In this document: positions 1 to 64,000 of the stretch, one piece after another
Position numbering within the stretch: the first letter of the stretch is position 1
How the letters are laid out: each line of letters opens with the position of its first letter
NCBI RefSeq assembly: GCF_013055795.1
Contig: NZ_JABETO010000001.1
Location: 62,001-126,000, forward strand
DNA length: 64,000 nucleotides
Source: Streptomyces sp. I05A-00742
GTDB taxonomy: Bacteria; Actinomycetota; Actinomycetes; Streptomycetales; Streptomycetaceae
Reading direction: 5' to 3'
Notes under the pieces: model-generated
Told to the model about the DNA's origin: nothing
Database searches by the model: none
What the model saw: only the letters and a program-made list of their open reading frames with translations
Translations under genes and position numbers: made by a program

Positions 1-386
1 CCGGCTCCGGCCTCTTCCACGGCTCCCAGACCACCGGCCAGTTCGTCCCCGAACAGCAGACGGACTTCATCTTCACCGTCGCCGGCGAGGAGCTGGGCTT
101 CGTGGGCGCGGGCACGATCATCTTCCTGATCGGCGTCATCCTCTGGCGCGCCTGCCGCATCGCCCGCGAGACCACCGAGCTGTACGGGACGATCGTGGCG
201 GCCGGGATCATCGCCTGGTTCGCCTTCCAGTCCTTCGAGAACATCGGTATGACGCTGGGCATCATGCCCGTGACCGGACTGCCGCTGCCCTTCGTCTCCT
301 ACGGCGGCTCCTCGATGTTCGCCGCCTGGATCGCCGTGGGACTCCTCCAGTCGATCAAGGTGCAACGGCCGCTGGCGTCCGCCTGA
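1..386 (+). CDS. rodA: RodA/FtsW (SEDS) peptidoglycan polymerase, C-terminal part
   Basis: The window opens inside the last ~127 codons (reading from base 3) of a SEDS-family membrane glycosyltransferase, which polymerises lipid II into glycan strands. The visible piece has VAGEELGFVGA, a hydrophobic segment and then PVTGLPLPFVSYGGSS, both typical of the C-terminal SEDS loops. In Streptomyces the SEDS gene in this neighbourhood closes the mreBCD-pbp2 cluster, which favours RodA (sfr) over FtsW; that is remembered synteny, since the upstream genes are outside the window. The TGA stop (384-386) lies inside an 18-bp direct repeat. Confidence 0.88.
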   Translation, partial: GSGLFHGSQTTGQFVPEQQTDFIFTVAGEELGFVGAGTIIFLIGVILWRACRIARETTELYGTIVAAGIIAWFAFQSFENIGMTLGIMPVTGLPLPFVSYGGSSMFAAWIAVGLLQSIKVQRPLASA

Positions 387-442
387 CGTCTGCCCGGCGT
401 CTGCCGGATGTCCGCCCGGCGACTGCCTGACGTCTGCCCGGC
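381..442. repeat. 18-bp direct repeat over the rodA stop codon
   Basis: GCCTGACGTCTGCCCGGC occurs at 381-398, where it contains the rodA TGA, and again without mismatch at 425-442. The 26 bases between them hold partial copies (GTCTGCC, CCGCCCGGC), so the block looks like an expanded, partly degraded repeat. No function is evident. Confidence 0.8.
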
Positions 443-480
443 ATCTGTCGCCCGGTCCGTCCGCCGACTAGATTCGTGGT

Positions 481-2019
481 ATGGACCGGGACCTGGGCGT
501 CACCGTGCGGGAGATCGAACGGAAGTACGAGGCCGCGGATCCGGCGAGAACGGCCGGCCTCCCCGACCTGAGCCGCGCCGCACCCGTCGCCCGCGTCGTC
601 GACCGGGGCACCGCCGGACTCGACGCGATCTACTACGACACGGCCGACCGCCGGCTCCACGCCGCCGGCATCACCCTGCGCCGCCGCACCGGCGGCCACG
701 ACGCCGGCTGGCACCTCAAGCTGCCGGTCGCCCCCGGGGTACGGGACGAGGTCCGAGCCCCGCTGACCGTCGGCATCCCGCGCCCGATCGCCGCCCTCGT
801 CCGCTCCCGCACCCGCGGCGCCCGCCTCGTACCGCTGATGCGCATCACCTCGCAGCGCGAGACGCGCCACCTCCTCGACGCCGACGGCACCCTGCTGGCC
901 GAGGTCAGCGCCGACTCCGTCACCGCCGACCGGCCGGGCGCCGCCCGCGCCGCCACGGCCGCCTGGACCGAGGTCGAGGTCGAACTCGCCGACGGCGCCG
1001 ACCCCGGCCTGCTCGACGCCCTCGAACCCCACCTCCACGAGGCCGGGCTGCGGCCCTCGACGGCGAAGAGCAAGCTGGCGCGGGCGCTCGCCGAGACCGG
1101 GCACGACGGGGACGCCCCCGCCGCACCGGAACCCGCCCCCGCGCCGGCCGACTCCGGCGGACACGTCCTCGCCCACCTGCGGGAACAGGTCGAGGCCATC
1201 GTCACCCTCGACCCCGGCGCCCGCCGCGGCACGGAGGACGCCGTCCACCGGATGCGCGTCGCCACCCGACGCCTCCGCAGCGCCTTCCGCACGTACCGGA
1301 AGGTCCTCGACCGGCGGGTCACCGACCCCCTCGGCGACGAACTCAAGTGGCTCGCCGCCGAACTGGGCGTCGAACGCGACCGCGAGGTCCTCACCGACCG
1401 GCTCCGCGAACGCCTCGACGAACTGCCGCGCCCCCTCGTCCGCGGCCCCGTCCGCGCCCGGCTGCGCATCTGGTCCAACCGCAACCGCGTCGAGGCCCGG
1501 CGCCGCCTGGCCACCGTCCTCGACAGCAGGCGCTACCTGACGCTCCTCGACCGCCTCGACGCCCTCGTCACCGACCCGCCGCTCCGCCCCGCGGCCGCCC
1601 GGCCCCCGGACAAGGTCCTGGCCCAGGCGGTGCGCCGGGACTACGAACGGCTGGCCGCCCGCGTCCGGCACGCCCTGGACACCGAGCCGGGCGCCGCCCG
1701 CGACACCGCCCTCCACGACGCCCGCAAGGCCGCCAAACGGGCCCGCTACGCGGCCGAGGCGGCCGAACCCGCCCTGGGCAAGGCCGCCAAGCGCCTCGCC
1801 AAGCGCATGAAGGCCGTGCAGACCGTGCTCGGCGACCACCAGGACAGCGTCCTCCTCCGGGACACCCTGCGCACGATCACCGCCCAGGCGGAGGGCGCGG
1901 GGGAGGCCACGTTCACGTACGGCCTGCTGTACGGGCGCGAGGAGGCCCGGGCGGCGGAGGACGAGCGGGCGCTGGAGGGGGCGTGGGAGCGGGCCGCCGG
2001 GGTCGGGGCGGGGGTGTGA
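481..2019 (+). CDS. CYTH and CHAD domain protein
   Basis: This is a 512-residue soluble protein with two domains. The CYTH half (about residues 9-200) starts with the ExExK signature (E11, E13, K15) of enzymes that bind triphosphates or polyphosphate through a cationic tunnel. The CHAD half (about 222-505) is helical and shows the two conserved His/Arg/Lys-rich helices, HRMRVATRRLR near residue 256 and HDARKAAKRARY near 412, which bind polyphosphate in characterised members. The fusion is common in actinobacteria; an inorganic-polyphosphate role is inferred from the families. ATG follows the rodA repeat by 38 bases. A weak hairpin (2024-2042) follows the stop. Confidence 0.9.
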   Translation: MDRDLGVTVREIERKYEAADPARTAGLPDLSRAAPVARVVDRGTAGLDAIYYDTADRRLHAAGITLRRRTGGHDAGWHLKLPVAPGVRDEVRAPLTVGIPRPIAALVRSRTRGARLVPLMRITSQRETRHLLDADGTLLAEVSADSVTADRPGAARAATAAWTEVEVELADGADPGLLDALEPHLHEAGLRPSTAKSKLARALAETGHDGDAPAAPEPAPAPADSGGHVLAHLREQVEAIVTLDPGARRGTEDAVHRMRVATRRLRSAFRTYRKVLDRRVTDPLGDELKWLAAELGVERDREVLTDRLRERLDELPRPLVRGPVRARLRIWSNRNRVEARRRLATVLDSRRYLTLLDRLDALVTDPPLRPAAARPPDKVLAQAVRRDYERLAARVRHALDTEPGAARDTALHDARKAAKRARYAAEAAEPALGKAAKRLAKRMKAVQTVLGDHQDSVLLRDTLRTITAQAEGAGEATFTYGLLYGREEARAAEDERALEGAWERAAGVGAGV

Positions 2020-2023
2020 GGAC

Positions 2024-2042
2024 GGCCTCCCGGGAGGAGGCC
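2024..2042 (+). terminator. Short hairpin after the CYTH/CHAD gene
   Basis: GGCCTCC (2024-2030), loop CGGGA, GGAGGCC (2036-2042): a 7-bp GC stem four bases after the stop. No U-tract follows, so termination is only possible, not shown. Confidence 0.4.
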
Positions 2043-2109
2043 GGGGCGGCACCGTTCCTGGCACGTTACTCTTGAGGGTCACCCCTGCCCGCTCATGAGA
2101 GACATCGTG

Positions 2110-4035
<1,926 letters not shown>

Positions 4036-4062
4036 GGTCTGACTGGGTTGATACAGCCCACC

Positions 4063-4109
4063 GACGCGAGAGGGCGTCTGCCGGTGACCGGCAGACGCCC
4101 TCTCGCGTC
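4063..4109. terminator. 22-bp perfect inverted repeat, strong terminator
   Basis: Two 22-base arms (4063-4084 and 4088-4109) are perfectly complementary, with TGA in the middle; the arms begin GACGCGAGAGGG and end CCCTCTCGCGTC. It lies 27 bases past the radical SAM stop and 70 bases before the end of the convergent arsI gene, so it could terminate both. It also marks the edge of the arsenic cassette. Confidence 0.8.
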
Positions 4110-4179
4110 CGGGCCTGGGGCTCCCTCGCGGTCGCGCCGTACGGTCGGGGCGGTCGCCCGGCACCTGCGCCGACCGGGG

Positions 4180-4599
4180 TCAGGTGCCGCAGCACGCGGC
4201 CGGGGCTCCTTCGGTGCTTCCGCCGAGGCTGTCGGCGTCGGCCTTGACGACGTACACCTCCCAGGGCTCGCTGCCGGGGCCGTGGACCCAGACCTTGTCC
4301 TGGAGCGCGTAGCAGCAGGAGGTGTCGTTCTCCTCGAAGGTGGCCAGACCGGCCGCCTTCAGGCGCCCGGCGGTGGCCGCGACCACCTCGGTGCTCCCGA
4401 CCTCGACGCCCAGGTGGTCCAGGCGGGTTTCCTGGCCGGGCTCGCCCTCAATGAGGACGAGCTTCAGCGGCGGCTCGGCGATGGCGAAGTTCGCGTAGCC
4501 GGGCCGGCGCTTGGCCGGCTCGACGCCGAAGAGCTTGGAGTAGAAGGTCACCGACGCTTCGAGGTCGGCGACGTTGAGGGCCAGCTGAACACGGGACAT
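4180..4599 (-). CDS. arsI: ArsI/CadI-type VOC metalloenzyme, arsenic/cadmium resistance
   Basis: This 139-residue protein is a vicinal-oxygen-chelate fold member starting MSRVQLALNVADLEASVTFYS. It has the adjacent Cys pair in SCCYALQDKVWV near residues 98-99 that ArsI C-As lyases and CadI proteins use to bind trivalent organoarsenicals or soft metals, plus a second CC next to the C terminus. ArsI cleaves the carbon-arsenic bond of methylarsenite, whereas CadI binds cadmium; arsenite genes on the other side of the shared promoter favour arsenic. The start is the ATG after GGAGATCGCC; upstream in-frame codons would run into the operator. The gene is transcribed away from arsR. Confidence 0.85.
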   Translation of the reverse strand: MSRVQLALNVADLEASVTFYSKLFGVEPAKRRPGYANFAIAEPPLKLVLIEGEPGQETRLDHLGVEVGSTEVVAATAGRLKAAGLATFEENDTSCCYALQDKVWVHGPGSEPWEVYVVKADADSLGGSTEGAPAACCGT

Positions 4600-4636
4600 G
4601 GCGATCTCCTCGGTCTCCCTGATCTCTTGGAGCTTC

Positions 4637-4660
4637 TTGTATCGATTGACTTCGATACAA
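4637..4660. promoter_or_regulatory. Probable ArsR operator in the arsI-arsR intergenic region
   Basis: TTGTATCGA (4637-4645), spacer TTGACT, TCGATACAA (4652-4660) is a perfect 9-bp inverted repeat between the divergent genes. A second, looser pair, TTGAATCGA (4670-4678) and TCGAATCAA (4701-4709), shares the same core with one mismatch and reaches into the first codons of arsR. ArsR/SmtB repressors bind such AT-containing palindromes and release them on As(III) binding. That this arsR binds here is inferred. Confidence 0.75.
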
Positions 4661-4697
4661 GGTTGCGCCTTGAATCGACAGACGTCAACATAGAGGC

Positions 4698-5093
4698 ATG
4701 TCGAATCAAGGATTCGTGGTGCTCGGACAGGACGGCCCCGACGGCTGCTGCCCCGGCCTGCTGACCGCACCGCTCGCCGAGGACCAGGCCGTTGAGCTGG
4801 CGAAGGTCTTCAAGGCGCTGGGCGACCCGGTGCGGCTGCGGCTGCTGTCGATGATCGCCTCGCGGGCGGGCGGCGAGGTGTGCGTCTGCGATCTGACGCC
4901 CGCGTTCGACCTGTCGCAGCCGACGATCTCCCACCACCTCAAGCTCCTGCGCGAAGCCGGCTTGATCGCCTCCGAGCGGCGCGGGACGTGGGTGTACTAC
5001 CGGCTGTTGCCGGAGATGACCGACCGCCTCGCCGGCATCCTCACCCGCCCTGCCGGGCAGCCCCTTCCCGAGCCCGCCGAGGCCCCTTCGTGA
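4698..5093 (+). CDS. arsR: ArsR-family arsenite-responsive repressor
   Basis: A 131-residue winged-helix repressor of the ArsR/SmtB family. Residues about 30-110 form the fold: LAKVFKALGDPVRLRLL, then VCVCDL (two Cys flanking one residue, the classic As(III) site in the alpha3 helix), then the recognition helix LSQPTISHHLKLLREAGL and the wing region RRGTWVYYRL. An extra Cys pair (residues 17-18) lies near the N terminus and might add metal ligands. The ATG sits inside the loose second operator repeat, which suggests a very short or absent 5' leader. Its last four bases overlap the transporter start (GTGA). Confidence 0.92.
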   Translation: MSNQGFVVLGQDGPDGCCPGLLTAPLAEDQAVELAKVFKALGDPVRLRLLSMIASRAGGEVCVCDLTPAFDLSQPTISHHLKLLREAGLIASERRGTWVYYRLLPEMTDRLAGILTRPAGQPLPEPAEAPS

Positions 5094-6193
5094 CGCGCCC
5101 GGCCACTGCCCCGGTGGCGGCCCGGCTGTCCTTCCTCGACCGCTGCCTCGCGGTGTGGATCCTCGCCGCGATGGGTATCGGCCTCGGCCTGGGCCGCCTC
5201 GTCCCCGGACTGGGGGACGCGCTGGCGAAGGTCACCGTCACCGGCGTCTCCCTGCCGATCGCGCTCGGCCTGCTGGTGATGATGTACCCGGTCCTGGCCA
5301 AGGTCCGCTACGACCGCCTCGACACCGTCACCCGCGACCGCCGCCTCCTGATCCCGTCGCTGGTGATCAACTGGGTGCTCGGCCCGGCGGTGATGTTCGC
5401 GCTCGCCTGGCTGTTCCTGCCGGACCTGCCCGAGTACCGCACGGGCCTGATCATCGTGGGCCTCGCCCGGTGCATCGCCATGGTGATCATCTGGAACGAC
5501 CTGGCCTGCGGCGACCGTGAGGCCGCCGCCGTCCTGGTGGCGCTGAACAGCGTCTTCCAGGTGATCGCGTTCTCCGCGCTCGGCTGGTTCTACCTCTCCG
5601 TCCTGCCCGGCCTGCTGGGCCTGGAGACCACCGGCCTGAACGTGTCCGTAGGGGAGATCGCCCGCAGTGTGCTGATCTTCCTCGGCATTCCGCTCGCCGC
5701 CGGGTTCCTCACCCGCCGCCTGGGCGAGAAGGCCAAGGGCCGCGCCTGGTACGAGGCGAAGCTGATCCCGCGCATCGGGCCGTTCGCCCTGTACGGCCTA
5801 CTGTTCACGATCGTCGTGCTGTTCGCCCTCCAGGGTGAGGCGATCACCTCCCGCCCGTTCGACGTCGCCCGGATCGCGCTGCCGCTGCTGGTCTACTTCG
5901 CCCTCATGTGGGCCGGGTCCATGGCCCTCGGCCGCGCCGTCGGCCTGGACTACCCGCGCACGACGACGCTCGCCTTCACCGCCGCGGGCAACAACTTCGA
6001 ACTCGCCATCGCGGTCGCCATCGCCACTTTCGGAGCCTCCTCCGGGCAGGCCCTCGCCGGAGTCGTCGGCCCCCTCATCGAAGTCCCCGTCCTCATCGGC
6101 CTCGTCCACGTCGCCCTGGCCGCCCGCCGCTACTTCCCCTCACCCACCGCCGGCCCGCCGGCCACCGCCCCGGAAGGCTCCGCCCATGTCTGA
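5090..6193 (+). CDS. acr3: ACR3-type arsenite efflux transporter
   Basis: This 367-residue, ten-helix membrane protein of the ACR3/BART superfamily exports As(III) using the proton gradient. The family signature around the essential Cys of TM4 is present (GLARCIAMVIIWNDLACGD), as is the TM9 motif GNNFELAIAVAIATFG with its conserved Glu. The start is the GTG at 5090, which overlaps the arsR stop by four bases (translational coupling); longer in-frame starts would lie inside arsR. The end overlaps arsC by eight bases, so arsR-acr3-arsC is one tight operon. Confidence 0.93.
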   Translation: MTRPATAPVAARLSFLDRCLAVWILAAMGIGLGLGRLVPGLGDALAKVTVTGVSLPIALGLLVMMYPVLAKVRYDRLDTVTRDRRLLIPSLVINWVLGPAVMFALAWLFLPDLPEYRTGLIIVGLARCIAMVIIWNDLACGDREAAAVLVALNSVFQVIAFSALGWFYLSVLPGLLGLETTGLNVSVGEIARSVLIFLGIPLAAGFLTRRLGEKAKGRAWYEAKLIPRIGPFALYGLLFTIVVLFALQGEAITSRPFDVARIALPLLVYFALMWAGSMALGRAVGLDYPRTTTLAFTAAGNNFELAIAVAIATFGASSGQALAGVVGPLIEVPVLIGLVHVALAARRYFPSPTAGPPATAPEGSAHV

Positions 6194-6602
6194 GACCAAG
6201 CCCTCCGTCCTGTTCGTATGCGTCCACAACGCCGGACGCTCCCAGATGGGCGCCGCCTTCCTGGCCCACCTCGGCGGCGACCGTGTCGAAGTCCGCTCCG
6301 CCGGCTCCGCCCCGGCCGGGACGGTCAACCCGGCCGTCGTCGAGGCCATGCGGGAGATCGGCGTCGACATCTCCGCCGAGACCCCGAAGATCCTCACGAC
6401 GGAGGCGGTGCAGTCCTCGGACGTGGTGATCACCATGGGCTGCGGAGACGCCTGCCCCGTCCTCCCCGGCAAGCGATACCTCGACTGGAAGCTGAACGAC
6501 CCCGCCGGTCAGGACGTCGCCGCCGTCCGCACGACCCGTGACGAGATCGAACGACGCGTCCGCGGCCTGCTCGCCGATCTCGGCGTCGAAGTGCGCGCGT
6601 GA
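6186..6602 (+). CDS. arsC: Arsenate reductase, low-molecular-weight phosphatase fold
   Basis: The product (138 residues) belongs to the LMW protein tyrosine phosphatase-like arsenate reductases. The P-loop Cx5R is C12-VHNAG-R18 followed by Ser. A second Cys pair lies in MGCGDACPVLPG, the resolving region of thioredoxin- or mycothiol-linked ArsC; in actinobacteria mycothiol/mycoredoxin is the likely electron source. It reduces arsenate to arsenite, which Acr3 then exports. The ATG lies within the last codons of acr3. Confidence 0.92.
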   Translation: MSETKPSVLFVCVHNAGRSQMGAAFLAHLGGDRVEVRSAGSAPAGTVNPAVVEAMREIGVDISAETPKILTTEAVQSSDVVITMGCGDACPVLPGKRYLDWKLNDPAGQDVAAVRTTRDEIERRVRGLLADLGVEVRA

Positions 6603-6973
6603 AGACGGTCGTTGCCGCCCGCGCCGACGGATCGCGCGCGACCGGGGGGGGCGTCGGATCCGCGTCGCGGGGACGTGGTGACGCACCGCAGCAGATCGCG
6701 AGCGCGAGACGCCGTCGTCCCGGCGTGAGCTCTTGTCCACGAGTCCGTTCGGTCATGCCCGGCCACCCGTGGTCGCGGTTCGTCGGAGAACGGACCGAGG
6801 GTCGGCACTTCCGCGGGAGGCGGCCGTTGCGTCCGGAGCGGCCGGGTTCCCGTCGACGAGCCAGGTCGGCGCCGGTGCCCTCATCGACGAAGAGTCCCGA
6901 CCCCGGGGCGCGCCCCCGGGTGGGGCACGTACTCTAGGTAGCAGTACGACCGCTCTCACGAAGGAACAGACCA
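6603..6973. other. 371-bp region without a supported gene
   Basis: No ORF here looks like a protein on either strand; the open frames are Arg/Pro-rich shadows. A GC hairpin (CCCGGGG, loop of about five, CCCCGGG) lies near 6901-6920 and could end the ars transcript. TACTCT (6930-6935) is a possible -10 element for the next gene. The stretch probably includes the downstream junction of the arsenic cassette, but I see no flanking repeats, transposase or tRNA remnant. Confidence 0.5.
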
Positions 6974-7786
6974 CTGGGCAAGCGACAGCCCGAAGGCCCG
7001 CCGCCCGCACCCGCGGTGCAGCGCATTCGCCTGCGTTACACCAAGCGCGGCCGCCTCCGGTTCACCAGCCACCGCGATTTCCAGCGCGCCTTCGAGCGGG
7101 CGCTGCGCCGGGCCGAGGTGCCGATGGCGTACTCGGCCGGTTTCACCCCGCACCCCAAGGTGTCGTACGCCAATGCCGCACCCACCGGCACGGGCAGCGA
7201 GGCCGAATACCTGGAGATCCAGCTCGCGGAGGCGCGCGAACCCGCGCGGCTGCGCGAACTGCTCGACGAGTCGCTGCCCGCAGGGCTGGACATCGTCGAC
7301 GCGGTGGAGGCGCGGACGTCCTCGTTCGCGGACCGGCTGGAGGCTTCCGTGTGGGAGCTGCGGCTGGACGGCGTGGAGGTCGCCGAGGCCGAGCGGGCCG
7401 TGGCGGCGTTCCTGGCGGCGGAGACCGTGGAGGTCGAGCGCCGTACCAAGAACGGCGTGCGGGCCTTCGACGCGCGCGGCGCCGTGTGCCGACTCGAGGC
7501 CTCGGCCGTTCCGGCCGATAGGCCCGGTGTCGGTGCCTGTGCGATACTGCGGCTGGTTGTTCGGCATTCGACACCTGCCGTTCGACCCGACGACGTCCTG
7601 TCCGGGCTCCGCGCCACGGCCGACCTGGCGCCGCCGGTCCCCGCAGCGGTGACCAGGCTGGCGCAGGGGCTGCTCGACGCTGGGACCGGAACGGTGACCG
7701 ACCCGCTCGCGCCCGATCGCGACGCTGCCACGGCCGTCTCATCAACGACCGCCGGCGCGGCGATGGCGCCGGGCGGACCAGCGTAA
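6974..7786 (+). CDS. DUF2344/TIGR03936 protein, probable CTG start
   Basis: The conserved region begins QRIRLRYTKRGRLRFTSHRDFQRAFERALRRA, typical of the DUF2344 family that pairs genomically with the TIGR03960 radical SAM protein (here at 2110-4035); the joint function is unknown. The first GTG in frame (7016) has no ribosome-binding site. CTG at 6974 lies 8 bases after AAGGA (6961-6965) and gives xGKRQPEGPPPAPAV before the conserved start, matching the N terminus I recall from other Streptomyces. With CTG the product has 270 residues, with GTG 256. The stop precedes the RNase E start by about 220 bases. Confidence 0.85.
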   Translation: MGKRQPEGPPPAPAVQRIRLRYTKRGRLRFTSHRDFQRAFERALRRAEVPMAYSAGFTPHPKVSYANAAPTGTGSEAEYLEIQLAEAREPARLRELLDESLPAGLDIVDAVEARTSSFADRLEASVWELRLDGVEVAEAERAVAAFLAAETVEVERRTKNGVRAFDARGAVCRLEASAVPADRPGVGACAILRLVVRHSTPAVRPDDVLSGLRATADLAPPVPAAVTRLAQGLLDAGTGTVTDPLAPDRDAATAVSSTTAGAAMAPGGPA

Positions 7787-8004
7787 GGACGCGTCGCGCG
7801 CCGCCGGTGCACCAGGGAGCCACCCCGGTCCGGCAGGCGCACTGACCAGGAGACTTTCGCCGGTGCCACCCATTGGACCCGGCGAGCGAGACGACAGCTC
7901 CCGTGCGGCGACCGCGCCCCGGACGACGGTACCGCGCTCATCACGCGGACCGACGGGCCGGAATCCGGCGCGGCGCCCGGGAGCGTGACGGGAGAACCGC
8001 CCGC

Positions 8005-11000
8005 ATGCTCGAACCCATTGAGCCCACGGAATCCGGGACCGCGCACGACGCGCCCGGCAACAACGCAGACACTTCCCCCGCCGCCGGCGGGGACAACTCG
8101 GGCCCCGGCGACACGCTGCCGCCGCGCCGCCGCCGCCGGGTGGCCTCGCGTCCGGCGGGACCGCCGGTGGCACCGGCCGCGGAGCCCTCGGTGGCCTCCG
8201 CCGACGCCCTGACGGCGCCCGATGTGGTGCCGCCCGTCGCGCACGAGCCGCTGGAGGAGCCCGTCGTCGAGGGCGCCCCGCCGGTCGTGGCGGCTGAGAC
8301 CGCCGGAGCCGCGGCCCCGGCGCGTCCGCGCCGCCGTGCGACACGCTCCGTGACGGCGCCCGCCGCCGACACCGCCGCCGAGGCGGCCGCGGAGACCACC
8401 CCCGCCGCCGAAGAGGCCCCCGCCACCCCGGCGCGTCCGCGCCGCCGCGCGGTCCGCAAGGCCGGCGGTCCGGCGGAGACCGCCGCGCGGCCCTCCGGGG
8501 CCGAGGTGGCCGCCGAGGAGCCCGCGGAGGCGCCTGCGGAGACCGAGGCCGCCGCCCCGGCACGTTCGCGCCGCCGTGCCACGCGCAAGGTGGCCACGCC
8601 CGTCGCCGAGGCCGTCGAGCCGTCCGCGGAGACCACCCCTGCCGTCGAGGAGACGGCCCCCGAGGAGCCCGTGGAGCCCGCGGAGGCCGAGGCCGCCGCT
8701 CCGGCGCGGTCGCGTCGTCGTGCGGTCCGCCGGGCCGGTGCTCCGACCGGTGCCCCGCGGGCGGCGGCCGAGGCCGAGGCGGCCGTGACCGCCGAGCCCG
8801 CCGCTGTCGCCGCCGAGCCGGTCGTGGCCGACGAGGACGAGAGCCCGGCGCCCGCCGCCCCGGCGCGGTCGCGCCGTCGTGCGACCCGGCAGGCGGCCGC
8901 CCCGGCCGCCGAGGCCCCGGCCGAGGCCGCCCCGAGTGCTGAGGCCGCTCCGAGTGCCGAGGCCGCCGAGGTCGTCGAGGCCGAGGAGGAGCCGGCGAAG
9001 CCCGCGCGGACCCGTCGCCGGGTCACCCGCAAGGCCGGCAGTGCCGCCGCCGAGGAGCGGGCCGGGCAGCCGGAGACGGATGGGCCCGCCCGCGCGGAGG
9101 AGCCCGCCGCAGCCGAGGCCGCGGCCGAGGAGCCCCGTGCCCGTCGCGGCCGCCGTCGTGCGGTGAGCGCCGAGGCCGAGCAGCAGCCTGCCGCCGAGGC
9201 CGCGCCCGCCGAGGAGCCCGCGGGCCCCGGGCGCACGCGGCGCCGGGCGGTGCGTCCGCCGACGGCCGTGTTCCAGGCGCCGGTGTTCACCGAGCCGATG
9301 TTCCAGACGCCGGAGTCCGCTGCCGCCGCCTACGCGGCCGTGGAGCAGCCGGCCGCCCCCGAGGCCGCCGCCGAGGAGACCGAGCAGCCCGCCGGCCGCC
9401 GTCGTCGCCGCCGTCGCGGTGAGCCCGCCGAGCCGGTCGTGGCCGTTGAGCCGGTTGTGACCGCCGAGGTGCCGGAGGCCGAGGAGCCCGAGGAGACCGA
9501 GGAGCCGGAGGCCGCCGAGGGTGCCCTGGCGGAGGACGAGGAGCAGGGCGAGCGCCCGTCCCGTCGCCGCCGCCGGGGTGGCCGCCGTCGCCGTCGCGGC
9601 GAGACCGCGGAGTCCGAGGACGAGGGTGCCGAGGAGGCCGAAGAGGCCGAGGAAGCCGAGGCCGAAGCCGAGGACGAGGGTGCCCTGGAGACCGAGGGCG
9701 AGGAGGACCGCGGTTCCACCGCGGGCAGCCGTCGTCGCCGTCGCCGTCGCCGCCGGTCCGGCGAGGCGATGGAGGACGGGCAGGCCGCCGTCGACGACCC
9801 GGAGCGCACCGTCGTCAAGGTCCGCGAGCCGCGCGACCGGCTCAAGGAGGGCGGCACCGGCTTCGACGAGGTTCAGTCCATCAAGGGCTCGACCCGTATG
9901 GAGGCCAAGAAGCAGCGCCGCCGCGAGGGGCGCGAGCAGGGCCGCCGCCGGGTGCCGATCATCACCGAGGCCGAGTTCCTGGCGCGCCGCGAGGCCGTCG
10001 AGCGCGTGATGGTCGTCCGCCAGAACGGCGACCGGACGCAGATCGGCGTGCTGGAGGACAACGTCCTCGTCGAGCACTTCGTCAACAAGGAGCAGGCGAC
10101 CAGCTACGTCGGCAACGTCTACCTGGGCAAGGTCCAGAACGTGCTGCCGTCGATGGAGGCCGCGTTCGTCGACATCGGCAAGGGCCGCAACGCCGTGCTC
10201 TACGCCGGTGAGGTCAACTTCGACGCGCTCGGCATGGGCAACGGCCCGCGCCGCATCGAGAGCGCGCTGAAGTCCGGCCAGTCCGTGCTCGTGCAGGTCA
10301 CCAAGGACCCGATCGGCCACAAGGGCGCCCGCCTGACCAGCCAGGTCTCGCTGCCCGGCCGCTACCTGGTCTATGTGCCCGAGGGCTCGATGACCGGCAT
10401 CAGCCGCAAGCTGCCCGACACCGAGCGGGCGCGTCTGAAGCAGATCCTCAAGAAGATCGTCCCCGAGGACGCGGGCGTCATCGTGCGCACCGCGGCGGAG
10501 GGCGCGAGCGAGGACGAGCTGCGTCGTGACGTCGAGCGGCTGCAGGCGCAGTGGGAGGACATCCAGAAGAAGTCCAAGATGATCTCCACCAGCTCGCCGA
10601 GCCTGCTGTACGGCGAGCCGGACATGACCGTCCGGGTCGTCCGCGACATCTTCAACGAGGACTTCTCCAAGGTCATCGTCAGCGGCGAGGGCGCCTGGGA
10701 GACCATCCACGGCTACGTCTCGCACGTCGCCCCCGACCTGGTGGACCGGCTGCAGAAGTGGACGTCGGACGTCGACGTCTTCGCCACGTACCGGATCGAC
10801 GAGCAGCTGATGAAGGCGCTGGACCGCAAGGTCTGGCTGCCGAGCGGCGGTTCGCTCGTCATCGACCGGACCGAGGCGATGGTCGTCGTCGACGTCAACA
10901 CCGGCAAGTTCACCGGCCAGGGCGGCAACCTGGAGGAGACGGTCACCAGGAACAACCTGGAGGCGGCCGAGGAGATCGTGCGCCAGCTGCGGCTGCGCGA

Positions 11001-12132
11001 CCTCGGCGGCATCATCGTGATCGACTTCATCGACATGGTGCTGGAGTCCAACCGGGACCTGGTGCTGCGGCGCCTGCTGGAGTGCCTGGGCCGGGACCGG
11101 ACGAAGCACCAGGTCGCCGAGGTGACCTCGCTGGGTCTGGTCCAGATGACCCGCAAGCGGGTCGGCCAGGGCCTGCTGGAGTCCTTCTCCGAGTCCTGTG
11201 TGCACTGCAACGGCCGCGGTGTCATCGTCCACATGGACCAGCCGTCCACGGTCGGCGGTGGCGGTGGCGGCGGTGGCAAGCGCGGCAAGAAGCGCGGGGG
11301 TGGCAAGGCGGCGGCCGAGGCTGTCGAGACGGCTGCGGCTGTCGAGCCGGCCGAGGAGACGCTGGAGGCTCCTGAGGCCCCCGAGGCTCCTGAGCTGGAG
11401 CCCGTCGCGACGACCGAGGCGGAGCTGGTGCCGTCGGTCGGCGGGGGCGAGGACGAGTGGTTCTCCAGCCCCGCCGAGGCGGAGGCGGCGGCCCGCGCGG
11501 CCGGCCGCGGTGGCCGTACGCGGCGCCGGGCGACCCGCAAGGCGACGGCTCCCGCCGGTGCGCCGAAGGCGGCGGAGCCGGAGGTGCCGGAGGTCGTGGT
11601 CGAGGCGGCTCCGGTCGCGGAGCCCGTGGTCGAGCCGGAGCCCGAGCCCGCGCCTGCGCCGGTTGTCGAGGCCGCTCCGGTGGCGGAGCCCGTCGCGGAG
11701 GCCGAGCCGGCCGTGGAGCCGGCCCCGGCCGCTCCCGCCCGTCCGCGCCGCCGCGTGACCCGGAAGGCGACCGCTCCGGCGGGCTCGCCCGCGGGTGCGG
11801 AGGAGGCCGCCGTGGTCGTCGTCAGTGCGCCGCCGGTCGCGGAGGCTCCGGCTGCCGAGGTCCCGGCTGCCGAGGCTCCGGCCGTCGAGGCGGAGGAGCA
11901 GCCCGCGGAGGCTGCTCCGGCCAAGAAGACGGCCCGTAAGACGGCCGCCAAGAAGGCCCCGGCCAAGAAGACGGCGACTGCCAAGAAGGCGACGACCGCG
12001 AAGAAGGCGGCGGCGAAGAAGACGACGACCGCCAAGAAGGCGACGACGGCGAAGAAGGCTGCCGGGTCGGCGACGAAGAAGGTGGCGGCCAAGAAGGTGG
12101 CCAAGAAGGCCGCGGCTTCTTCGGAGGAGTAA
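8005..12132 (+). CDS. rne: RNase E/G family endoribonuclease with long disordered arms
   Basis: 1375 residues. The catalytic core (about 660-1080) has an S1-type RNA-binding region (VGNVYLGKVQNVLPSMEAAFVDIG), the paired catalytic aspartates D963 (VVVDVNTG) and D1007 (IIVIDFIDM), spaced like D303/D346 of E. coli RNase E, and the Zn-link CxxC (C1065, C1068). It initiates mRNA decay and rRNA/tRNA processing. Both arms are Ala/Glu-rich, with about ten copies of a basic motif PARxRRRATRKA, and the last ~65 residues are Lys/Ala repeats like a histone H1 tail. ATG 8005 (MLEPIEPTE) is chosen because the 44 upstream codons are non-conserved Arg/Pro sequence. Confidence 0.93.
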   Translation: MLEPIEPTESGTAHDAPGNNADTSPAAGGDNSGPGDTLPPRRRRRVASRPAGPPVAPAAEPSVASADALTAPDVVPPVAHEPLEEPVVEGAPPVVAAETAGAAAPARPRRRATRSVTAPAADTAAEAAAETTPAAEEAPATPARPRRRAVRKAGGPAETAARPSGAEVAAEEPAEAPAETEAAAPARSRRRATRKVATPVAEAVEPSAETTPAVEETAPEEPVEPAEAEAAAPARSRRRAVRRAGAPTGAPRAAAEAEAAVTAEPAAVAAEPVVADEDESPAPAAPARSRRRATRQAAAPAAEAPAEAAPSAEAAPSAEAAEVVEAEEEPAKPARTRRRVTRKAGSAAAEERAGQPETDGPARAEEPAAAEAAAEEPRARRGRRRAVSAEAEQQPAAEAAPAEEPAGPGRTRRRAVRPPTAVFQAPVFTEPMFQTPESAAAAYAAVEQPAAPEAAAEETEQPAGRRRRRRRGEPAEPVVAVEPVVTAEVPEAEEPEETEEPEAAEGALAEDEEQGERPSRRRRRGGRRRRRGETAESEDEGAEEAEEAEEAEAEAEDEGALETEGEEDRGSTAGSRRRRRRRRRSGEAMEDGQAAVDDPERTVVKVREPRDRLKEGGTGFDEVQSIKGSTRMEAKKQRRREGREQGRRRVPIITEAEFLARREAVERVMVVRQNGDRTQIGVLEDNVLVEHFVNKEQATSYVGNVYLGKVQNVLPSMEAAFVDIGKGRNAVLYAGEVNFDALGMGNGPRRIESALKSGQSVLVQVTKDPIGHKGARLTSQVSLPGRYLVYVPEGSMTGISRKLPDTERARLKQILKKIVPEDAGVIVRTAAEGASEDELRRDVERLQAQWEDIQKKSKMISTSSPSLLYGEPDMTVRVVRDIFNEDFSKVIVSGEGAWETIHGYVSHVAPDLVDRLQKWTSDVDVFATYRIDEQLMKALDRKVWLPSGGSLVIDRTEAMVVVDVNTGKFTGQGGNLEETVTRNNLEAAEEIVRQLRLRDLGGIIVIDFIDMVLESNRDLVLRRLLECLGRDRTKHQVAEVTSLGLVQMTRKRVGQGLLESFSESCVHCNGRGVIVHMDQPSTVGGGGGGGGKRGKKRGGGKAAAEAVETAAAVEPAEETLEAPEAPEAPELEPVATTEAELVPSVGGGEDEWFSSPAEAEAAARAAGRGGRTRRRATRKATAPAGAPKAAEPEVPEVVVEAAPVAEPVVEPEPEPAPAPVVEAAPVAEPVAEAEPAVEPAPAAPARPRRRVTRKATAPAGSPAGAEEAAVVVVSAPPVAEAPAAEVPAAEAPAVEAEEQPAEAAPAKKTARKTAAKKAPAKKTATAKKATTAKKAAAKKTTTAKKATTAKKAAGSATKKVAAKKVAKKAAASSEE

Positions 12133-12174
12133 GGGTCCGCCCTGCGGGGGCGGGGCCGGGGACCCGCCCTGCGG

Positions 12175-12213
12175 GGGCGGGGCCGGGGAGTTTCTGCCCC
12201 GGCCCCGCCCTTT
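12175..12213 (+). terminator. Terminator after rne
   Basis: GGGCGGGGCCGGGG (12175-12188), loop AGTTTCTG, CCCCGGCCCCGCCC (12197-12210), then TTT: a perfect 14-bp stem about 40 bases past the rne stop. Just upstream, a unit beginning CCGCCCTGCGGGGGCGGGG is present twice in tandem (about 12137-12184). The right arm is shared with repeat copy A. Confidence 0.8.
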
Positions 12214-12290
12214 CACCGTTTCTTGCGGGGGTGGGCCCCGCGCCCCCCGAGCCGCGCTGCGCGCGGCGTCCTCAAACGCCGGACGGGCTG
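12197..12290 (-). repeat. Intergenic GTTTGAGGAC-hairpin element, copy A
   Basis: Read on the minus strand: AGCCCGTCCGGC, GTTTGAGGAC (12277-12268), then a 7-bp hairpin GCCGCGC-GCA-GCGCGGC (12267-12251), then TCGGGG, a second GC hairpin, AAACGGTGAAA and a GGGGCCGGGG tail. The same order occurs in copy B (37346-37460) over the whole length and in copy C (14671-14716) for the core. It lies between rne and rplU. Confidence 0.85.
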
Positions 12291-12371
12291 GGTGCGGCCC
12301 GGTTTGACCCCCCGGGCCACGCCCCGTAACCTTGCCATTCGGCGTCTGTACGCCTACCCCTGAGCAAATCC

Positions 12372-12437
12372 CTCCCGGCCCGCCGGGAGAGGCCGCTCGT
12401 CCACTCGGACAGCACGGGCTGCGCCCGTCTGAGCGGC
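12372..12437 (+). promoter_or_regulatory. Structured leader of the rplU-rpmA operon
   Basis: Upstream of rplU the sequence can fold as CTCCCGG/CCGGGAG (12372-12378 with 12383-12389) and then a long stem GCCGCTC/GAGCGGC (12392-12398 with 12431-12437) that encloses ACGGGC-TGC-GCCCGT (12414-12428). L21 leaders that respond to ribosomal protein are known in Firmicutes; whether this is a functional counterpart is inferred only from position and folding. Confidence 0.4.
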
Positions 12438-12478
12438 TGGCATCAGAGGTCCCGATTACTAGCGAGAGTGAGATCCGC

Positions 12479-12799
12479 GTGTACGCAGTCGTGCGTAGCG
12501 GTGGTCGTCAGCACAAGGTTGCTGTCGGCGACATCGTCGAGGTTGACAAGGTTTCCGACGGCAAGGTGGGCGACGCGGTCGAGCTCTCGACGCTGCTCGT
12601 CGTCGACGGCGAGTCCGTCACCAGCGACCCGTGGGTCCTGGCGGGCATCAAGGTTCAGGCCGAGATCGTGGACCACCACAAGGGTGCCAAGATCGACATC
12701 CTGAAGTACAAGAACAAGACCGGTTACCGCAAGCGGATTGGTCACCGCCAGCAGTACACCGCGCTGAAGATCACCGGCATCCCGACGGCCGCGAAGTAA
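12479..12799 (+). CDS. rplU: Ribosomal protein bL21
   Basis: 106 residues, full family length. Starts at GTG 12479 ([18 protein letters not shown]) and carries the C-terminal FKKKRRKxYRKRxGHRQxY-like signature as [17 protein letters not shown], which binds 23S rRNA. The longer frame to 12332 encodes non-conserved sequence and is rejected. It is followed after 14 bases by rpmA, the standard L21-L27 pair. Confidence 0.97.
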
Positions 12800-12813
12800 G
12801 GGACTGAGGAGAC

Positions 12814-13068
12814 ATGGCACACAAGAAGGGCGCATCGTCCACCCGGAACGGTCGCGACTCCAACGCTCAGCGGCTCGGCGTGAAGCGCTTCGGCGGTCAG
12901 CTCGTCAACGCCGGTGAGATCCTGGTCCGCCAGCGCGGCACCCACTTCCACCCGGGCGCCGGTGTCGGCCGCGGTGGCGACGACACCCTGTTCGCGCTGA
13001 ACGCCGGTGCGGTGCAGTTCGGCACCCACCGTGGCCGCAAGGTCGTCAACATCGTTCCGGTCGCCTGA
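12814..13068 (+). CDS. rpmA: Ribosomal protein bL27
   Basis: 84 residues. The N terminus [16 protein letters not shown] is the conserved L27 extension that reaches toward the peptidyl transferase centre, followed by the GGDDTLFAL segment. No Firmicute-type N-terminal cleavage extension is present. GAGGAG stands six bases before the ATG. A strong hairpin (13101-13144) follows the stop. Confidence 0.97.
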
Positions 13069-13100
13069 TCTTCTGATCACGGTTCCGTAGAGCGATAAAC

Positions 13101-13144
13101 GAGGGCGGACCTCCCTTCCCCTGCGGGGAAGCGGGTCCGCCCTC
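13101..13144 (+). terminator. Terminator between rpmA and obg
   Basis: GAGGGCGGACC (13101-13111) pairs with GGTCCGCCCTC (13134-13144), enclosing CTTCCCC-TGC-GGGGAAG, a second nested stem. It lies 33 bases past the rpmA stop; partial read-through into obg is likely, as the genes are only 126 bases apart. Confidence 0.75.
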
Positions 13145-13194
13145 GCTGCGTTACAACAGAGACACCCCCACCTACGTATCGGAGGCACCCCGCT

Positions 13195-14634
13195 ATGACC
13201 ACCTTCGTGGACCGCGTCGAGCTGCATGTCGCCGCGGGTAACGGAGGCCATGGCTGCGCCTCCGTGCACCGTGAGAAGTTCAAGCCGCTCGGCGGCCCGG
13301 ACGGCGGCAACGGCGGCCGCGGCGGTGATGTGATCCTGGTCGTCGACCAGTCCGTCACCACGCTCCTCGACTACCACCACAGCCCGCACCGCAAGGCGAC
13401 GAACGGCAAGCCCGGCGAGGGCGGCAACCGCTCCGGCAAGGACGGCCAGGACCTCGTCCTGCCCGTGCCGGACGGCACCGTCGTCCTCGACGGGAAGGGG
13501 AACGTCCTCGCCGACCTCGTCGGCCAGGGCACCACCTACATCGCCGCCCAGGGCGGCCGCGGCGGCCTCGGCAACGCGGCGCTGGCCTCGGCCCGCCGCA
13601 AGGCGCCCGGCTTCGCGCTGCTCGGTGTGCCCGGGGACCTCCAGGACATCGTCCTGGAGCTCAAGACCGTCGCCGACGTGGCGCTGGTCGGCTACCCGAG
13701 CGCCGGCAAGTCCTCGCTGATCTCCGTGCTCTCCGCCGCGAAGCCGAAGATCGCCGACTACCCGTTCACCACGCTCGTCCCCAACCTCGGCGTCGTGACG
13801 GCCGGTTCGACCGTCTACACCATCGCCGACGTGCCCGGCCTGATCCCCGGCGCCAGCCAGGGCAAGGGCCTCGGCCTGGAGTTCCTGCGGCACGTCGAGC
13901 GCTGCTCGGTGCTGGTGCATGTGCTGGACACCGCGACGCTGGAGTCCGAGCGCGACCCGCTGACCGACCTCGACGTCATCGAGGCGGAGCTGAGGGAGTA
14001 CGGCGGCCTGGAAGACCGGCCGCGCATCGTCGTCCTCAACAAGGTCGACATCCCCGACGGCCAGGACCTCGCCGACATGATCCGCCCCGACCTGGAGGCC
14101 CGCGGCTACCGCGTCCTGGAGGTCTCGGCCGTCTCCCGGCAGGGGCTCAAGGAGCTCTCCTTCGCCCTGGCGGGCATCGTCGCCGAGGCGCGTGCCGCCA
14201 AGCCGAAGGAGGAGGCGACCCGCATCGTCATCCGGCCCAAGGCCGTGGACGACGCCGGCTTCACCGTCACCCTGGAGGAGGACGGCATGTACCGGGTGCG
14301 CGGCGAGAAGCCGGAGCGCTGGGTGCGGCAGACCGACTTCAACAACGACGAGGCCGTCGGCTACCTCGCCGACCGCCTCAACCGTCTCGGTGTCGAGGAC
14401 GAGCTCCTCAAGGCGGGTGCCCGGGGTGGCGACGGCGTCGCGATCGGGCCCGAGGAGAACGCCGTCGTCTTCGACTGGGAGCCGTCGATGGCCGCCGGTG
14501 CGGAGATGCTCGGGCGTCGTGGTGAGGACCATCGGATGGACGCGCCGCGGCCGGCGGCTCAGCGGCGGCGGGACCGGCAGGCGGAGCGGGACGAGGCGGA
14601 GCAGGAGTATCAGGGGTTCGATCCGTTCGCGTGA
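13195..14634 (+). CDS. obgE: Obg family GTPase
   Basis: A 479-residue GTPase with the three parts of Obg: a Gly-rich N-terminal Obg fold (residues 1-158; [14 protein letters not shown]), a G domain with P-loop GYPSAGKSS near 166-174, DxPG ([10 protein letters not shown]) and NKxD (NKVD), and a C-terminal OCT domain (about 345-425) as in Bacillus and Streptomyces Obg. It associates with the 50S subunit and, in Streptomyces, affects aerial growth. The last ~45 residues are a charged tail. GGAGG precedes the ATG. Confidence 0.95.
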
Positions 14635-14670
14635 CGGTGCGGCGGGGGCGCCTGCGGCGGGCGGTGCCCC

Positions 14671-14716
14671 CTCGGGGAGTTTGAGGACAGCGCGCGCAGC
14701 GCGCTTCGGGGCCCCC
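14671..14716 (+). repeat. Intergenic GTTTGAGGAC-hairpin element, copy C (short)
   Basis: GTTTGAGGAC (14679-14688) is followed without a gap by AGCGCGC-GCA-GCGCGCT (14689-14705), a 7-bp stem with GCA loop, and then TCGGGG. Same order as copies A and B, but the outer parts are missing. It sits between obg and its terminator. Confidence 0.8.
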
Positions 14717-14722
14717 ACACAC

Positions 14723-14760
14723 GACGAAGGCCCGGGAGGCGAACCTCCCGGGCCTTCGTC
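14723..14760. terminator. Bidirectional terminator between obg and the convergent transferase gene
   Basis: GACGAAGGCCCGGGAGG (14723-14739), loop CGAA, CCTCCCGGGCCTTCGTC (14744-14760): a perfect 17-bp stem placed between two convergent stop codons. Confidence 0.88.
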
Positions 14761-14787
14761 ACACCCGCGCTCCGCGCGGAAACCGCC

Positions 14788-16887
14788 TCAGCGGCCCTGT
14801 GCGGGGCTGAACCAGTCGCCCCCACCCCCGGCGGCGGGAGCGGCCTCGTCGCCCGGGAGAACGGCGGCAGCCTCGCGCTGGCCGGGGATCTCGGACGCGG
14901 CGGCCCGGGCGGCGGCGCGGGCGGCGCGCTCGTCGGCCTCGTGGGCCAGGTCGAGGGCGGCCTGGTTGAAGCGGACGAGGGACGGCGGGTCGGAGGGGCC
15001 GAGGAGCTGGACCTTGAGCTCGGAGCGGGCCTGGGCGAGGCGGTCCAGGCGCGGGTCGCGGACCGAGGCGAGGAGGCCGGCGACGCCGGACCCGTCGGGG
15101 GTCAGGATGGTGGCGGCGGTGACGGTGGGGAAGTTCGCGAGGAACTCCTCCTCGGTCATGCCGCTGGTGTTGGCGACGGCGTACGGCTTCTCGCTGATCA
15201 GGTAGTCGGAGACGACGCTGGACACGTCGCTGATCAGCACGTCCGCCAGGTTGAAGCAGGCGTAGAGGGCCGGCCGCGGGCCGGTGACGATCTGGTGCTC
15301 CCACTCGGGCAGGGAGGCCCAGTAGGCGGCCTCCCAGGCGGCGGTGGCGGCCTCGACGGCGGCGGCGCGGCCGGGCTCCGGGGCGGTCTGGAGCAGCATG
15401 CGCTCGGCCTCGTCCACGCTGGGACGGAAGGTGCTGGTGGTGAGCGCCTGGAGCTCGGCGGTGCGGCGCTCCAGCTCGGCGGCGGCCTCGGGGCCGGGGC
15501 GTTGGCCGTCGCGCCGGGCGTTGGCCGCGACGATCATTTCCTTGATGCGCCGGTTCGCCTCGCCCGCGCGGGGGTCGACGGAGCCGGTCATCGGGTGCGG
15601 CTTGTAGAGCAGCCGGACGGCGGGGTCGGCGAGCAGTTCGCGGACGATGTTCTCGCCGGCGAGCATGACCGAGGTGTTGCCCGGGTTGCCGTCCCAGCCC
15701 TCCCAGGTGGGGGCGTAGAGCACGGTGGTGAACGGACGGGCCGGCGGGCCCGCGTACGGCTGGATCGGGGCCAGCTGCGGACGGCCGACCTCGACGACGT
15801 CCTTGTCCTCGACGCCGATGTCGGCGAGCTGGTAGCGCTCGCGCGCGGCCGGACCGGCGACCCAGATCTCGTCGTACGCCTTGGAGTACGGGTTGCAGCT
15901 GGAGAGCTTGTCGCTCTCGCCGTGGTTGATGAACGCGTGCTTGATCGACGGCATGCGCAGGACCTGCGAGGTCTTGCCGGAGTTCGACGGGTGCAGCAGC
16001 ACCTTGAGGGTGGACTGCTCCAGGGCCATCAGGTGGTGGACCTTGGGGATGCAGACGATCGGGACGTCCGTGGCGTCGATCTTCTTCACCATGAAGCGCT
16101 CGCGCAGCACGATGACCGGGTTGCCGTCGAGCCGGGCGAGGGTGGAGAGCCACATGTTCGCCTGGTACGCGGAGCTGGTGCCGCCGGAGAAGTACATGCC
16201 GACGGTCGGCTTGTAGTCGGCCAGCCAGCGGTCGAGCCACTCTATGGCCTGCTGCTCGTTCGCGATCCGCTTGGCCGGGCGCAGCCAGCTCGCCAGGTAC
16301 AGGGCGCCGCCGAGGGCCAGGATCAGGGCGATGCCGACGCCGGCCATGGCGCCCGCGGCCTTTCCGGAGCCCACGGTGATCAGGAGGCCGGCTGTCGCCG
16401 GGACGGCGAAGCGGACCAGGCGGCGGCCGTGCTGGCGGGCCAGGATGCGCGGCGGCGCGGCGGTCAGGTGCAGCCCCGACGCGTCGATGTTGCGCGTCAC
16501 GAACGGGAGGGTCCGCGAGCGGCGGACGAGGATGGCGACGGCCTGGCAGCCGAGGTGGGCCGCGTAGAAGAGGACGACGCCGACGAAGACCGGCGCGTAG
16601 TCGCGCAGCGAGCCGTCGTCGTGCAGCCGCAGCAGCCCCAGCATGATCACCATGTCGCGCAGCAGCTGCCGCACCATGACGTCGAACCGGACCTTGCCGA
16701 GCAGGGCGAGCAGACCGGGGTCGCGGTGCTGCAGATAGAGATCGAGCGCGAGGCCCGCCGCCGAGGTGGCGATCAAGAGCGGCACGTTGGGCAGCAGCGC
16801 GCCCACGAGCTGGAGTACGAAGGACACCAGCATCGTGAGTAGCGCCGCGGCCTGTACGGCTCGGCGGGGGACTGTTCCGGCAGGCAC
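14788..16887 (-). CDS. CDP-glycerol glycerophosphotransferase-like wall-polymer transferase
   Basis: A 699-residue protein. The first ~220 residues contain several hydrophobic helices; the rest is a cytoplasmic TagF/TagB-like domain (about 300-600) with HAFINHGESDK, YAPTWEGWDGN, LYKPHPMTGS and DVLISDVSSVVSDYL, the last two being the hallmark H and D/S motifs of CDP-glycerol transferases. It probably adds polyol or glycosyl phosphate units to an anionic wall polymer. The start chosen is GTG 16887, eight bases after AGGAG; GTG codons farther upstream would extend it with Pro/Asp-rich sequence. The genes at 20610-26637 suggest a shared envelope role. Confidence 0.83.
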   Translation of the reverse strand: MPAGTVPRRAVQAAALLTMLVSFVLQLVGALLPNVPLLIATSAAGLALDLYLQHRDPGLLALLGKVRFDVMVRQLLRDMVIMLGLLRLHDDGSLRDYAPVFVGVVLFYAAHLGCQAVAILVRRSRTLPFVTRNIDASGLHLTAAPPRILARQHGRRLVRFAVPATAGLLITVGSGKAAGAMAGVGIALILALGGALYLASWLRPAKRIANEQQAIEWLDRWLADYKPTVGMYFSGGTSSAYQANMWLSTLARLDGNPVIVLRERFMVKKIDATDVPIVCIPKVHHLMALEQSTLKVLLHPSNSGKTSQVLRMPSIKHAFINHGESDKLSSCNPYSKAYDEIWVAGPAARERYQLADIGVEDKDVVEVGRPQLAPIQPYAGPPARPFTTVLYAPTWEGWDGNPGNTSVMLAGENIVRELLADPAVRLLYKPHPMTGSVDPRAGEANRRIKEMIVAANARRDGQRPGPEAAAELERRTAELQALTTSTFRPSVDEAERMLLQTAPEPGRAAAVEAATAAWEAAYWASLPEWEHQIVTGPRPALYACFNLADVLISDVSSVVSDYLISEKPYAVANTSGMTEEEFLANFPTVTAATILTPDGSGVAGLLASVRDPRLDRLAQARSELKVQLLGPSDPPSLVRFNQAALDLAHEADERAARAAARAAASEIPGQREAAAVLPGDEAAPAAGGGGDWFSPAQGR

Positions 16888-17130
16888 TGGGCGGGCTCCT
16901 GGCAGGAGGGCTGAAGGATCGGGATGGACCGGGTCGGACACGTCATGGGGCAACGGTCGGGACAACGGTCGCAACCGACCGTATGACGGCCGCTGGGCCA
17001 GGAGCAATCTTCGGTCACGGCAACCATCACAAAATAGGGTCGAACGACCACAATCGTCAGACGGTAGATTGGCCGGTCCGGGCAGGTGCGCGGCACGAGG
17101 GCGCGCGAGGGCGAAGGGGCGGAGATCACG

Positions 17131-18318
17131 GTGCGGGCAGGTACGGCGCGGGAAACGACGGCCGCGACGGGCGGAGGGATCCGGCCGGAGGTCACCGGGG
17201 CCCGCCGGATCGTGGTCAAGGTGGGCTCGTCCTCTCTCACCACCGCGGGCGGGGGACTGGACGCCGACCGGGTTGACGCGCTCGTCGACGTCCTGGCCCG
17301 CGTCCTCGGCGACACGACGGGCGCGGAGGAAGGCGCCCAGGAGATCGTCCTCGTCTCCTCCGGCGCCATCGCCGCCGGCCTGGCCCCGCTGGGGCTCGAC
17401 CGGCGCCCGAAGGACCTGGCCCGGCAGCAGGCCGCGGCCAGCGTGGGCCAGGGCCTGCTGGTCGCCCGCTACACCGCCTCCTTCGCGCGCTACGGCCGCC
17501 GCGTCGGCCAGGTGCTGCTGACCACCGACGACACCAGCCGCCGCGCGCACTACCGCAACGCCCGCCGCACCCTGGACCAGCTCCTGGCCATGGGCGCGGT
17601 CCCGGTCGTCAACGAGAACGACACAGTCGCCACGGACGAGATCCGCTTCGGCGACAACGACCGGCTGGCCGCCCTCGTCGCCCACCTCGTCCGCGCCGAC
17701 CTGCTCGTCCTCCTCTCCGACGTGGACGGCCTCTACGACGGGGACCCCAGCACCCCGGGCACCTCGCGGATCGCCGAGGTCACCGGGCCGAAGGACCTGG
17801 CGGGCATCTCCATCGGCAGCGCGGGCAAGGCCGGCGTCGGCACCGGCGGCATGGTGACCAAGGTCGAGGCGGCCCGGATCGCCGCCGCCGCCGGGATCCC
17901 CGTCGTCCTCACCTCCGCCAGCCACGCCGCCGACGCCCTCCTCGGCCGCCCCACCGGCACCCTCTTCCACCGCACCGGGCGGCGCTCCGCCGACCGGCTG
18001 CTGTGGCTGGCGCACGCCTCCACCCCGCGCGGCGCGCTGACGCTGGACGACGGCGCCGTCCACGCCGTGGTCCGGGGCACCGGCTCGCTGCTGCCGGCGG
18101 GCATCGCCGCCGTCGAGGGCGAGTTCAGCGCGGGCGACCCGGTCGAGCTGCGCGACGGCACCGGCCGGGCGGTGGCCCGGGGGCTGGTCGCCTACGACGC
18201 GGGGGAGATCCCCCAGCTGCTCGGCCGCTCCACCCGGGACCTGGCCCGCGATCTCGGGCCGGGCTACGAGCGCGAGGTCGTGCACCGCGACGATCTCGTC
18301 GTGCTGCACTCCTCCTGA
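17131..18318 (+). CDS. proB: Glutamate 5-kinase
   Basis: 395 residues. The amino-acid kinase domain (about 25-280) includes VVKVGSSSLT, VSSGAIAAG, NENDTVATDEIRFGDND and GTGGMVTKVEAA; a PUA domain (about 305-390) follows, as in long-form ProB. It phosphorylates glutamate, the first step of proline synthesis; the next enzyme, ProA, is one gene downstream. GTG 17131 has GGAG six bases upstream; the alternative GTG 17086 has none. It is divergent from the transferase gene. Confidence 0.95.
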   Translation: MRAGTARETTAATGGGIRPEVTGARRIVVKVGSSSLTTAGGGLDADRVDALVDVLARVLGDTTGAEEGAQEIVLVSSGAIAAGLAPLGLDRRPKDLARQQAAASVGQGLLVARYTASFARYGRRVGQVLLTTDDTSRRAHYRNARRTLDQLLAMGAVPVVNENDTVATDEIRFGDNDRLAALVAHLVRADLLVLLSDVDGLYDGDPSTPGTSRIAEVTGPKDLAGISIGSAGKAGVGTGGMVTKVEAARIAAAAGIPVVLTSASHAADALLGRPTGTLFHRTGRRSADRLLWLAHASTPRGALTLDDGAVHAVVRGTGSLLPAGIAAVEGEFSAGDPVELRDGTGRAVARGLVAYDAGEIPQLLGRSTRDLARDLGPGYEREVVHRDDLVVLHSS

Positions 18319-18377
18319 CGGCTCCCGGGGCCGCTCGGCGGTCCTCGGCGGGCGGGCCGTCGATCCGGCTTGACGAA

Positions 18378-18423
18378 GGAAAGCCCTGGACGGGGCAAGT
18401 GACGAGGTAAGTCCAGCCTTTCC
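18378..18423. repeat. Imperfect inverted repeat after proB
   Basis: GGAAAGCCCTGGAC (18378-18391) and GTCCAGCCTTTCC (18411-18423) pair with a single-base bulge across a 19-base loop. It lies about 60 bases past proB in the 294-bp gap before the next gene, and may act as terminator or operator. TTGACG (18370-18375) just upstream resembles a -35 element, with no clear -10. The remainder of the gap is GC-rich and featureless. Confidence 0.45.
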
Positions 18424-18612
18424 TTGGACCTTTCGGCAAAACCGCCCCGCGTCCGTCCTCGGGCTGGTCAACTCTTAAGGGCCGGGTCCTCGCGGACCGG
18501 GGCCGTCGCGGGCGGGCGGCGCTCCGGGCGGGGGACCGGCACGCGGGAGAACCAGCACGACACGGCTCCGCGCACGCGCGCGCACGGGGCCGGCCAGACA
18601 GGGAGGCCGCCG

Positions 18613-19119
18613 GTGAGACGAGGGCGCCCAGGGGCCCCGCCCCGAGGCGGGGGAGGCGTCTCCCGCATCCCGAGGGCTGCGGGGGAGGAACGCACCCTGA
18701 CGAGCGTCGGGGCACGCGGTACGGGGGAGGACACCGGGGCGGACGGGCCCGAGGGCTCCGACGGCGGGGGCGGGAACGGCTCCCGCCTGTGGCACATCAC
18801 CCTCAGCGTCTCGGGGGCCGAGGCGCCGCTGGGCGAGGTGCGGCGGGCGCTGGAGCAGCTCGCGCACGACCACCCCTTCCTCCTGACCAGCCGCTACGCC
18901 AACGACCACGCGGAGATCCGCTATTGGGAGGAGGCGCGCGACCTGCACGACGCGGCGGCCGTCGCGCTGCGGCTGTGGGGCGAGCACCGCTCGACGGCCA
19001 GGCTGCCGCCGTGGGAGATCGTGGGGCTGGAGGTCATCGACCGTGAGACGTACCACCAGCGGGTGGCGGAGGGCCATGGACCGCTGCCGGCGACGCCGGT
19101 GGGGGTGCACCCCTTCTGA
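18613..19119 (+). CDS. Conserved Streptomyces protein between proB and proA, unknown function
   Basis: The best start is GTG 18613, six bases after GGGAGG, giving 168 residues. The first ~55 are low-complexity Gly/Arg/Pro; residues 58-168 form a compact domain beginning RLWHITLSVSGAEAPLGEVRRALEQLAHDHPFLLTS, with ferredoxin-like alternation of strands and helices. I know no assigned function; the gene occupies this place between proB and proA in other Streptomyces as far as I recall. The stop codon lies in a 15-bp tandem repeat. Confidence 0.75.
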   Translation: MRRGRPGAPPRGGGGVSRIPRAAGEERTLTSVGARGTGEDTGADGPEGSDGGGGNGSRLWHITLSVSGAEAPLGEVRRALEQLAHDHPFLLTSRYANDHAEIRYWEEARDLHDAAAVALRLWGEHRSTARLPPWEIVGLEVIDRETYHQRVAEGHGPLPATPVGVHPF

Positions 19120-19143
19120 AGCCGCGGATTCCGAAGCCGCGGA
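19114..19143. repeat. 15-bp tandem duplication over a stop codon
   Basis: TTCTGAAGCCGCGGA (19114-19128) and TTCCGAAGCCGCGGA (19129-19143) differ at one base. The TGA stop of the preceding gene is in the first unit. Confidence 0.8.
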
Positions 19144-19197
19144 GCAGCAGAGAATCCGGGACGCCCTTCCGGCCGCGCGCAACTAAGCTGCGTCCCC

Positions 19198-20487
19198 ATG
19201 AGCAGCGAAACCCCCACCACCAGCCCCGAGTCCCCCGTGCTCCGCGCGGCGGCCCGCGCCCGTACCGCCGCCTCCGCCCTGGCGCCGCTGCCACGCGCGA
19301 AGAAGGACGAGGCGCTGCTCGCCGTCGCCGACGCGCTGGAGGCCCGCACCGGGGACATCGTCGTGGCCAACGCCGAGGACGTCGCCAGGGCCCGGGCCGC
19401 CGGCACCGACGAGGGCATCGTCGACCGGCTGACCCTCACCCCGGAGCGGGTCCGGGCCATCGCGTCGGACGTCCGCGACGTGGCGGGGCTGCCCGACCCG
19501 GTGGGCGAGGTGGTGCGCGGCTCCACGCTGCCCAACGGCATCGACCTGCGCCAGGTCCGGGTGCCGCTCGGCGTCGTCGGGATCATCTACGAGGCCCGGC
19601 CGAACGTGACGGTGGACGCCGCCGCGCTCTGCCTGAAGTCCGGCAACGCGGTCCTGCTGCGCGGCTCCTCCTCGGCGTACGCGTCGAACACCGCGCTGGT
19701 GGGCGTCCTGCGCGACGCCGTGGCCGCCGCGGGGCTGCCCGCGGACGCCGTGCAGCTGGTGCCGGGGGAGAGCCGGGACTCCGTCCGCGAACTGATGCGC
19801 GCCCGCGGCCTGGTGGACGTGCTCATCCCGCGCGGCGGCGCCTCGCTGATCCGCACCGTCGTCGAGGAGTCCACGGTTCCCGTCATCGAGACGGGCACCG
19901 GCAACTGCCATGTGTACGTGGACGCCGACGCCGACCTCGACACGGCCGTCCGGGTGCTCGTCAACTCCAAGGCGCAGCGCCCCAGCGTGTGCAACGCCGC
20001 CGAGACCCTCCTCGTCCACCGGGACATCGCGCCGCGCCTGCTGCCGGCCGCGCTGGACGCCCTGGCGGAGGCCGGGGTGACGGTCCACGGCGACGAGCGG
20101 GTCCTGGCGCTGGCCGGGGGGACGAAGGCGACCGTGGTGCCCGCGACGGAGACGGACTGGGAGACCGAGTACCTCTCCTACGACATCGCGGCCGCGGTGG
20201 TGGACTCGCTGGACGACGCCGTGGGGCACATCCGGCGGTGGTCCTCCGGACACACCGAGGCGATCGTCACCACCTCGCAGCAGGCCGCCCGCCGCTTCAC
20301 GCAGCTGGTGGACTCCACGACGGTCGCGGTCAACGCCTCGACGCGGTTCACCGACGGCAGCCAGTTCGGCTTCGGCGCCGAGATCGGCATCTCGACGCAG
20401 AAGCTGCACGCGCGCGGTCCGATGGGGCTGCCGGAGCTCACCTCGACCAAGTACATCGTCACGGGCGACGGGCACGTGCGGGGCTAG
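19198..20487 (+). CDS. proA: Gamma-glutamyl phosphate reductase
   Basis: The product (429 residues) is an aldehyde-dehydrogenase-fold enzyme that reduces glutamyl 5-phosphate to the semialdehyde with NADPH, the second step of proline synthesis. Visible family segments are [51 protein letters not shown] and [19 protein letters not shown], which contains the catalytic Cys. The length is normal. proB lies upstream with one unknown gene between, so co-transcription is uncertain. Confidence 0.96.
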
Positions 20488-20609
20488 CGGCCCGGCCGGA
20501 GGTCCGTTTCGGGGTCCGGCTCGGGGTCCGGCTCCGGGTTTTCCCCGGCGGTACCCCGAATTCCCGTACCGCCCGCGCGGATTGGCCGCTTCGGGTCTAC
20601 GCTGGACGC

Positions 20610-21215
20610 GTGCCGGACGACGTGGGGGGCAGGCCGTTCCCGGACGGCGAGGAGCCCGACAACCGCGGCCACGGAGGCGAGGACGAGTTCGCCGCCGTGG
20701 TCTTCGACGAGGAGTTCGTGCGGGCCGCCGTGGTGCACGAGCCCAGCGCGGCGGAACGGATGCTCGCCGCGCGGACCCGGTCGGGCGGCGGACCCGGCGA
20801 GGACGACGGATACGAGGCGGCCGACGGGTACGACTCCGCCCGCGGGGGCCGGCGCACGAGCGGCCCGGGCGCGTGGCGGACGCTCACGCACGACCTGGAC
20901 CCGGACGACGCCTACGGGCCGTACGGCCGCTACGGCAGCCGGCGCAGGCCCTACCGGGGCCGGCCGCGCTGGTACCGGCCGGTGGCCTGGGTGCTCTGCG
21001 TGCTGCTGGGCGTGGGCGCGGTGGCCCTGGCCTTCGCCGCCGTCTACCGGGGGGCGTCCTCCGGCGACCGCCGGGACCCGGCGCCGCCGACCGCCACGAC
21101 CGGGGTGGACGCCCCGGCCCCGGGGCGGCAGGGGGCCCTGCCGCCCGGCGCCCGGCCCAGCGTCTCGGCGGATTCCCAGGCGCCCGTGGCCTCGGCCGTG
21201 CCCCGCCGTGGCTGA
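20610..21215 (+). CDS. SCO2584-like membrane protein, linked to spore-wall synthesis
   Basis: 201 residues from GTG 20610. The cytoplasmic N-terminal region has the motif EDEFAAVVFDEEFVRAA...EPSAAERM (residues 24-52), then an acidic/Tyr-rich linker, one membrane span (about 128-150) and a Pro/Ala-rich outer tail. It matches the family I remember as SCO2584, reported to interact with the Streptomyces spore-wall synthesizing complex and with the LCP enzyme PdtA. The next gene shares the N-terminal motif, so the two look like ancient paralogues. No catalytic residues are visible. Confidence 0.75.
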   Translation: MPDDVGGRPFPDGEEPDNRGHGGEDEFAAVVFDEEFVRAAVVHEPSAAERMLAARTRSGGGPGEDDGYEAADGYDSARGGRRTSGPGAWRTLTHDLDPDDAYGPYGRYGSRRRPYRGRPRWYRPVAWVLCVLLGVGAVALAFAAVYRGASSGDRRDPAPPTATTGVDAPAPGRQGALPPGARPSVSADSQAPVASAVPRRG

Positions 21216-21376
21216 CCGGGATCGCTCATCACGCAGAGTGATCAAGGCCGGGGTGACCTGCGAGGACACCATGGGCCAGAGCATTGCGCGCTCCGCCGGT
21301 GATCCCATGGGATTCCGCCACAAGTTGTCGTGTACCAGCGCGTTTACGGATGCGCCCGGCGACCTACCCTTGAGGT

Positions 21377-22468
21377 ATGGAAGGGCCTGGAGACCCGCCT
21401 GAGGGGACGCCCGAGGGTGCCCCGGGAGGTGGTGACGAAGAGTACCGGTCGGTCGTCTTCGACGAATCGTTCGTCCGGGCTGCCCGCCTCCAGGAGTACT
21501 CGGCCCGGGAGCGGATGGCCGACCACGCGCCCGCCGTGCGCACCCGGCACGCCTGGACCCGCCTCGGGGCCTCCCGGCAGCTGCTGCTCCTCGTGGTGCT
21601 GATCGCCCTGGCCTTCGGCACGGCCGTCTACATGGGCCTGCGCCACCCCTACAAGGACCCGCGGCCGCCCGCGGCCGAGCCGCTGCAGACCACCGTCGTG
21701 CCGCTCGCCCCGCGCGGCCCGGTGCCGGGCGGGCCCGCCGACCGGCTCTTCGCCCACAGCCCGGCCGCCCGGTTCGGGCAGGGCGTGGACGGCATCAGCC
21801 TGCCCGACGTACGGCGCACCCAGAACTTCTCCGAGGGGCTGGTGATGGCCGCCCTCGCCACCGCCAAGGAGTACACCGTCCGCTCCGCGCTGGACCGTGC
21901 GGTGATCACCGGCGGTGACGACCGGGCCCTCCGCGTGCTGCTCGCCCCCTCGCAGGTGGAGCAGTACGAGCGCAGCCTCGACCGGCCCGTCGCCGACGGA
22001 CAGCACGCGGCCACCGGCTGGCTGGTCCGCTTCGACCCCGCCCAGGTGGCTCTCGACGACGCGCCCGTCCGGGCCGAGGGCGCCTTCTCCCTCACCGAGG
22101 TCTCGCCCGCCGCGCTGGAGGTCTCCGCCGACCACACCTTCGTCTACGCGGTCCGCCCGGCGAAGGCGGCCGAGGCGAAGGCGGGCACGGCGGACACCTC
22201 GCTGTTCACCGTCCGCCGCGTCCTGCGCTTCCGCTTCGACCGCGACGACCTCCAGAACCACCATGTGCAGATACTGCAGAGCACGGTGCAGGCGGGACCG
22301 GAGTCCTGCGGGACCGACGACGCGGCCTACCTGCGGCCGATCCTGGCCGGGCGGTCGGCGGACAACAGCAGGCAGCCCGTCACCGACCCGTTCGCCACGG
22401 GCAGGCCGGTCGCCGGGGTGTGCGGCGTCCTGGCCCCCTCGGCCCAGCCGGCCCCGCCGGGGCGCTGA
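21377..22468 (+). CDS. SCO2583-like membrane protein
   Basis: 363 residues. The N terminus carries DEEYRSVVFDESFVRAA...EYSARERM (about 20-47), nearly the motif of the preceding gene, then one membrane span (about 70-90) and a ~270-residue extracytoplasmic domain with two Cys (near residues 315 and 355) that could form a disulfide. The domain is soluble and enzymatically unassigned. I recognise the family (SCO2583-type) but no defined function. Shared motif and adjacency imply a common cytoplasmic partner. Confidence 0.72.
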   Translation: MEGPGDPPEGTPEGAPGGGDEEYRSVVFDESFVRAARLQEYSARERMADHAPAVRTRHAWTRLGASRQLLLLVVLIALAFGTAVYMGLRHPYKDPRPPAAEPLQTTVVPLAPRGPVPGGPADRLFAHSPAARFGQGVDGISLPDVRRTQNFSEGLVMAALATAKEYTVRSALDRAVITGGDDRALRVLLAPSQVEQYERSLDRPVADGQHAATGWLVRFDPAQVALDDAPVRAEGAFSLTEVSPAALEVSADHTFVYAVRPAKAAEAKAGTADTSLFTVRRVLRFRFDRDDLQNHHVQILQSTVQAGPESCGTDDAAYLRPILAGRSADNSRQPVTDPFATGRPVAGVCGVLAPSAQPAPPGR

Positions 22469-22498
22469 GCCCCGCACGGCGTGCCGGCCGGGCGCGCG

Positions 22499-23623
22499 TC
22501 AGCCCTTGGGGCTCTCGTCCCCCGGGGTGTCCCGCGGCTCGTCCTTGGGCCGCCCGGCGCCGCCCGTCCGCCCGGTGAAGGTGTCCCGCAGCCGGCTGCC
22601 GAGGTCGTTCGCCCCGCCCGCGATGTCCCGCACCAGCCCCATCAGCGGATCCTTGCCGTTCCGCACCGACTCGGCGTAGTGGTTCGCGGACTCCCGGAAG
22701 GAGCCGGACACCGAGGCGTCCTTGTCCTCGGCGCGGCGCGGGTAGTGGCCGTCCATGACCCGCTGGTAGTCCCGGCTCTCCGCCCACCGCTTCAGCTCGG
22801 CGGCGCGCACGGTGGCGAACGGGTGGCTGCGCGGCAGCACGTTCAGGATCTTCAGCACGGAGTCCCGCAGGTCGCCGCCCGCCTCGTACTCCGCGGCCTG
22901 GGCCAGGAAGGCGTCCACGTTCATCTCGTGCAGGTGGTTGCCGCCCGCCAGCTTCATCAGACCGCGCAGCGACGCCTGGAGGTCCTGGCCCACCAGCAGC
23001 CCCGCCCGGTCCGCCGACAGCTCCGACTTGCGGAACCACTCGCGCAGCGCCGTCACGATCGCCGTGATCGCTATGCCGCCGAGCGGGATCCAGGCCACCT
23101 TGACGGCGAAGTTGGTCAGGAACAGCAGTATCGTCCGGTAGACCGCGTGGCCCGACAGCGCGTGGCCCACCTCGTGGCCCACGACCGCCCGCATCTCCTC
23201 CTCGTCCAGCAGCTCGACCAGGCCCGTCGTCACCACGATGACCGGCTCGTCCAGGCCGACGCACATGGCGTTGGGCTGCGGGTCCTGCGTGACGTACATC
23301 GGCGGGACCTTCGGCAGGTCCAGGATGTAACAGGCGTCCAGGAGCATCGTGTGCAGGTGGGGGAACTGCTGCTCGCCCACCCGTACGGAGTCCGAAAGGA
23401 ACAGCAGCCGCAGGCTGCGCTCCGGCAGCAGACCGCTCAGGGCCTTGAAGACGGTGTCGAAACCGCTCAGCTTGCGCAGGGCGACCAGGGCCGAACGGTC
23501 CGCGGGGTGCTCGTACGCCCGGGACGAGATGTCCGGAAACCGCCTCCGGTCGCGGCCCGGCACGCTTCCGTCCCCGCCCCCGGCCGCACGGCCGGAGCCG
23601 TTCGCGGCGTTGCTGTCACTCAT
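22499..23623 (-). CDS. M48 family membrane metalloprotease
   Basis: 374 residues. The zinc motif HEVGH (about 148-152) lies between hydrophobic helices, and the downstream ligand Glu is in ELSADRAGLL, as in M48 peptidases of the HtpX/Ste24 group. The N-terminal ~30 and C-terminal ~70 residues are charged and variable. It probably clears misfolded membrane or envelope proteins. It converges with the SCO2583-like gene, with 30 bases between stops. Confidence 0.88.
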   Translation of the reverse strand: MSDSNAANGSGRAAGGGDGSVPGRDRRRFPDISSRAYEHPADRSALVALRKLSGFDTVFKALSGLLPERSLRLLFLSDSVRVGEQQFPHLHTMLLDACYILDLPKVPPMYVTQDPQPNAMCVGLDEPVIVVTTGLVELLDEEEMRAVVGHEVGHALSGHAVYRTILLFLTNFAVKVAWIPLGGIAITAIVTALREWFRKSELSADRAGLLVGQDLQASLRGLMKLAGGNHLHEMNVDAFLAQAAEYEAGGDLRDSVLKILNVLPRSHPFATVRAAELKRWAESRDYQRVMDGHYPRRAEDKDASVSGSFRESANHYAESVRNGKDPLMGLVRDIAGGANDLGSRLRDTFTGRTGGAGRPKDEPRDTPGDESPKG

Positions 23624-23715
23624 GGCGACCCCCTCAACTGGGCTCGATCGTGGCCCGTCCCCCGGCTGACGGACCCCACCCTAGGCGCTGGCACCGACAT
23701 GGCTACCGTGGAGGC

Positions 23716-23895
23716 ATGTCCGCACTCCAGGGTTTCACCCACCTCGCAGCGTCCCCGGCCGTGGGCCAGGTGCTGGCCGTCTCCGCGAAGGACACGGGCC
23801 CGGGGCCGGTGCTGCGCACGGTTTTCCTCGTCGCCCTGATCGGCGTGCCGCTCACCGCGTGGCTGCTCCTGCGCGGTTACCGCAACAAGGACTGA
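23716..23895 (+). CDS. Small single-span membrane protein (59 aa)
   Basis: The sequence MSALQGFTHLAASPAVGQVL is followed by a polar stretch, one hydrophobic helix (about 34-52) and a basic end RGYRNKD, so the N terminus should face outside or the helix acts as a reverse anchor. GTGGAGG lies close upstream of the ATG. I recognise no family. The positively charged C-terminal end resembles that of the next small gene, which suggests a related pair. Confidence 0.6.
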   Translation: MSALQGFTHLAASPAVGQVLAVSAKDTGPGPVLRTVFLVALIGVPLTAWLLLRGYRNKD

Positions 23896-24016
23896 CCGCC
23901 CGGCCGGGACGCCCGTACGGGCCCTCCCGCGGAGTCGGCGTGAGCCCGGCCACCGTGCCCGCATACGATGTGGCAGAAGTCTCCAGCCGTTCGTCCCCGG
24001 AGAGGTCCTGCCGACG

Positions 24017-24178
24017 ATGTCCCTCACCTCAGCCCACTCGGCCCTGGTCACGTTCGCTTCCGAGAGCGAGCACGTCGACACCCACGAGAGCATCAGCCCC
24101 TACGTCACCGGTGGCGCCGCCCTGCTGATCCTGCTCCTCCTGCTCTACGTCACCACGCGCTTCAACCGCGACCGCTGA
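24017..24178 (+). CDS. Small single-span membrane protein (53 aa)
   Basis: Starts [20 protein letters not shown], has an acidic/His-containing segment ([11 protein letters not shown]), then one helix [16 protein letters not shown] (about 32-47) and ends RFNRDR. It is too short for usual ORF cut-offs. Support comes from the well-formed membrane helix, a purine-rich GGAGAGG upstream, and placement directly before nadD (66 bases). A similar tiny gene before nadD is, as I recall, found in other Streptomyces. Function unknown. Confidence 0.62.
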
Positions 24179-24243
24179 CCCGGCCGCCGGGCGGACCTCC
24201 CCGAAGGGCCGGCGCACCGCCGTGCCCAGTAGGGTCTGCACGC

Positions 24244-24855
24244 ATGGGAGAGCAGAAAGAGCCCGCGAAGCGGCGGCTCGGCGTCATGGGCGGGACGTTC
24301 GATCCTGTCCACCACGGCCACCTGGTCGCCGCGAGTGAGGTCGCCTCGCAGTTCCACCTGGACGAGGTGGTCTTCGTCCCGACCGGTCACCCGTGGCAGA
24401 AGACCCACAAGACGGTGTCGCCGGCCGAGGACCGCTACCTGATGACGGTCATCGCCACGGCGTCCAACCCGCAGTTCTCGGTCAGCCGGATCGACATCGA
24501 CCGCGGGGGGCCGACGTACACCGTCGACACGCTCCGGGACCTGCGCGCCCTCAACGACGACGCGGACCTGTTCTTCATCACCGGCGCCGACGCGCTCGCG
24601 CAGATCCTGACGTGGCACAACACGGACGAGCTGTTCTCGCTCGCCCACTTCATCGGCGTCACCCGCCCCGGTCACATACTGGCCAACCCGGGACTCCCGG
24701 ACGACCGGGTCTCGTTCGTCGAGGTCCCGGCCCTCGCGATCTCCTCCTCCGACTGCCGTGCGCGCGTGGCCGAGGGCGAACCCGTGTGGTACCTGGTGCC
24801 CGACGGTGTCGTGCGCTACATCGCCAAGCGCAAGCTGTACCGTCACGACGGCTGA
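24244..24855 (+). CDS. nadD: Nicotinate-mononucleotide adenylyltransferase
   Basis: 203 residues. The nucleotidyl-transferase motif [12 protein letters not shown] (about 15-26) and the C-terminal ISSSDCR (a form of ISSTxIR) are present. It joins NaMN and ATP to make deamido-NAD. ATG 24244 gives the usual short N-terminal lead. It is followed by the LCP gene, rsfS and a phosphatase, the standard actinobacterial order. Stop codon lies in a 15-bp tandem repeat. Confidence 0.95.
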
Positions 24856-24872
24856 CATCACGACGGCCGGCA
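24843..24872. repeat. 15-bp tandem duplication over the nadD stop
   Basis: TCACGACGGCTGACA (24843-24857) and TCACGACGGCCGGCA (24858-24872) match at 13 of 15 bases; the nadD TGA (24853-24855) is in the first unit. Confidence 0.7.
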
Positions 24873-24912
24873 CACCGGCCGATCCCGGCTCATGGGCCAT
24901 CGAGGGGCACCG

Positions 24913-26637
24913 TTGAACGACCGCCAGGACCCGTACGCGTACGACCCGTACGGGCAGCAGCCGCAGGTGTACGGCTACGACGTCCACGGCAGCCCGGTCT
25001 ACCGGCCGGACGACCCGCAGCGGGTGTACGACGCGTACGGCCGGCCGCTCACCGGGGCCGACGGCGGCCAGCAGGGCGGGTACCCCCAGCAGGAGCCGCA
25101 GCCTCAGGCGTACGGCTACGACCCGTACGCCTCCCAGGAGCCCGGCTTCCAGCAGCAGCCGTACCAGGAGTACCCGCAGCAGCCGTACGACGCGGCGGCG
25201 TACCGCGAACCCGCCGCGGCCGAGCCCCAGGCCCAGGTCGTGGAGCAGCAGGCGCGTCCGCAGGAGTGGATCCCCCGGCAGGCGGACCGCGCCGGCCGCG
25301 AGGAGACCCCGGCGGGCCCGGAGGCCGGGCCGGGCACGGTCCCCGAGCCCCGGCAGGCCCCGGACGACCTGGAGCGGGGCGCGGGCGCCCCGGACTACCG
25401 CACCGAGCAGTTCTCCTTCGTCGAGACGCCGGACGAGGACTCCGAGGACGTCATCGACTGGCTGAAGTTCAGCGAGAGCCGCACCGAGCGCCGCGACGAG
25501 CGCAAGCGCCGGGGCCGCAACCGGTACGTCGCCCTCGCCGTGGCGTTCGTGCTGGTCCTGGGCGGGGTCCTCGGCTACCTCCTCCTGAGCGGGGGCGACG
25601 GCAAGGACGGCGGCGCCGCGGCCGGTACGGGCCAGAAGCGCGACGTCATCGTGGTGCACCTGCGGCAGACGAAGGGCGGCGGCAGTTCGACGGCCCTGCT
25701 CGTCGACAACGCGACGACCAGGAAGGCGACCGCGGTCCTGCTGCCCAACTCCCTCTCCGTGGGCAGGGAGGGCGGCGGGGCCACGACCCTCGGCAAGTCC
25801 GTCCAGGAGGCGGGCACCGGGGGCACCCGCGACGCCCTCAACACCCTGCTCGGCTCGCAGATCAAGGGCAGTTGGCGGCTGGACACCCCCTACCTGGAGA
25901 ACCTGGTCCAACTGGTGGGCGGCATCCCCGTCGACGCCGACACCGACGTCCCCGCCGCCAAGGCCGGTGACAACCCGCTGGTGCGCCGGGGCGGCGGCCA
26001 GACCCTCAACGGCCAGTCGGCCGTGGCCTACGCCACCTACCGGGCGCCCGGCGAGGCCCCCGACAAGCAGCTCGCACGGTTCGGACAGGTCATGCGGGCC
26101 GTCCTGAAGAAGATGTCCACCGACCCGAAGGCGGCCACCACCACTGTCGAGTCGCTCGCCCAGATCCCCGACCCCTCGCTCTCCGTCCAGCAGCTCGGCG
26201 CCTCCCTGGCCCAGCTGGCGGCCCGCGTCAAGGCGGACGCGTACCGCACCACCGTGCTGCCCGTACGGCAGGACGGGACCCTCGGCGGGCAGGAGGCCGA
26301 CGGCGTGGTCAAGGAGGTGCTCGGCGGTGCCGTCAGGAGCGCCGGCGGGGACACCACGCCGCGGGTCAGCGTGAAGAACGCCACAGGGGCCGGCGCGGGC
26401 GCCGGAGCGGCACGGGTCGCCCTGGTCAACGGCGGCTACACCTACCTCGACGCGGGCACGGCGGCCGCGGCGTCCGGTTCGTCCGTGTACTACACGGACG
26501 ACAAGCGGGCGGCGGACGCCAAGGAGGTCGCCAAGACCCTGGGCCTCCCGGCCGGCGCGGTGCGGAAGGGCCGGCCCTCGGACGTCGCGGCGAACGCGGA
26601 CGTCACCGTGGTGCTGGGCAAGGACTACAAGGGCTGA
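24913..26637 (+). CDS. LytR-CpsA-Psr (LCP) family wall-glycopolymer transferase
   Basis: 574 residues from TTG 24913, six bases after GAGGGG; ATG 24892 would add seven. A ~195-residue Tyr/Gln/Pro-rich cytoplasmic region with repeated PYxxxPQQ-like units precedes one membrane span (about 205-227). The LCP domain (about 240-420) keeps LLPNSLSV, the TLNGQSAVAYATYR segment and the PDKQLARFGQVMRAV motif; a LytR_C domain (about 490-573) ends the protein. Streptomyces PdtA (SCO2578), the polydiglycosylphosphate ligase needed for spore integrity, lies in this nadD-rsfS setting, so this is its likely orthologue. It attaches polymers to peptidoglycan outside the membrane. Confidence 0.85.
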   Translation: MNDRQDPYAYDPYGQQPQVYGYDVHGSPVYRPDDPQRVYDAYGRPLTGADGGQQGGYPQQEPQPQAYGYDPYASQEPGFQQQPYQEYPQQPYDAAAYREPAAAEPQAQVVEQQARPQEWIPRQADRAGREETPAGPEAGPGTVPEPRQAPDDLERGAGAPDYRTEQFSFVETPDEDSEDVIDWLKFSESRTERRDERKRRGRNRYVALAVAFVLVLGGVLGYLLLSGGDGKDGGAAAGTGQKRDVIVVHLRQTKGGGSSTALLVDNATTRKATAVLLPNSLSVGREGGGATTLGKSVQEAGTGGTRDALNTLLGSQIKGSWRLDTPYLENLVQLVGGIPVDADTDVPAAKAGDNPLVRRGGGQTLNGQSAVAYATYRAPGEAPDKQLARFGQVMRAVLKKMSTDPKAATTTVESLAQIPDPSLSVQQLGASLAQLAARVKADAYRTTVLPVRQDGTLGGQEADGVVKEVLGGAVRSAGGDTTPRVSVKNATGAGAGAGAARVALVNGGYTYLDAGTAAAASGSSVYYTDDKRAADAKEVAKTLGLPAGAVRKGRPSDVAANADVTVVLGKDYKG

Positions 26638-26731
26638 GGGCCGGGGCGGCCGCGGAGAAAAGCCAGGGAGGGCCGGTAGTGGGTCGTGAGACCCTTGAGG
26701 GCGTACCGACCTTCTACCGAAAGCATGGCCA

Positions 26732-27172
26732 GTGACCGCCACGGACCGCTCCTCGAAGCTCATCCAGGCCGCCGCGCAGGCGGCCGCCGACAAGCTCGCC
26801 CACGACATCGTCGCGTACGACGTCAGCGACGTGCTGTCGATCACCGACGCCTTCCTGCTGGCCTCGGCCCCCAACGACCGCCAGGTCAAGTCGATCGTCG
26901 ACGAGATCGAGGAGCGGCTGCTCAAGGAGCTGGGCGCCAAGCCGGTCCGGCGCGAGGGCGACCGTGACGCGCGCTGGGTGCTCCTCGACTACGTGGACAT
27001 CGTCGTGCACGTCCAGCACAGCGAGGAGCGCGTCTTCTACGCCCTGGAGCGGCTGTGGAAGGACTGCCCGGAGATGGAGCTGCCCGCCGACGCGGTGGCC
27101 ACCCGGGGCAAGGCCGCGGAGCACACCCGCGCCGAGGAGGCCCGCGACGGGCTGGACGGTGAGCTGAGCTGA
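26732..27172 (+). CDS. rsfS: Ribosome silencing factor RsfS
   Basis: 146 residues, DUF143 family. Core segments DVSDVLSITDAFLLASAPNDRQVKSI and LLDYVDIVVHVQHSEERVFYALERLW are conserved. RsfS binds uL14 on the 50S subunit and blocks 30S joining in starvation. The C-terminal ~30 residues form an acidic extension. GTG 26732 is the start; the stop shares bases with the CTG proposed for the next gene (CTGA at 27169-27172). Confidence 0.95.
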   Translation: MTATDRSSKLIQAAAQAAADKLAHDIVAYDVSDVLSITDAFLLASAPNDRQVKSIVDEIEERLLKELGAKPVRREGDRDARWVLLDYVDIVVHVQHSEERVFYALERLWKDCPEMELPADAVATRGKAAEHTRAEEARDGLDGELS

Positions 27173-27825
27173 ACGGCAGCAAGGGAGGCGGCCGGGGCCG
27201 CCGCATCGTCCTGTGGCGGCACGGCCAGACGGCCTGGAACGTGGAACGCCGCTTCCAGGGCACCACGGACATCGAGCTGACCGGCACCGGCGTCGCCCAG
27301 GCGCGCCGGGCGGCCCGGCTGCTGGCCGCGATGAAGCCCGACGCCATCATCGCCTCCGACCTCCGGCGCGCCGCCGACACCGCCGCGGAGCTGGCGGCGC
27401 TCACCGGCCTGGAGGTCACCGGGAACCCCGGGCTGCGCGAGACGTACGCCGGGTCCTGGCAGGGCCTCACCCACGACGAGATCATGGAGCGCCACGGCGA
27501 GCAGTACGCGGCGTGGAAGCGCGGCGAGCCCGTGCGGCGCGGCGGGGGCGAGCTGGAGACCGAGGTCGCCGACCGGGCCGCCCCGGTGGTGCTGTCCCAC
27601 GCCGAGAAGCTGCCCGACGGCGGCACGCTCGTCGTCGTCAGTCACGGCGGCACCATCCGCACCACGATCGGGCGGCTGCTCGGTCTGGAGTCCCACTCCT
27701 GGGAGGCCCTGGGCGGGCTGACCAACTGCTGCTGGTCCGTCCTCGGCGAGGGCGCGCGCGGCTGGCGCCTGCTGGAACACAACGCGGGCACGCTGCCCGA
27801 GCCGGTCCTCGGCGACGACGACTGA
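27169..27825 (+). CDS. Histidine phosphatase family protein, apparent CTG start
   Basis: The catalytic RHG motif (WRHGQTAWN, 27214-27240) lies upstream of the first GTG in frame (27241), so translation must begin earlier. The frame is closed by TGA at 27160-27162, and between it and RHG there is no ATG, GTG or TTG; CTG 27169, overlapping the rsfS stop as CTGA, is the best candidate and gives 218 residues beginning xNGSKGGG. The later motif VVVSHGGTIR supplies the second catalytic His. The substrate is unknown; relatives include phosphoglycerate-mutase-like phosphatases. Confidence 0.88.
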   Translation: MNGSKGGGRGRRIVLWRHGQTAWNVERRFQGTTDIELTGTGVAQARRAARLLAAMKPDAIIASDLRRAADTAAELAALTGLEVTGNPGLRETYAGSWQGLTHDEIMERHGEQYAAWKRGEPVRRGGGELETEVADRAAPVVLSHAEKLPDGGTLVVVSHGGTIRTTIGRLLGLESHSWEALGGLTNCCWSVLGEGARGWRLLEHNAGTLPEPVLGDDD

Positions 27826-27958
27826 ACCGCGGCCGGACCCCGTGCGGGGCCCGTCGGCCCCGCACCGGCCCGATTTCCCATTCGGGCAGGTGGCAGGCTA
27901 AAGTTCTTCTTGTTCGCGGGGAACGCGGGGGAAAACCTCCGGGGAAACCGGGAACAGC

Positions 27959-28031
27959 GGGGCTATAGCTCAGTTGGTAGAGCGCCTGCATGGCATGCAG
28001 GAGGTCAGGAGTTCAATTCTCCTTAGCTCCA
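27959..28031 (+). tRNA. tRNA-Ala (anticodon GGC), copy 1
   Basis: A full cloverleaf folds from 73 bases: acceptor GGGGCTA/TAGCTCC, D stem GCTC/GAGC, anticodon stem CCTGC/GCAGG with loop ATGGCAT (anticodon GGC), T stem AGGAG/CTCCT with loop TTCAATT. Discriminator is A and CCA is not encoded. It reads GCC and GCU, GCC being abundant in this DNA. Copy 2 at 31344-31416 is identical. Confidence 0.97.
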
Positions 28032-28039
28032 CAGAAAGA

Positions 28040-28074
28040 AGATCCCGTCCGGTCGCTTCGACCGGGCGGGATCT
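28040..28074 (+). terminator. Terminator of tRNA-Ala copy 1
   Basis: AGATCCCGTCCGGTCG (28040-28055), loop CTT, CGACCGGGCGGGATCT (28059-28074): a 16-bp stem with one G-U pair, followed by CTGCTTTT. Confidence 0.85.
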
Positions 28075-28204
28075 CTGCTTTTCCCGGCGATGTCTCCCGA
28101 CAGTGTCCTTCCCGGCGGTGTCATTCCGGCAGCGTCGCCGAAGCGGCCGGGGGCGGGCGCCCCAGCCCCGGGAGGGACGGGTGCCCGCCGCGGCCGGCGT
28201 CGGG

Positions 28205-29128
28205 TCACGCGATCCGCTGCGGCTCCTTCTCCGCCAGTCGCTCCCGTATCTCCGACAGCTTCATGCCGTGCTCGGGGCAGCCGACCAGCGGATCCTCCAG
28301 GGTGGCCAGCGGGCCGAGCAGGCGGGCGGTCTCGTCGTCCTGCGGCGTGTAGACCACGATGCGCGACTCGGGGGCCTCGGTCACCGCGAGCGAGGTGGAG
28401 ATCAGCCGGAGTTCGCCCACCGAGGCATGGCGCATGACCTTCACCCGGTGGCCCGGCGGGATGACGTCACCGGCCTCCCACAGCACGCGGAACTCCTCGC
28501 TGGACGTCATCAGCAGATGGAGGAAGGACTCCCACGCGGGCTCGCCGACGTGCCGCCCGTACGCCCCGCGGAACGTCGCCACCAGCAGGGGCAGTTCCTC
28601 CTCGCGGTTGACGATCGGGCTGCAGCACTCCGGGCGGGTGAAGATCTGCCACAGGACGTTGGCCTTCCAGTCCGCCGTGAGGTAGACGAGCGGGAAGAGG
28701 GCGCGGTAGGACGCGTTGGTGGCCAGGACGTCGTAACGGGCGTTGTAGACGACGGCCGGGTTCGGGTCGAGGGCGTCGATGATGGCCTGCACCTCGGGAC
28801 CGACCGTGTCCGCGTCGGCCACGCGCCTTGGCGCGTACGGCACTTCGGCGAGCTGGTAGAGGTGCTCGCGCTCGGCCGCGTCCAGGCGCAGCGTCCGGGC
28901 GATCGCGTCCAGCACCTGCACGCTGGCGTTGATGGGGCGGCCCTGTTCCAGCCAGGTGTACCAGGTGATGCCCACACCGGAGAGCTGCGCCACCTCCTCG
29001 CGCCGTAGGCCTGGGGTGCGCCGCCGCAGGCCCTCCGGTATGCCCACGTCGGCCGGTGTCACCCGGGCCCGCCGTCCGCGCAGGAACGCGGCCAGCTCGG
29101 TTCGCCTGCGTCCGTTCAGCGTCGCCAT
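28205..29128 (-). CDS. HTH regulator with MmyB-like ligand domain
   Basis: 307 residues from ATG 29128 (MATLNGRRRTELAAF), ten bases after GGGGGA; ATG 29146 would add six. An XRE-type helix-turn-helix spans about 30-90 (TPGLRREEVAQLSGVGITWYTWLEQGR), followed by the MmyB-like domain (about 105-275) with NPAVVYNARYDVLATN. Such regulators commonly control an adjacent transporter or reductase; here the divergent MFS gene is the obvious target. The ligand is unknown. Confidence 0.88.
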   Translation of the reverse strand: MATLNGRRRTELAAFLRGRRARVTPADVGIPEGLRRRTPGLRREEVAQLSGVGITWYTWLEQGRPINASVQVLDAIARTLRLDAAEREHLYQLAEVPYAPRRVADADTVGPEVQAIIDALDPNPAVVYNARYDVLATNASYRALFPLVYLTADWKANVLWQIFTRPECCSPIVNREEELPLLVATFRGAYGRHVGEPAWESFLHLLMTSSEEFRVLWEAGDVIPPGHRVKVMRHASVGELRLISTSLAVTEAPESRIVVYTPQDDETARLLGPLATLEDPLVGCPEHGMKLSEIRERLAEKEPQRIA

Positions 29129-29224
29129 CGTCGTCACATCCCCCATCGTCACCGCGTCGGCCGAGTGCTGCCAGGTGCTGTTGGTAATAGCAGGACCGGG
29201 CTCTCACCACTTGTACCCCGCCGA

Positions 29225-29237
29225 ACACAGTCTGTGT
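29225..29237. promoter_or_regulatory. Small palindrome before the MFS gene
   Basis: ACACAG-T-CTGTGT, a 6-bp perfect palindrome ending three bases before the MFS start codon in the 112-bp divergent intergenic region. It could be an operator for the neighbouring HTH protein; there is no second copy to support that. Confidence 0.35.
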
Positions 29238-29240
29238 GGC

Positions 29241-30719
29241 ATGTCCACGATCCCGTCCCCCAGGACGACCTCCTCCTCGGGTCCCAGTGAACCGGACCCC
29301 ACTGACAACGGCACCTCCGCCCGTTCCGTCCGCTCCCCATGGCCGGGCTGGCTGCTGCTGATCGTGCTGCTCGGCCAGTTCATGGCCATCCTGGACTCGT
29401 TCGTGGTCAACGTCGCCACCGCGACCATCCGGACCGAGCTGGACGCCTCCGGTTCGGGCCTCCAGCTGGTGGTCGCGGGCTACACGATCACCTACGCCGT
29501 GCTGCTGATCACCGGCGCGCGGCTCGGCGCCCGCCACGGCCACCGGCGGGTCTTCCTCCTCGGGCTCGGGCTGTTCACCCTGGCCTCGCTGCTCTGCGGA
29601 ATCGCCTCGGGCACCGAGCAGCTGATCGCCTTCCGGTTCGTCCAGGGCGCCGGCGCCGCGGTGATGCTGCCGCAGGTGCTGAGCCTCATCCAGCGCACCT
29701 ACGACGGGCCCGCGCGGGTGCGGGCGCTCGGCTTCTTCTCGGCGGTGATCGCCTCCGGTGCGGCGATCGGGATGATCGTCGGCGGGCTGCTGATCAGCGC
29801 GGACCTGTTCGGCTGGAGCTGGCGGCCGGTCTTCCTGGTGAACGTCCCGATCGGGCTGCTGCTGCTCGTCCTCGGCCCCCGGCTGATGCCGCGCGACGCA
29901 CCGCACGCGGGGGAGCGCGGCCGGCCGCTCGACCTGCCGGGCATGGTGCTCCTCGCGGCGTCGGTCATGTGCTTCACGGTGCCGATGGTGCTGGGGGAGG
30001 AGCAGGGCTGGCCGCTGTGGACCTGGATCTCGTTCGCGCTCTGCGCGGTGCTGGCGGCGGCCTTCGCCGGGTACGAGTCGCGACTGGCCCGCCGCGGCGG
30101 GGCGCCGCTGATCGCCCCCGGTGTGCTGAGGGCGCCGGGAGTGCCGCAGGCGGTGGCGCGGATCGGGCTCGCCATGGCGATGAACGCCGGGGTCCTGCTG
30201 TCGCTCTCGCTGCACCTGCAGAGCGGGCTCCACTTCAGCCCGATGCGCACGGGACTGACCTTCCTGCCCACCGCGGTGGCCTTCGGCGGCGTCGGCCTCA
30301 ACTGGCGGAAACTTCCCCAGCGTTGGCACGGCGCGCTGCCCACGGTCGGTCTGCTGCTGGCGGCGGTCTCCTTCGCGGGCACCGGGTACGTCCTGCGGGA
30401 CGGCGGCGACGGCGGTCTGTGGCTGTACCTGGTGCTGTTCGGCGGCGGCGGTGGTCTGGGCCTCACCTTCAGCCCGACGCTCGGCCGCACCCTGGCCGGC
30501 GTCCGGCCGGAGCACGCCGCGGACGCCAGTGGGCTGTTGACCACGACCAGCCAGCTCGGACTGCTCACCGGGGTGGCCGTCTACGGTGCCGTCTACCTCG
30601 CGGAGGCGAGCGGCGGGGCGTTGTCCTCCTCGGCCCACGGGACGTGGATCACCTCTCTGGCGCTGGCGGGGACGGCGGTGGCCGCCCTGGGGACGGCCCT
30701 GATGCGCCGGGGGCGCTGA
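29241..30719 (+). CDS. MFS transporter, DHA2 (14-helix) drug-efflux type
   Basis: 492 residues. After a ~35-residue Ser/Pro-rich N terminus the first helix contains LGQFMAILDSFVVNVATATI, the DHA2 motif D1 (LDxTVVNVALP-like). Motif A appears as GARLGARHGHRR and motif C near GFFSAVIASGAAIGMIVGGLL. About 14 hydrophobic helices follow. Likely a proton-driven exporter of small toxic compounds; substrate unknown. ATG 29241 starts the hydrophilic lead. Divergent from the HTH regulator. Confidence 0.9.
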   Translation: MSTIPSPRTTSSSGPSEPDPTDNGTSARSVRSPWPGWLLLIVLLGQFMAILDSFVVNVATATIRTELDASGSGLQLVVAGYTITYAVLLITGARLGARHGHRRVFLLGLGLFTLASLLCGIASGTEQLIAFRFVQGAGAAVMLPQVLSLIQRTYDGPARVRALGFFSAVIASGAAIGMIVGGLLISADLFGWSWRPVFLVNVPIGLLLLVLGPRLMPRDAPHAGERGRPLDLPGMVLLAASVMCFTVPMVLGEEQGWPLWTWISFALCAVLAAAFAGYESRLARRGGAPLIAPGVLRAPGVPQAVARIGLAMAMNAGVLLSLSLHLQSGLHFSPMRTGLTFLPTAVAFGGVGLNWRKLPQRWHGALPTVGLLLAAVSFAGTGYVLRDGGDGGLWLYLVLFGGGGGLGLTFSPTLGRTLAGVRPEHAADASGLLTTTSQLGLLTGVAVYGAVYLAEASGGALSSSAHGTWITSLALAGTAVAALGTALMRRGR

Positions 30720-30793
30720 CCTGGCGCCCGTCCCGTGGCAGAATCGGACAGCCGGGCGCGGACGGGGTGAAGGTGACGGGGAGGGATGGTGAC

Positions 30794-30946
30794 ATGCCGG
30801 TGTGCATGCTCGCGACGACCGACGGCCTCCCCGGGGTGACCGCCCTCCAGTGTCCGGCTTGTGGATCCGCTCACGTGGCCCAGGTGCTCGGCGACAACGG
30901 CGGTGTTTCGTACATCTGCACGGCCTGCGGCCACAGCTGGAGCTGA
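30794..30946 (+). CDS. 50-residue zinc-ribbon protein
   Basis: MPVCMLATTDGLPGVTALQ leads into CPAC (residues 20-23) and CTAC (42-45), spaced 18 residues apart, a compact zinc-ribbon. GGGGAGGGA lies upstream of the ATG. It ends four bases before the next small gene, which also has two CxxC pairs, so they are probably co-transcribed. No function can be assigned; nucleic-acid or protein binding is the usual role of such ribbons. Confidence 0.65.
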   Translation: MPVCMLATTDGLPGVTALQCPACGSAHVAQVLGDNGGVSYICTACGHSWS

Positions 30947-30950
30947 GTGA

Positions 30951-31184
30951 ATGGGTGCACACAGCCGGAAATGCGACTGGTGCGGCAGCGGGACGCCCAT
31001 CGTTCGCGACATGGAGCCGATCAACGCCGACTACCAGTACTGGTGCGTCGAGTGCGCCCGGGCGCTGATCATAAAAGGCGACCCCATCGAGACCTATCGG
31101 GAGCTCGAGGGGGAACCGATCTACGGGCGGCTGCTCGACGAGCACTGCGCGCTGAAGCGGTTCTATTCGTTCGCCACGGCGTGA
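30951..31184 (+). CDS. 77-residue protein with two CxxC motifs
   Basis: CDWC (residues 8-11) and CVEC (32-35) probably hold one metal ion; the rest is polar, with a conserved-looking ending LLDEHCALKRFYSFATA. The ATG is five bases after the stop of the zinc-ribbon gene. I do not recognise a named family. It lies between the two tRNA-Ala genes. Confidence 0.7.
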   Translation: MGAHSRKCDWCGSGTPIVRDMEPINADYQYWCVECARALIIKGDPIETYRELEGEPIYGRLLDEHCALKRFYSFATA

Positions 31185-31249
31185 GTCGCCGGGCCCTCCG
31201 CGACCGTCATCCGGCAAATCGGGCGAAGTTGATCACCCGGTCAACCGAT

Positions 31250-31278
31250 TTGGCAGAGGGCAGGGGGGTCCGTGTAAT
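31250..31278 (+). promoter_or_regulatory. Likely promoter of tRNA-Ala copy 2
   Basis: TTGGCA (31250-31255), 17 bases, TGTAAT (31273-31278): a fair sigma-70/HrdB-type promoter about 65 bases before the mature tRNA. Confidence 0.55.
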
Positions 31279-31343
31279 GTAGTCGATGTCGCCAGGGGGA
31301 ACCGGCCGGAAACGGCGGGGAAGCCCGGCGGACAACAGAACAA

Positions 31344-31416
31344 GGGGCTATAGCTCAGTTGGTAGAGCGCCTGCATGGCATGCAGGAGGTCAGGAGTTCA
31401 ATTCTCCTTAGCTCCA
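31344..31416 (+). tRNA. tRNA-Ala (anticodon GGC), copy 2
   Basis: Base-for-base identical to 27959-28031, including the three bases after the discriminator (CAG). The same cloverleaf and GGC anticodon apply. The two copies are 3,385 bases apart in the same orientation, with different flanking sequence. Confidence 0.97.
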
Positions 31417-31424
31417 CAGGAGAT

Positions 31425-31454
31425 GAACGGGTCGTCCGAAAGGGCGGCCCGTTC
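31425..31454 (+). terminator. Terminator of tRNA-Ala copy 2
   Basis: GAACGGGTCGTCC (31425-31437), GAAA loop, GGGCGGCCCGTTC (31442-31454): a 13-bp stem with two G-U pairs, then TTCTTCG. Its sequence is unrelated to the terminator of copy 1. Confidence 0.75.
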
Positions 31455-31620
31455 TTCGTCGTGCGCTCTTCCCGCGTCTTCTTCGTCGCGATCTCGCCCG
31501 TTCTTGCATGTCCATGACCCTTCCTTGTCCGCTTGTTGGCGAACGTATGCCCCCTACATGAACAGTTCACCGCAAGAGTGACGTTCCGTGCAGGCGACCT
31601 TTCGTATCGCAGGGGGTTTG

Positions 31621-32269
31621 ATGAGATCACGCCGTTCCGGAGCGCGCGCGGGCCTGGCCCTGGCCACCGCGCTGCCCCTGGTGGCGGGGGTGCCGGCGCT
31701 CGGGGCGCCCACTGCCGGCGCCGACATACGTCAAGGACGGCCGCACGTACCACGCGCCGTCCACGACCGCCTCCGTCCCCGCCTCCCTGGACGGCGCCGT
31801 CCTTACCGTCGTGGGCCTCAACGACGCCCCGCGGCGGGCCCACCGCGACGAGGCCCTGCCCGGCCCGAGCGCCGCCTTCGCCAACTCCGGTCTCTTCTCC
31901 ACCGGGATTGATTCGCAGTGCTCCGGCGTTTACGCCGGGGGTGAAGCGAATCTGAGAGTGGTGGCGCGGAGCGGCACAGCGTCCGGTAGGGACGGCCAGA
32001 ATCCTCGTCCTTCAGGGCGAGGAGCATGTCAAGGCACCGCCGCCTACCACGACGTCACCGACCACCCGCTCGGCAAGGGCCGTGGCATCGGCGACGTGCG
32101 CGTCGACTTCGTCAACGGCGTCGACGCCAAGGACGGCACCACGGTGTCGCTGCGCGGCCTGGGCGACGACGGGTCGCTCTCCGCGACCGTGGGGTACGAC
32201 GACGTGACCGGCGTCGGCTCGCCGGCCCGCGACTACGTCACGTCGTACGCACCCGGCCACCGCCGCTGA
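31621..32269 (+). pseudogene. Remnant of a secreted S53 (sedolisin-type) protease gene
   Basis: The pieces are: a signal peptide in frame 1 (MRSRRSGARAGLALATALPL, ending GADI near 31729); propeptide-like sequence in another frame from about 31724 (TYVKDGRTYHAPSTTASVPA, VLTVVGLNDAPRR, PGPSAAFANSGLFST); a ~120-bp IS605 right-end remnant; then the C-terminal end of an S53 domain (AAYHDVTDHPLGKGRG, IGDVRVDFVNGVDA, GYDDVTGVGSP). The catalytic Glu/Asp and Ser regions are gone. So a frame change after the signal and a large internal deletion destroyed the gene. The family call rests on remembered Streptomyces S53 sequences. Confidence 0.75.
31913..32032 (+). mobile_element. IS200/IS605-family right-end remnant (omega-RNA/tnpB 3' scar)
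   Basis: The right edge is typical of IS605-type elements: a subterminal hairpin CCTCGTCC-TTCA-GGGCGAGG (32003-32022) followed by GAGCATG and a terminal TCAA (32029-32032). Further left is a second hairpin CCGGCG-TTTA-CGCCGG (31923-31938), as in the tnpB 3' end/omega-RNA part of Streptomyces elements I remember. A TTGAT (31908-31912), the insertion motif of ISDra2-like elements, precedes the left side. No tnpA or tnpB remains. The left boundary is uncertain. Confidence 0.7.
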
Positions 32270-32386
32270 CCCGACGCGCTCCCCCGCACCACGGGCCCGG
32301 CCCGCCGGGGCGGGGGAGCGCCGGACGGCCCACGCCGCCGGTGAACCTCGGTGCGGGCCCCGGTGCCCCTGCGGTAACCTGACCGC

Positions 32387-32425
32387 ATGCGTGCCGTACG
32401 CCTCCTGCTTAGCGAGCCGCGCTGA
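32387..32425 (+). CDS. leuS leader peptide (12 aa)
   Basis: ATG CGT GCC GTA CGC then CTC CTG CTT AGC GAG CCG CGC TGA encodes MRAVRLLLSEPR with three successive Leu codons. TAACCT (32375-32380), a possible -10, lies seven bases before the ATG, so the leader would be leaderless or nearly so. An intrinsic terminator follows 36 bases past the stop and leuS lies 150 bases past it. This is the layout of Leu-codon attenuation. Confidence 0.8.
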   Translation: MRAVRLLLSEPR

Positions 32426-32486
32426 TCAATCCCGACCGGTCAGGTCGGCATCGGCGCGGCGTCCCCTCCTGTGCGAGGGGATTTTT
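32416..32486 (+). promoter_or_regulatory. Attenuator of leuS
   Basis: Terminator: TCCCCTC (32462-32468), loop CTGTGC, GAGGGGA (32475-32481), then TTTTT. Directly upstream, GCCGCGC (32416-32422, overlapping the last leader codons) pairs with GCGCGGC (32454-32460) around an inner CCGACC/GGTCGG hairpin. A ribosome stalled on the Leu codons versus one at the stop would change pairing of the outer stem. I did not find an unambiguous antiterminator, so the switch itself is incomplete on paper. Confidence 0.75.
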
Positions 32487-32575
32487 CGTTTCCGGACCCG
32501 CGGTATCCCCGTCAGGGCCCCGGAACGCGGCGCGACCCGCAGGCAGAGACGACGATCGATGGAGCTTTGAGGACG

Positions 32576-35450
<2,875 letters not shown>

Positions 35451-35461
<11 letters not shown>

Positions 35462-35480
35462 CCGGTTCCGGCGTGACCGG
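35451..35480. repeat. 15-bp perfect tandem duplication over the leuS stop
   Basis: TTCCGGCGTGACCGG is repeated without mismatch at 35451-35465 and 35466-35480; the leuS TGA (35459-35461) is in the first unit and an identical TGA in the second. Looser echoes (GACCGGTT, GAGCGGTT) follow. Confidence 0.88.
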
Positions 35481-35534
35481 TTCTCGGGGGAGCGGTTCCC
35501 CGGGGAGCGGGTGACCGGCCGGGGTTTTCCCCTA

Positions 35535-35575
35535 CGGGCAGGTTGGGGGTTCCGATGGAACCCACGGCCTGCCCG
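35535..35575 (+). terminator. Two-tier hairpin after leuS
   Basis: CGGGCAGG (35535-35542) pairs with CCTGCCCG (35568-35575), enclosing GGGTTCC-GAT-GGAACCC (35547-35563). It is about 75 bases past the leuS stop and probably ends its transcript. Confidence 0.6.
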
Positions 35576-35659
35576 CGCCGTTTACGGTGGAGACGTGCGT
35601 CATGAATTCGTGAACCGGCCGGTCCGCCGGTCCGACCGAGAGCCCTTCGAGGAGCGCCC

Positions 35660-36394
35660 ATGGAAGCCGCGGCCGTGATCATCGCGCTGATCTTCGCGGT
35701 CCTCGTCGCGCTCGCCGTGGTCGCGACCGTCCGCACGGTGAAGGCCGTCAAGCGCGGCGTGGACCGCACGGTGACCCAGGCCCGGCGCACGGTGGAGGAC
35801 ACCCGCCTCAAGGCCAGGCAGTACACCTCGCCGGGCTCCGTCGGCGAGGTGGCCCAGCTGCGGCTCTCCCTGCGCACGACGATGCGCGCCACCCAGGAGG
35901 CGCTGCGCCTGCGCGCCCCCGACGACCCGTCGCTCTCCGAGTCCCTGGCCCTCTTCGAGCGCCTCAGCGCCCACGGCCGCGAGCTGGACGACGACCTGCG
36001 ACGGCTGGAGACCGAGCCCAACCAGAGCCGCGTCGTCGCCAGCATGCCCGAGATGCGCGAGCGCACCGAGCGCATCAAGCACGCGGCGGACTCGCTGCGC
36101 TGGGCGGCACAGGACCGGGCCCGGCAGTTCGCGGACGACGACCTGGCCGACCTCAGCGAACAGATCCGGATGGAGGCGGGGGCGCTGCGCCACTGGGCAC
36201 CGGTGGACGAGGAGGGGACGGACGCGGCTCCGGCAGCTCCGGTCTCCTCCGGCACGACACCGGCTTCCGGACCTGGACCCGGACCCGAACCGGAGGCCGA
36301 GCGGCCCGCGATCGCGGGACAGGACGCGTGGCGGAAGGACGCCCGCCCCTGGGAGAAGTGGCAGAAGAACGGACACCGCGAGGGCACGAGCTGA
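35660..36394 (+). CDS. Membrane-anchored coiled-coil protein, unknown function
   Basis: 244 residues. One N-terminal hydrophobic helix (about 3-24) is followed by long charged helices (about 25-180) without catalytic signature and a Pro/Gly/Glu-rich end (about 190-244) finishing WRKDARPWEKWQKNGH. It resembles the actinobacterial conserved proteins found next to leuS/degV, with no assigned role. ATG 35660 follows GAGGAGCGCCC. A structural or scaffold role at the membrane is possible but not shown. Confidence 0.72.
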   Translation: MEAAAVIIALIFAVLVALAVVATVRTVKAVKRGVDRTVTQARRTVEDTRLKARQYTSPGSVGEVAQLRLSLRTTMRATQEALRLRAPDDPSLSESLALFERLSAHGRELDDDLRRLETEPNQSRVVASMPEMRERTERIKHAADSLRWAAQDRARQFADDDLADLSEQIRMEAGALRHWAPVDEEGTDAAPAAPVSSGTTPASGPGPGPEPEAERPAIAGQDAWRKDARPWEKWQKNGHREGTS

Positions 36395-36489
36395 CCGTCG
36401 GCCGCTCCCGCGGCCACCCCGGCGGTCCGAAACGATCACCTTCCGGCCCGGGCTGCTTGTCCCGCCGCCGGGCGGGTAACCTCCGGTTC

Positions 36490-37335
36490 ATGTCCCGCCA
36501 TGTCGCGATCGTCACCGATTCCACGGCCTACCTGCCACGCCGGGCGATGGAGCGGCACGGCATCACGTCCGTGCCGCTGACGGTGGTCCTGGGCGACACG
36601 GCCCTCGAAGAGGGCACCGAGATCTCCGCCCGCTCGGTCGCCCACGCCCTGCAGAAGCGCAGGCCGGTGACGACCTCCCGGCCCACCCCCGAGGTCTTCG
36701 CCGCCGCCTATCGTGCGGCGGCGGAGTCCGGCGCCGAAGGCGTCGTCTCCCTCCACCTGTCCGCCGAGTTCTCCGGCACCTACGACGCCGCGGTGCTCGC
36801 GGCCCGGGAGGCGCCCGTCCCCGTCCGGGTCGTCGACACCGGCATGGTCGCGATGGCCCTCGGCTTCTGCGCCCTCGCCGCCGCCGACACGGCCGCCGCC
36901 GGCGGCACGCTCGACGAGGCCGTGGCCGCCGCCGAGAAGCGCGCGGAGGGCACCGCCGCCTTCTTCTACGTCGACACCCTCGACTACCTGCGCCGCGGCG
37001 GCCGCATCGGCGCCGCCCAGGCCCTCCTCGGCTCCGCCCTGGCCGTCAAGCCCCTCCTCCAGCTCGCCGACGGCCGCATCGAACTCCGCGAAAAGGTCCG
37101 CACCGCCTCCCGCGCCGTCGCCCGCCTCGAAGAAATCGCCCTCGAACACGCCGGCACCGCCCCCGTCGACCTCGCCGTCCACCACCTCGCCTCCCCCGAC
37201 CGCGCCACCCTCCTGGCGGACCGACTGCGGGAACGGGTGCCGGGGCTGGGGGAGTTGCATGTGAGCGAGGTGGGAGCGGTGATCGGGGCGCATACGGGGC
37301 CGGGGTTGCTGGGGGTGGTGGTGTCGGCGCGGTAG
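36490..37335 (+). CDS. DegV family fatty-acid-binding protein
   Basis: 281 residues. Typical DegV signatures: VAIVTDSTAYLPRRAMERHGI at the N terminus, TSRPTPEVFAAAYRAAAESG, HLSAEFSGTYDAA, FYVDTLDYLRRGGRIG and the closing GAVIGAHTGPGLLGVV. Members bind one fatty acid and can serve as FakB subunits feeding a fatty-acid kinase; no kinase gene is nearby, so the biochemical role is inferred. A longer frame to 36328 overlaps the previous gene and is rejected in favour of ATG 36490. Confidence 0.92.
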   Translation: MSRHVAIVTDSTAYLPRRAMERHGITSVPLTVVLGDTALEEGTEISARSVAHALQKRRPVTTSRPTPEVFAAAYRAAAESGAEGVVSLHLSAEFSGTYDAAVLAAREAPVPVRVVDTGMVAMALGFCALAAADTAAAGGTLDEAVAAAEKRAEGTAAFFYVDTLDYLRRGGRIGAAQALLGSALAVKPLLQLADGRIELREKVRTASRAVARLEEIALEHAGTAPVDLAVHHLASPDRATLLADRLRERVPGLGELHVSEVGAVIGAHTGPGLLGVVVSAR

Positions 37336-37345
37336 GTCGGCTATT

Positions 37346-37460
37346 CAGCCCGTCCGGCGTTTGAGGACGCGCGCCGCAGGCGCGCTCGGGGGTGCGGGGG
37401 CGCAGCCCCTGCAGGAAACGGTGAAATGGGGGGTGCCCCCTCTGGGGGAGGGGCCGGGGC
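37346..37460 (+). repeat. Intergenic GTTTGAGGAC-hairpin element, copy B (long)
   Basis: CAGCCCGTCCGGC, GTTTGAGGAC (37359-37368), hairpin GCGCGCC-GCA-GGCGCGC (37369-37385), TCGGGG, a second hairpin TGCGGGGGC-GCA-GCCCCTGCA (37393-37413, one G-U pair), AGGAAACGGTGAAA and a GGGGCCGGGG tail. It aligns along its full length with the reverse complement of copy A. It starts ten bases after the degV-type gene and fills most of the 245-bp gap before comEA. Confidence 0.87.
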
Positions 37461-37580
37461 TACTCCCACCCCCCCCGCACCACCCACCCGGGTGACGAAG
37501 TTATCCACAACTTCCCGGTCCTCCACCGGATTTGACCTTGATCCACAAAGGCGGCCCGGCCGCCCCTACCGTCACTCCCC

Positions 37581-38639
37581 ATGACGACCCCCTCGCTCAC
37601 CGAAGCCGACCGCCCAATCGTCCCCACCCCCCATGAGCGCGCATCCGCCCTGATGGGAGGCGACCCCGCCACCAGGAAAGCCGCACCTCGCCCTCACCCG
37701 GACCGCCCCCCAGGCCGCTCCCGCGGCCCTCGCGGCCCCCGCGGCGGATACCGAGCAGGCACCGGCCCAGGCCGAGGAACAAGCCCCACACCGCCAAGAA
37801 CGCGGAAACCGGCAGGAGAAAGCACCCGGGACGACCGCGACGGAACCGCGGTCAGAAGAGCGGAGGGCAGGCCGCAGCCAGACCCCACCCCCCTGCCGGC
37901 CACGACCCGCCGCCGCCTCGCCCTCCAGGACCGCCTCCCCCTATGGGTCCAACTCCGCTGCGGCATCGAACCGAAGACCCTCGCGGCCCTGGCCATCGCC
38001 CTGATCGCCGCGAGCCTCTTCGCGGCCTGGCACTTCTGGACGGGCAGCCCCCGCACCGTCCCCGCCCCCGCCCGCCAGGCCCCGGTGGCGGCACCCCTCC
38101 CGTCACCGTTCCCGCCACCACGCGCCGGACCGGGCACGGCACAGCCACCGGCCGGGGCGGCCGCGACGGCCGTCCCGGGAGCCGGCGCCGGGGGAGTGGT
38201 CGTGGATGTCTCCGGCAAGGTGCGCCGGCCGGGGATCCAGCGGCTGCCAACGGGATCGAGGGTCGTGGACGCGCTCGAAGCGGCCGGAGGAGCGAGTCCG
38301 GGCGTCGACATGACCGGGCTCAACCGTGCGCGGGTGCTCGCGGACGGCGAGCAGATCGTGGTCGGCGCACCGCCGGGCGCCGGACCGCCGCCGCCCAACG
38401 CTCCGGCGAGGACGCCCGGACCGGGGCCCTCGGGAGGCCCGACGGCCGGACCGCTCAGCCTCAACACCGCGACGGTGGAACAGCTGGACGCGCTCCCGGG
38501 CGTGGGCCCGGTCCTGGCGCAGCACATCGTCGACTACCGCACCGAACACGGCGGTTTCCGTTCCGTGTCCGACCTCCGCCAGGTCAACGGGATCGGCGCC
38601 CGCCGCTTCGCCGACCTCCGGCCCATGGTCCAGCCATGA
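37581..38639 (+). CDS. comEA: ComEA-like DNA-binding protein
   Basis: 352 residues. A long Pro/Arg-rich cytoplasmic part precedes one membrane span (about 133-152). Outside lies an SLBB-like segment (VVVDVSGKVRRPGIQRLPTGSRVVDALEAAGG, about 205-275) and two C-terminal helix-hairpin-helix motifs (LNTATVEQLDALPGVGPVLAQHIVDYR, VNGIGARRFADL, about 292-350), the DNA-binding part of competence proteins. The N-terminal extension is longer than in Bacillus ComEA. Stop overlaps comEC start (ATGA). Confidence 0.9.
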   Translation: MTTPSLTEADRPIVPTPHERASALMGGDPATRKAAPRPHPDRPPGRSRGPRGPRGGYRAGTGPGRGTSPTPPRTRKPAGESTRDDRDGTAVRRAEGRPQPDPTPLPATTRRRLALQDRLPLWVQLRCGIEPKTLAALAIALIAASLFAAWHFWTGSPRTVPAPARQAPVAAPLPSPFPPPRAGPGTAQPPAGAAATAVPGAGAGGVVVDVSGKVRRPGIQRLPTGSRVVDALEAAGGASPGVDMTGLNRARVLADGEQIVVGAPPGAGPPPPNAPARTPGPGPSGGPTAGPLSLNTATVEQLDALPGVGPVLAQHIVDYRTEHGGFRSVSDLRQVNGIGARRFADLRPMVQP

Positions 38640-41600
38640 GGCGAGGAGGCAGCGACCGGCCCCCGCGTGAACTCCCCGCGGACTTGCGCCTGGTGGCCCC
38701 CGCGCTCGCCGCGTGGGCGGGAGCCGCCGCCGCGCTGACGGCGGACGGCGGCACGGTGGCCGTGGCCTGCGTGGTGGCGCTGGCCCTCGCGGGCCTGGCG
38801 GCGCTGATCGCCGCGCGGGCGCGGGACCGCGGGAGACCGGACCGCCGGCCGACTGCCGCCCGCCCGGAGGACGACACCGGCCCCGAACCCCTCACCCGGA
38901 CACGGCCCGTCACCCCCCTGCGGACCACCCTCCCCGCATGGGCCCGGGCCGCCGCCGCGGCCACCGCCGCCGCGCTGCTCTGCGGAGCCGCCGGTGCCGC
39001 GGCCGGCGCGCTGCGGACGGCCGACACCCGGCGCGGGCCGGTGCCGGGGCTGGCGGCCCGGTACGCGGAGGCCACGCTGGACGTCACGGTGACCAAGGAC
39101 CCGCGGGCCGTCCGGCCGCACGTGCGTGGGGCGGCCCGCGCCGTTCCGACCGTCGTGGTCGAGGGGGAGGCGACCCGCGTGATGGTCACTCACCGGGGAG
39201 CCACGACCGCGACAGCCACCCGGACCCCCGTCCTGCTCGTCGCCCGGCCCGACTGGCTCGGGCTGCTGCCCTCCACCCGGCTGAGGGTCGCCGGGCGGCT
39301 GGCGCCGCCCTCGCACGACGGCGACCGGATCGCGGCCGTCGTCCGCGTCCCGCACGGGCCGCCGCACGTCGTCGGGCGGCCGACGGCGCTCCAGCAGGCC
39401 GCCGCCCGGCTCCGCGCGGGGCTGCGGTCGGCCACCGACGGGCTCGCCCCGGACGCGCGGGCGCTGCTGCCCGGCCTGGTCGTAGGGGACACCTCCCGCA
39501 TTCCGCCCGATCTCGAAGAGGCCTTCCGGACCACGGACCTCACCCACCTGCTGGCGGTTTCCGGCAGCAACCTGACGATCTTGATGGCTCTACTGATCGG
39601 ACCCGCCCATCTGGCGGCACGGGCCGAACGCCGGGGCCTGGCAGGCCGGCTGGGCATCCCCCTGCGGCCGACGGCGGTGGTGGGCGGACTGCTCGTGCTG
39701 GGGTTCGTGGTGGTGTGCCGGCCCGAGCCGAGCGTGCTCCGGGCCGCGGTCTGCGGGCTGGTCGCCCTGCTCGCCCTCGCCACAGGCCGTCGTCGCGGCC
39801 TGCTGCCCGCCCTGGCGGCCGCGGTGCTGGTCCTGGTCCTCTACGACCCCTGGCTGGCGCGCAGTTACGGATTCCTGCTCTCCGTCCTGGCCACCGGCGC
39901 CCTCCTGACGCTCGCCCCGCGCTGGAGCGCGTCCCTGCGCCGGCGCGGTGTGCCGGGCAGGCTCGCCGAGGCCCTCGCGGCGACGGCCGCGGCCCAGGCG
40001 GTCTGCGCACCGGTGATCGTCGTGCTGTCGTCCCGAGTGAGCCTGGTCGCCGTCCCCTGCAACCTCCTCGCCGAGCTCGCGGTCGCCCCCGCGACGGTGC
40101 TCGGCTTCGCCGCACTCGTCGTCGCCCCGTTCGGCCTTCCCCCGGCCCACGCCCTCGCCTGGCTCGCCGGCTGGCCCGCTTCCTGGACCGCCGCCGTCGC
40201 ACGGACCGGAGCGGCCCTTCCCGGAGCGGAGCTGGGCTGGCCGGACGGCCTGCCGGGCGCGCTGCTGATGGTGACGGCCGTCGCGGCCGGCGTATGCGCG
40301 GCCCGCCTGGTGTTCCGGCACCCCGGCCGGCATCCCGACCGGCACTTCGACCGGACCCCCGACCGGCACTCCGACGGGCATCCCGGCCGGAACCCCGACG
40401 CGCACCCCGACCGGCACCCGGACCGGCACCCTGACCCCCGTCGGCACCGCCGCAACCGACGGCGGTGGTTCTGCGCGCTGTGCGCGCTCCTCCTTGTCGC
40501 CGCGGCGGTCCTCCGGCCGGCTCCCCTGACCCGGATCGTCACCGGCTGGCCGCCGCCCGGCTGGCGGTTCGCGGCCTGCGATGTGGGGCAGGGCGACGCC
40601 CTGGCGCTCGCGGCGGGCGACGGCACGGCCGTCGTCGTGGACGCCGGCCCCGAGCCGCGGGCCGTGGACCGGTGCCTGCGCGCGCTGGGCGTACGGGCGG
40701 TACCGCTCCTGCTGCTGACGCACTATCACGCGGACCACGTGGACGGGCTGCCCGGCGTGCTGCGCGGCCGGTCGGTCGGGACGATCGAGAGCACCCCGTT
40801 CGAGGAACCGCCCGGGCAGGCGGCGTTCGTCCGGCGCGAGGCCCGGCGCGCGGGCGTCCCGGTCGTCACCGCCGCCCCCGGTGAACGCGGACGCCTCGGC
40901 ACGCTGTCCTGGGAGGTGCTGTGGCCCCCGCTCCCGGGTGGGGCGCCCGAGGCGGAGAGCGGCCCCAACGACGCCAGCGTCACCCTGCTCGTGCGCTCTC
41001 CGGGGCTGACCCTGCTCCTGCTCGGCGACCTCGAACCGCCCGCCCAGCACGCCCTCCTGGAGCACCACCCCGAGCTGCCCCCGGTGGACGTCCTGAAGGT
41101 CGCCCACCACGGCTCCGCCCACCAGGACCCCGAGCTGCTGCACCGGGTACGGCCCCGGCTGGCCGTGGTGTCCGCGGGCGTAGGCAATCCGTACGGCCAT
41201 CCCGCGCCCCGTACGGTCGCCGCACTGCGGGCGGAAGGCGCCGCGGTCCTCCGGACCGACACCGACGGACCGGTGGCGGTGACGGACACGGTCACCGCGG
41301 TGATGGCCGGCCCGGATCAGGCGGCCCGGCCCCCGGAGCGGGGATCCGGACGGTTCAGTCCGCCTCGACCCAGCCCTCGTGCTCCTCGGCGAGCGCGCGC
41401 AGCTCGGCGAGGTCCAGGATGCCGTCCGGGTCCTCCATCACGACCAGCCACTGCGCGTCCTCCGCGTCGTCCTCGCCGGCCAGTGCCTCGCGGACGATCT
41501 GCGGCGGCCCGTCCATGGGGTAGCGGGAATTGGACACCCTGGCCACTTCCTCCGCTACCTCCCGGTCCGGGAGCACCAGCAGGTAGCGGGAGGGGCGCGG

Positions 41601-41935
41601 AGACTCGGACGGGGACTCGGAGGGGGTCTCGGAGGGGGTCTCGGAGGAGGAAGGGGGAACGCTGCTCACCCGCTCATTGTGCGCCATGCCCGCACCGCGG
41701 CGGAGGGGAGTGTCCGACCCGCATGGGATGCTGGACGCGATGGCCAGGAACACCGCGGGCAAAGCCGCGAACGACGACCCGCTCGCCCCCGTCACGCTCG
41801 CCGTGGGGCAGGAGGACCTCCTCCTCGACCGCGCCGTGCAGGAGGTGGTGGCGGCCGCCCGCGCGGCCGACGCGGACACCGACGTCCGCGACCTCACCCC
41901 GGACGCGCTCCAGCCCGGCACCCTCGCCGAGCTGA
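38636..41935 (+). CDS. comEC: ComEC/Rec2 DNA-uptake channel, frame lacking the expected stop
   Basis: The ComEC domain (LPGLVVGDTSRIPPDLEEAFRTTDLTHLLAVSGSNLTIL, about 280-320) and multiple helices to about residue 570 are followed by a His/Arg/Pro/Asp repeat linker and a metallo-beta-lactamase domain (about 640-880) with THYHADHVDGLPG and KVAHHGSAHQD. The recognisable protein ends near nt 41300, but no in-frame stop occurs until 41935. The extra ~210 residues are Arg/Pro/Ser-rich, antisense to the gene at 41355-41687, then overlap holA in another frame, so the true product may have lost its stop recently. Full frame 1099 aa. Confidence 0.82.
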   Translation: MRRGGSDRPPRELPADLRLVAPALAAWAGAAAALTADGGTVAVACVVALALAGLAALIAARARDRGRPDRRPTAARPEDDTGPEPLTRTRPVTPLRTTLPAWARAAAAATAAALLCGAAGAAAGALRTADTRRGPVPGLAARYAEATLDVTVTKDPRAVRPHVRGAARAVPTVVVEGEATRVMVTHRGATTATATRTPVLLVARPDWLGLLPSTRLRVAGRLAPPSHDGDRIAAVVRVPHGPPHVVGRPTALQQAAARLRAGLRSATDGLAPDARALLPGLVVGDTSRIPPDLEEAFRTTDLTHLLAVSGSNLTILMALLIGPAHLAARAERRGLAGRLGIPLRPTAVVGGLLVLGFVVVCRPEPSVLRAAVCGLVALLALATGRRRGLLPALAAAVLVLVLYDPWLARSYGFLLSVLATGALLTLAPRWSASLRRRGVPGRLAEALAATAAAQAVCAPVIVVLSSRVSLVAVPCNLLAELAVAPATVLGFAALVVAPFGLPPAHALAWLAGWPASWTAAVARTGAALPGAELGWPDGLPGALLMVTAVAAGVCAARLVFRHPGRHPDRHFDRTPDRHSDGHPGRNPDAHPDRHPDRHPDPRRHRRNRRRWFCALCALLLVAAAVLRPAPLTRIVTGWPPPGWRFAACDVGQGDALALAAGDGTAVVVDAGPEPRAVDRCLRALGVRAVPLLLLTHYHADHVDGLPGVLRGRSVGTIESTPFEEPPGQAAFVRREARRAGVPVVTAAPGERGRLGTLSWEVLWPPLPGGAPEAESGPNDASVTLLVRSPGLTLLLLGDLEPPAQHALLEHHPELPPVDVLKVAHHGSAHQDPELLHRVRPRLAVVSAGVGNPYGHPAPRTVAALRAEGAAVLRTDTDGPVAVTDTVTAVMAGPDQAARPPERGSGRFSPPRPSPRAPRRARAARRGPGCRPGPPSRPATARPPRRPRRPVPRGRSAAARPWGSGNWTPWPLPPLPPGPGAPAGSGRGAETRTGTRRGSRRGSRRRKGERCSPAHCAPCPHRGGGECPTRMGCWTRWPGTPRAKPRTTTRSPPSRSPWGRRTSSSTAPCRRWWRPPARPTRTPTSATSPRTRSSPAPSPS
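41355..41687 (-). CDS. Conserved Streptomyces hypothetical protein
   Basis: 110 residues from ATG 41687, or 104 from GTG 41669. An N-terminal Ser/Glu/Thr/Pro repeat (SETPSETPSESPSES) precedes a small domain RYLLVLPDREVAEEVAR...ALAGEDDAEDAQWLVVMEDP...AEEHEGWVEAD, which looks like a ferredoxin-like alpha/beta fold and is acidic. I recall relatives between comEC and holA in other Streptomyces; no function is known. It lies opposite the tail of the long comEC frame. Confidence 0.72.
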   Translation of the reverse strand: MAHNERVSSVPPSSSETPSETPSESPSESPRPSRYLLVLPDREVAEEVARVSNSRYPMDGPPQIVREALAGEDDAEDAQWLVVMEDPDGILDLAELRALAEEHEGWVEAD

Positions 41936-42738
41936 CCAGCCCGTCGCTGTTCGCCGAGCGCAAGGTCGTGGTCGTGCGCAACGCGCAGGACCTCTCGGCG
42001 GACACGATCAAGGACGTCAAGGGCTATCTGGGTGCTCCCGCCGAGGAGATCACCCTCGTCCTGCTGCACGCCGGCGGCGCGAAGGGCAAGGGGCTGCTCG
42101 ACGCCGCCCGGAAGTCCGGGGCCCGTGAGGTCGCCTGCCCGAAGATGACCAAGCCGGCCGACCGCCTCGCGTTCGTCCGGTCCGAGTTCCGCTCGACGGG
42201 CCGGTCCGCGACGCCGGAGGCGTGCCAGGCCCTGGTCGACGCCATCGGCAGCGACCTGCGCGAGCTGGCGAGCGCCTGCGCGCAGCTCGTCGCCGACATC
42301 GAGGGTGTGATCGACGAGGCGGTCGTGGCCCGCTACTACACGGGCCGTGCCGAGGCGTCCAGCTTCACCGTGGCCGACCGGGCCGTGGAAGGCAGGGCCG
42401 CCGAGGCCCTGGAGGCGCTGCGCTGGGCCATGGCCACCGGTGTGGCCCCGGTGCTGATCACCAGCGCGCTCGCCCAGGGCGTCCGCTCGATCGGCAAGCT
42501 CGCCTCGGCCCCGCGCGGCGCCCGCCCGGGCGATCTGGCCCGTGAGCTCGGCATGCCGCCGTGGAAGATCGACCGGGTACGTCAGCAGATGCGCGGCTGG
42601 TCGGCGGACGGCGTCGCCACCGCGCTGCGCGCCGTCGCGGAGGCGGACGCCGGGGTCAAGGGCGGCGGGGACGACCCGGAGTACGCCCTGGAGAAGGCCG
42701 TCGTCGCGGTGGCCCGGGCGGCCCGCAGCCGTTCCTGA
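41740..42738 (+). CDS. holA: DNA polymerase III subunit delta
   Basis: 332 residues. [28 protein letters not shown] starts the AAA+-like clamp-loader fold; the helical collar region contains [38 protein letters not shown] and the end [17 protein letters not shown] is typical. Delta opens the beta clamp for loading. ATG 41740 gives the N terminus [20 protein letters not shown] 41728 is possible. It follows comEA-comEC as in other actinobacteria. Confidence 0.93.
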
Positions 42739-42771
42739 GAGACCGGGAGCAGGGGCGGCGGGCAAGCCGAA

Positions 42772-42809
42772 GGCCCCGGTCCGTCCTGGGGAAGGACGGG
42801 ACCGGGGCC
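42772..42809. terminator. Terminator between holA and rpsT
   Basis: GGCCCCGGTCCGTCCT (42772-42787) pairs with AGGACGGGACCGGGGCC (42793-42809) with one bulged base; GGTTTCG follows. It lies 34 bases past holA and can serve both convergent transcripts. Confidence 0.78.
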
Positions 42810-42952
42810 CCGGTTTCGTTCATCGAGCCGGAAGGCTCATGCCGCGCCCGCGTGGCGAACGACCGAGCGCGGCGGGGGTGCCGGACCGGAGCGGTAGAGG
42901 GGCCGCTGATTCCGATACCGGCGAGGACCGGGGCTCACGCCCCGGAGGGACT

Positions 42953-43219
42953 TCAGCCCTTGAGGGAGGCAACCTGCTTGGCCAGCGCCGACTTCTTGTT
43001 GGCGGCGGCGTTCTTGTGCAGGACACCCTTGCTGGCGGCCTTGTCGAGCTTCTTGCCGGCGAGGGCGACGGCGGCGGTGGCCTTGGCGGCGTCACCGGCG
43101 ACGATGGCCTCGCGGGCCGCGCGGACAGCGGTCTTGACCGAGGACTTGACGGCCTTGTTGCGCAGGCGCGCCTTCTCGTTGGTCTTGTTCCGCTTGATCT
43201 GGGACTTGATGTTCGCCAC
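42953..43219 (-). CDS. rpsT: Ribosomal protein bS20
   Basis: 88 residues of a highly basic, all-helical protein: [21 protein letters not shown] at the start and [22 protein letters not shown] at the end, the S20 signature. It binds 16S rRNA early in 30S assembly. Divergent from lepA with a 205-bp intergenic region that must carry both promoters. Normal length. Confidence 0.97.
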
Positions 43220-43424
43220 GAAAGAGCCTTTTCAGGTTCGTTGGATTTCGAGAGTGCGCTCCGCGCGTGAGAGGGTCGCGAAGCACAGTGGACCAGGCTA
43301 CCAGCCCGGTCCTGGCCCTCCCAAACCGGACGGCGGCCGCCGCTCATGGGACCATGGAGTGGTCGTATACCCGACTCCCGCCGAGACTGGCGTGCAAACG
43401 CCGAAGTCACCGAATGGATCCTGC

Positions 43425-45293
<1,869 letters not shown>

Positions 45294-45328
45294 CCGGTCC
45301 GCCGCTGCGGCCCGCGCGATGCGCCCCG

Positions 45329-45356
45329 GCGCCCGCTTCCTTCGGGGAGCGGGCGC
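45329..45356 (+). terminator. UUCG-tetraloop terminator after lepA
   Basis: GCGCCCGCTTCC (45329-45340), loop TTCG, GGGAGCGGGCGC (45345-45356): a 12-bp stem with one G-U pair, then TTCCGT. It is 36 bases past the lepA stop. Confidence 0.83.
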
Positions 45357-45535
45357 TTCCGTATACCGGATGGCCATCCCCGGCGGTACGTGTAAGTAGC
45401 ACCAGTCACTTTCGGTCACAGGTTAAACAAGGCTTTGCGGGGCTCTTACGCGACGGCCCCCGGCGCCCTAGTCTGATCACTGCTTGAAGGTTACTCGCGA
45501 GTCACCCAGCAACGAGGCGGGCCCCGGAGGATGCC

Positions 45536-47425
<1,890 letters not shown>

Positions 47426-47470
47426 TCCGGACCGGTCCGTTGTCCGGCGGCCATGCCGGACAATGGACCT

Positions 47471-48703
47471 ATGCCTTCCGTACTGCCCGATGGTGAGCCC
47501 GTGCCCGAGGACGGGACCCTGCCCCGCCACGCCCTCGCGGACGCCGGGCGGCGGCCCCTCGGGTTCTATCTGCACGTCCCGTACTGCGCCACGCGCTGCG
47601 GCTACTGCGACTTCAACACCTACACCGCCAGTGAGCTGCGCGGTTCCGGTGGCGCCCTGGCCTCGCGGGACAACTACGCCGACACGGTCGCCGACGAGAT
47701 CCGCCTGGCCCGGAAGGTGCTCGGCGACGACCCGCGGCCGGTCGAGACGGTCTTCGTCGGCGGCGGCACCCCCACCCTGCTGCCCGCCGCCGACCTGGGC
47801 CGCATGCTCGCCGCGATCCGCGACGAGTTCGGGCTCGCGCCGGACGCCGAGGTCACCACGGAGGCCAACCCGGAGTCCGTCGACCCCCGCTACCTGGAGG
47901 AACTGCGGGCCGCCGGCTTCAACCGGGTGTCGTTCGGCATGCAGAGCGCCCGGCAGCACGTCCTCAAGGTCCTCGACCGCACCCACACCCCCGGCCGCCC
48001 CGAGGCATGCGTGGCCGAGGCCCGCGCGGCCGGGTTCGACCACGTCAACCTCGACCTGATCTACGGCACCCCCGGCGAGAGCGACGACGACTGGCGCGCC
48101 TCCCTGGACGCCGCGATCACGGCGGGCCCGGACCACGTCTCGGCCTACGCCCTGATCGTCGAGGAGGGCACCCAGCTGGCCCGCCGCATCCGGCGCGGCG
48201 AGGTCCCCATGACCGACGACGACGTCCACGCCGACCGCTACCTGATCGCCGAGGACCTCCTCACCGCCGCCGGCTACCACTGGTACGAGGTCTCCAACTG
48301 GGCCACCACCGAAGCCGGCCGCTGCCGCCACAACGAGCTCTACTGGCGCGGCGCCGACTGGTGGGGCGCGGGCCCCGGCGCCCACTCCCACGTCGGCGGC
48401 GTCCGGTGGTGGAACGTCAAGCACCCCGGCGCCTACGCGCAGGCCCTCACCGAGGGCCGCTCCCCGGGCGCCGGCCGCGAGATCCTGCCCGACGAGGACC
48501 GCCGCGTCGAGCGCATCCTGCTGGAACTGCGCCTGCTGGACGGCTGCCCGCTGTCCCTGCTGAAGCCGGCGGGTCTCGCGGCGGCCGGGAAGGCCCTGGC
48601 CGACGGGCTGCTCCAGCCGGAGCCGTACGCGGCGGGGCGCGCGGTGCTGACGCTGCGGGGCCGGTTGCTGGCGGACGCGGTGGTGCGGGATCTGGTGGAC
48701 TGA
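47471..48703 (+). CDS. hemW: HemW-like radical SAM heme chaperone
   Basis: 410 residues. The radical SAM motif is C39-xxx-C43-xx-C46 (YCATRCGYCDFNTY), followed by the GGGTP motif (FVGGGTPTLLPA) and the HemW-type VNLDLIYGTPGESDDDW. The family was long annotated as oxygen-independent coproporphyrinogen oxidase, but lacks its extra N-terminal residues and works as a heme chaperone. ATG 47471 is preferred to 47453 by homologue N termini; frames overlap no neighbour. Confidence 0.92.
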   Translation: MPSVLPDGEPVPEDGTLPRHALADAGRRPLGFYLHVPYCATRCGYCDFNTYTASELRGSGGALASRDNYADTVADEIRLARKVLGDDPRPVETVFVGGGTPTLLPAADLGRMLAAIRDEFGLAPDAEVTTEANPESVDPRYLEELRAAGFNRVSFGMQSARQHVLKVLDRTHTPGRPEACVAEARAAGFDHVNLDLIYGTPGESDDDWRASLDAAITAGPDHVSAYALIVEEGTQLARRIRRGEVPMTDDDVHADRYLIAEDLLTAAGYHWYEVSNWATTEAGRCRHNELYWRGADWWGAGPGAHSHVGGVRWWNVKHPGAYAQALTEGRSPGAGREILPDEDRRVERILLELRLLDGCPLSLLKPAGLAAAGKALADGLLQPEPYAAGRAVLTLRGRLLADAVVRDLVD

Positions 48704-48786
48704 TTACCTGATCGGGTGAACCGAGGCGTATGCCCCCCGAATGCGCCTAGCCTCTCCCTAGGCTGTCGCCCACAGCAGGAGCGGCG

Positions 48787-49371
48787 ATGCGGAGGACCAC
48801 GGAGATGATGGCTGTGGACGAACGACTGATCGCGCTCATCGACGAGCACCCCGAGGTCTTCGAGGGGTACAAGATCGAGTTGTTGCGGGGGGACATCGTG
48901 ATGATGGCGGGGCCCGACTGGGTTCACAACGACATCGTCGAGCTTGTCCGGGACCGGATTCCCGGGGACCGGTGGCAGCGGAAGACGACCCAGGACATCG
49001 CCATTCCGGGCGAGAAAAGTGAACCGCAGCCGGATCTGCTGGTGATCGAGCGCGGAGCGTTCGAGGGCCCCGGACGGCTCGTTCCCGCCGAGGCCGCCAC
49101 CCTGCTCGTGGAGGTCGTCTCCAAGACCAGCGCCCACCGTGACTACCACGAGAAGCGCTCGGTGTATGCGGCCGGCCGTGTTCCCGCCTACCTGATCATC
49201 GATCCGTTCGCCGCCAAGTGCGTCCTGCTGACCGAGCCTTTCGGTGTGGGAGAGGAGGCGGACTACCGGACGGAACGCACCAGCAAGTTCGGTGAACCCG
49301 TGCCGCTCGATCTGATCGGCACCATCCTGGACACGTCCAACTTCCGTACTCTGCCCGGCAACCCCCGCTAA
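48787..49371 (+). CDS. Uma2 family (DUF820) putative nuclease-fold protein
   Basis: 194 residues. Uma2 proteins have a PD-(D/E)xK restriction-endonuclease fold; the probable active-site line here is QPDLLVI (Asp, about 79) and LLVEVVSKTSAHRD (Glu-x-Val, with Lys downstream). The biological role is unknown; copies multiply in Streptomyces and cyanobacteria. AGGAG stands five bases before ATG 48787; ATG 48805 is an alternative. Its stop overlaps the stop of the convergent gene (CTAA). Confidence 0.88.
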   Translation: MRRTTEMMAVDERLIALIDEHPEVFEGYKIELLRGDIVMMAGPDWVHNDIVELVRDRIPGDRWQRKTTQDIAIPGEKSEPQPDLLVIERGAFEGPGRLVPAEAATLLVEVVSKTSAHRDYHEKRSVYAAGRVPAYLIIDPFAAKCVLLTEPFGVGEEADYRTERTSKFGEPVPLDLIGTILDTSNFRTLPGNPR

Positions 49372-50198
49372 ACCCCCACCGTCACAAAGTCGATCAACTC
49401 CTCGACCCTCCCCAACAACTCCGGCTCCAGATCCTTGTACGACCGCACCGAGCCCAGAATCCGCTGCCAAGCGGCCCCCGTGTTCTCCGGCCAGCCCAGC
49501 GCCCGGCACACGCCCGTCTTCCAGTCCTGCCCGCGCGGCACCGACGGCCAGCCCGAAATTCCCACCGACGCCGGCTTCACGGCCTCCCACACGTCCACGT
49601 AGGGATGCCCGACGACGAGCACGTGCTCGCCCGTCACCTCCGCCGCGATCCGGGACTCCTTCGAACCCCGCACCAGGTGGTCGACGAGAACGCCCAGTCG
49701 CGCGTCCGGCCCGGGGCCGAAGTCGCGGACGATCGACGGCAGGTCGTCGACGCCCTCCAGGTACTCCACGACGACGCCCTCGATGCGCAGGTCGTCGCCC
49801 CACACCCGTTCCACGAGCTCCGCGTCGTGCCGTCCCTCGACGTAGATGCGCCCGGCCCGCGCGACCCGGGCCCGGGCGCCGGGGACGGCGATCGAGCCGG
49901 AGGCGGTACGGGCCGGGCCCCGCGGCGCGCGCGGCGGGGCGGCCGGGCGGACGAGGGTGACGACGCGGCCCTCCAGCAGGAAGCCGCGCGGCTCCAGCGG
50001 GAAGACGCGGTGTTTGCCGAAGCGGTCCTCCAGCGTCACCGTCGGCCCCTGGGCGGTCTTCTCGCAGCGGACCACCGCCCCGCAGAAGCCGGTCGTGACC
50101 TCCTCCACCACCAGGTCCGGCTCGGCCGGCACCTCGGGGACGGGGACGCTCCGCTTCCACGGAGGGGTCAGGTCGGGGCCGTACTGTCTGCTGCGCAC
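49368..50198 (-). CDS. DUF3097 family protein
   Basis: 276 residues, actinobacteria-specific family. Conserved stretches include VEEVTTGFCGAVVRCEK, RIYVEGRHDAELVERVWGDDLR (resembling a Toprim-like EGxxDxE pattern), VLVDHLVRGSKESRIA and HVLVVGHPYVDVWEAVKP. If the Toprim resemblance holds, a nucleic-acid phosphotransfer role is possible, but none has been assigned. It converges with the Uma2 gene. Confidence 0.88.
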   Translation of the reverse strand: MRSRQYGPDLTPPWKRSVPVPEVPAEPDLVVEEVTTGFCGAVVRCEKTAQGPTVTLEDRFGKHRVFPLEPRGFLLEGRVVTLVRPAAPPRAPRGPARTASGSIAVPGARARVARAGRIYVEGRHDAELVERVWGDDLRIEGVVVEYLEGVDDLPSIVRDFGPGPDARLGVLVDHLVRGSKESRIAAEVTGEHVLVVGHPYVDVWEAVKPASVGISGWPSVPRGQDWKTGVCRALGWPENTGAAWQRILGSVRSYKDLEPELLGRVEELIDFVTVGV

Positions 50199-50231
50199 GC
50201 GCAGACGATAGGAAAAACCGGCCCTCCCGGC

Positions 50232-50984
50232 CTACGACACGCCGAAGCGCCGTGCCAGCGCGTTGCGTTGCTCACGGACAAACCGGGCATCGACCACCGC
50301 GCCGTGCCCGGGGACGTACACCGCGTCGTCGCCCCCGAGGGCGAGCAGCCGGTCCAGCGCCGCCGGCCAGGCGTCCGGGGTCGCGTCCCGGCCGGCCTGC
50401 GGTTCGCCGGACTCCTCGACCAGGTCGCCGCAGAAGACGACGTCCGGCGACCCGTCCGGGCCCGTCACCAGGACGACCAGGTCGTACCGGCTGTGGGCGG
50501 CCCCGAGGGCGACGAGCCGGACCCGCCGCCCGCCGCCCAGGCCGAGGGCCAGCTCGCCGGAGACCTCGTGCCCCGGGGGCACGATCCGGGCGGTGGCCTC
50601 GGCGGCCTCCCGCGCGTCCACGCCCTGGCGCACCGCGCTCCCGCGCAGCTCCTCGGCCCCGGCCGCCAGACAGCCGGCGAGCCCGGCGGCCCCGTACACC
50701 GCGGCGCCCGGGAACGCGGCGGTGCCCAGGACATGGTCGAAGTGGTCGTGAGTCAGTGCGATATGCGTCACGGGCAGCCCGAAGAGCTCCGTCACCTCGC
50801 GGTGGATCTCCGCGCCCTCACCGAGCGTCGCCCCCGTGTCCACCACCAGGACGCCCGCCTCCCCGGCGACGGCCCCGGCCGTCGCGTCCCAGCCCGGCAG
50901 CCTCCGCCGCGCCACCCCCGGCGCGAGCCGTTCCCAGCGCGCCCCCGCGTGCTGCTCCTGGTGTTCCCCTCCGTGGTTCGTCAT
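50232..50984 (-). CDS. Metallo-beta-lactamase-fold hydrolase
   Basis: 250 residues. Metal-binding motif THDHFDHVLG (HxHxDH type), later ligand His in GAAHSRYDLVVLV and the CGDLVEESGEP motif with the bridging Asp, plus a closing VPGHGAVVD. It is a generic cytoplasmic MBL hydrolase; the substrate cannot be told. The gene lies 33 bases upstream of DUF3097 in the same direction, so they may share a transcript, and diverges from hrcA. Confidence 0.88.
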   Translation of the reverse strand: MTNHGGEHQEQHAGARWERLAPGVARRRLPGWDATAGAVAGEAGVLVVDTGATLGEGAEIHREVTELFGLPVTHIALTHDHFDHVLGTAAFPGAAVYGAAGLAGCLAAGAEELRGSAVRQGVDAREAAEATARIVPPGHEVSGELALGLGGGRRVRLVALGAAHSRYDLVVLVTGPDGSPDVVFCGDLVEESGEPQAGRDATPDAWPAALDRLLALGGDDAVYVPGHGAVVDARFVREQRNALARRFGVS

Positions 50985-51103
50985 GGCAGGAACCTAACCG
51001 CCGCGCGGTACGGTGACCCGTCCGGAGGCGCACGCGGAGCGGGCACGGAGCGCGACTGCCTTGCCGTGGTCGCGGTGCGCCGCCGTACACTTGCGTGTGG
51101 GGT

Positions 51104-51130
51104 TTGGCACTCGTGACCTTTGAGTGCCAG
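51104..51130 (+). promoter_or_regulatory. CIRCE element before hrcA
   Basis: TTGGCACTC (51104-51112), nine bases, GAGTGCCAG (51122-51130): the HrcA operator with consensus half-site TTAGCACTC and the standard 9-base spacer. It lies 72 bases before the hrcA start, consistent with autoregulation. Upstream, TTGCCG (51061-51066) and TACACT (51086-51091) form a possible promoter with a 19-base spacer. Confidence 0.92.
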
Positions 51131-51202
51131 GCACGAGTCCCGGGTAGGACCCCGGGAGGACCCCGCAAGACGGCTGGACCGCTGGACTGGAGGTGTGCGC
51201 GG

Positions 51203-52219
51203 ATGCTGAGCGAACGCAGGCTCAAGGTCTTGCGTGCCATTGTCCAGGACTACGTGGGCACCGAGGAGCCCGTCGGCTCCAAGGCCCTCACCGAGCGTCA
51301 CCACCTCGGCGTGTCCCCGGCGACGGTGCGCAACGACATGGCCGTGCTGGAGGAGGAGGGCTTCATCGCCCAGCCCCACACCAGCGCCGGCCGCATCCCG
51401 ACCGACAAGGGCTACCGCCTCTTCGTCGACCGGCTGGCGGGCGTCAAGCCGCTGTCCGTCGCGGAGCGGCGCGCCATCCAGAACTTCCTGGACGGCGCGG
51501 TCGACCTCGACGACGTCGTCGCCCGTACGGTGCGGCTGCTGGCGCAGCTGACCCGGCAGGTGGCGGTCGTGCAGTACCCGTCGCTGACCCGGTCGACCGT
51601 CCGGCACGTGGAGCTGCTGCCGCTCGCCCCGGCCCGGGTGATGCTGGTGCTGATCACGGACACCGGGCGCGTCGAGCAGCGGATGGTCGACTGCCCGGCG
51701 CCGGTCGGCGAGATCGCCCTGGCGGATCTGCGGGCGCGGCTCAACAGCCGCGTCGTGGGGCGCCGGTTCACGGACGTCCCGCAGCTGGTGCAGGACCTCC
51801 CCGACTCCTTCGAGCAGGACGATCGCGGAACCGTTTCTACGGTCCTGGCCGTTCTCCTGGAGACACTGGTGGAGGAGACCGAGGAGCGGCTGATGATCGG
51901 CGGCACCGCCAATCTCACCCGTTTCGGTCATGACTTCCCGCTGACGATCCGGCCCGTGCTGGAGGCGTTGGAGGAGCAGGTCGTCCTGCTCAAGCTGCTC
52001 GGCGAGGCCACGGACTCGGGCATGACCGTCCGCATCGGTCATGAGAACGCCCACGAGGGCCTGAACTCCACATCCGTCGTCGCCGTCGGCTACGGTTCGG
52101 GCGACGAAGCCGTCGCCAAACTCGGCGTGGTCGGACCGACCCGCATGGATTACCCCGGAACGATGGGAGCGGTACGCGCAGTGGCACGTTACGTCGGACA
52201 GATCCTGGCGGAGTCGTAA
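51203..52219 (+). CDS. hrcA: Heat-shock repressor HrcA
   Basis: 338 residues. The winged helix (about 1-75) contains [27 protein letters not shown] and [18 protein letters not shown]; the later GAF-like dimerisation domain is of normal length. HrcA binds CIRCE and is kept active by GroEL. ATG 51203 follows GGAGG at a wide spacing; the frame upstream passes through CIRCE and is excluded. dnaJ starts on the base after the stop codon. Confidence 0.96.
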
Positions 52220-53356
52220 GTGGCCACGGACTACTACGCGGTCCTGGGCGTACGGCGCGATGCCTCGCAGGACGAGATCAAGAAGGCCTTCCGCCGCCTC
52301 GCCCGCGAGCTGCACCCGGACGTGAATCCGGACCCCAAGACGCAGGAGCGGTTCAAGGAGATCAACGCCGCCTACGAGGTGCTCTCGGACCCGCAGAAGA
52401 AGCAGGTCTACGACCTCGGCGGCGACCCGCTCTCCGCGTCGGGCGGCGGTGCGGGAGCCGGTGGCTTCGGCGCCGGGTTCGGCAACTTCTCCGACATCAT
52501 GGACGCGTTCTTCGGCCAGGCGTCCCAGCGTGGGCCCCGCTCGCGCACCCGCCGCGGCCAGGACGCGATGATCCGGCTGGAAGTCGACCTGGAAGAGGCG
52601 ACGTTCGGCACGACCAAGGAGATCCAGGTCGACACCGCCGTCGTCTGCACCACGTGCAGCGGCGAGGGCGCGGCCCCCGGCACCTCCGCGCAGACCTGTG
52701 ACATGTGCCGCGGCCGCGGCGAGGTCTCGCAGGTCACCCGCTCCTTCCTGGGCCAGGTCATGACCTCCCGCCCGTGCCCGCAGTGCCAGGGCTTCGGCAC
52801 GGTCGTGCCGACCCCGTGCCCGGAGTGCGCCGGCGACGGCCGCGTCCGCTCGCGCCGGACGCTGACGGTCAAGATCCCCGCCGGTGTCGACAACGGCACC
52901 CGGATCCAGCTCGCCGGGGAGGGCGAGGTCGGCCCCGGCGGCGGCCCGGCCGGTGACCTGTACGTCGAGATCCACGAGAAGCCGCACCCGGTCTTCCAGC
53001 GGCGCGGCGACGACCTGCACTGCACCGTCACCATCCCGATGACCGCGGCGGCCCTCGGCACCAAGGTGCCGCTGGAGACGCTGGACGGCGTGGAGGAGAT
53101 CGACATCCGGCCCGGTACCCAGTCCGGTCAGTCGATCCCGCTGCACCAGCGCGGCGTCACGCACCTGCGCGGCGGCGGGCGCGGCGACCTCGTCGTGCAC
53201 GTCGAGGTGACGACCCCGGTCAAGCTCGACCCGCAGCAGGAGGACCTGCTCCGCCAGCTGGCGAAGATCCGCGGCGAGGAGCGCCCGACGGGCGAGTTCA
53301 AGCCCGGTCAGCAGGGCCTGTTCTCGCGGCTGAAGGACGCGTTCAACGGACGGTAG
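52220..53356 (+). CDS. dnaJ: Chaperone DnaJ
   Basis: 378 residues. J domain 1-70 with the HPD motif (ARELHPDVNPD), a Gly/Phe-rich region, four CxxCxGxG zinc motifs (CTTCSGEG, CDMCRGRG, CPQCQGFG, CPECAGDG, about 143-210) and a C-terminal peptide-binding domain. It stimulates the ATPase of DnaK. Streptomyces carry a second dnaJ with dnaK-grpE elsewhere, so this is the hrcA-linked copy. GTG start directly abuts hrcA. Confidence 0.96.
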   Translation: MATDYYAVLGVRRDASQDEIKKAFRRLARELHPDVNPDPKTQERFKEINAAYEVLSDPQKKQVYDLGGDPLSASGGGAGAGGFGAGFGNFSDIMDAFFGQASQRGPRSRTRRGQDAMIRLEVDLEEATFGTTKEIQVDTAVVCTTCSGEGAAPGTSAQTCDMCRGRGEVSQVTRSFLGQVMTSRPCPQCQGFGTVVPTPCPECAGDGRVRSRRTLTVKIPAGVDNGTRIQLAGEGEVGPGGGPAGDLYVEIHEKPHPVFQRRGDDLHCTVTIPMTAAALGTKVPLETLDGVEEIDIRPGTQSGQSIPLHQRGVTHLRGGGRGDLVVHVEVTTPVKLDPQQEDLLRQLAKIRGEERPTGEFKPGQQGLFSRLKDAFNGR

Positions 53357-53369
53357 GCGGTCCGGCCGG

Positions 53370-53394
53370 CCCGGGCGCGTGGCGCGCGCCCGGG
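53370..53394 (+). terminator. Terminator after hrcA-dnaJ
   Basis: CCCGGGCGCG (53370-53379), loop TGGCG, CGCGCCCGGG (53385-53394), then TTCGGTT; 14 bases past the dnaJ stop. Confidence 0.75.
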
Positions 53395-53435
53395 TTCGGT
53401 TCGGCCCGGTCCCCGCGGCGTGACACGATGTGGTC

Positions 53436-54542
53436 ATGGCCTTTGAATCCGTTGGGGACACCGCGTTGACCGGCCTGTTCCGGCACCCGATCGTCCAGGC
53501 CCCCATGGCGGGCGGCGGCTCCTGCCCACCGCTCGCCGCGGCCGTCTCCGAGGCCGGCGGCCTCGGCTTCCTCGCCGCCGGCTACAAGACGCCGGCCGCG
53601 ATGTACGAGGAGATCAAGCAGCTCCGCGCCCGTACGTCCCGGCCCTTCGGCGTCAACCTCTTCATGCCCCAGCCACCCGCCGCGGACCCGGCGGCCGTCG
53701 AGGTCTACGCCGAGCAACTCGCGGGCGAGGCCACCTGGTACGACACACCCCTCTGCGACTGGGACCGCGCCACCGACGACGCGTACGAGGCCAAGCTCGC
53801 CATCCTGCTCGACGACCCGGTCCCGGTCGTCTCGTTCACCTTCGGCTGCCCGTCCGCCGACGACCTCGCGGCCCTCGCCGCAGCCGGCACCCGCACCGTG
53901 GTCACCGTGACGTCCGTCGCCGAGGCCCGGGCCGCCCGGGAGGCGGGCGCCGACGCGCTCTGCGTCCAGGGCATCGAGGCCGGCGGCCACCAGGGCACCC
54001 ACCGGGACGATCCCCAGGCGGACGGCGCCGGTGCCGGGGCGGGCCTGCTGGCCCTGCTCACCGAGGTCCGCGAGACCGTACCGCTGCCGCTGATCGCCGC
54101 CGGCGGTCTGATGCGCGGCGCCCAGATAGCCGCCGTCCTGGCCGCGGGCGCCCGCGCCGCGCAGCTCGGCACGGCGTTCCTGGTCTGCCCCGAGTCCGGG
54201 GCGAGCGATCTGCACAAGAGGGCGCTGACCGACCCGCTGTTCACCGGCACGGAGGTGACCCGCGCCTTCTCCGGCCGTCCGGCCCGCGGTCTGGTGAACC
54301 GATTCATCCGGGAGCACGGCCCGTACGCCCCCGCCGCCTACCCCCAGGTCCACTATCTGACGGCCGGCCTCCGCAAGGCGGCCGCCGCCGCCGGCGACCC
54401 GCAGGCGGTCAACCTGTGGGCCGGCCAGGGCCACCGCCTGGCCCGGGACCTCCCGGCCGCCCGGCTGGTCGAGGTCCTGACCACCGAACTCGACGCGGCC
54501 CGCGCGTCCTTGACCACGCCCTCGGGAGGGAGCGACTCATGA
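53436..54542 (+). CDS. Nitronate monooxygenase family flavoprotein
   Basis: 368 residues, FMN-dependent TIM barrel of the 2-nitropropane dioxygenase family. Visible motifs: PIVQAPMAGG, FGVNLF, DALCVQGIEAGGHQGTHR (with the family His) and AAGGLMRGAQIAAVLAAGARAAQLGTAFL for phosphate binding. It oxidises alkyl nitronates such as propionate 3-nitronate. ATG 53436 is used; GTG 53430 would add two residues. Overlaps rsmE by four bases (ATGA). Confidence 0.9.
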   Translation: MAFESVGDTALTGLFRHPIVQAPMAGGGSCPPLAAAVSEAGGLGFLAAGYKTPAAMYEEIKQLRARTSRPFGVNLFMPQPPAADPAAVEVYAEQLAGEATWYDTPLCDWDRATDDAYEAKLAILLDDPVPVVSFTFGCPSADDLAALAAAGTRTVVTVTSVAEARAAREAGADALCVQGIEAGGHQGTHRDDPQADGAGAGAGLLALLTEVRETVPLPLIAAGGLMRGAQIAAVLAAGARAAQLGTAFLVCPESGASDLHKRALTDPLFTGTEVTRAFSGRPARGLVNRFIREHGPYAPAAYPQVHYLTAGLRKAAAAAGDPQAVNLWAGQGHRLARDLPAARLVEVLTTELDAARASLTTPSGGSDS

Positions 54543-55288
54543 CAGCGCCGGTCTTCCTGGTCGAGGAGGACTCCCTGACGGGCGTCTTCCCCGGCACCGT
54601 CTTCCCCCTCGACGGCCCCGAGGGCCGCCACGCCGTCTCCGTCCGCCGGCTGCGCGTCGGCGAGGACATCGTCCTCACGGACGGCCGGGGCACGGGCGCC
54701 CACGGCACGGTGGCCGCCGTCAGCGGCAAGGACCACCTCGACGTGGCGGTCACCTCCGTCCGCTCGGAACCCCTGCCCCGGCCCCGTATCACCGTGGTCC
54801 AGGCGCTTCCCAAGGGCGACCGCGGCGAGCTCGCCGTCGAGACCATGACCGAGACCGGCGTCGACGCGATCGTGCCCTGGGCGGCGTCCCGCTGCGTCAC
54901 CCAGTGGAAGGGCGACCGCGGCCTCAAGTCCCTCGGCAAGTGGCGCGCGACGGCGAGAGAGGCGGGCAAGCAGTCCCGCCGCCTGCGCTTCCCCGACGTC
55001 TCCGACCTCATGACGACCCGGCAGGTCTCCACCCTGCTCTCCGGCGCCGCCTTCGCCGCCGTCCTCCACGAGGAGGGCAGCACCCCACTGGCCACCGCCG
55101 GGCTCCCGCCGGCCGGTGACATCGTCCTCGTCGTCGGCCCCGAAGGCGGCGTCTCCCCCGAGGAACTGGCGGCTTTCGAAGCGGCCGGCGCCCACCCCTA
55201 CCGCCTCGGCCCCAGCGTCCTCCGCACCTCCACGGCCGGCACCGCGGCGGCGGCCCTGCTGCTGGGACGGACGGGGCGGTGGAGCTGA
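54539..55288 (+). CDS. rsmE: 16S rRNA m3U1498 methyltransferase
   Basis: 249 residues of SPOUT (knotted) fold with an N-terminal PUA-like part. Family segments: RITVVQALPKGDRGELAVETMTETGVDAIVPWAASRCV, then the SAM knot LVVGPEGGVSPEELAAFEAAG and LGPSVLRTSTAGTAAAALLLGR. It methylates U1498 of 16S rRNA. Start ATG overlaps the upstream stop, indicating coupling. Its last ten bases overlap the next gene. Confidence 0.95.
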   Translation: MTAPVFLVEEDSLTGVFPGTVFPLDGPEGRHAVSVRRLRVGEDIVLTDGRGTGAHGTVAAVSGKDHLDVAVTSVRSEPLPRPRITVVQALPKGDRGELAVETMTETGVDAIVPWAASRCVTQWKGDRGLKSLGKWRATAREAGKQSRRLRFPDVSDLMTTRQVSTLLSGAAFAAVLHEEGSTPLATAGLPPAGDIVLVVGPEGGVSPEELAAFEAAGAHPYRLGPSVLRTSTAGTAAAALLLGRTGRWS

Positions 55289-55758
55289 GCCCCGCCGACC
55301 GGGCGGATGGCCGGTACGCGCCGGACGGCCACCCCGAGATCAGACGGTGGATCGACGACTGGTCCGGGACCCCCGACCACGTCGACTTCCTCGATTTCCA
55401 CACCACCGCGGGCCAGTGGCTCGCGTTCTCCCGGCTCCTCCGCCCCGAGTTCGTCCCGGTGCGCGGCTGCGTCATCTGGGAACGCGCCTACAACCCCCGG
55501 GTGTTCGACGAATGGTTCCGCCACCTCGACGGTGACGTCGTGGGCGTCGAGGCGGTGCTCAACCGGTTCGTGACCGGCGACCACGTCACCGTGGACGACA
55601 CGCCGGAGGGGGACACCGTGCTCCGGGAGGTCGCCGGCACGGTGGCGATGTGCTGGGACGCGGCACTCCGGAACGCCTTCCCCCGGCAGGAGTTCGCCGT
55701 CCGCGTCCAGGACACGGACGACGGGCCGGTGGCGGGCTTCACGTCCATCCCCGGGTGA
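55279..55758 (+). CDS. Hypothetical acidic protein (159 aa)
   Basis: GTG 55279 lies inside the end of rsmE. The product is soluble, acidic and Trp-rich (RRWIDDWSGTPDHVDFLDFHTTAGQW, VIWERAYNPRVFDEWFRHLDGD), without signal peptide or membrane span. I do not recognise a family. It is followed after 15 bases by an immunity-like gene, so the two are probably co-transcribed; a toxin/immunity relationship is conceivable but no toxin motif can be seen. Confidence 0.6.
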   Translation: MELSPADRADGRYAPDGHPEIRRWIDDWSGTPDHVDFLDFHTTAGQWLAFSRLLRPEFVPVRGCVIWERAYNPRVFDEWFRHLDGDVVGVEAVLNRFVTGDHVTVDDTPEGDTVLREVAGTVAMCWDAALRNAFPRQEFAVRVQDTDDGPVAGFTSIPG

Positions 55759-55773
55759 AGGAGGGGCGACGAC

Positions 55774-55980
55774 ATGGACCGGGACGGTCTCGTCCGGCTG
55801 GTGCGGCGGATCATGGCCGGTGAAGGCGAGACGGAGGCGGAACACAACGCCCTCGTCGCGGAGTTGCGGCGGAACGTGCTCCACCCCGCCGTCACCGACC
55901 TGATCTACCACCGCCGGCCCGAGCTCTCGGCCGAGGAGGTCGTCGACGAGGCACTGGCGTACCGGCCCATCGCCCTGTGA
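55774..55980 (+). CDS. Colicin E9 immunity-like small protein
   Basis: 68 residues matching the Colicin_Pyocin immunity pattern: LVRLVRRIMAGEGETEAEHNALVAELRRNVLHPAVTDLIYH...LSAEEVVDEALAYRPIAL. The HPxxxDLI(Y/F) segment corresponds to the helix that contacts the DNase in E-type immunity proteins. No HNH colicin-like DNase gene is in the window, so this looks like an orphan. AAGGAGGGGCGAC precedes the ATG. Confidence 0.8.
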   Translation: MDRDGLVRLVRRIMAGEGETEAEHNALVAELRRNVLHPAVTDLIYHRRPELSAEEVVDEALAYRPIAL

Positions 55981-56002
55981 TCCGTCAAGGAGCTCTGCCA
56001 GG

Positions 56003-56731
56003 ATGATCTCCATGAGCCAGACCGTCGCCGTACACCCGCTCGACCTGGGGTGCTTCGTGCGACCTGCCTCCGAGACGGGCGGGCCGACGGCGCGCGTGGA
56101 GCCCGCCGTCGCCTACCTCGTGCGGCATCCGCGGGGGCTGATCCTGTTCGACACCGGCATCGGCGCGGGGAGCCCGGAGACGGACGCGCACTACCGGCCC
56201 CGGCGCCGGGGGCTGCCCGAGGCGCTCGCGGCCGTCGGGGCACGCGTCGAGGACGTCACCCTCGTCGTCAACTGCCACCTGCACTTCGACCATTGCGGCG
56301 GAAACCCGCTGTTCGCCGGGAAGCCCGTGCTCGTCCAGCGCGCGGAACTGGCCGCCGCGCGCCGGACGGGGTACACGATCGACGCGCTGGTGGACTTCCC
56401 CGGCGCCGTGTACGAGGCGCTCGACGGGGAGGCCGAACCGGTCCCGGGCGTGCACGTGGTGCCGACCCCCGGGCACACCCCGGGCCACCAGTCGCTGGTG
56501 GTACGGAGGCCCGACGGCGGGGCCGTCGTCCTCGCCGGGCAGGCGCACGACACGGCGTCGGCGTACGCCGCCGACGAGCTGGCCCGCCGCGCCGCCGCGA
56601 ACGGCGGCCCCGAACCTCTGCCCGGCCACCCCGCCTGGCTCGACCGCCTGGCGGACTTCGCCCCCCGGCGGGCCGTCTTCGCCCACGACCACGCGGCCTG
56701 GGAAGCCCCGGGCCCGGGAAGGAACGCCTGA
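56003..56731 (+). CDS. MBL-fold hydrolase, N-acyl homoserine lactonase-like
   Basis: 242 residues. Motif NCHLHFDHCGGN (HxHxDH with Leu and Phe inserted as in AHL lactonases), a later HTPGHQSLVV, and AGQAHDTASAY in place of the usual GDxxH with bridging Asp. The resemblance is to the AiiA/AttM group, but substrate specificity cannot be read from sequence. AAGGAG (55987-55992) precedes ATG 56003; ATG 56012 is close. The end overlaps the next start by one base (TGATG). Confidence 0.83.
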   Translation: MISMSQTVAVHPLDLGCFVRPASETGGPTARVEPAVAYLVRHPRGLILFDTGIGAGSPETDAHYRPRRRGLPEALAAVGARVEDVTLVVNCHLHFDHCGGNPLFAGKPVLVQRAELAAARRTGYTIDALVDFPGAVYEALDGEAEPVPGVHVVPTPGHTPGHQSLVVRRPDGGAVVLAGQAHDTASAYAADELARRAAANGGPEPLPGHPAWLDRLADFAPRRAVFAHDHAAWEAPGPGRNA

Positions 56732-57324
56732 TGCGCGTCGTCGCCCTCCTCGCCCATCCACGCCCCGGCAGCTTCAACCACGCCCTCTTCGCCGTGGTGA
56801 CGGACGAGTTGCGCGCCCGAGGATGCGAGGTCCTGGCGCATGACCTCTGTGCGGAGGGGTTCGACCCGCTCCTGCGGGCCGATGAGACGGGCACGGTGGC
56901 GGGCGCCGGGACGGCGGACGACGTGCTCGTGGCCCGGCACCGCGCCGAGCTCGCCGGGGCGGACGCTCTGGTGTTCGTCCACCCCAACTGGTGGGGGATG
57001 CCCCCGGCCGTGCTGGCCGGTTGGATACAGCGGGTGCTCGCGCCCGGCGTCGCCTACAAGCTCGAGCACGCGGACGGCGAACCCGAGGGGCTGCTCCGGG
57101 CCGGCCGGGCACTGGTGCTCAACACCTCCGACACCCCGGAGCACCGGGAGCGGGAGGAGTTCGGGGACCCGCTCCAGCGGATCTGGGCCGCGTGCGTGCT
57201 GCCGTACGTCGGTGTCACCGACGTACGGCGGAAGGTCTTCCGGACGGTCTCCGAATCCACGGCGGCGGAGCGCGAGGCCTGGCTCGCGGAGGCGCGGGAG
57301 GCGGCAGCGGCGCTGGTGGTCTGA
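56731..57324 (+). CDS. NAD(P)H-dependent oxidoreductase, flavodoxin-like
   Basis: 197 residues. MRVVALLAHPRPGSFNHALF is the FMN-phosphate loop of the NQO/KefF-type family, and FVHPNWWGMPPAVLAGWIQRVLAPGVAY is the conserved flavin and dimer segment. It probably reduces quinones or electrophiles with two electrons, protecting against stress. It is coupled to the upstream hydrolase. The substrate is unknown. Confidence 0.88.
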   Translation: MRVVALLAHPRPGSFNHALFAVVTDELRARGCEVLAHDLCAEGFDPLLRADETGTVAGAGTADDVLVARHRAELAGADALVFVHPNWWGMPPAVLAGWIQRVLAPGVAYKLEHADGEPEGLLRAGRALVLNTSDTPEHREREEFGDPLQRIWAACVLPYVGVTDVRRKVFRTVSESTAAEREAWLAEAREAAAALVV

Positions 57325-57426
57325 CGGCCGAGGGCCCTTCATGAGCCCGGTGGGCGCCTCCCCTCGTTGTCAGTGCCGCCCGGTACGATCCGATCACGAT
57401 CAGCCGACGATCCGGAGGAGTGCACG

Positions 57427-57786
57427 GTGGCGGGAGAAGCGCAGGCCGACTGCCTGTTTTGCAAGATCATCGCGGGGGAGGTGCCCGCGACCGTCGTGCG
57501 GGAGAGCGAGACGGCCGTCGCGTTCCGCGACATCAACCCCCAGGCGCCGACGCACGTTCTGGTGATCCCCAAGGCGCACTACCCCGACGCGGCGTCCCTC
57601 GCCGCGGCCGAGCCGCAGATCGCCGCGGACATACTGCGGGAGGCGGGCGAGGTGGCGGCCCAGGAGGACGTGGACGGGTCGGGGTACCGGATCGTCTTCA
57701 ACACCGGGACCGGGGCCGGGCAGACCGTGTTCCACGCGCACGCGCATGTGCTGGGCGGGCGCGGGCTCAACTGGCCGCCCGGCTAG
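57427..57786 (+). CDS. HIT family protein (HINT-type)
   Basis: 119 residues: [19 protein letters not shown] near the start, [15 protein letters not shown] in the middle and the catalytic histidine triad H103-x-H105-x-H107 ([15 protein letters not shown]). Such proteins hydrolyse adenosine phosphoramidates. The start is GTG 57427, after GGAGGAG; a longer frame to 57367 lacks conservation. Followed 38 bases later by the RNase Z gene. Confidence 0.93.
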
Positions 57787-57824
57787 AACAGCACAAGCCG
57801 GCACCGCACAACGGGAGCACCACC

Positions 57825-58742
57825 GTGTCCGCACGCGAACTCGTCGTCCTCGGCACCGCCAGCCAGGTGCCCACGCGGCACCGCAACCACAACGGCTATG
57901 TCCTGCTCTGGGACGGCGAGGGCCTGCTCTTCGACCCCGGCGAGGGCACGCAGCGGCAGATGCTGCGGGCCGGGGTGGCGGCGCACGACCTGAACCGGAT
58001 CTGCGTCACGCACTTCCACGGAGACCACTCGCTCGGGCTCGCCGGCGTGATCCAGCGCATCAACCTGGACCGGGTGCCCCACCCGGTCACCGCGCACTAC
58101 CCGGCGAGCGGACAGCGCTTCTTCGACCGGCTGCGGTACGCCACCGCCTACCGGGAGACGGTGCGACTCGTCCAGGAACCGGTGGCCGGGGCCGCGCGCG
58201 TCCTCGCGACGACGCCGGCGTACACGCTGGAGGCGCGCAGGCTCTCGCACCCGGTGGAGTCCTACGGCTACCGGCTCGTCGAGCCCGACGGGCGGCGGAT
58301 GCTGCCGGAGCGGCTGGCGGAGCACGGGATCACCGGCCCGGACGTGGGGCGGCTCCAGCGGGAGGGCTCGCTCGGCGGGGTCGCGCTGGAGGACGTGAGC
58401 GAGGTCCGCCGCGGGCAGCGGTTCGCGTTCGTGATGGACACGCGGCTGTGCGACGGCGTGTACGCGCTCGCCGAGGGCTGCGACCTGCTCGTCATCGAGT
58501 CCACGTTCACGGACGAGGACGAGGCGCTGGCGACCGACCACGGCCACCTCACGGCCGGTCAGGCGGCCCGCGCGGCCCGCGAGGCCGGGGTGCGCCACCT
58601 CGTGCTCACGCACTTCTCGCAGCGCTACGACGACCCCTCGGTCTTCGAGCACCAGGCCCGGGCGGCCGGTTTCGACGGTGAACTGACCGTCGCCCGGGAC
58701 CTGACGCGGGTGCCCGTCCCGAAGCGGGATCAGGGCAGGTAG
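57825..58742 (+). CDS. rnz: Ribonuclease Z (tRNA 3'-end endonuclease)
   Basis: 305 residues, the length of short RNase [42 protein letters not shown], the metal motif [26 protein letters not shown] and [28 protein letters not shown] are all family-specific. It removes 3' trailers from pre-tRNAs; both tRNA genes in this window lack encoded CCA and would need it. GTG 57825 is used. The TAG stop lies in a 23-bp tandem duplication. Confidence 0.92.
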
Positions 58743-58769
58743 TACAGCGGGATCAGGGCAGGTGGTACA
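58724..58769. repeat. 23-bp tandem duplication at the convergent rnz/small-gene ends
   Basis: Units at 58724-58746 and 58747-58769 (each beginning GCGGGATCAGGGCAGG) differ at one base. The first holds the rnz TAG; the second holds the TGA of the minus-strand gene. Confidence 0.88.
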
Positions 58770-58938
58770 TCGGGTTCGGCATCGTGAACGCCCGGCCCGA
58801 GTGGCCACCGTTCAGGTCGCTCCACTGGCCGCCGAAGTGGGCGACGATGCGGTGGCCCCGCGCCTCGATGTGCTTGCGGGTGCCCGACTTGTACCCGGTC
58901 GTGGTGCACTTCGCGCCGCAGCGGGTACGCGGTGACAC
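58753..58938 (-). CDS. Small conserved-looking protein (61 aa)
   Basis: GTG 58938 is preceded at six bases by AGGAGT (58949-58944 read on the minus strand), a strong site, giving VSPRTRCGAKCTTTGYKSG... rich in Gly, His and Arg, with CGAKC near the N terminus and the end GRAFTMPNPMYHLP. Codon composition looks protein-like, not shadow-like. No family is recognised. A longer frame to 59019 exists but lacks a ribosome-binding site. Confidence 0.6.
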   Translation of the reverse strand: MSPRTRCGAKCTTTGYKSGTRKHIEARGHRIVAHFGGQWSDLNGGHSGRAFTMPNPMYHLP

Positions 58939-59091
58939 ATGTGACTCCTGAGAGACCGGGAAGGCGCAGCGCGAAGCCGGAGCCTCGCGCAGAGCCCGGT
59001 CAATGTAAGCCCTGATCATGATCTGACCAGGGCCTACACCCCGGGCTCAGCGCCCGGTGCCACCCGGCGGGCCCACACCGCCGCCGGTTCG

Positions 59092-60414
59092 TCAGCCGGC
59101 CGACCGTTCCAGGATCCGGGCCGCCACCGCCGGCGAGTCCACCAGCGGATGGAGCGCCAGCGCCCGGAGCGCGGCCTGCCGGTCCCGGTCCACGGCGGCG
59201 TCGATCACCGCCCGCTCGACCGCCTTGAGCTGGAGCATCAGCCCGAGCTGATCCTCCCGCAGCGGACCGCAGGGCAGCGGCTGGGCACCCTTCGCGCCCA
59301 CCTCGCAGACGGTCTCGATGACCGCCTCGCGGTCGATCTCCGGCACCGTCCCCTGATTGCGGATGTTGAGGATCAGCCGCGCCCGCTCATCCCCGGCCAC
59401 CGCCCGCATCAGCGCCAGCGCCACCCGCTCGTAGCCGCCGCCCTCCAGGTCGCAGGAGTCGCGCTGCCACCCGCCGCTCGCCGCCCGGGTCGCGGCGCCG
59501 TAGGTCTCCTCGCGCTCCAGCCGGGTCCGCTGCCACAACTCGTAGGCCCGCTCCGGCGATTGGTCCGCCCGGGCGAAGAAGTCGCCCTGCTGGCGGTCGA
59601 GGAACTCGCCGCGCGTGTGCTCCGACTCCTGCACGGCGCGCAGGGTCTCACGGCGGAAGTAGTAGTACTGGAGGTACTCGTTGGGGAGCGCGCCCAGGGC
59701 CCGGAGCCAGTCGGCGCCGAACAGCTTGCCCTCCTCGAACGTCGCGAGCGCCGCGCCGTCCCGCAGCAGCCCCGGAAGCAGATCCTGGCCGTCCTGGGTC
59801 AACCCCCGCAGCCAGCCGAGGTGGTTGAGCCCCACATAGTCGTACTCGACCCGGTCCGGGTCGGCACCGGCCGCCTGCGCGGCACGCTTCACCAGCCCCA
59901 CGGGCGAGTCACAGATCCCGATCACCCGGTCGCCCAGGACCGTGGACATCGCCTCCGTCACCATGCCCGCCGGATTGGTGAAGTTGATGACCCACGCATC
60001 GGGAGCCACCTCGGCCACCCGGCGCGCGATGTCCAGTGCCACCGGGATCGTCCGCATCCCGTAGAGCACACCGCCCGCACCGACAGTCTCCTGCCCCAAC
60101 ACCCCCTCGTCCAACGCGATGCGCTCGTCCCGCACCCGTCCCGCCGTACCACCCACGCGGATGGCCGAGAAGACGAAGTCCGTTCCTCTGAGCGCGTCGT
60201 CGAGATCGTCCGCGACCCGGAGGGAAGGGGCTCCGGGCACCCCCTCCGCCTGCGCGGTCAGCACCGATTTGATCACCCTGGCGCGCATCGAGTCCGTGTC
60301 GAACAGCACCAGTTCGGTGACGCGGCCCGGCGCATCGCGCCGCGCGTCGTCCAGAAGGGCCCGGTGCACCAACGGCACCCGGAATCCGCCACCGCCGAGA
60401 ATCGTCAGCCTCAT
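59092..60414 (-). CDS. Family 4 glycosidase, 6-phospho-beta-glucosidase-like
   Basis: 440 residues from ATG 60414 (MRLTILGGGGFRVPLVHRAL), which starts the NAD+-binding Rossmann fold of GH4. The Mn2+-binding Cys and His are in GICDSPVGL and YVGLNHLGW; FTNPAGMVTEA is also typical. GH4 enzymes cleave phospho-glycosides by an NAD+-dependent elimination route. No PTS gene is near, so phosphate could come from the divergent PfkB kinase. The frame upstream of 60414 is not conserved. Confidence 0.9.
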   Translation of the reverse strand: MRLTILGGGGFRVPLVHRALLDDARRDAPGRVTELVLFDTDSMRARVIKSVLTAQAEGVPGAPSLRVADDLDDALRGTDFVFSAIRVGGTAGRVRDERIALDEGVLGQETVGAGGVLYGMRTIPVALDIARRVAEVAPDAWVINFTNPAGMVTEAMSTVLGDRVIGICDSPVGLVKRAAQAAGADPDRVEYDYVGLNHLGWLRGLTQDGQDLLPGLLRDGAALATFEEGKLFGADWLRALGALPNEYLQYYYFRRETLRAVQESEHTRGEFLDRQQGDFFARADQSPERAYELWQRTRLEREETYGAATRAASGGWQRDSCDLEGGGYERVALALMRAVAGDERARLILNIRNQGTVPEIDREAVIETVCEVGAKGAQPLPCGPLREDQLGLMLQLKAVERAVIDAAVDRDRQAALRALALHPLVDSPAVAARILERSAG

Positions 60415-60481
60415 GGCCGGAACGTACCGCAGCATCGGGCACACTGTCCGGACCCGCCCCCCTGAGAGGAGCAGCGAGAGC

Positions 60482-61666
60482 ATGACGATCTCATCGGACC
60501 GTGCCACCGCTTCCGGCCGCACCGCCCCACCGGATTCCGCGCGGAAGCAGCCCCGGACGGCGTTCCCGGGCGATACCACCGTCGGCGCGGGCCCGGTGCT
60601 CGACCCCCTCGCCGGGCTCCGCGCGGCGGGCGGACCGGAGTTCGACGTCTATCTGACCGGAACTGTTTTCCTCGACATCATCTTCACCGGGCTGGACTCG
60701 GCCCCGGTGCGCGGCACCGAGTCCTGGGCGCGCGGCATGGGTTCCAGCCCGGGCGGCATCGCCAACATGGCCACCGCCCTGGCCCGGCTCGGCCTGCGCA
60801 CCTCGCTCGCCGCCGCGTTCGGCGACGACATGTACGGCGAGTACTGCTGGGAGGCGCTCTCGCGCGGCGAGGGCATCGACCTCGGCAAATCCCGCACCGT
60901 ACCCGGCTGGCACTCCCCGGTCACCGTCTCCATGGCCTACGAGGGCGAACGCACGATGATCTCGCACGGCCACGAGGCACCGCCGCCCGAGACGCCCGCG
61001 CCCGTGTGCCCGGTCGTCGCCAAGGCCGCCGTCGCCCTGCTCGTCCCCGGCCGGCGGGAGGAGTGGCTCGCCAACGCCGCCCGCGGCGGCAGCCGCGTCT
61101 TCGCCGACGTGGGCTGGGACGACACCGGCCGCTGGGACCCGTCCGACCTCGCCGACCTGGAGCACTGCGAGGCGTTCCTGCCCAACGCCGAGGAGGCCAT
61201 GCGCTACACCCGCACCGACTGCCCGCGCGCCGCGGCCCGCGCGCTGGCCGACCGGGTGCCGCTGGCCGTGGTCACCATGGGGGAGAAGGGCGCGTACGCC
61301 GTCGACGGCCGGACCGGCGAGACCGCCGAGGTCCCCGCCATCGTCGTGGAGGCCCTCGACCCCACCGGCGCAGGGGACGTCTTCGTCGCCGGCTTCGTCG
61401 CCGGCACCCTGGCCGAGTGGCCGCTCGCCGACCGGCTGGCCTTCGCCTGCCTGACCTCCGCCCTGTCCGTCCAGGAGTTCGGCGGCTCGCTGTCCGCGCC
61501 CGGCTGGGTGGAGATCGCCGCCTGGTGGCAGCACGTCCGGTCCTACGACGACCAGTCCCGGGACACCCTGCGCCGCTACGCCTTCCTCGACGGCCTGCTG
61601 CCCGGCGCCGCCCGCCCCTGGCCGCTCCGCCGCGCCCAGCCCACGCTGGGCTTCCGCGGAGCCTAG
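60482..61666 (+). CDS. PfkB family carbohydrate kinase
   Basis: 394 residues. GSSPGGIANMATALARLGLRTSLAAAFGDDMYGEY is the N-terminal PfkB motif and ALDPTGAGDVFVAGFVAGTL the C-terminal motif with catalytic Asp and anion hole. A ~50-residue polar N terminus precedes the fold. It phosphorylates a sugar or nucleoside. The 67-bp divergent gap to the GH4 gene implies shared control and perhaps shared substrate. GGAGCAGCGAGAGC precedes ATG 60482. Confidence 0.9.
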   Translation: MTISSDRATASGRTAPPDSARKQPRTAFPGDTTVGAGPVLDPLAGLRAAGGPEFDVYLTGTVFLDIIFTGLDSAPVRGTESWARGMGSSPGGIANMATALARLGLRTSLAAAFGDDMYGEYCWEALSRGEGIDLGKSRTVPGWHSPVTVSMAYEGERTMISHGHEAPPPETPAPVCPVVAKAAVALLVPGRREEWLANAARGGSRVFADVGWDDTGRWDPSDLADLEHCEAFLPNAEEAMRYTRTDCPRAAARALADRVPLAVVTMGEKGAYAVDGRTGETAEVPAIVVEALDPTGAGDVFVAGFVAGTLAEWPLADRLAFACLTSALSVQEFGGSLSAPGWVEIAAWWQHVRSYDDQSRDTLRRYAFLDGLLPGAARPWPLRRAQPTLGFRGA

Positions 61667-61814
61667 GCGGGGGTGCGGGCGGGGGTGTAAAACCCCTCGG
61701 ACCCGCCCTGCCTCCGGCGTACCCTTGACAGTACGGGGCGGCCGGACGAACGATCGCCGGCCGCCGGACGCACGCACACGGAAAAGAGGGATGAGCAGGC
61801 CAGAGTGCCGGCCC

Positions 61815-62810
<996 letters not shown>

Positions 62811-62823
62811 AAAGCTGAGCACC

Positions 62824-63321
62824 ATGGCGATCGACGTCAACAACGAATCCGGCACCGAGGTCGACGAGAAGGCGATCCTCGACGTCGCCCGCTACGCCCT
62901 CGCCCGGATGCGCATCCACCCGCTCTCCGAGCTCTCGGTCATCGTCGTCGACGCCGAGGCCATGGAACAGCTCCACATCCAGTGGATGGACCTGCCCGGG
63001 CCGACCGATGTCATGTCCTTCCCGATGGACGAGCTCCGTCCGCCGGCGAAGGACGACGACGAGCCCCCGCAGGGGCTCCTCGGTGACATCGTGCTCTGCC
63101 CGGAGGTCGCGAAGCAGCAGGGCGAGGCGGCGCCCACCGGGCACTCGATGGACGAGGAGCTCCAGCTCCTCACGGTGCACGGTGTGCTCCACCTCCTCGG
63201 CTACGACCATGAGGAACCCGACGAGAAGGCCGAGATGTTCGGCCTCCAGGCGGCGATCATCGACGGCTGGCGCGCCGAGCGCGGGATCGAAGGGCCCTCC
63301 CCGGCTCCGACGATCACGTGA
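62824..63321 (+). CDS. ybeY: Endoribonuclease YbeY
   Basis: 165 residues. The zinc motif [11 protein letters not shown] (three His, about 118-128) and [14 protein letters not shown] are diagnostic. YbeY acts in 16S rRNA 3' maturation and ribosome quality control. It follows the PhoH gene and overlaps the next gene by four bases (GTGA), the standard phoH-ybeY-CNNM order in actinobacteria. Slightly longer than E. coli YbeY through the acidic insert AKDDDEPP. Confidence 0.95.
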
Positions 63322-64000
63322 CCGGCCGGCTGATCGCCGCGGCGGTCCTCCTGCTCGTCGTCGCCTGGCTGGCGGCCTGTGCCGAGGCCGGTCTCGCCCG
63401 GACCACCCGGTTCCGGGCGGAGGAGGCGGTACGGGCGGGCCGCCGGGGCAGCGCGAAGCTGATGGCCGTCGCGGCCGACCCCACCCGCTACCTCAATGTG
63501 GCGCTGCTGGTGCGCGTCGCCTGCGAGATGGCGGCCGGGGTGCTCACCACCTATGTCTGCCTGCGCGAGTTCGACGCGACGTGGGAGGCGCTGGCCGTCG
63601 CCGTCGGGGTGATGGTCCTCGTCTCGTATGTGGCCGTCGGCGTCTCGCCGCGGACCATCGGACGGCAGCACCCGCTCAACACCGCGACCGCGGCGGCGTA
63701 CGCCCTGCTGCCGCTCGCGCGGATCATGGGCCCGGTGCCCCGGCTGCTGATCCTCATCGGCAACGCCCTCACCCCGGGCCGCGGTTTCCGCATGGGCCCG
63801 TTCGCCTCCGAGGCGGAGCTGCGGGCGATGGTCGACCTGGCCGAGAAGGAGTCGCTGATCGAGGACGACGAGCGGCGCATGGTCCACTCGGTCTTCGAGC
63901 TCGGCGACACCCTCGTCCGCGAGGTGATGGTGCCGCGCACCGACCTCGTGGTCATCGAGCGCGGCAAGACCATCCGGCAGGCGCTCACCCTGGCGCTGCG
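63318..64000 (+). CDS. CNNM/CBS domain membrane protein (HlyC/CorC family), 5' part
   Basis: The first 227 codons of a hemolysin-C/CorC-type protein: three to four hydrophobic helices (about 4-20, 65-85, 92-112, 125-145) of the CNNM domain, then [46 protein letters not shown], the family-typical linker into the first CBS domain. These proteins are linked to Mg2+/Co2+ transport. GTG 63318 overlaps the ybeY stop. The 3' end lies beyond the window. Confidence 0.92.

Follow-up and report, generated by a model that had tools for sequence, protein, structure and literature searches.

The window analysed here is a stretch of 64,000 nucleotides from Streptomyces sp. I05A-00742 (contig NZ_JABETO010000001.1, positions 62,001 to 126,000). 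It contains the two remnants of a peptidase pseudogene, which are separated by a sequence of 130 bp carrying the left and right ends of an IS200/IS605 family. The following features were assigned, with positions referring to the window:

31620–31902, + strand: 5′ remnant of an S53 (pro-kumamolisin type) peptidase pseudogene, with a deletion between 31726 and 31727 (orthologue alignment)
31899–31902, + strand: CCAC, left flank tetranucleotide, the family consensus target being CTAC (left flanks of relatives, orthologues)
31903–32032, + strand: 130 bp, very probably an ends-only IS200/IS605 derivative with the left end fused to the right end (alignment to full copies)
31903–31973, + strand: left end, with a hairpin at 31910–31952 and an internal TTGAT at 31908–31912 (blastn, DNA fold)
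31917–31920, + strand: AGTG, proposed left guide, 5′ foot of the inner left-end hairpin (fold position, analogy to IS608)
31961–32032, + strand: right end, 59–72 nt depending on the fusion point within the overlap (alignment; 86.7 bits with a right-end model that has the window as a training row)
31965–31973, + strand: fusion zone CGCGGAGCG, reading CGCGGAGCG in left ends and CGCGTAGCG in right ends (overlap of left-end and right-end matches)
31999–32002, + strand: GAAT, proposed right guide, the same as the right guide of IS608 (by analogy)
32003–32022, + strand: subterminal right-end hairpin CCTCGTCC-TTCA-GGGCGAGG, arms 32003–32010 and 32015–32022
32029–32032, + strand: TCAA, putative right cleavage site and element end (27 of 27 family right ends)
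32033–32269, + strand: 3′ remnant of the S53 peptidase pseudogene (91% amino acid identity to Streptomyces huiliensis)

That the protease gene is dead, as an earlier note on this DNA had stated, is borne out by comparison with the closest named syntenic orthologue, from S. huiliensis (L091), which has an open frame of 661 aa. Relative to L091, two stretches are missing from the window: 365 bp, a length not divisible by 3, between 31726 and 31727, and a further 1084 bp between 31902 and 32033. Syntenic S53-type peptidase genes are located between a tRNA gene and a gene read as leuS in S. huiliensis and S. caatingaensis (L092), and both loci show ∼90% DNA identity to the window downstream. The intact orthologue L091 matches Pro-kuma_activ and Peptidase_S8. 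The two window fragments, tested alone, gave no Pfam match, yet they align to orthologues.

Of 109 loci other than that of the window, 17 were examined as orthologues and 16 of these were scored (L173 was left out; L098 and L175 may be one species). In all 16, the bases homologous to 31902 and 32033 are separated by 1075–1087 bp. Immediately 5′ of the base homologous to 32033, nine orthologues have CTAC, six GTAC and one CTTC ([C/G]TAC in 15 of 16); ahead of the left border, CCAC is present in 13, CGTC in one, and CGAC in the two closest. Among 16 more distant homologues, TAC is found at the right border in nine, one codon off in four, and is absent in three (L068, L072, L080). These sequences agree with a canonical insertion at the right border and with a second site, of lower quality, at the left border. 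Replacement of 1084 bp by the 130-bp element leaves the frame unchanged (954 = 3 × 318). The deletion between 31726 and 31727 amounts to 365–380 bp in 12 scorable orthologues, never a multiple of 3; it causes a frameshift, and no element is present there.

A query of 141 bases across the site matched 47 of 199 genus genomes, the own genome counted (E ≤ 1e-3), so that, judged from sequence, a chance origin of the similarity is excluded. The matches fall mainly into two classes, one from query position 2 to ∼54–88 (window 31901 on) and one from ∼62 to 133–141 (window 31961–32040), frequently located 0.2–1.9 kb apart within one genome. The two classes correspond to the termini, left and right, of longer elements, and the element in the window therefore extends from 31903 to 32032 and has both ends. 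In blastn alignments to relatives, 31901–31983 aligns with left ends (75–88% identity over up to 87 nt) and 31961–32032 with right ends of full elements. No match was obtained when the exact 30-nt end pattern was searched in genome contigs. The 22-nt hairpin pattern occurs in five stretches of viral contigs, two of which encode a TnpB homologue.

Both ends of the window copy carry subterminal imperfect palindromes, as seen in alignment and fold. Reading and script confirmed the motifs named in the earlier note, namely CCTCGTCC at 32003–32010, the loop TTCA, GGGCGAGG at 32015–32022, TCAA at 32029–32032 and TTGAT at 31908–31912. An IS200/IS605 origin, as proposed there, holds since both ends align to full family elements. 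The non-autonomous derivative of ∼120 bp without tnpA or tnpB that it considered is also supported, with a measured length of 130 bp, and genus relatives do carry full IS605 copies with the right end of the window. The designation as an orphan right end has to be given up, because 31901–31983 aligns to the left ends of full elements. Nor is TTGAT the left target, being an internal part of the left end, where most other copies read TTCAT and L209 has TTGAT; the first base of the element is 31903, preceded by CCAC.

Complete copies of the parent family in Streptomyces comprise either 1459–1514 bp with tnpB or 1890–1934 bp with tnpB plus a tnpA sequence on the opposite strand, which is continuous in L204 and L205 but disrupted in L201–L203. 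The TnpA of L205 matches Y1_Tnp (PF01797) with 147.7 bits, and the TnpB of L214 matches OrfB_IS605 and Cas12f1-like_TNB. TnpB identity within the family is 79–92%. The tnpB stop codon is located ∼60 nt before the element end in full relatives, placing the right end just 3′ of tnpB. Short derivatives also occur in other members of the genus (L207 with 225 bp and L218 with 214 bp).

Left flanks of 25 distinct left ends read CTAC in 20 cases (two of them after a one-base shift), CCAC in two, and CTAT, CTGC and CTGT in one each. All 27 family right ends terminate with TCAA, none having been excluded for missing it, and TCAA is invariant in an alignment of 27 rows (the window plus 26 of the 27 right ends). 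Relatives of L213 and L214 have exact empty sites without target duplication, which supports insertion 3′ of CTAC without such a duplication. The family thus shows a fixed left target, TCAA and no duplication; the window copy itself has CCAC. The hairpins are common to the family: in the same 27 rows, 95.7% of the cells in the two right-end stems pair, compared to 88.4% in shuffles, and the terminal stem shows two-sided changes in five of its eight pairs. The upstream right-end hairpin of the window has kept six of seven pairs.

In the window fold, the right hairpin is immediately preceded on its 5′ side by GAAT, and the inner left hairpin by AGTG. IS608, whose left and right pairs are TTAC/AAAG and TCAA/GAAT, shares with this family the subterminal hairpins, the right cleavage site TCAA with guide GAAT, and a 4-nt target that is kept in the left flank (PMC5934647). 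It differs in its left pair, TTAC/AAAG versus CTAC and the proposed AGTG, and the window copy is without genes (PMC5934647). By analogy we infer that AGTG may guide CTAC in this family, and an IS608-like cleavage of the CTAC and TCAA ends by TnpA on single-stranded DNA is a putative family activity. ISDra2, whose TnpB works with an omega RNA (reRNA), resembles the full relatives in the position of the right end just 3′ of tnpB; its target is TTGAT rather than CTAC, and the window has about half a scaffold length and no tnpB (PMC8612924, PMC10097598).

The PATEs of Haloquadratum walsbyi, as far as described in the consulted sections of their report, come closer to the window copy: they are fused subterminal palindromes of an IS605-type element without an own ORF, show no target duplication, and have lost the core via a repeat common to both ends (PMC3119063). 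Likewise, the window copy consists of ends only, is too short for a transposase and has IS605-related palindromes. A many-copy expansion, which characterises only the 'homogeneous' PATEs, is not seen, the host assembly holding one copy. The window further differs in its bacterial host, its single copy, the lack of any sign of mobility, and an imperfect repeat of 9 bp compared to PATE fusion repeats of 22 and 19 bp; it resembles the terminal-only, degenerate kind of PATE (PMC3119063). A PATE-like sequence of Halanaerobium hydrogeniformans is likewise an ends-only IS605 derivative among decaying copies; unlike for the window, no host deletion is mentioned in the consulted sections of that report (PMC7290912).

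Family left and right ends are present in the 130-bp element, tnpA and tnpB are absent, and it occupies the place of 1084 bp of the S53 peptidase gene. We are highly confident that 31903–32032 derives from an IS605-type Streptomyces element targeting CTAC and is now decayed, non-autonomous and reduced to its ends (PATE-like); this confidence concerns its identity and not the route of the deletion. It is the sole match in the host assembly (E ≤ 1e-3; 105-contig draft), and a reading as a mobile MITE was rejected because of this single copy. No complete TnpA was found in the 105-contig draft assembly, and the only Y1_Tnp match in the own genome is a truncated remnant covering model positions 2–41 of 121. 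Since the genome is a draft of 105 contigs, a tnpA or a further copy may have been missed. The 130-bp element is probably inert by now, as the assembly yielded no complete TnpA and the guide-RNA scaffold has lost its upstream part. A truncated TnpA remnant (L010, own genome C95:93720-93839) lies near a tnpB with an open frame of 504 aa, and a right end with TCAA adjoins this tnpB.

The present arrangement would go back to an ancestral full element that inserted into the peptidase gene, 3′ of a CTAC. Its core would have been lost through the 9-bp imperfect repeat common to both ends, and the 1084 bp upstream would have disappeared separately, at the left terminus, before or after the loss of the core. 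The left-end and right-end matches overlap at 31961–31983, with the core CGCGGAGCG at 31965–31973, where most other right ends read CGCGTAGCG. Loss of the core through a repeat common to the ends is described for PATEs and the IS605-type element of Haloquadratum (PMC3119063).

The flanks of other copies bear on how the 1084 bp were lost. Contiguity of the flanks in relatives was assessed for 16 copies, 14 of them by joined-flank searches (four candidates scored per genome, 101 genomes) and, for part of these, by detailed reading, plus L212 and the window; L203 (degenerate left end) and L218 (left flank without usable match) were left out of the joined queries. Among the matches listed, six copies have contiguous flanks, six do not, and four gave no clear call (L204, L210, L201, L034). 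The flanks of L210 are 3.6 kb apart in G059, perhaps in a paralogue. Contiguity is exact for L213 and L214 and within three bases for L032. It is of low precision for L202 and L207, whose left flanks aligned partly or poorly, and for L211 it depends on one single-alignment match, the left flank being unrecovered in the detailed reading.

The non-contiguous copies are the window, L212, L023, L205, L208 and L209. At L212, 149–252 bp are missing compared to all seven relatives, in which the native left site reads CTAC (five), CTAT (one) or TTAC (one), and the native right site CTAC (three), TCAC (three) or CCAC (one). At L023, 312–315 bp are missing compared to two relatives and, by extrapolation, 327 bp compared to a third; the native left site is CTAC in all three and the native right site is CTAC in the two that are readable. 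Since in L240 this interval is bounded by a shared ACCCGCTAC, an ordinary repeat deletion is possible for L023. A CCAC flank had been considered as a marker of such deletions. This use is weakened by the CTAC of L023 and by the relatives of L212, where the CCAC probably arose later because five of seven natively have CTAC at the left site. For L205, the left flank is found in one relative and the right flank in two others, each natively ending with CTAC, and among the matches listed the two never occur together save for a weak match of 33 bases in L255; in our reading they belong to different genes. L208 (1459 bp, the tnpB-only size) has flanks that are opposite in orientation and about 2–13 kb apart in five relatives, suggesting an inversion between copies, with the left homology stopping 11–51 bases short of the junction. 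L209 is a weak case, for which the left site alone was found, natively CTAC.

The rearranged flanks of L205, at separate places, and of L208, inverted, suggest recombination among family copies. Accordingly placed copies would also explain the window: two copies in the same orientation at two sites, recombined into one, are in our view the most likely route to the 1084-bp deletion, held with about even confidence. Such an event is not directly visible, the host having only the one copy. At the left, the flank reads CCAC instead of CTAC (CGAC in the two closest orthologues), which would make it a poor site for a first insertion.

Next to recombination between copies, an event driven by a transposase or nuclease is possible. 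Its simplest form is a one-step deletion in which the AGTG-guided left end was transferred to the upstream CCAC; the left end having moved upstream while the right end stayed in place, the interval would therefore be lost. L212 and perhaps L023 would have arisen in the same way. The deletion border exactly at the left terminus agrees with this, as do the losses of 149–252 bp in L212 and 312–315 bp in L023 between CTAC-like native sites, where it seems unlikely that two insertions happened independently within 150–330 bp. Chemically, the reaction would be akin to the integration step with the left guide and the target, here in cis (PMC5934647). However, no precedent was seen in the literature searched, L023 allows an ordinary repeat deletion with the ACCCGCTAC of L240, part of the L212 interval is intergenic DNA that varies in length, and at the native right site of L212 three of seven relatives have TCAC and one of seven CCAC. 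In addition, the sample is small and L212 was picked for its CCAC. We thus hold the one-step deletion only tentatively. As a TnpB-driven variant, short-range re-copying followed by collapse of the copy pair is also possible.

An ordinary illegitimate deletion that ended at the left terminus by chance is improbable: the junction sequence permits a 2-bp AC microhomology and the same pseudogene has a second, element-free deletion (between 31726 and 31727), but the border coincides exactly with the element terminus in both the window and L212.

More generally, it is conceivable, if rather doubtful, that IS200/IS605 elements make clean host deletions between two of their own target tetranucleotides in cis, by left-end-only transposase transfer or by TnpB-driven re-copying and collapse, and that the peptidase deletion is a fossil of this process. 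No IS200/IS605 deletion bounded by two target sites was seen in the literature searched, including the consulted sections of PMC5934647, PMC3119063, PMC10097598, PMC8612924, PMC7290912 and PMC6006769. Some indels are described to start or end with a mobile element (PMC3119063). Comparison with intact orthologues places the remnant precisely at a deletion of host DNA that has a target-like site at either border, and if this pattern recurs, it would provide a route for peel-and-paste elements to delete neighbouring genes. Since the sample is small and L212 was picked for its CCAC, the pattern is a lead and not a rate. The element itself belongs to a known class of relics; what deserves a follow-up is the deletion pattern with its two targets.

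It had also been suggested that the right-end remnant might still function as an omega-RNA scaffold whose guide begins with GGCACCGCCGCC and which a TnpB from another locus could use. GAAT, TCAA and the terminal hairpin are indeed intact, the upstream hairpin retains six of seven pairs, and the host genome has three tnpB genes. Yet the window offers at most 59–72 nt of right end, compared to about 116–150 nt up to the right end for an omega-RNA scaffold, and further upstream only left-end and host DNA follow. The ISDra2 scaffold comprises 116 nt, and its 3′ part pairs with positions −106 to −102 and −85 to −80 (PMC10097598). When the window was aligned over 160 bases with 24 of the 27 right ends (L207, L218 and L034 were left out), 20 of these 24 had AAGACC at −139 to −134, one had it elsewhere and three lacked it; it is missing from the window. 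The resident TnpBs have diverged from the family TnpB, to which L007 is 45–49%, L008 27–30% and L009 25–28% identical, so that the best candidate in this draft genome is not a cognate one. With the family right-end covariance model, right ends beside two resident tnpB genes gave 38.2 and 28.6 bits, the window, itself a training row, 86.7 bits.

At the gathering thresholds of Rfam, the window matches only two tRNAs and no guide-RNA family. Below gathering, it matches sot0042 (21.5 bits, gathering 88), HgcC (17.4 bits, gathering 50) and RAGATH-10, and the full copies L214 and L209 give similar sot0042 and HgcC matches. The HgcC matches span the whole model and those to sot0042 are weak (window 31885–32045; L214 1605–1760); they might reflect a common RNA architecture of tnpB right ends. 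Since the guide-RNA region has lost its upstream block and retains 59–72 nt of right-end sequence at most, these comparisons make a functional omega RNA unlikely, and the scaffold proposed for a TnpB encoded elsewhere is very improbable. The case thereby sets right an interpretation in which a right-end hairpin was taken for an orphan scar of a guide RNA.

Two further observations concern the surroundings of the pseudogene. At 32387–32425 of the window, a possible leader peptide from ATG to TGA reads MRAVRLLLSEPR, with three consecutive Leu codons, and is followed by a hairpin and a T run ahead of the gene read as leuS; part of this stretch is conserved in relatives. Ribosome-mediated attenuation is a known mode of control for such an arrangement, and the leader peptide, hairpin and T run before the gene read as leuS look like a candidate for it. 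The two tRNA genes of the window (27959–28031 and 31344–31416) have equal Rfam scores and lie ∼3.4 kb apart. Both copies are identical over 76 bases, and several relatives likewise have two nearby copies.
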